Assembly (NCBI GenBank): GCA_023512255.1
Contig: JAILZY010000093.1
Span: forward strand, 1 to 12,806
Origin: a bacterium
Lineage (GTDB): Bacteria; SZUA-182; DTGQ01
Length of the DNA: 12,806 nucleotides
Direction: 5' to 3'
Shown here: one piece after another, positions 1-12,806 of the stretch
How the letters are laid out: each line of letters opens with the position of its first letter
Numbering within the stretch: position 1 is the stretch's first letter
Made by a program: the position numbers and the translations under genes
The notes under the pieces: model-generated
What the model saw: the letters and a program-made list of their open reading frames with translations, nothing else
Told to the model about the DNA's origin: nothing
Database searches by the model: none

Positions 1-78
1 AGAAGAAAGAAACCCACGGTAACTTTCTTCTCTCTTTATTTTCTCTCCTCCCCTTTATATTTTCAACATTATTTTTTT

Positions 79-95
79 AACATGGGGAACATCTG
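79..95 (-). repeat. 17-bp motif, left copy
   Basis: Read on the minus strand, this stretch is CAGATGTTCCCCATGTT, identical to 12733-12749 on the plus strand. It contains ATGTT twice, nine bases apart. An AT-rich, -10-like stretch (TGTATAT) lies just before it on the minus strand. Further along that strand there is a purine-rich GGGGAGGAG stretch resembling a ribosome-binding site, with no clear start codon inside the window. I read it as a possible promoter-proximal or operator element for a minus-strand gene beyond the left edge. The identity is seen; the function is inferred. Confidence 0.5.
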
Positions 96-112
96 ATATA
101 CAATTTTGATGC

Positions 113-141
113 TTTACATAAGAAAAAAAATGCTGTATAAT
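113..141 (+). promoter_or_regulatory. Sigma-70-type promoter for the 47-residue protein
   Basis: The -35 hexamer TTTACA (113-118) is separated by exactly 17 bases from a perfect -10 hexamer TATAAT (136-141). Transcription should begin near 148, giving a leader of about 115 bases before the ATG at 264. The leader contains an imperfect 17-bp dyad at 225-241. This is one of the two best promoter matches in the window. Confidence 0.75.
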
Positions 142-224
142 GCGCTTTGTACATTCATTCTGAAAAGACCCTGAATAAATTATCCCCTAACAACTACTAA
201 TAAGACATAAAGTAATTAAACATA

Positions 225-241
225 AGGTAAATAATTAACCT
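225..241. promoter_or_regulatory. Imperfect dyad in the leader of the 47-residue protein
   Basis: The 17 bases follow the symmetric pattern AGGTnAATnATTnACCT around position 233. They lie downstream of the predicted transcription start and just before the ribosome-binding site. This could be an operator or a weak RNA hairpin. The symmetry is seen; a regulatory role is only inferred. Confidence 0.3.
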
Positions 242-263
242 ATTACTCCGGAGGGCATTGAAT

Positions 264-407
264 ATGAATAAAAATTTTCTCTTCTTCTTTCAATCAGCCT
301 CGCTTTTTACCCTCTGCATGATCCGAAAATGTGAATGGAGCGCTTATTCCCTTACCTTGGCCATTATCACCATTGCCTTGATGATCTTAAGCTTTTTGGT
401 CGCCTAA
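264..407 (+). CDS. Small membrane protein, 47 residues
   Basis: I do not recognise a family. The ATG follows a good ribosome-binding site (GGAGG, nine bases before the start), and a near-consensus promoter lies upstream, so expression is likely. The protein begins MNKNFLFFFQSASLF and has a hydrophobic N-terminal third. A short polar, charged segment (Arg-Lys-Cys-Glu-Trp, about residues 21-25) follows, and then a strong C-terminal transmembrane helix (about residues 28-46) running to the end. It is therefore probably a small inner-membrane protein, either tail-anchored or hairpin-shaped. It is convergent with the 203-residue membrane protein at 456-1067 and ends 48 bases from that gene's stop codon. 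No conserved catalytic residues can be seen. Confidence rests on the start signals and composition, not on homology. Confidence 0.65.
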   Translation: MNKNFLFFFQSASLFTLCMIRKCEWSAYSLTLAIITIALMILSFLVA

Positions 408-455
408 ATCAAGCTCTACTGTGCTTTCTTCGTCATTTATTTTTAGGATTTATCC

Positions 456-1067
456 TTAGGGAGTAAACACCTTGAGCAGACCATGAATAATTTCAGGGAC
501 AGTAAATCCCATCCCAAGGGGAATGGCTACGGTCAGGATTATAGACAAAGAACTTATGGCCAGGGCGGCGATGTCTGATCGTTTCAGCTTAAAATTCTCC
601 TCAGAGGAAGCAGGATGAGAGTTTTCTGCCAGCTCATGGCTGAGGTGAGCTACGCAACTGCTGGCCTTTATTGTTCCAAAAGCCCGTGGCATCATCTCGG
701 CTATTCTGATCACACCCTCTAATTTGAAAATTCGCAATATCCTAGCCATATACAATTCCGGATTGGCTACGGCAAAGGCGATCGAGTGATGAGAGACGAC
801 ATCAATACATAGTCCTACAAAGAGAAAGGTCAGGTCTAATTTGCAATGGGAGAGAGCGATGAGAATATCCTTCCCTGAAAAACGAGTCGAAATTTTGACT
901 CTCTTGTAAATCTCTAGGATAAAATGGGCTAGTACCCAGATAGCGAAATAAAACAGGCCACAGGCTAAAGCGATGACCGCCGCTCCGCCCACATAGATAA
1001 TCAGAAAAATTTTTTGCGTATCATGAGTAATGGCAAAAAGCTCAACATTCTGTCGTATCGATTCCAT
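456..1067 (-). CDS. Membrane protein of unknown function, 203 residues
   Basis: I do not recognise the family. The sequence shows a long hydrophobic stretch at about residues 21-52, a second at about 74-93, and a C-terminal one at about 168-190, so three or four membrane segments are likely. Between the second and third lies an amphipathic basic segment containing ARILRIFKLEGVIRIAEMM, followed by a polar loop rich in His, Ser and Glu (about 140-160). The ATG at 1067 has a purine-rich sequence upstream (GAGGG, then GAGAG close to the start). It is divergent from the GDT1-family transporter across a 362-base gap and convergent with the 47-residue membrane protein. Nothing indicates an enzyme. 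A channel or signalling role is possible but unsupported. Confidence 0.7.
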   Translation of the reverse strand: MESIRQNVELFAITHDTQKIFLIIYVGGAAVIALACGLFYFAIWVLAHFILEIYKRVKISTRFSGKDILIALSHCKLDLTFLFVGLCIDVVSHHSIAFAVANPELYMARILRIFKLEGVIRIAEMMPRAFGTIKASSCVAHLSHELAENSHPASSEENFKLKRSDIAALAISSLSIILTVAIPLGMGFTVPEIIHGLLKVFTP

Positions 1068-1335
1068 CTCTCTTTTTATCCCTCTTGGTTATGTTGTAGC
1101 CTGAAAGTGAGCGAAAGGTAGGGCACGATTAATTCCACCTGCTGCCAACCTTGCTTTTACCTTTCAGCAAGAGCAGTACCAATCTAATAATTTTTCGATT
1201 CGCTTAGCTATTAACAGGCTGGAAGATCACTGAAATATCAAGTGAAATAGACAGGATTAAAAATGCAGGAGCGGCCAATAAATTCCAGGATTAGAAAAAA
1301 TATTTGGCCAAGGCATAAAAAATTGTCTAAAATGA

Positions 1336-1367
1336 GGTCATAGAATTTAATAGGGTCATAAAATTTA
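1336..1367 (+). repeat. Two-copy direct repeat upstream of the transporter
   Basis: GGTCATAGAATTTA (1336-1349) is repeated as GGTCATAAAATTTA (1354-1367), with 13 of 14 bases identical and an 18-base period. It lies immediately before the leader hairpin of the transporter gene, in the position of a regulator-binding site. The core GGTCATAAAAT also appears on the minus strand in the tandem repeat at 9475-9506. Confidence 0.5.
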
Positions 1368-1371
1368 CACA

Positions 1372-1415
1372 AAGGGTATAGGTCTCTTACTCCAAGAGGC
1401 CACCCTTAACTTTTT
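1372..1415 (+). promoter_or_regulatory. Leader hairpin with T-run, possible attenuator
   Basis: AAGGGT (1372-1377) pairs with ACCCTT (1402-1407). Inside it, GGTCTCT (1381-1387) pairs with AGAGGCC (1395-1401) with one G-U pair. The loop has seven bases and there is a three-base bulge on the 5' side. AAC and then five T follow. The structure ends about 17 bases before the transporter start, so it could terminate or attenuate transcription into that gene. GDT1-family genes are often controlled by the yybP-ykoY manganese riboswitch, but I do not see that aptamer's conserved bases here. Confidence 0.4.
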
Positions 1416-1432
1416 GGGGGAATAGATCATTG

Positions 1433-1996
1433 ATGAAATCTATTCTTGTTCCCTTTGTTACTATACTTCTGGCCGAATTTGCCGATAAGACGCAACTTGC
1501 CCTCCTCTATCTGGCCACAAGGACAAAGCAGCGGATACAGCTTATGGGAGGTGCAGTGCTGGGATTTTCCGCAGTCAATGGCTTAACCATTCTCTTTGGC
1601 CATTATCTGAAGAATCTTGTCCCAGCCAGCCTTATCAAGGTGGCGACTGGCCTTTTTTTTATTCTATTTGGTATCTTCTTGCTCCTTAGCCGAAATGGCC
1701 ACGACGATAGCAAGGAGGTCGGCCAGCGCGATCGTCTGCGGCATCCCTTCTGGTCTGCCTTAAGTGTTATTGTTCTCTCTGAGCTTGGCGATAAAACAAA
1801 CCTGGCCGCTGGCCTGTTTGCTGTCCGCTATCAGCCCGCGTTGGTATTTATTGGCGTCATGGCGGCCCTCATCTGCTTGAGCGGATTAACCATCTTGGTG
1901 GGCGATACGCTCTCTCACAGGATCAAGCCAAAGCTTCTCTCCCTCCTGGCCGCAATTTTATTCATCATCCTAGGTCTACTTACCCTCTGGCACTAA
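1433..1996 (+). CDS. GDT1/TMEM165-family (UPF0016) cation transporter
   Basis: This integral membrane protein of 187 residues belongs to the family of Mn2+/Ca2+ transporters that includes yeast Gdt1 and bacterial manganese exporters. The diagnostic E-x-G-D-K-T motif occurs twice, as expected for two three-helix repeats. The first copy is EFADKTQ, starting at residue 15, with Ala in place of Gly; the second is ELGDKTN, starting at residue 117. The acidic residues in these motifs bind the ion in the family. A polar, basic loop (about residues 88-105) separates the halves. I chose the ATG at 1433; an in-frame TTG at 1430 is closer to ideal spacing from the GGGGG at 1416-1420 and is an alternative. 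Length is typical of single-polypeptide bacterial members. The likely role is manganese export or homeostasis; the exact ion cannot be told from the sequence. Confidence 0.93.
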   Translation: MKSILVPFVTILLAEFADKTQLALLYLATRTKQRIQLMGGAVLGFSAVNGLTILFGHYLKNLVPASLIKVATGLFFILFGIFLLLSRNGHDDSKEVGQRDRLRHPFWSALSVIVLSELGDKTNLAAGLFAVRYQPALVFIGVMAALICLSGLTILVGDTLSHRIKPKLLSLLAAILFIILGLLTLWH

Positions 1997-2090
1997 GTGG
2001 TCTGTTCGCTTTAAAGCCAAAACCTTAAAATCGGTATTTAATTAGTGATTCCATAATTTGGCGAGAAAACCACTAAGTGTCCCTTTCGCT
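1991..2090 (+). repeat. Direct repeat pair overlapping the transporter stop
   Basis: CACTAAGTGGTCTGTTCGCT (1991-2010) recurs as CACTAAGTGTCCCTTTCGCT (2071-2090), with 16 of 20 bases identical and starts exactly 80 bases apart. The first copy contains the transporter's TAA stop codon. A third, more diverged copy lies inverted at about 2181-2200 (core AGTGGT...TTCGCT on the minus strand). Confidence 0.5.
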
Positions 2091-2200
2091 AAAAAAGCGC
2101 GCCAGCTGGGGCGGGCACAAGGTCCGCAAGCTACCATTGATAGCGTAATTGATCCGCTGCGCAACTTGTGTTACGCACTTAGCGAAAGAACCACTACGCG
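2071..2200. repeat. MITE-like inverted-repeat unit
   Basis: CTTTCGCTAA (2083-2092) and TTAGCGAAAG (2179-2188) are perfect 10-bp inverted repeats. The similarity extends outward into CACTAAGTG on the left and CCACTACG on the right. The enclosed 90 or so bases are GC-richer than the surroundings and contain a further CACAAG/CTTGTG pair (2116-2121 and 2165-2170). This resembles a small non-autonomous inverted-repeat element or a folded intergenic repeat. No transposase is present and I see no clear target duplication. Confidence 0.4.
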
Positions 2201-2301
2201 GCCGACCATAAGGTCGGTATAACATCCTGGCCAAGATAATTATTTCACTTGTCCATGGCTTGCCTCATTATATCGACGTTATAAACCTTTATGGTCGGGC
2301 A
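2201..2301. repeat. Second inverted-repeat unit with compact hairpin
   Basis: CCGACC (2202-2207) and GGTCGG (2212-2217) form a tight hairpin with an ATAA loop. The left arm also matches, inverted and with small gaps, CCTTTATGGTCGGGC at 2287-2301; GGTATAAC near 2216 pairs with GTTATAAACC near 2279. The whole stretch could fold into a longer stem. It lies between convergent genes, so it may help to end transcription, but no T-run directly follows the stems. Confidence 0.4.
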
Positions 2302-2328
2302 TTTAAAAGCCTATCATCCCCCCTATTC

Positions 2329-2346
2329 GGGCAAATGAGCTTGCCC
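2329..2346. terminator. Weak hairpin after the Ig-repeat lipoprotein gene
   Basis: GGGCAA (2329-2334) pairs with TTGCCC (2341-2346) across a six-base loop. It lies 43 bases past the stop codon of the minus-strand lipoprotein gene, which ends the pil operon. Neither strand has a proper T-run after it, so it is only a candidate terminator. Confidence 0.25.
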
Positions 2347-2388
2347 CTTAGTGTAAGTTTTGGGATGGTTCCCTAAGCAATTCCCCCA

Positions 2389-4491
2389 TCAATCAACAGG
2401 TATCGAATAGGCTATGGACTCCTCCCGTCCTCTCCAGGTAACACTGATCTTTACCTCACCTCTTTTAGGCGGGTCAGTATCGGCCGGATCAACATCGTAG
2501 AGGCAATATGAAAAGATAGGACCTCCCAAAGAAGAGTTAGTATCAGGGAATTTATAAGATGCTACCCCCTCCAGCCCAGCACCACCACTGACTGAGACGC
2601 TATAGGAGGTTCCAGCAATCGGGGGGTTGTAGTTTTCATCGCCGACAAATACATGAAAGTAAAGTTTAGTATTGCCTACAATGACAAAATTTTCACCTCC
2701 CGCGGCCTTAAGTTGGTCCTCAAAATCAGTAAAAATCCGCGGCTTGCCAGTTATCAGGAGGTTGAAGGTTTTATAAATCTTTTTATTCCCATCCCACTGG
2801 CCGTTGTATCCATCAAAGGCTAAGTTACCATCTCGGTCGATAATCAAATCTTCAAAGTCAGTGTCGATAATGGAATTATCATCCTTATCGAGAAAGATAT
2901 CATCGTAGGTATCGTCGTATGACTCGCCAAGATCATATTGCCCATTGGCATTGCCGTCTGTAAACTTTTCCTCCCCATCGACAACGGCCACAATTGTGCA
3001 CAGGCCATCTCGAGGATTCGGGCTGTGAGGATCGTCAGTATCAATCGGAATACCAAACAGGAAATTCAATTGATTCATAAAGGCAATCTCATTATCATTA
3101 GGCAGGGTTTTATGCGGAATAGGAGATTGGGTTCTAAAGATAACCGATCCACAGCCCTTATCATCCATAATGGCTGAGCGCTGGATACCACCGCTCTCAC
3201 TATAGAAGGACACGGTTGTTCCTTTGAGCACCTCGACATTGCCATATCGGTCGGCCAGCCTGACTGTAATTTGCGATTCAATCCCATAATAAGCCAGCCC
3301 TTCAAGATTCAAGGTACTGGCTGATAAGGAGACGTGGCTTTCGGTAGGCTTTCCGCCGCCGATCGAGATTATTCCTGATGAGGTTGATAGACTGGTTCCT
3401 GAATCAGTGCTTACCGTAGCCCGTAGAGTTACGGTACCGGCAATTACTCCGCTGTGGACATTGACCCGAGCTGCCCCTCTTTCCGTACTGACCCTGATCT
3501 CACTTTGTCCCTCTTCTTCAAGGTATTCACCACCACCAGGGCCAAAGAGCTCGATTAAGACACTCTTGGCCTCCTGAACAGGAGTCCCTTGACTGTTTTT
3601 GACCATAAAGGTTACGGCTGAAACCTCAACCTGCCCTGAACCCTTAAGACCAATGACATTTGGCTCTGCCGATACAAACTCGATACTTCCGACCTCAGCG
3701 CTGGCAATATTCACTGTTACCGTATTTGAAACCTCCCCTGCAGTAGCCCAAATCGTAACCTCACCGGAAGTCTGGGCAGCTACAAAGGTAGCCGAAACCT
3801 TGCCGTTGATCGTCAAGGCACTTTCCGTAATTGAGCCAAAGGAGCTATTGCTGAGTCCAAAGGTAACTTGGGTTCCATCCTTTACCGGCCTGCCCTCTAA
3901 ATCCATAACCGTCACTTTGATATGCGAGGTCCCGTTAATCGAGATCCGGTTAGGATCAGCGCTTATCTGCACCTGAGCCGGTGGGGAAAGATTAGAGATC
4001 TGAATATCTAGTCTTCCCTCTATATTCGCATTGAGGCTCTTGGCGATGATGGTTATAATTCCTTCACGCTCTTTTGAGCTAAAATCAACACTGCCGAGGC
4101 CTCCGATTATCTCGATCGGGCTTGTAATCCGGCCCAGGGTCGGATCACTCAGCTCAAAATTTATCAGCGCCCGGCCACTCAGAGGCTGGCCGCTTTTGGT
4201 GATAAGCTCTATCCTGAGCTTTAGACTGCTGTTGGTTTTGATAATCGTGCTGCCGCTCTCAGAAGATAGGTCGATAGCCCCAAGCTCAATAGGAATATCT
4301 TGCCCTGCCAAGGGGGCAGTCGCCAGTGCCTCCTCTTGTGTGCTTTGCGTGCTTTGTGTGCTGCTGTCAGAGGAAACCTTCCTACAGGCTGCGGCTGCTG
4401 TCAGGAGAAGTAGTATTAATGTTACCACCAAGGGAATTCTCATTTGCTCATCTACATCCAGGATAGATCTTGCAGAAATGTGCTTGGCCAT
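2389..4491 (-). CDS. Ig-repeat surface lipoprotein, last gene of the pil operon
   Basis: This 700-residue exported protein is built of bacterial Ig-like (invasin/Big-type) beta-sandwich repeats. A hydrophobic signal (about residues 18-35) ends at a lipoprotein-type cysteine, Cys36, after four alanines, so the lipobox is relaxed. A low-complexity linker with STQ repeated three times follows. Ig-like units lie at about 68-165, 171-263, 266-377 and from 385, with a last beta-rich unit at about 597-700. The fourth is interrupted by an Asp/Asn/Gly-rich segment (about 510-570) with an EF-hand-like loop at 512-523 (DGNANGQYDLGE), which suggests calcium binding. AGGAG sits ten to twelve bases before the ATG at 4491; Met17 is an alternative start. 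It begins 30 bases after pilQ and is co-directional. I infer an outer-membrane lipoprotein that assists the pilus pore or acts as an adhesin. That role is not shown by the sequence. Confidence 0.85.
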   Translation of the reverse strand: MAKHISARSILDVDEQMRIPLVVTLILLLLTAAAACRKVSSDSSTQSTQSTQEEALATAPLAGQDIPIELGAIDLSSESGSTIIKTNSSLKLRIELITKSGQPLSGRALINFELSDPTLGRITSPIEIIGGLGSVDFSSKEREGIITIIAKSLNANIEGRLDIQISNLSPPAQVQISADPNRISINGTSHIKVTVMDLEGRPVKDGTQVTFGLSNSSFGSITESALTINGKVSATFVAAQTSGEVTIWATAGEVSNTVTVNIASAEVGSIEFVSAEPNVIGLKGSGQVEVSAVTFMVKNSQGTPVQEAKSVLIELFGPGGGEYLEEEGQSEIRVSTERGAARVNVHSGVIAGTVTLRATVSTDSGTSLSTSSGIISIGGGKPTESHVSLSASTLNLEGLAYYGIESQITVRLADRYGNVEVLKGTTVSFYSESGGIQRSAIMDDKGCGSVIFRTQSPIPHKTLPNDNEIAFMNQLNFLFGIPIDTDDPHSPNPRDGLCTIVAVVDGEEKFTDGNANGQYDLGESYDDTYDDIFLDKDDNSIIDTDFEDLIIDRDGNLAFDGYNGQWDGNKKIYKTFNLLITGKPRIFTDFEDQLKAAGGENFVIVGNTKLYFHVFVGDENYNPPIAGTSYSVSVSGGAGLEGVASYKFPDTNSSLGGPIFSYCLYDVDPADTDPPKRGEVKISVTWRGREESIAYSIPVD

Positions 4492-4521
4492 CTTTTAACT
4501 CTCTCCTAAAAAAGTTTCGGA

Positions 4522-6288
4522 TCAGCTATTTTTTTTCACAATCCGAGGAGTGATAAAGATCAGCAACTCGTCATACTTTTCAACCGCACCCTGTGATCTG
4601 AAGAGCCACCCAAGGCCGGGAATATTGGCAAACCAGGGGACCTTCTGCTCATTCTGCTGTTGAGTGCGCTGATAAAGCCCCCCAATCACAGTCGTATCCC
4701 CATCCTTGACAATCAGCTTGGTAGTAGCCGTCCGAGTGGTAATTGCCGGAACGCCATTTACGGTCTGGGCCCAGTTAGGCTCGCTTTTGTCTGCCTCAAT
4801 CTCTAGGGTGATATAGTCATTCGGGGTAATGTGAGGAGTAACCCCCAGCCTGATAACAGCATCAACGAAGTTAGTGGATGGATTGCCCTCCTTGTCTACG
4901 GATGGGTAAGGGATCTGAGAGCCACTTTTGATTTCTGCCTTCTCATTATCCAGGGTGGCAATTCGGGGATTGGATATAATTCTCCCCTTGCCTTGAGACT
5001 CCATGGATTCAAGTTCGATATTGAGCTGAATGAGATTATTAATATGCCCAAGATTTAAGCCAACTCCCCCAAAAACATCCCCTTTGTTGGGGAGGTTGAC
5101 CGCGTAGGTGCCCCCGCGAATGCCGCTGATATCAATGGTTCGGGGAAAGCGGTAGTTGGTTTGTCTTCCATATCCTCCACCCCATCTGATACCAAGCTCT
5201 TTAAGATATGATTTATTGGTTTCCACGATCCTGGTTTCAATCATAACCTGAGGGGTCTCCCGGTCTAGCTTAGCCAAAACTTCCTTAATCTTAGCCAAAT
5301 TTTCCGGCAAATCCTTAATGATCAGCGAATTAGTTCGCTCATCGACGATAATGGATGAGGGCTCCTGCAATCCCTTCGGGTCAGTGAGCATTGGGCTGAT
5401 CTGCTCTTTGAGCTTGCTGGCCTGAGCATAATTGACCGAAATAATTTCCGTCTTCAGCGGGCGGCTGTTTTTCTGGGCCTGCTCAGCCATCTGCTTGGCC
5501 TGAATAGCCTTCACCGCCGCGTCTTCCTCCTGCTGAAAGGTCCTCTGGGTCTCTATCCGAATAATATTGCCCTCCATTCTCATGGCCAACTGGTTAGTTT
5601 TCAGGATGATATCCAAGGCCTGATCCCACGGGACAGGATTTTGGATAGTAACGGTAACTCTCCCCTTGACATCAGGATCAATAACCATATTATGATTGCT
5701 GACCTCACCGATGATCCGAAGCACAGACCTGATATCTGCATCCTGAAAGTCAAGTGAAATGGGCTTGCCGCGATAGACCTTTTCTGAAACAGGAGTATCT
5801 GAAACAAGAGTAGAGGATGAAGTTTTAGTCTGAATTTTGTCTAAATCTGAGCTAGCAGGGGCAAAAGCCTTGCTCATACGATTGGCCCCGACGGAGTCTG
5901 CCCTTGAAGGAGTCCGACTGCTGGCTGAGCGAACAATATCTCGCTCAAAAGTCGGCTCAGGCGGGATGTCCCGCTCCACGATCGGCTCCGGTGAAAGAAG
6001 TGGATTTGAGGAGACAGAAACAGCAGTTTTAGAGCTGCCGGCCCCCTCTGCCGCCGCCTGCTGCGTCGGCGGATCAGCCGCCGCGGCCCCAGACATTTTA
6101 GCCTGCCAAGGTGAGGTTGAGGTGTTTTTGCCCTTGCTGATCTCCCAATTGGAGGGTGATTTGAGAGCGGTTGAGTTGGCAGCCTTACGGTTACTTAAAC
6201 CGCAGGCGCTTGCTTGGCAGCACAAAAACAGGATCAGGATCGCTTTGACTTGGGTTTTCAGCCGATAAAAGCCCCTTCTGGAATACAT
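4522..6288 (-). CDS. pilQ: PilQ, type IV pilus secretin
   Basis: PilQ forms the outer-membrane ring through which the pilus passes. From the ATG at 6288 the protein has 588 residues. A basic N-terminus and hydrophobic signal end at Ala-Ser-Ala-Cys29, a plausible lipobox. A low-complexity Ser/Ala/Pro linker follows, with a local duplication (PEPIVERDI then PEPTFERDI). The N0/STN domain is at about 173-249, one N1 secretin domain at about 279-345, and the secretin core at about 347-586, with the typical VPWFANIPGLGWLF and final LLIFITPRIV motifs. No AMIN domains are visible, so it is shorter than many PilQ proteins. A GTG at 6327 would extend the frame, but the ATG follows a strong GGGGG ribosome-binding site and the extension would run through a perfect palindrome, so I prefer the ATG. 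Confidence 0.96.
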   Translation of the reverse strand: MYSRRGFYRLKTQVKAILILFLCCQASACGLSNRKAANSTALKSPSNWEISKGKNTSTSPWQAKMSGAAAADPPTQQAAAEGAGSSKTAVSVSSNPLLSPEPIVERDIPPEPTFERDIVRSASSRTPSRADSVGANRMSKAFAPASSDLDKIQTKTSSSTLVSDTPVSEKVYRGKPISLDFQDADIRSVLRIIGEVSNHNMVIDPDVKGRVTVTIQNPVPWDQALDIILKTNQLAMRMEGNIIRIETQRTFQQEEDAAVKAIQAKQMAEQAQKNSRPLKTEIISVNYAQASKLKEQISPMLTDPKGLQEPSSIIVDERTNSLIIKDLPENLAKIKEVLAKLDRETPQVMIETRIVETNKSYLKELGIRWGGGYGRQTNYRFPRTIDISGIRGGTYAVNLPNKGDVFGGVGLNLGHINNLIQLNIELESMESQGKGRIISNPRIATLDNEKAEIKSGSQIPYPSVDKEGNPSTNFVDAVIRLGVTPHITPNDYITLEIEADKSEPNWAQTVNGVPAITTRTATTKLIVKDGDTTVIGGLYQRTQQQNEQKVPWFANIPGLGWLFRSQGAVEKYDELLIFITPRIVKKNS

Positions 6289-6299
6289 TCTCTTCCCCC

Positions 6300-6329
6300 T
6301 TGTGGAACAAGAGGCCTCTTGTTCCACAA
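6300..6329. repeat. Perfect 30-bp palindrome between pilP and pilQ
   Basis: The half-site TTGTGGAACAAGAGG (6300-6314) is followed directly by its exact reverse complement (6315-6329). In the pil mRNA it would fold into a stem of about 13 bp with a four-base loop. Six bases separate it from the pilP stop codon. The ribosome-binding site of pilQ starts right after the stem. No T-run follows, so it is not a normal terminator. It may stabilise or process the mRNA, tune pilQ translation, or be a protein-binding site. Confidence 0.8.
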
Positions 6330-6335
6330 ACCTTA

Positions 6336-6782
6336 TTATCTGCTGACCACAGCAGATGGTGGAGCATCTTCTTTGTATAGCCTGACCGTAGTCTCTTCCG
6401 TCTTTTTCCTTCCCAAGTAGTCCGTAACTGTAGTTTGAATACTCAACCGATCATTTCCGATCTCGACCACTCTCCCCTTCAATTTGCCAATCTCTTCACC
6501 TTGTTTAACCAGGTAACATTTTCCATCAGGGGTCTCAATCACGGCTACCCTCCCTAACCCTCCCCAGACTATGCCGACAAGTTTCAACTCGGAAAGATCA
6601 TAGGTTAGCAGCGGCGATAAAGGTGGCTGGGCAGGCTGCATAAGCTCAACCGCCAAGGGTGATTTGAAGGGGTCTCGAATTTTTTCCGTCGATTTTATCT
6701 CCACCGCAGACATTCCGAACATCAGAGGGGAAAAAAGGACAAGAATCAATAATAATTTTCTAATCTTCCTGTTTCCCTGCAT
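6336..6782 (-). CDS. pilP: PilP, type IV pilus periplasmic connector
   Basis: PilP links the inner-membrane PilN/PilO pair to the N0 domain of the PilQ secretin. The 148-residue protein has a signal sequence (about residues 1-26) and the conserved RDPFKSPL segment (37-44). A small beta-domain follows, with the family pattern YDLSELKLVGIVW (61-73), a PDGK turn and VKQGEEIGKLKGRVVEI. Unlike Pseudomonas-type PilP, it has no lipoprotein cysteine after the signal and looks like a cleaved or anchored periplasmic protein. The start is well set: AAGGAG lies six bases before the ATG, inside the end of pilO, with which pilP overlaps by 23 bases. The gene is followed by the 30-bp palindrome and pilQ. 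Confidence 0.94.
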   Translation of the reverse strand: MQGNRKIRKLLLILVLFSPLMFGMSAVEIKSTEKIRDPFKSPLAVELMQPAQPPLSPLLTYDLSELKLVGIVWGGLGRVAVIETPDGKCYLVKQGEEIGKLKGRVVEIGNDRLSIQTTVTDYLGRKKTEETTVRLYKEDAPPSAVVSR

Positions 6783-7410
6783 TTTGTTCTCCTTGTCCCG
6801 AAAAGGCTGCTGGCTTTTGCTGGCCCTCCGGCAAATCGTTTGGCTGGAACCGATAGGTAGTAGCTACACAACTGGTTTCAAGAGTAACAAGATTACCCGT
6901 AATCTGGGGATTCCCCATACTAAAATCCTCAATATTGACGATCCGATCCAGGGCGCTAATCGATTGAAAGAAATGAGCTACATTGTGATAGGCTCCCCGC
7001 ACTTTAATATCGATCGGAAGCTGGTGGTAGAATTCTTTCTTAATCTCAGCCTGGGGCTTGAAGAGCTCAAATTCAAGCCCAGCGTTACTTCCAAGATCAG
7101 AAATTTTAGTCAAAAGAGCAGGGATTTCTTTTTCTGTGGGCAACTGAATCTGGGCTAGTAGAAATTCCTGCCGGACCTTTTCCATCTCCCGCTGAAGGGA
7201 AGTCATATCTTTACAAATCTTGCGAGTCTCCTCTAGGGTCCGATTGAGGCTAGCCAATTCTCCACTCATGCGGTCGATGGTATCCTGTTTGGGCTGGATG
7301 AGGGTAAAGTAGCACCCTGTGCCGACCATCATACCGACCAATAGCAGGAGCAAAATCTTTTGGACCCGAGGCAGGGAAGCCAACTTCTTGTTAAGTGCCT
7401 TCATGTTCAT
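6760..7410 (-). CDS. pilO: PilO, type IV pilus inner-membrane alignment protein
   Basis: PilO pairs with PilN in the inner membrane and periplasm and helps align the motor with the secretin. The 216-residue protein has a short basic cytoplasmic tail, one transmembrane helix (about residues 17-38), a coiled coil (about 45-90), and a ferredoxin-like domain (about 95-195) containing the typical IDIKVRGAYHNVAHFFQSIS segment. It starts two bases after the pilN stop, with a weak ribosome-binding site, so translation is probably coupled to pilN. Met3 is an equally possible start. Its 3' end overlaps pilP by 23 bases. Length and architecture match the family. Confidence 0.95.
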   Translation of the reverse strand: MNMKALNKKLASLPRVQKILLLLLVGMMVGTGCYFTLIQPKQDTIDRMSGELASLNRTLEETRKICKDMTSLQREMEKVRQEFLLAQIQLPTEKEIPALLTKISDLGSNAGLEFELFKPQAEIKKEFYHQLPIDIKVRGAYHNVAHFFQSISALDRIVNIEDFSMGNPQITGNLVTLETSCVATTYRFQPNDLPEGQQKPAAFSGQGEQNAGKQED

Positions 7411-7412
7411 GG

Positions 7413-8009
7413 CTATTTCTTCTCTTCTCTTGAGCCTTCTCCTGACAAGCTCATGTTCGCTTGAGAATTAGAATCGACTAGGTTGCAGATGATCTTAAAA
7501 TTTTGTACCTTTTTGTTATCAGCTATCGCTCGCTGCTCGGTTTTGTCCAGCTCTATTTGCCTCAACAATCCTGTATTTTCGAGGCTCTTCATGAAGTCAG
7601 CAACGTTATTGGCCGTAAGTGACATACCCTCCAGACTAAGTTGCGATCCCTTGCTTGATAGGGAAGAAAGCCATATTTCATCTGGAATGATCAGCGAAAG
7701 CTGATTAAGCAGCGGAGCAGGCCCCTTTTGCCTTGATTTCAACTCCTTGATGATATTAAGCTTTCGTTCCACTTCCTTTTTCTCTTCCTTGAGTTTTTTA
7801 ATCTTATCGATCTGTATATTCGAGGTCTCTATTTGCCGCTTAGTCTCGCTGATCTGTCTTTGAAGATTCTCAATCTTAAAATTCAATTGGTGATACCACA
7901 GAGCCACTGCTCCAAACAGCAGGAGCAGAAAAATGACCCCACTCGTCAATTCCTTGCCGATAGATAAACTCTTCTTTTTCCTTTTGGGAAGCAAGTTGAT
8001 CCTAATCAA
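7413..8009 (-). CDS. pilN: PilN, type IV pilus inner-membrane alignment protein
   Basis: PilN binds cytoplasmic PilM through its N-terminal tail and pairs with PilO in the periplasm. The protein has 198 residues and begins MIRINLLPKRKKK, the hallmark PilN motif that docks on PilM. One transmembrane helix (about 21-40), a long charged coiled coil (about 42-95) and a fimbrial-assembly domain (about 98-178) follow. A polar tail rich in Ser and Glu ends it. The start codon is TTG at 8009, overlapping the pilM stop by four bases (TTGA), with a GGTGGAT sequence about seven bases upstream. The conserved N-terminal motif confirms this start. Confidence 0.96.
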   Translation of the reverse strand: MIRINLLPKRKKKSLSIGKELTSGVIFLLLLFGAVALWYHQLNFKIENLQRQISETKRQIETSNIQIDKIKKLKEEKKEVERKLNIIKELKSRQKGPAPLLNQLSLIIPDEIWLSSLSSKGSQLSLEGMSLTANNVADFMKSLENTGLLRQIELDKTEQRAIADNKKVQNFKIICNLVDSNSQANMSLSGEGSREEKK

Positions 8010-9070
8010 CGGTCATCCACCCTTCTTAAGGCTAATCCCATGACCACAGCCATCATTGGGGCCACAGAAGTTAGCCATCCGGTATCAAATTGGTTTGGAT
8101 TGATTTGAATCTTCTGAAAAGGGTTAGCTTTTTCCACCTCAAGTTCAAAGCGATGGGCCAAAGCCGCATCTATCCCCTCAACTTTGGATGTGCCTCCACT
8201 GAGCAAAATCTTGCCGATGGGAGCATTGTCCGACGTAGCCCGAAAATAATCAAAAGAGCGCTGGATTTCCGAAAAAATTTCCTCATAAAAATTCTCCCGC
8301 AATGGAACCACTTGATCTGCCGATACTCCCTCAACATACTCTCCCTGCTTCAGCCTCTCAGCCTGATCAGCAGAAAGCCCCAAGCTGGTTTGCAAAATCT
8401 TCGAATAGTCATTCCCGCCCAGCGAAGCATCACGGGTAAAGACCGTCTCCTTCTCCCATAAAATATTCATGTTCATGGTATCCGCGCCAATATCAAGCAA
8501 AACCACATAATTGCCTGCCTCTTGGTGAGTATGATTTATTTCATATTGATTTTCCAGGGCAAAGACATCAATATCAATAACCGCCGGATTAAGACCGGCT
8601 TTGGTAACCACTGATACCAAATCCTGGATACGCTCTTTCTTGACCGCTACCAGGAGAACATCCATATCTCCTTCATCCTTTTTAGGGGGATTATGCATGA
8701 TCTGAAAATCTAAACTGACGTCATTGATATCAAAAGGGATATACTGCTCTGCCTCAAAGCGAATGGATTCCTCTAGCTCATCTTCACTCATAGCTGGCAG
8801 CTTGATTCTCTTAATGATTACCGACCGGCCAGACACTGAGGTAGCCACATCCTTGGTGGTAACCTTTTGCTCCTGAAATAATTGCTTGATAGTCTCAATG
8901 ACTATCTGCTTGTCAAGAATTTCATCTTCAGAGATGACCCCCTGAGGCAGGGGTTTTAAGGCCGCCTTGACTAGCTCATACCCCTTAGCGGTCTTCTTCA
9001 ACTGGGCCAGCTTAAGGGAACTTGTGCCAATATCCAGCCCGATTAATTCTTTTTTACTGAAAAGTCCCAT
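8006..9070 (-). CDS. pilM: PilM, actin-like cytoplasmic ATP-binding protein
   Basis: PilM is the cytoplasmic ring component of the type IV pilus alignment complex; it binds ATP and the N-terminal tail of PilN. The 354-residue protein shows the actin/FtsA-fold motifs. The first phosphate loop is IGLDIGTSSLKL (about residues 10-21). The second is LLDIGADTMNMNIL (about 190-205). The nucleotide-binding ILLSGGTSKVEGI segment lies near 287-299. Length is typical. The ATG at 9070 has GAGGAAG about nine bases upstream. It is the first gene of the pil operon, about 165 bases downstream of a near-consensus promoter at 9242-9270. Confidence 0.96.
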   Translation of the reverse strand: MGLFSKKELIGLDIGTSSLKLAQLKKTAKGYELVKAALKPLPQGVISEDEILDKQIVIETIKQLFQEQKVTTKDVATSVSGRSVIIKRIKLPAMSEDELEESIRFEAEQYIPFDINDVSLDFQIMHNPPKKDEGDMDVLLVAVKKERIQDLVSVVTKAGLNPAVIDIDVFALENQYEINHTHQEAGNYVVLLDIGADTMNMNILWEKETVFTRDASLGGNDYSKILQTSLGLSADQAERLKQGEYVEGVSADQVVPLRENFYEEIFSEIQRSFDYFRATSDNAPIGKILLSGGTSKVEGIDAALAHRFELEVEKANPFQKIQINPNQFDTGWLTSVAPMMAVVMGLALRRVDDR

Positions 9071-9241
9071 TTTTTTCTACTTCCTCATTTCTAGCTTGCG
9101 CTATTGATCAATTAAGGTTAATTACATCGTACTAATCGTTATTAATTAAAATTAATGAATGTGAAGACACACTCTCGCTGTGGTGAGGCGACGAGAATGA
9201 TCCAAGACAGTAAGAGAATGTTTATGCAAACCTGGCTTTTC

Positions 9242-9270
9242 CTTATATTCCTCTGAAAATGGTATGTCAA
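9242..9270 (-). promoter_or_regulatory. Sigma-70-type promoter of the pil operon
   Basis: On the minus strand a perfect -35 hexamer TTGACA (9270-9265) is followed after 17 bases by TATAAG (9247-9242), five of six matches to the -10 consensus. Transcription should begin near 9235 and run about 165 bases to the pilM start. This is the only strong minus-strand promoter I found before pilM. Confidence 0.7.
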
Positions 9271-9474
9271 GGGGATTCGACTGGTTGAAATACGGCGGCG
9301 CTTATCCATCAGGGACCTACTCTTCATCTGGCCTCACCCCCCTTATCTTTTGGAAGGTCGACCAAAAGGTGCATTGTTGAAATTGTCATGTCGGAATCAT
9401 TCGCCATCGAGTAGTTAAGGCATAATTTCGTTCCTCAGTTGTTAAAATTAACCACGGCCTTACTCATATTTTCA

Positions 9475-9506
9475 TATTTTATGACTTGCCTATTTTATGA
9501 CCTGCC
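9475..9506. repeat. Tandem 16-bp duplication
   Basis: TATTTTATGACTTGCC (9475-9490) is followed directly by TATTTTATGACCTGCC (9491-9506), 15 of 16 bases identical. Read on the minus strand, each copy contains RGTCATAAAATA, matching the core of the direct repeat before the transporter gene at 1336-1367. CATATTTT also occurs twice in tandem just before it (9465-9480). It lies about 200 bases upstream of the pil promoter and could be a regulator-binding array. Confidence 0.55.
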
Positions 9507-9580
9507 TGAAAGATTCTTCGGCATAGATAAACCGATTAATCAGAGGGAAATTACATGAAGGGCGTCTAGTGTTGGCTGCT

Positions 9581-9675
9581 TCAGCGGATCAGGTGCCAAT
9601 TGCGGACCGTTTTGAATAATCCGCCATAGGGTGAGATCTCTATCCCGCCGTATCGCTTATGGACACAAAAAAAAA
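9581..9675 (-). other. Out-of-frame C-terminus of the binding protein, with a T9 run
   Basis: The binding-protein gene meets nine consecutive T (9675-9667 on the minus strand), then reads Leu-Cys-Pro and stops at 9657. With eight T, the frame continues for 28 more residues ending at a TGA at 9581-9583. These include KRYGGIEISPYGGLF and RNWHLIR, the kind of C-terminal ending family 5 binding proteins normally have. The gene is therefore frameshifted at the homopolymer. It could be a sequencing error, slippage-based phase variation or a real mutation. The full protein would have about 524 residues. Confidence 0.85.
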
Positions 9676-11156
9676 TACTCCCGCCAAAAAAGAAAGATAC
9701 CTGCAGGATCATGGTGCATCTCCTCCTGATAATCTCGGTAGATGATTTTCCTCTTTTCCTGACTCAAAGCCCGTCTACCTTGATCGAGCAATTGGTCAAT
9801 CCGGGGATTTCGGTAAGAGAAGATGTTAAGCCCGCCCTCTATCTGTGAAGAGTGCCAAAACTGGTAATTCTTATCTGGATCACTGCTAGCCAGGAGGTAT
9901 AAAAAGGCAGCATCAAATTTCCTGGGAATAAGGTAATCCCGATCAAGTATAGAAATAGGGGCCTTCTTTATGTTGACTACGATCCCGAGGCTCGACAACT
10001 GCTCGACAATCATGAGTGAGGCCAGATCAAGCTCATCGTGCCCCTCAGGCAGGCAAAGCTGAAATTCGAACCGCTGACCGTTTCTATCCAGCACATGATC
10101 ACCATCGGTATCTTGCCATCCTGCCTCCCTTAATAATTCCATCGCCTTGATGGGATCATAAGGGAAGGGGCAAACATTGGGATCATAGGCCCAGGAGTAG
10201 GGAAATACGGTCCCCGAGGCAACCATCCCCCTCCCCTTCAATACCCGCGTTATAATGCTTTCCTTGTCTATAGCATAATTCAGAGCCTGCCGAACCCTCC
10301 TGTCTTGAAAAAGCGGTTTGGCCAGATTAAAACCGATGAGATAATAAAAATCTCTCAACGAGGAGTATATTCTGAAAGAGGGAATCTTTTTGATAATCCT
10401 ATATGATTCGGCATTGAAAAATTCAAAGGCATCGATCTCTCCCCTCATCAGATGCGCCCAAACCAGTCGCTGATTGTCGAATATTCTGACTATGAGCCGA
10501 TCAAGATATGGCCTTCCCAGAAAATAGTCTTGATTTGCCTCAAACTCGATTCTGTCTGAAGCCCGGGCCAATAGGCGAAAGGGGCCGGTGCCCACCGGCT
10601 GATAATTGAATGAGGCGCTGCGTATATCCCTGCCCTGAAGAATATGTCTGGGCACAATCGGCACAGCCAGGGCGTAGATAAAAGAAGATGACGGCTTGTC
10701 CAGGAAAATGCTGATCGTGTAAGGATCTTCAATCTCTATCTTGGCGATCTTTTCGGAAATAGGTGGATATGCCTTAGCCGTGCCTTTGGACAAAAGATCC
10801 AGGGTAAAGGCTACGTCATCAGCAGTAAATGGATGGCCATCATGAAACCTTACTCCCCTTCTGAGATGAAAAGTCCACTTTCGGCCTCCCTCGCCCACCT
10901 TCCAGGAGGAGGCCAGATGGGGCAGGGCATTTCCTCCTTCTCCTATCTTGATCAGACCATCAAAGATAACCCTAGTCAGCAAAGCTGAGGTACCGCTTAG
11001 CTCTGTCAGGGGATTTAAGGTATTATACTTGCCACTACAGCCAAGAGTAAGTGTGCCTCCGAATGATTTGGCCGGAAGATCATTTTTCCTACCGCATGAG
11101 GCCTGGCCCACAAAAAGGAAGAGAAGCGACAAGGCGATGAGTTTTTTGGTCTGCAT
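9657..11156 (-). CDS. Family 5 extracytoplasmic solute-binding lipoprotein, frameshifted
   Basis: This is the substrate-binding component type used by peptide, oligopeptide and nickel ABC importers (DppA/OppA family, SBP_bac_5). The 499 residues in this frame start with a signal ending at Ala-Ser-Cys21, so it should be a lipoprotein. The fold markers are in order: GGTLTLGC near 34, IFDGLIKI (about 69-76), and WTFHLRRGVRFHDGHPFTADDV (about 93-114), the family signature. The segment DRRVRQALNYAIDKESI follows near 285-301. The C-terminus is cut short by a frameshift at a T9 run; removing one T gives about 524 residues, the usual family length. No permease or ATPase genes are in the window. It follows the 24-codon peptide gene and a terminator, and its ribosome-binding site is weak, so expression may depend on read-through. 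Its ligand cannot be read from the sequence; the modified peptide upstream is an attractive guess. Confidence 0.93.
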   Translation of the reverse strand: MQTKKLIALSLLFLFVGQASCGRKNDLPAKSFGGTLTLGCSGKYNTLNPLTELSGTSALLTRVIFDGLIKIGEGGNALPHLASSWKVGEGGRKWTFHLRRGVRFHDGHPFTADDVAFTLDLLSKGTAKAYPPISEKIAKIEIEDPYTISIFLDKPSSSFIYALAVPIVPRHILQGRDIRSASFNYQPVGTGPFRLLARASDRIEFEANQDYFLGRPYLDRLIVRIFDNQRLVWAHLMRGEIDAFEFFNAESYRIIKKIPSFRIYSSLRDFYYLIGFNLAKPLFQDRRVRQALNYAIDKESIITRVLKGRGMVASGTVFPYSWAYDPNVCPFPYDPIKAMELLREAGWQDTDGDHVLDRNGQRFEFQLCLPEGHDELDLASLMIVEQLSSLGIVVNIKKAPISILDRDYLIPRKFDAAFLYLLASSDPDKNYQFWHSSQIEGGLNIFSYRNPRIDQLLDQGRRALSQEKRKIIYRDYQEEMHHDPAGIFLFWREYFFLCP

Positions 11157-11178
11157 AAAGAGATTCTCATGAAAAATC

Positions 11179-11205
11179 GGGCTGGACCTTTTCCCAGTCC
11201 AGCCC
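11179..11205 (-). terminator. Intrinsic terminator between the peptide gene and the binding protein
   Basis: On the minus strand GGGCTGGAC pairs perfectly with GTCCAGCCC (nine pairs, nine-base loop), followed by GATTTTTC. It lies 27 bases after the stop of the 24-codon gene and 22 bases before the binding-protein start. It should end most transcripts after the peptide gene, giving much more peptide mRNA than binding-protein mRNA, or it may be a regulated attenuator. Confidence 0.8.
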
Positions 11206-11232
11206 TAAAAACATGTCTTTCTTAATATTCAA

Positions 11233-11307
11233 TTAACGATGATCAAGAACCCACTGACAATCAGGTCTTGGGACGATAATTTTACTGCCTTTCTTGATAA
11301 TCTTCAT
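11233..11307 (-). CDS. 24-residue candidate RiPP precursor peptide
   Basis: This gene is too short for ordinary gene calling, but its start signals are excellent: AGGAGG lies eight bases before the ATG, and the radical SAM gene's stop codon overlaps this site, 14 bases from the start. The N-terminal part is MKIIKKGSKIIVPRP, basic and leader-like. The C-terminal part is DCQWVLDHR, with single Cys17 and Trp19 plus Asp16, Asp22, His23 and Arg24. Radical SAM/SPASM enzymes commonly modify such short peptides encoded beside them; PqqA is about this size. Likely modification sites are Cys17 (thioether) or Trp19 (carbon crosslink), but this is inference. I do not recognise the peptide family. The alternative is a regulatory leader peptide, since a terminator and then the binding-protein gene follow. 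Confidence 0.7.
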   Translation of the reverse strand: MKIIKKGSKIIVPRPDCQWVLDHR

Positions 11308-11321
11308 ACTTTTTCACCTCC

Positions 11322-12668
11322 TTAGCCAAAACTCCTAACATATTCCTCTCTGATCAAAGGGATAGCCACCTGCTCAAAGTACCTTCGCTCGCACGCCGGT
11401 TTAAGAAAATCACCTCCTTTCAGGAAGGCACTGTATCGGCACCCCCCACCACAGAGGGGAATGTAGGCACAGCCGCGGCATTGCTTCCAGATGTCCGCGG
11501 TCATAAACTCGGTCATTCGGTAATTGAAAGTCTCGGTTCGAATATCACCGACGGCAAACTCTTCTATCCCGGCAAAACCGCCGCACTTGTAAATCCTGCC
11601 ACCCGGGTCAATTGTATAGGAGTGCTCCCTGAAAACCGAGCACGGCCCTAAGGCTATCCCTTGGTTAGGTTTAAATCCCCGAATCTCGATTTCCTTTCTG
11701 AGCCAAAGAATATCCTTGGGGCTCACCTCGGAGAAGGTACAAATCTGACAGAGGCCACCGGCTAAATTCTTTTTCCGGCGGGCCAGACTGGTGAAGATCG
11801 GCTTGAAATGAACCTGCTCGATCTTATCTTGAAGCCCTGCCCTGAGAAGGCGGTCAAGAAGAGCGGGGATGGAGGTTTTATTCTCTTCATCAAAGTTTCC
11901 TCCTATACGAACAGGTACCCGGCCCGAAATCCTGATCAGGTTGTTTAAAATCTGCGTAAAGCTTCCCCCTCCTCCCTTGAAGGGACGTTTGCGGTTATGA
12001 GCCTCTTCATCACCATCCAAAGTTATCTTTATGCCGCTAAGACCCAAGGGCAAGAGAGAATCTACCAGCTCTTCGGTCAGAAGAACTCCGTTAGTTACAA
12101 TCTGAATTTCCAGGGTGATCCCCTTGGCTAAAGCCGCCTCATGGAGTGTGCGGCTAAGATTATAGATGGTGGGTAGCCTAAGGAGAGGCTCCCCGCCATA
12201 GTATACGATGTTCAGGATGCGGGGGCGAATCTCTTCCATCTTTTTTTGAACCCAGGCAGCTACCAGAAGACAGGTTTCCTGATCCATAGAGAGGTCAGTG
12301 GCCTTGAGGTCATCTTGAAGACAGTAGCTACATCGCAAATTGCAGGCCAATGTGGGCAGGATAGTAACCGCTAAGATCGAGGTATCAAATTTGATCCTCT
12401 GAAACCAATACTCAAGCTCCCGCTCTTCATCAACATACTCATCAACGATAATGCCAAGTTCCCGAAGCTGCTCTAGGTTAGAGCGATCAGAAGGAGACAA
12501 GCTCTGAGAGGACGGCCCTTTGCTTGATCGGCCTCGCTCAATCAGAGCTGCCAGATGTTTATCAACCACTACTTCCGAGCCAAGGAGGGTATTAAAGATG
12601 AGATATTCTTCTTCAGAGTCATCGACTGGAATAAATAGATTAAATTGTGACCCTTTATAGCTGTCCAT
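11322..12668 (-). CDS. Radical SAM/SPASM peptide-maturase-type enzyme
   Basis: This enzyme should cleave S-adenosylmethionine with a [4Fe-4S] cluster to start radical chemistry, most likely on the small peptide encoded right after it. Numbering here is from the upstream TTG (450 residues). The N-terminal 95 residues (YLIFNTLLGSEVVVDKHL...LRELGIIVDE) resemble the leader-binding or cap region of peptide maturases. The radical SAM motif is Cys111, Cys115 and Cys118 (CNLRCSYC), with the GGEP motif at 160-163 and TNG at 194-196. The C-terminal SPASM region has Cys345, Cys364 (GRIYKC), Cys399, Cys402, Cys408, Cys412 and Cys428, enough for two auxiliary clusters. Cys309 and Cys312 are additional. 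I chose the ATG at 12668 (AAGGA about 11 bases upstream); TTG at 12674 or 12671 are alternatives. The substrate cannot be proved from the sequence. Confidence 0.95.
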   Translation of the reverse strand: MDSYKGSQFNLFIPVDDSEEEYLIFNTLLGSEVVVDKHLAALIERGRSSKGPSSQSLSPSDRSNLEQLRELGIIVDEYVDEERELEYWFQRIKFDTSILAVTILPTLACNLRCSYCLQDDLKATDLSMDQETCLLVAAWVQKKMEEIRPRILNIVYYGGEPLLRLPTIYNLSRTLHEAALAKGITLEIQIVTNGVLLTEELVDSLLPLGLSGIKITLDGDEEAHNRKRPFKGGGGSFTQILNNLIRISGRVPVRIGGNFDEENKTSIPALLDRLLRAGLQDKIEQVHFKPIFTSLARRKKNLAGGLCQICTFSEVSPKDILWLRKEIEIRGFKPNQGIALGPCSVFREHSYTIDPGGRIYKCGGFAGIEEFAVGDIRTETFNYRMTEFMTADIWKQCRGCAYIPLCGGGCRYSAFLKGGDFLKPACERRYFEQVAIPLIREEYVRSFG

Positions 12669-12701
12669 CAACAAGGGTATCCTTAAATTTTAACGCTCTC
12701 A

Positions 12702-12730
12702 TTTATTAGACGCCATCGTTGTGATAAAAT
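12702..12730 (+). promoter_or_regulatory. Extended -10 promoter candidate at the right edge
   Basis: TGATAAAAT (12722-12730) is an extended -10 element with five of six matches to TATAAT. The -35 region 17 bases upstream (TTTATT, 12702-12707) is poor, as is common with extended -10 promoters. Transcription would start near 12737, right on the 17-bp repeated motif and the first ATG of the possible open frame, so a leaderless message is possible. Confidence 0.45.
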
Positions 12731-12732
12731 AG

Positions 12733-12749
12733 CAGATGTTCCCCATGTT
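12733..12749 (+). repeat. 17-bp motif, right copy
   Basis: CAGATGTTCCCCATGTT is identical to 79-95 read on the minus strand. Both copies point out of the window and follow an AT-rich -10-like sequence (ATA, then one base, then the motif). This copy overlaps the predicted transcription start. A strong AGGAGGAGGAG purine run follows at 12757-12767. Confidence 0.5.
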
Positions 12750-12806
12750 TAAATTAGGAGGAGGAGATAAGCCGCAGGGGAAGGGTATTGAGGTAAAAGA
12801 TAATAG
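12736..12806 (+). CDS. Possible start of a plus-strand gene, cut by the window edge
   Basis: An open frame from ATG at 12736 (or ATG at 12745) runs to the end of the window and reads MFPMFKLGGGDKPQGKGIEV and onward. No ribosome-binding site precedes either ATG, although an extended -10 promoter would place the transcript start at the first ATG, allowing leaderless translation. The purine run AGGAGGAGGAG and a later GAGGT could instead be ribosome-binding sites for a start beyond the window. I do not recognise the sequence. It is divergent from the radical SAM gene. Confidence 0.25.
   Translation, partial: MFPMFKLGGGDKPQGKGIEVKDN

Follow-up and report, generated by a model that had tools for sequence, protein, structure and literature searches.

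A tiny single-cysteine peptide conserved beside a radical SAM/SPASM enzyme, and its possible part in peptide production and perception

Signalling by ribosomal peptides is best known in Gram-positive bacteria, and ribosomal peptides modified by radical SAM/SPASM enzymes are a known kind. Among the enzymes of this kind, CteB is a thioether maturase whose RRE binds the leader as a strand (PMC8326336), and a quorum-sensing role has been reported for SCIFF-derived ranthipeptides, in work cited in PMC8102284. The gating of a sensor kinase by a binding protein also has a precedent, in the control of ChiS by CBP (PMC7564644). In the open-licence papers that we searched, we found no description of a single-Cys precursor family or of a cassette joining a SBP_bac_5 (SBP5) binding protein to a kinase and an NtrC-type regulator, and likewise none of geopeptides. 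Here we analysed a bacterial contig of 12,806 nucleotides (JAILZY010000093.1, assembly GCA_023512255.1; hereafter the window), in which a 24-codon gene follows a radical SAM/SPASM gene (Table 1).

The encoded peptide, MKIIKKGSKIIVPRPDCQWVLDHR, has a basic N-terminal half, a single Cys (Cys17) and an Asp at Cys+5 (Asp22), and its frame starts 14 nt past the end of the enzyme gene. The original prediction had placed an AGGAGG ribosome-binding site across the maturase stop codon, and this is what the sequence contains; AAGGAGGTGAAA at this site is retained in the sole same-genus genome available for comparison (G001), where a similar hairpin also stands in the same place after the peptide gene (z -3.3). 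No exporter or leader protease was identified adjoining the peptide gene. A divergent open frame that starts MFKLGGGDKPQGKGIEVKDN (12745-12806, forward strand) is cut by, or ends at, the contig end.

Table 1. Positions in the window of the features discussed, with the evidence for each.
Feature	Positions	Strand	Evidence
SBP_bac_5 (OppA/AppA-like) peptide-binding lipoprotein	9657..11156	-	Pfam PF00496, 260 bits, above gathering score
Hairpin and T-rich stretch (GATTTTT), intrinsic terminator/attenuator between peptide and SBP genes	11179..11205	-	-23.7 kcal/mol, z -4.0
24-codon precursor-peptide gene (then stop)	11233..11307	-	Sequence; same-genus homologue; dN/dS
AAGGAGG ribosome-binding site of peptide gene	11317..11323	-	Overlaps maturase TAA 11322-11324; 9 nt before ATG
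Radical SAM/SPASM peptide maturase, 448 aa: RRE-like winged-helix N-terminus (predicted), radical SAM core, complete SPASM	11322..12668	-	Profiles, residues, AlphaFold model

Gene order is the same in G001, which encodes a peptide homologue, MKIIKKGSKIVVPRPDCQVVIDWR, that is 83% identical to that of the window, beside an enzyme that is 73% identical. The two peptide genes differ at 17 nucleotides while retaining 20 of 24 residues, an outcome reached in 0 of 20,000 trials of random placement of 17 changes, and seven or eight of the 12 differing codons are synonymous (those for I, K, V, P, R, V and D, and also R24). With dN/dS values of 0.09 (peptide) and 0.13 (enzyme), the peptide is under purifying selection, and the 24-residue frame is almost certainly a real, conserved gene. 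Random substitutions or stops in close relatives, named beforehand as signs against the prediction, were not seen: the frame in G001 is intact and its changes are mostly synonymous. The prediction had also named conservation of a DCQW...DHR segment as support; the segment as a whole was not kept, since G001 reads DCQVVIDWR. We rejected this strict motif, of which the nearest relative keeps the Cys and the acidic residue five positions on alone. Outside G001 the peptide gave weak matches (E 0.06-1), which we discarded because none shared a contig with an enzyme match.

For the enzyme, we chose ATG 12668 as the start instead of a TTG further upstream: in the homologue from G001 the corresponding Met is closely preceded by a stop and, between the two, a codon that cannot serve as a start. 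The protein carries the predicted CxxxCxxC motif (C109-x3-C113-x2-C116; CNLRCSYC) and the full set of seven SPASM cysteines (C343-x13-G-x4-C362 ... C397-x2-C400-x5-C406-x3-C410-x15-C426), and both sets were invariant in 22 homologues. Its AlphaFold model (pLDDT 85.9) comprises an N-terminal b-b-b-a-a arrangement (residues 10-70), a radical SAM barrel and a SPASM domain, and matched over its whole length the structures of CteB (5WHY/5WGG, Z 27; residues 7-444 aligned) and TigE (8VPO, Z 25; residues 1-447), the latter of which we take to belong to TIGR04463. The N-terminus is predicted from the model to be an RRE-like winged helix. The best NCBIfam profile was that of the geopeptide maturase, TIGR04280, membership of which was rejected as the score (292.6 bits) fell under the curated cut-off of 400; the four other related enzymes checked were also below it, and a true geopeptide enzyme scored 641. 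In a tree of 81 enzymes, those with single-Cys peptides (hereafter the clade, scoring 230-295 bits on TIGR04280) and the true geopeptide enzymes formed sister groups (SH-aLRT 92 and 83; a quick search with moderate support). The window enzyme falls in the clade and so is sister to the geopeptide maturases, though under their profile cut-off. In two genomes from the taxonomic family of the window, true geopeptide enzymes are present instead.

Homologues in genome contigs were found by an alignment-based scan, a single-protein scan of the same contigs having found nothing, and a plasmid search returned no close relatives. The only PADLOC matches were weak ones to viperin, in the radical SAM core. 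Another genome contains a further, separate candidate RiPP locus, where two Cys-rich small frames with ribosome-binding sites lie just before tandem radical SAM/SPASM genes (L019 1042-1164 and 1190-1363; G058:C49).

Beside clade enzymes we collected 42 single-Cys peptides of 20-33 residues, with the Cys at residue 16-21, from Acidobacteriota, Omnitrophota, Myxococcota and unnamed lineages (an acidobacterial example is MKITVIKKAATTRKPQNFCPWIQEDAPQK). The N-terminal part is basic in 41 of the 42, and positions relative to the Cys are commonly occupied by Pro at +1 (n = 31), Trp or Phe at +2 (n = 34) and Asp or Glu at +5 (n = 33), giving C-P-[WF]-h-h-[DE] as the usual motif of the wider family. 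Most lie downstream of the enzyme gene, with two upstream (G023, G171). The original prediction would have been weakened by enzyme homologues lacking a small frame; one was present at 27 of 28 acidobacterial loci, the 28th being cut by a contig end, as well as in Omnitrophota, Myxococcota and others. No precursor was found with confidence in G187, and none in L048 or in L060, which is cut by a contig end. Across 193 genomes of one acidobacterial class, the enzyme was detected in 62, the peptide in 56 and both in 54, so that the peptide was present in 54 of 62 genomes with the enzyme against 2 of 131 without it (Fisher p = 1.5e-36, a value that overstates independence because the genomes are related). 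In at least one of the genomes with a peptide but no enzyme (G561), the peptide gene is less than 1 kb from the start of its contig, so that an adjoining enzyme gene would be truncated.

A profile HMM of the wider family, built without the window and G001 sequences, scored the window peptide at chance level (E 4.9), and its link to the family therefore rests on enzyme phylogeny, position and a shared anatomy of length, basic N-terminal half, single Cys and acidic residue at +5. No precursor tested matched an NCBIfam model. The 24-mer belongs to an uncatalogued family of tiny one-Cys peptides spanning several phyla, and is very probably the substrate of the neighbouring enzyme; the first proposal of a candidate RiPP beside its maturase is supported by the conserved adjacent frame in homologous loci and by selection. 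The contrary view, that the small frame is a non-coding coincidence or a leader for translational coupling rather than a substrate, could appeal to a length of merely 24 codons, but it is hardly credible in the face of the dN/dS of 0.09, the conserved Cys, the co-occurrence with the enzyme and the recurrence across the family; selection and co-occurrence led us to reject a chance non-coding frame.

Several acidobacterial loci also encode, adjoining the Cys peptides, Cys-less peptides preceded by Shine-Dalgarno sequences and having a [RHTS]-PWLVD core. Ten examples were identified, downstream of the enzyme (L049, L138, L140, L141, L142, L144, L147, L151, L154 and L161), and one pair gave a dN/dS of 0.07. 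Since PW-h-h-D is common to both types and the Cys is not, either Trp or Asp carries the modification or the Cys-less type does something else; the Cys may therefore not be the modified residue. A fixed Cys-Asp/Glu thioether is not claimed, as 9 of the 42 peptides have no Asp or Glu at +5 and the Cys-less paralogues exist.

The gene following the peptide in the window encodes an SBP5 protein whose best solved relative is AppA (1XOC) and whose solved relatives include nickel- and metallophore-binding proteins and a chitin oligosaccharide-binding protein. An SBP5 gene adjoins the enzyme in 21 of 21 uncut clade loci versus 2 of 68 other radical SAM loci (p 3e-17, with an SBP5 HMM built from some of the counted loci), and the two exceptions, L061 and L064, are both CC-type relatives. 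Pfam independently confirmed SBP_bac_5 in the window, L050, L051, L031 and L186 (the second copy in G001), and the candidate SBP5 protein of L058 had no Pfam match at 1e-4. No ABC permease or ATPase was recognised in the window or among the listed clade-locus neighbours, and a simple ABC ATPase motif scan of the clade loci was also empty. Among clade loci whose downstream flank reaches 2.5 kb or more, all but those of the window and G001 encode a histidine kinase near the enzyme; its architecture is dCache-HAMP-HATPase, with dCache and HAMP present in most kinases scanned, and an NtrC-type sigma-54 regulator (RR-sigma54-HTH_8) is usual. The sequences show that the set of peptide, enzyme and SBP5 recurs across distant phyla, where a dCache-HAMP kinase and an NtrC-type sigma-54 regulator accompany it.

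These partners are inferred to point to recapture and sensing of the product. A redox or enzyme cofactor in the manner of PQQ or mycofactocin, for which the peptide would be trimmed to a small molecule serving an oxidoreductase and SBP5 would recycle fragments, would suit precursors of 20-33 residues whose C-terminal half has a single strongly conserved set of residues; however, no dehydrogenase or PqqB/C/F-like processing gene was seen to recur next to the enzyme, whose constant companions are instead SBP5, kinase and regulator, and we consider this the less probable of two improbable accounts. The other, only slightly more probable, is a secreted antimicrobial RiPP with SBP5, kinase and regulator as a self-sensing or immunity switch. 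Such a product would fit the near-identical Cys peptides that some genomes encode in tandem (four of them in L142), yet no immunity gene or dedicated exporter was identified, and the spread of the enzyme through a class (62 of 193 genomes) with a conserved peptide alongside would be atypical of a bacteriocin.

In the window's own genus, the kinase and regulator are absent beside the enzyme (within 138 nt on the upstream side in the window, and 7 kb on each side in G001). Each genome of the genus nevertheless encodes one full-length homologue of the cassette kinase elsewhere (38-40%, E < 1e-115), other kinases matching in the catalytic part only or far more weakly; in the window's genome (G000) this homologue is 38% identical (E 1.5e-116), and the next kinase (6e-34) matches by its catalytic part alone. 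The unlinked module of G000 (L185:5448-9309; G000:C62) combines a TonB receptor and the dCache kinase with an M28 peptidase, while that of G001 (L186:3774-9479; G001:C55) combines them with a second SBP5, 61-62% identical to the window's SBP5 (63% for the positional counterpart in G001). Through this module, the type of SBP5 found in the window is linked with a TonB receptor and a dCache kinase. A second precursor was sought beside the unlinked kinases of G000 and G001 and was not found. Elsewhere in the window, a reverse-strand type IV pilus operon (4522-9070; PilM, probable PilN, PilO, PilP and secretin) is followed by a gene for a 700-residue protein with an invasin-type Ig-like domain (PF09134; 2389-4491, reverse strand); in G001, PilM and the following genes also come after the SBP gene.

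TonB receptors bear on the closest rival, a methanobactin-like metallophore, in which the modified peptide would bind metal outside the cell and re-enter through a TonB receptor and SBP5, with the kinase reporting metal status or metallophore uptake. They occur in the G022 and L058 loci and in the unlinked modules of G000 and G001, and a TonB-dependent receptor gene adjoins nearly all true geopeptide maturases (G002, G317, L062, L063, L066-L074, L077, L078, L080, L082-L086 and others), which suggests recapture across the outer membrane for geopeptides as well. Methanobactin is taken up by the TonB-dependent MbnT and the OppA-like MbnE (PMC7558416), making the metallophore a serious rival, and the nickel- and metallophore-binding relatives of SBP5 and a peptide core with a Cys plus acidic or His residues add to its case. 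Against it stand a short core that has a single Cys and lacks a conserved second soft ligand (His23 in the window peptide is replaced by Trp in G001 and is not conserved elsewhere), the lack of any TonB receptor found within acidobacterial loci, and, as the constant partner, a sensor kinase that an NtrC-type regulator usually accompanies. We judge the metallophore unlikely, though a good deal less so than the cofactor or the antimicrobial.

Our best reading, which we hold with evenly divided confidence, is that SBP5 captures a radical SAM-modified one-Cys peptide, which a two-component system then senses. The basic N-terminal half would be a leader bound by the RRE of the enzyme, which would modify, by radical chemistry, the C-terminal stretch that surrounds the single Cys (C-x-[WF]-h-h-[DE]); a thioether from the Cys to a downstream residue would be the most plausible modification. 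The trimmed product would then exit the cell and be recaptured via the TonB receptor, in members having one, and the SBP5 lipoprotein, and the loaded SBP5 would activate the dCache sensor kinase and a sigma-54 regulon, with the kinase module sitting elsewhere in the genome in the window's genus. The peptide could serve as a cell-to-cell or self-sensing signal, and for a signalling role as such the balance is about level. The chances are likewise roughly even that window positions 9657-12668 encode part of a system for small-peptide production and perception. More tentatively, and at somewhat below even chances, the loci may represent a widespread class of micro-peptide pheromones in largely uncultured Gram-negative phyla, defined by a single-Cys precursor of 20-33 residues, an RRE-rSAM-SPASM maturase, SBP5, a dCache kinase and an NtrC/sigma-54 regulator (with a TonB receptor in some), possibly with Cys and Cys-less PWLVD types acting together and with modification at C-P-W-h-h-[DE].

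If this is true, largely uncultured Gram-negative phyla, including Acidobacteriota, Omnitrophota and the small phylum of the window, would gain a peptide signal with a single compact gene set for its production, modification and perception. The analysis adds a precursor family for which no NCBIfam model was found. Co-occurrence and selection link this family to its enzyme, and a binding protein, a kinase and a regulator are named as candidates for testing. The set of one-Cys and Cys-less substrates offers a route to the function of this branch of RRE-SPASM enzymes.

Among described systems, the ranthipeptide maturases, including SCIFF/CteB and PapB, share the RRE-rSAM-SPASM architecture, with CteB as the best solved match, and the clade's Cys with a downstream Asp or Glu recalls the Cys-Asp links of freyrasin (PMC8326336); the clade peptides differ in their one Cys, C-x4-[DE] spacing and other neighbouring genes. 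The assertion that the locus is neither SCIFF nor PqqA-like holds, as SCIFF (TIGR03974) has six Cys in about 45 residues where this peptide has one, the enzyme scores 82 bits against 425 on the SCIFF maturase profile, and the precursor Glu-Tyr pair of the PQQ system is absent from a peptide with no Glu or Tyr. The PapB maturase (NF047865) was similarly rejected (119.9 bits; cut-off 340). TigE/TIGR04463 (rSAM_vs_C_rich) provides the third-best profile and, in 8VPO, a full-length structural match, but the window enzyme scores 185 bits against a cut-off of 525 and the precursor is of another type. Two further systems are analogies rather than cases of membership. Methanobactin uptake (MbnA, MbnT, MbnE) likewise joins a small ribosomal peptide, a TonB receptor and an OppA-like SBP (PMC7558416), but the cassette described here matures its peptide with a radical SAM protein instead of MbnBC and has a two-component system attached. 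In CBP-ChiS chitin sensing of Vibrio, a binding protein gates a kinase (PMC7564644), and the window SBP counts a chitin oligosaccharide-binding protein among its relatives of known structure, but the ligand is a sugar and not a self-made modified peptide. The geopeptide system (TIGR04229/TIGR04280) is the nearest by enzyme profile and tree, and shares a short precursor beside the enzyme with a TonB receptor and often a kinase near. The window peptide and seven single-Cys relatives did not match TIGR04229, whereas a CC peptide did; geopeptide precursors carry a CC pair, while those of the clade have one Cys and lie mostly downstream of the enzyme, and SBP5 belongs to the clade cassette.
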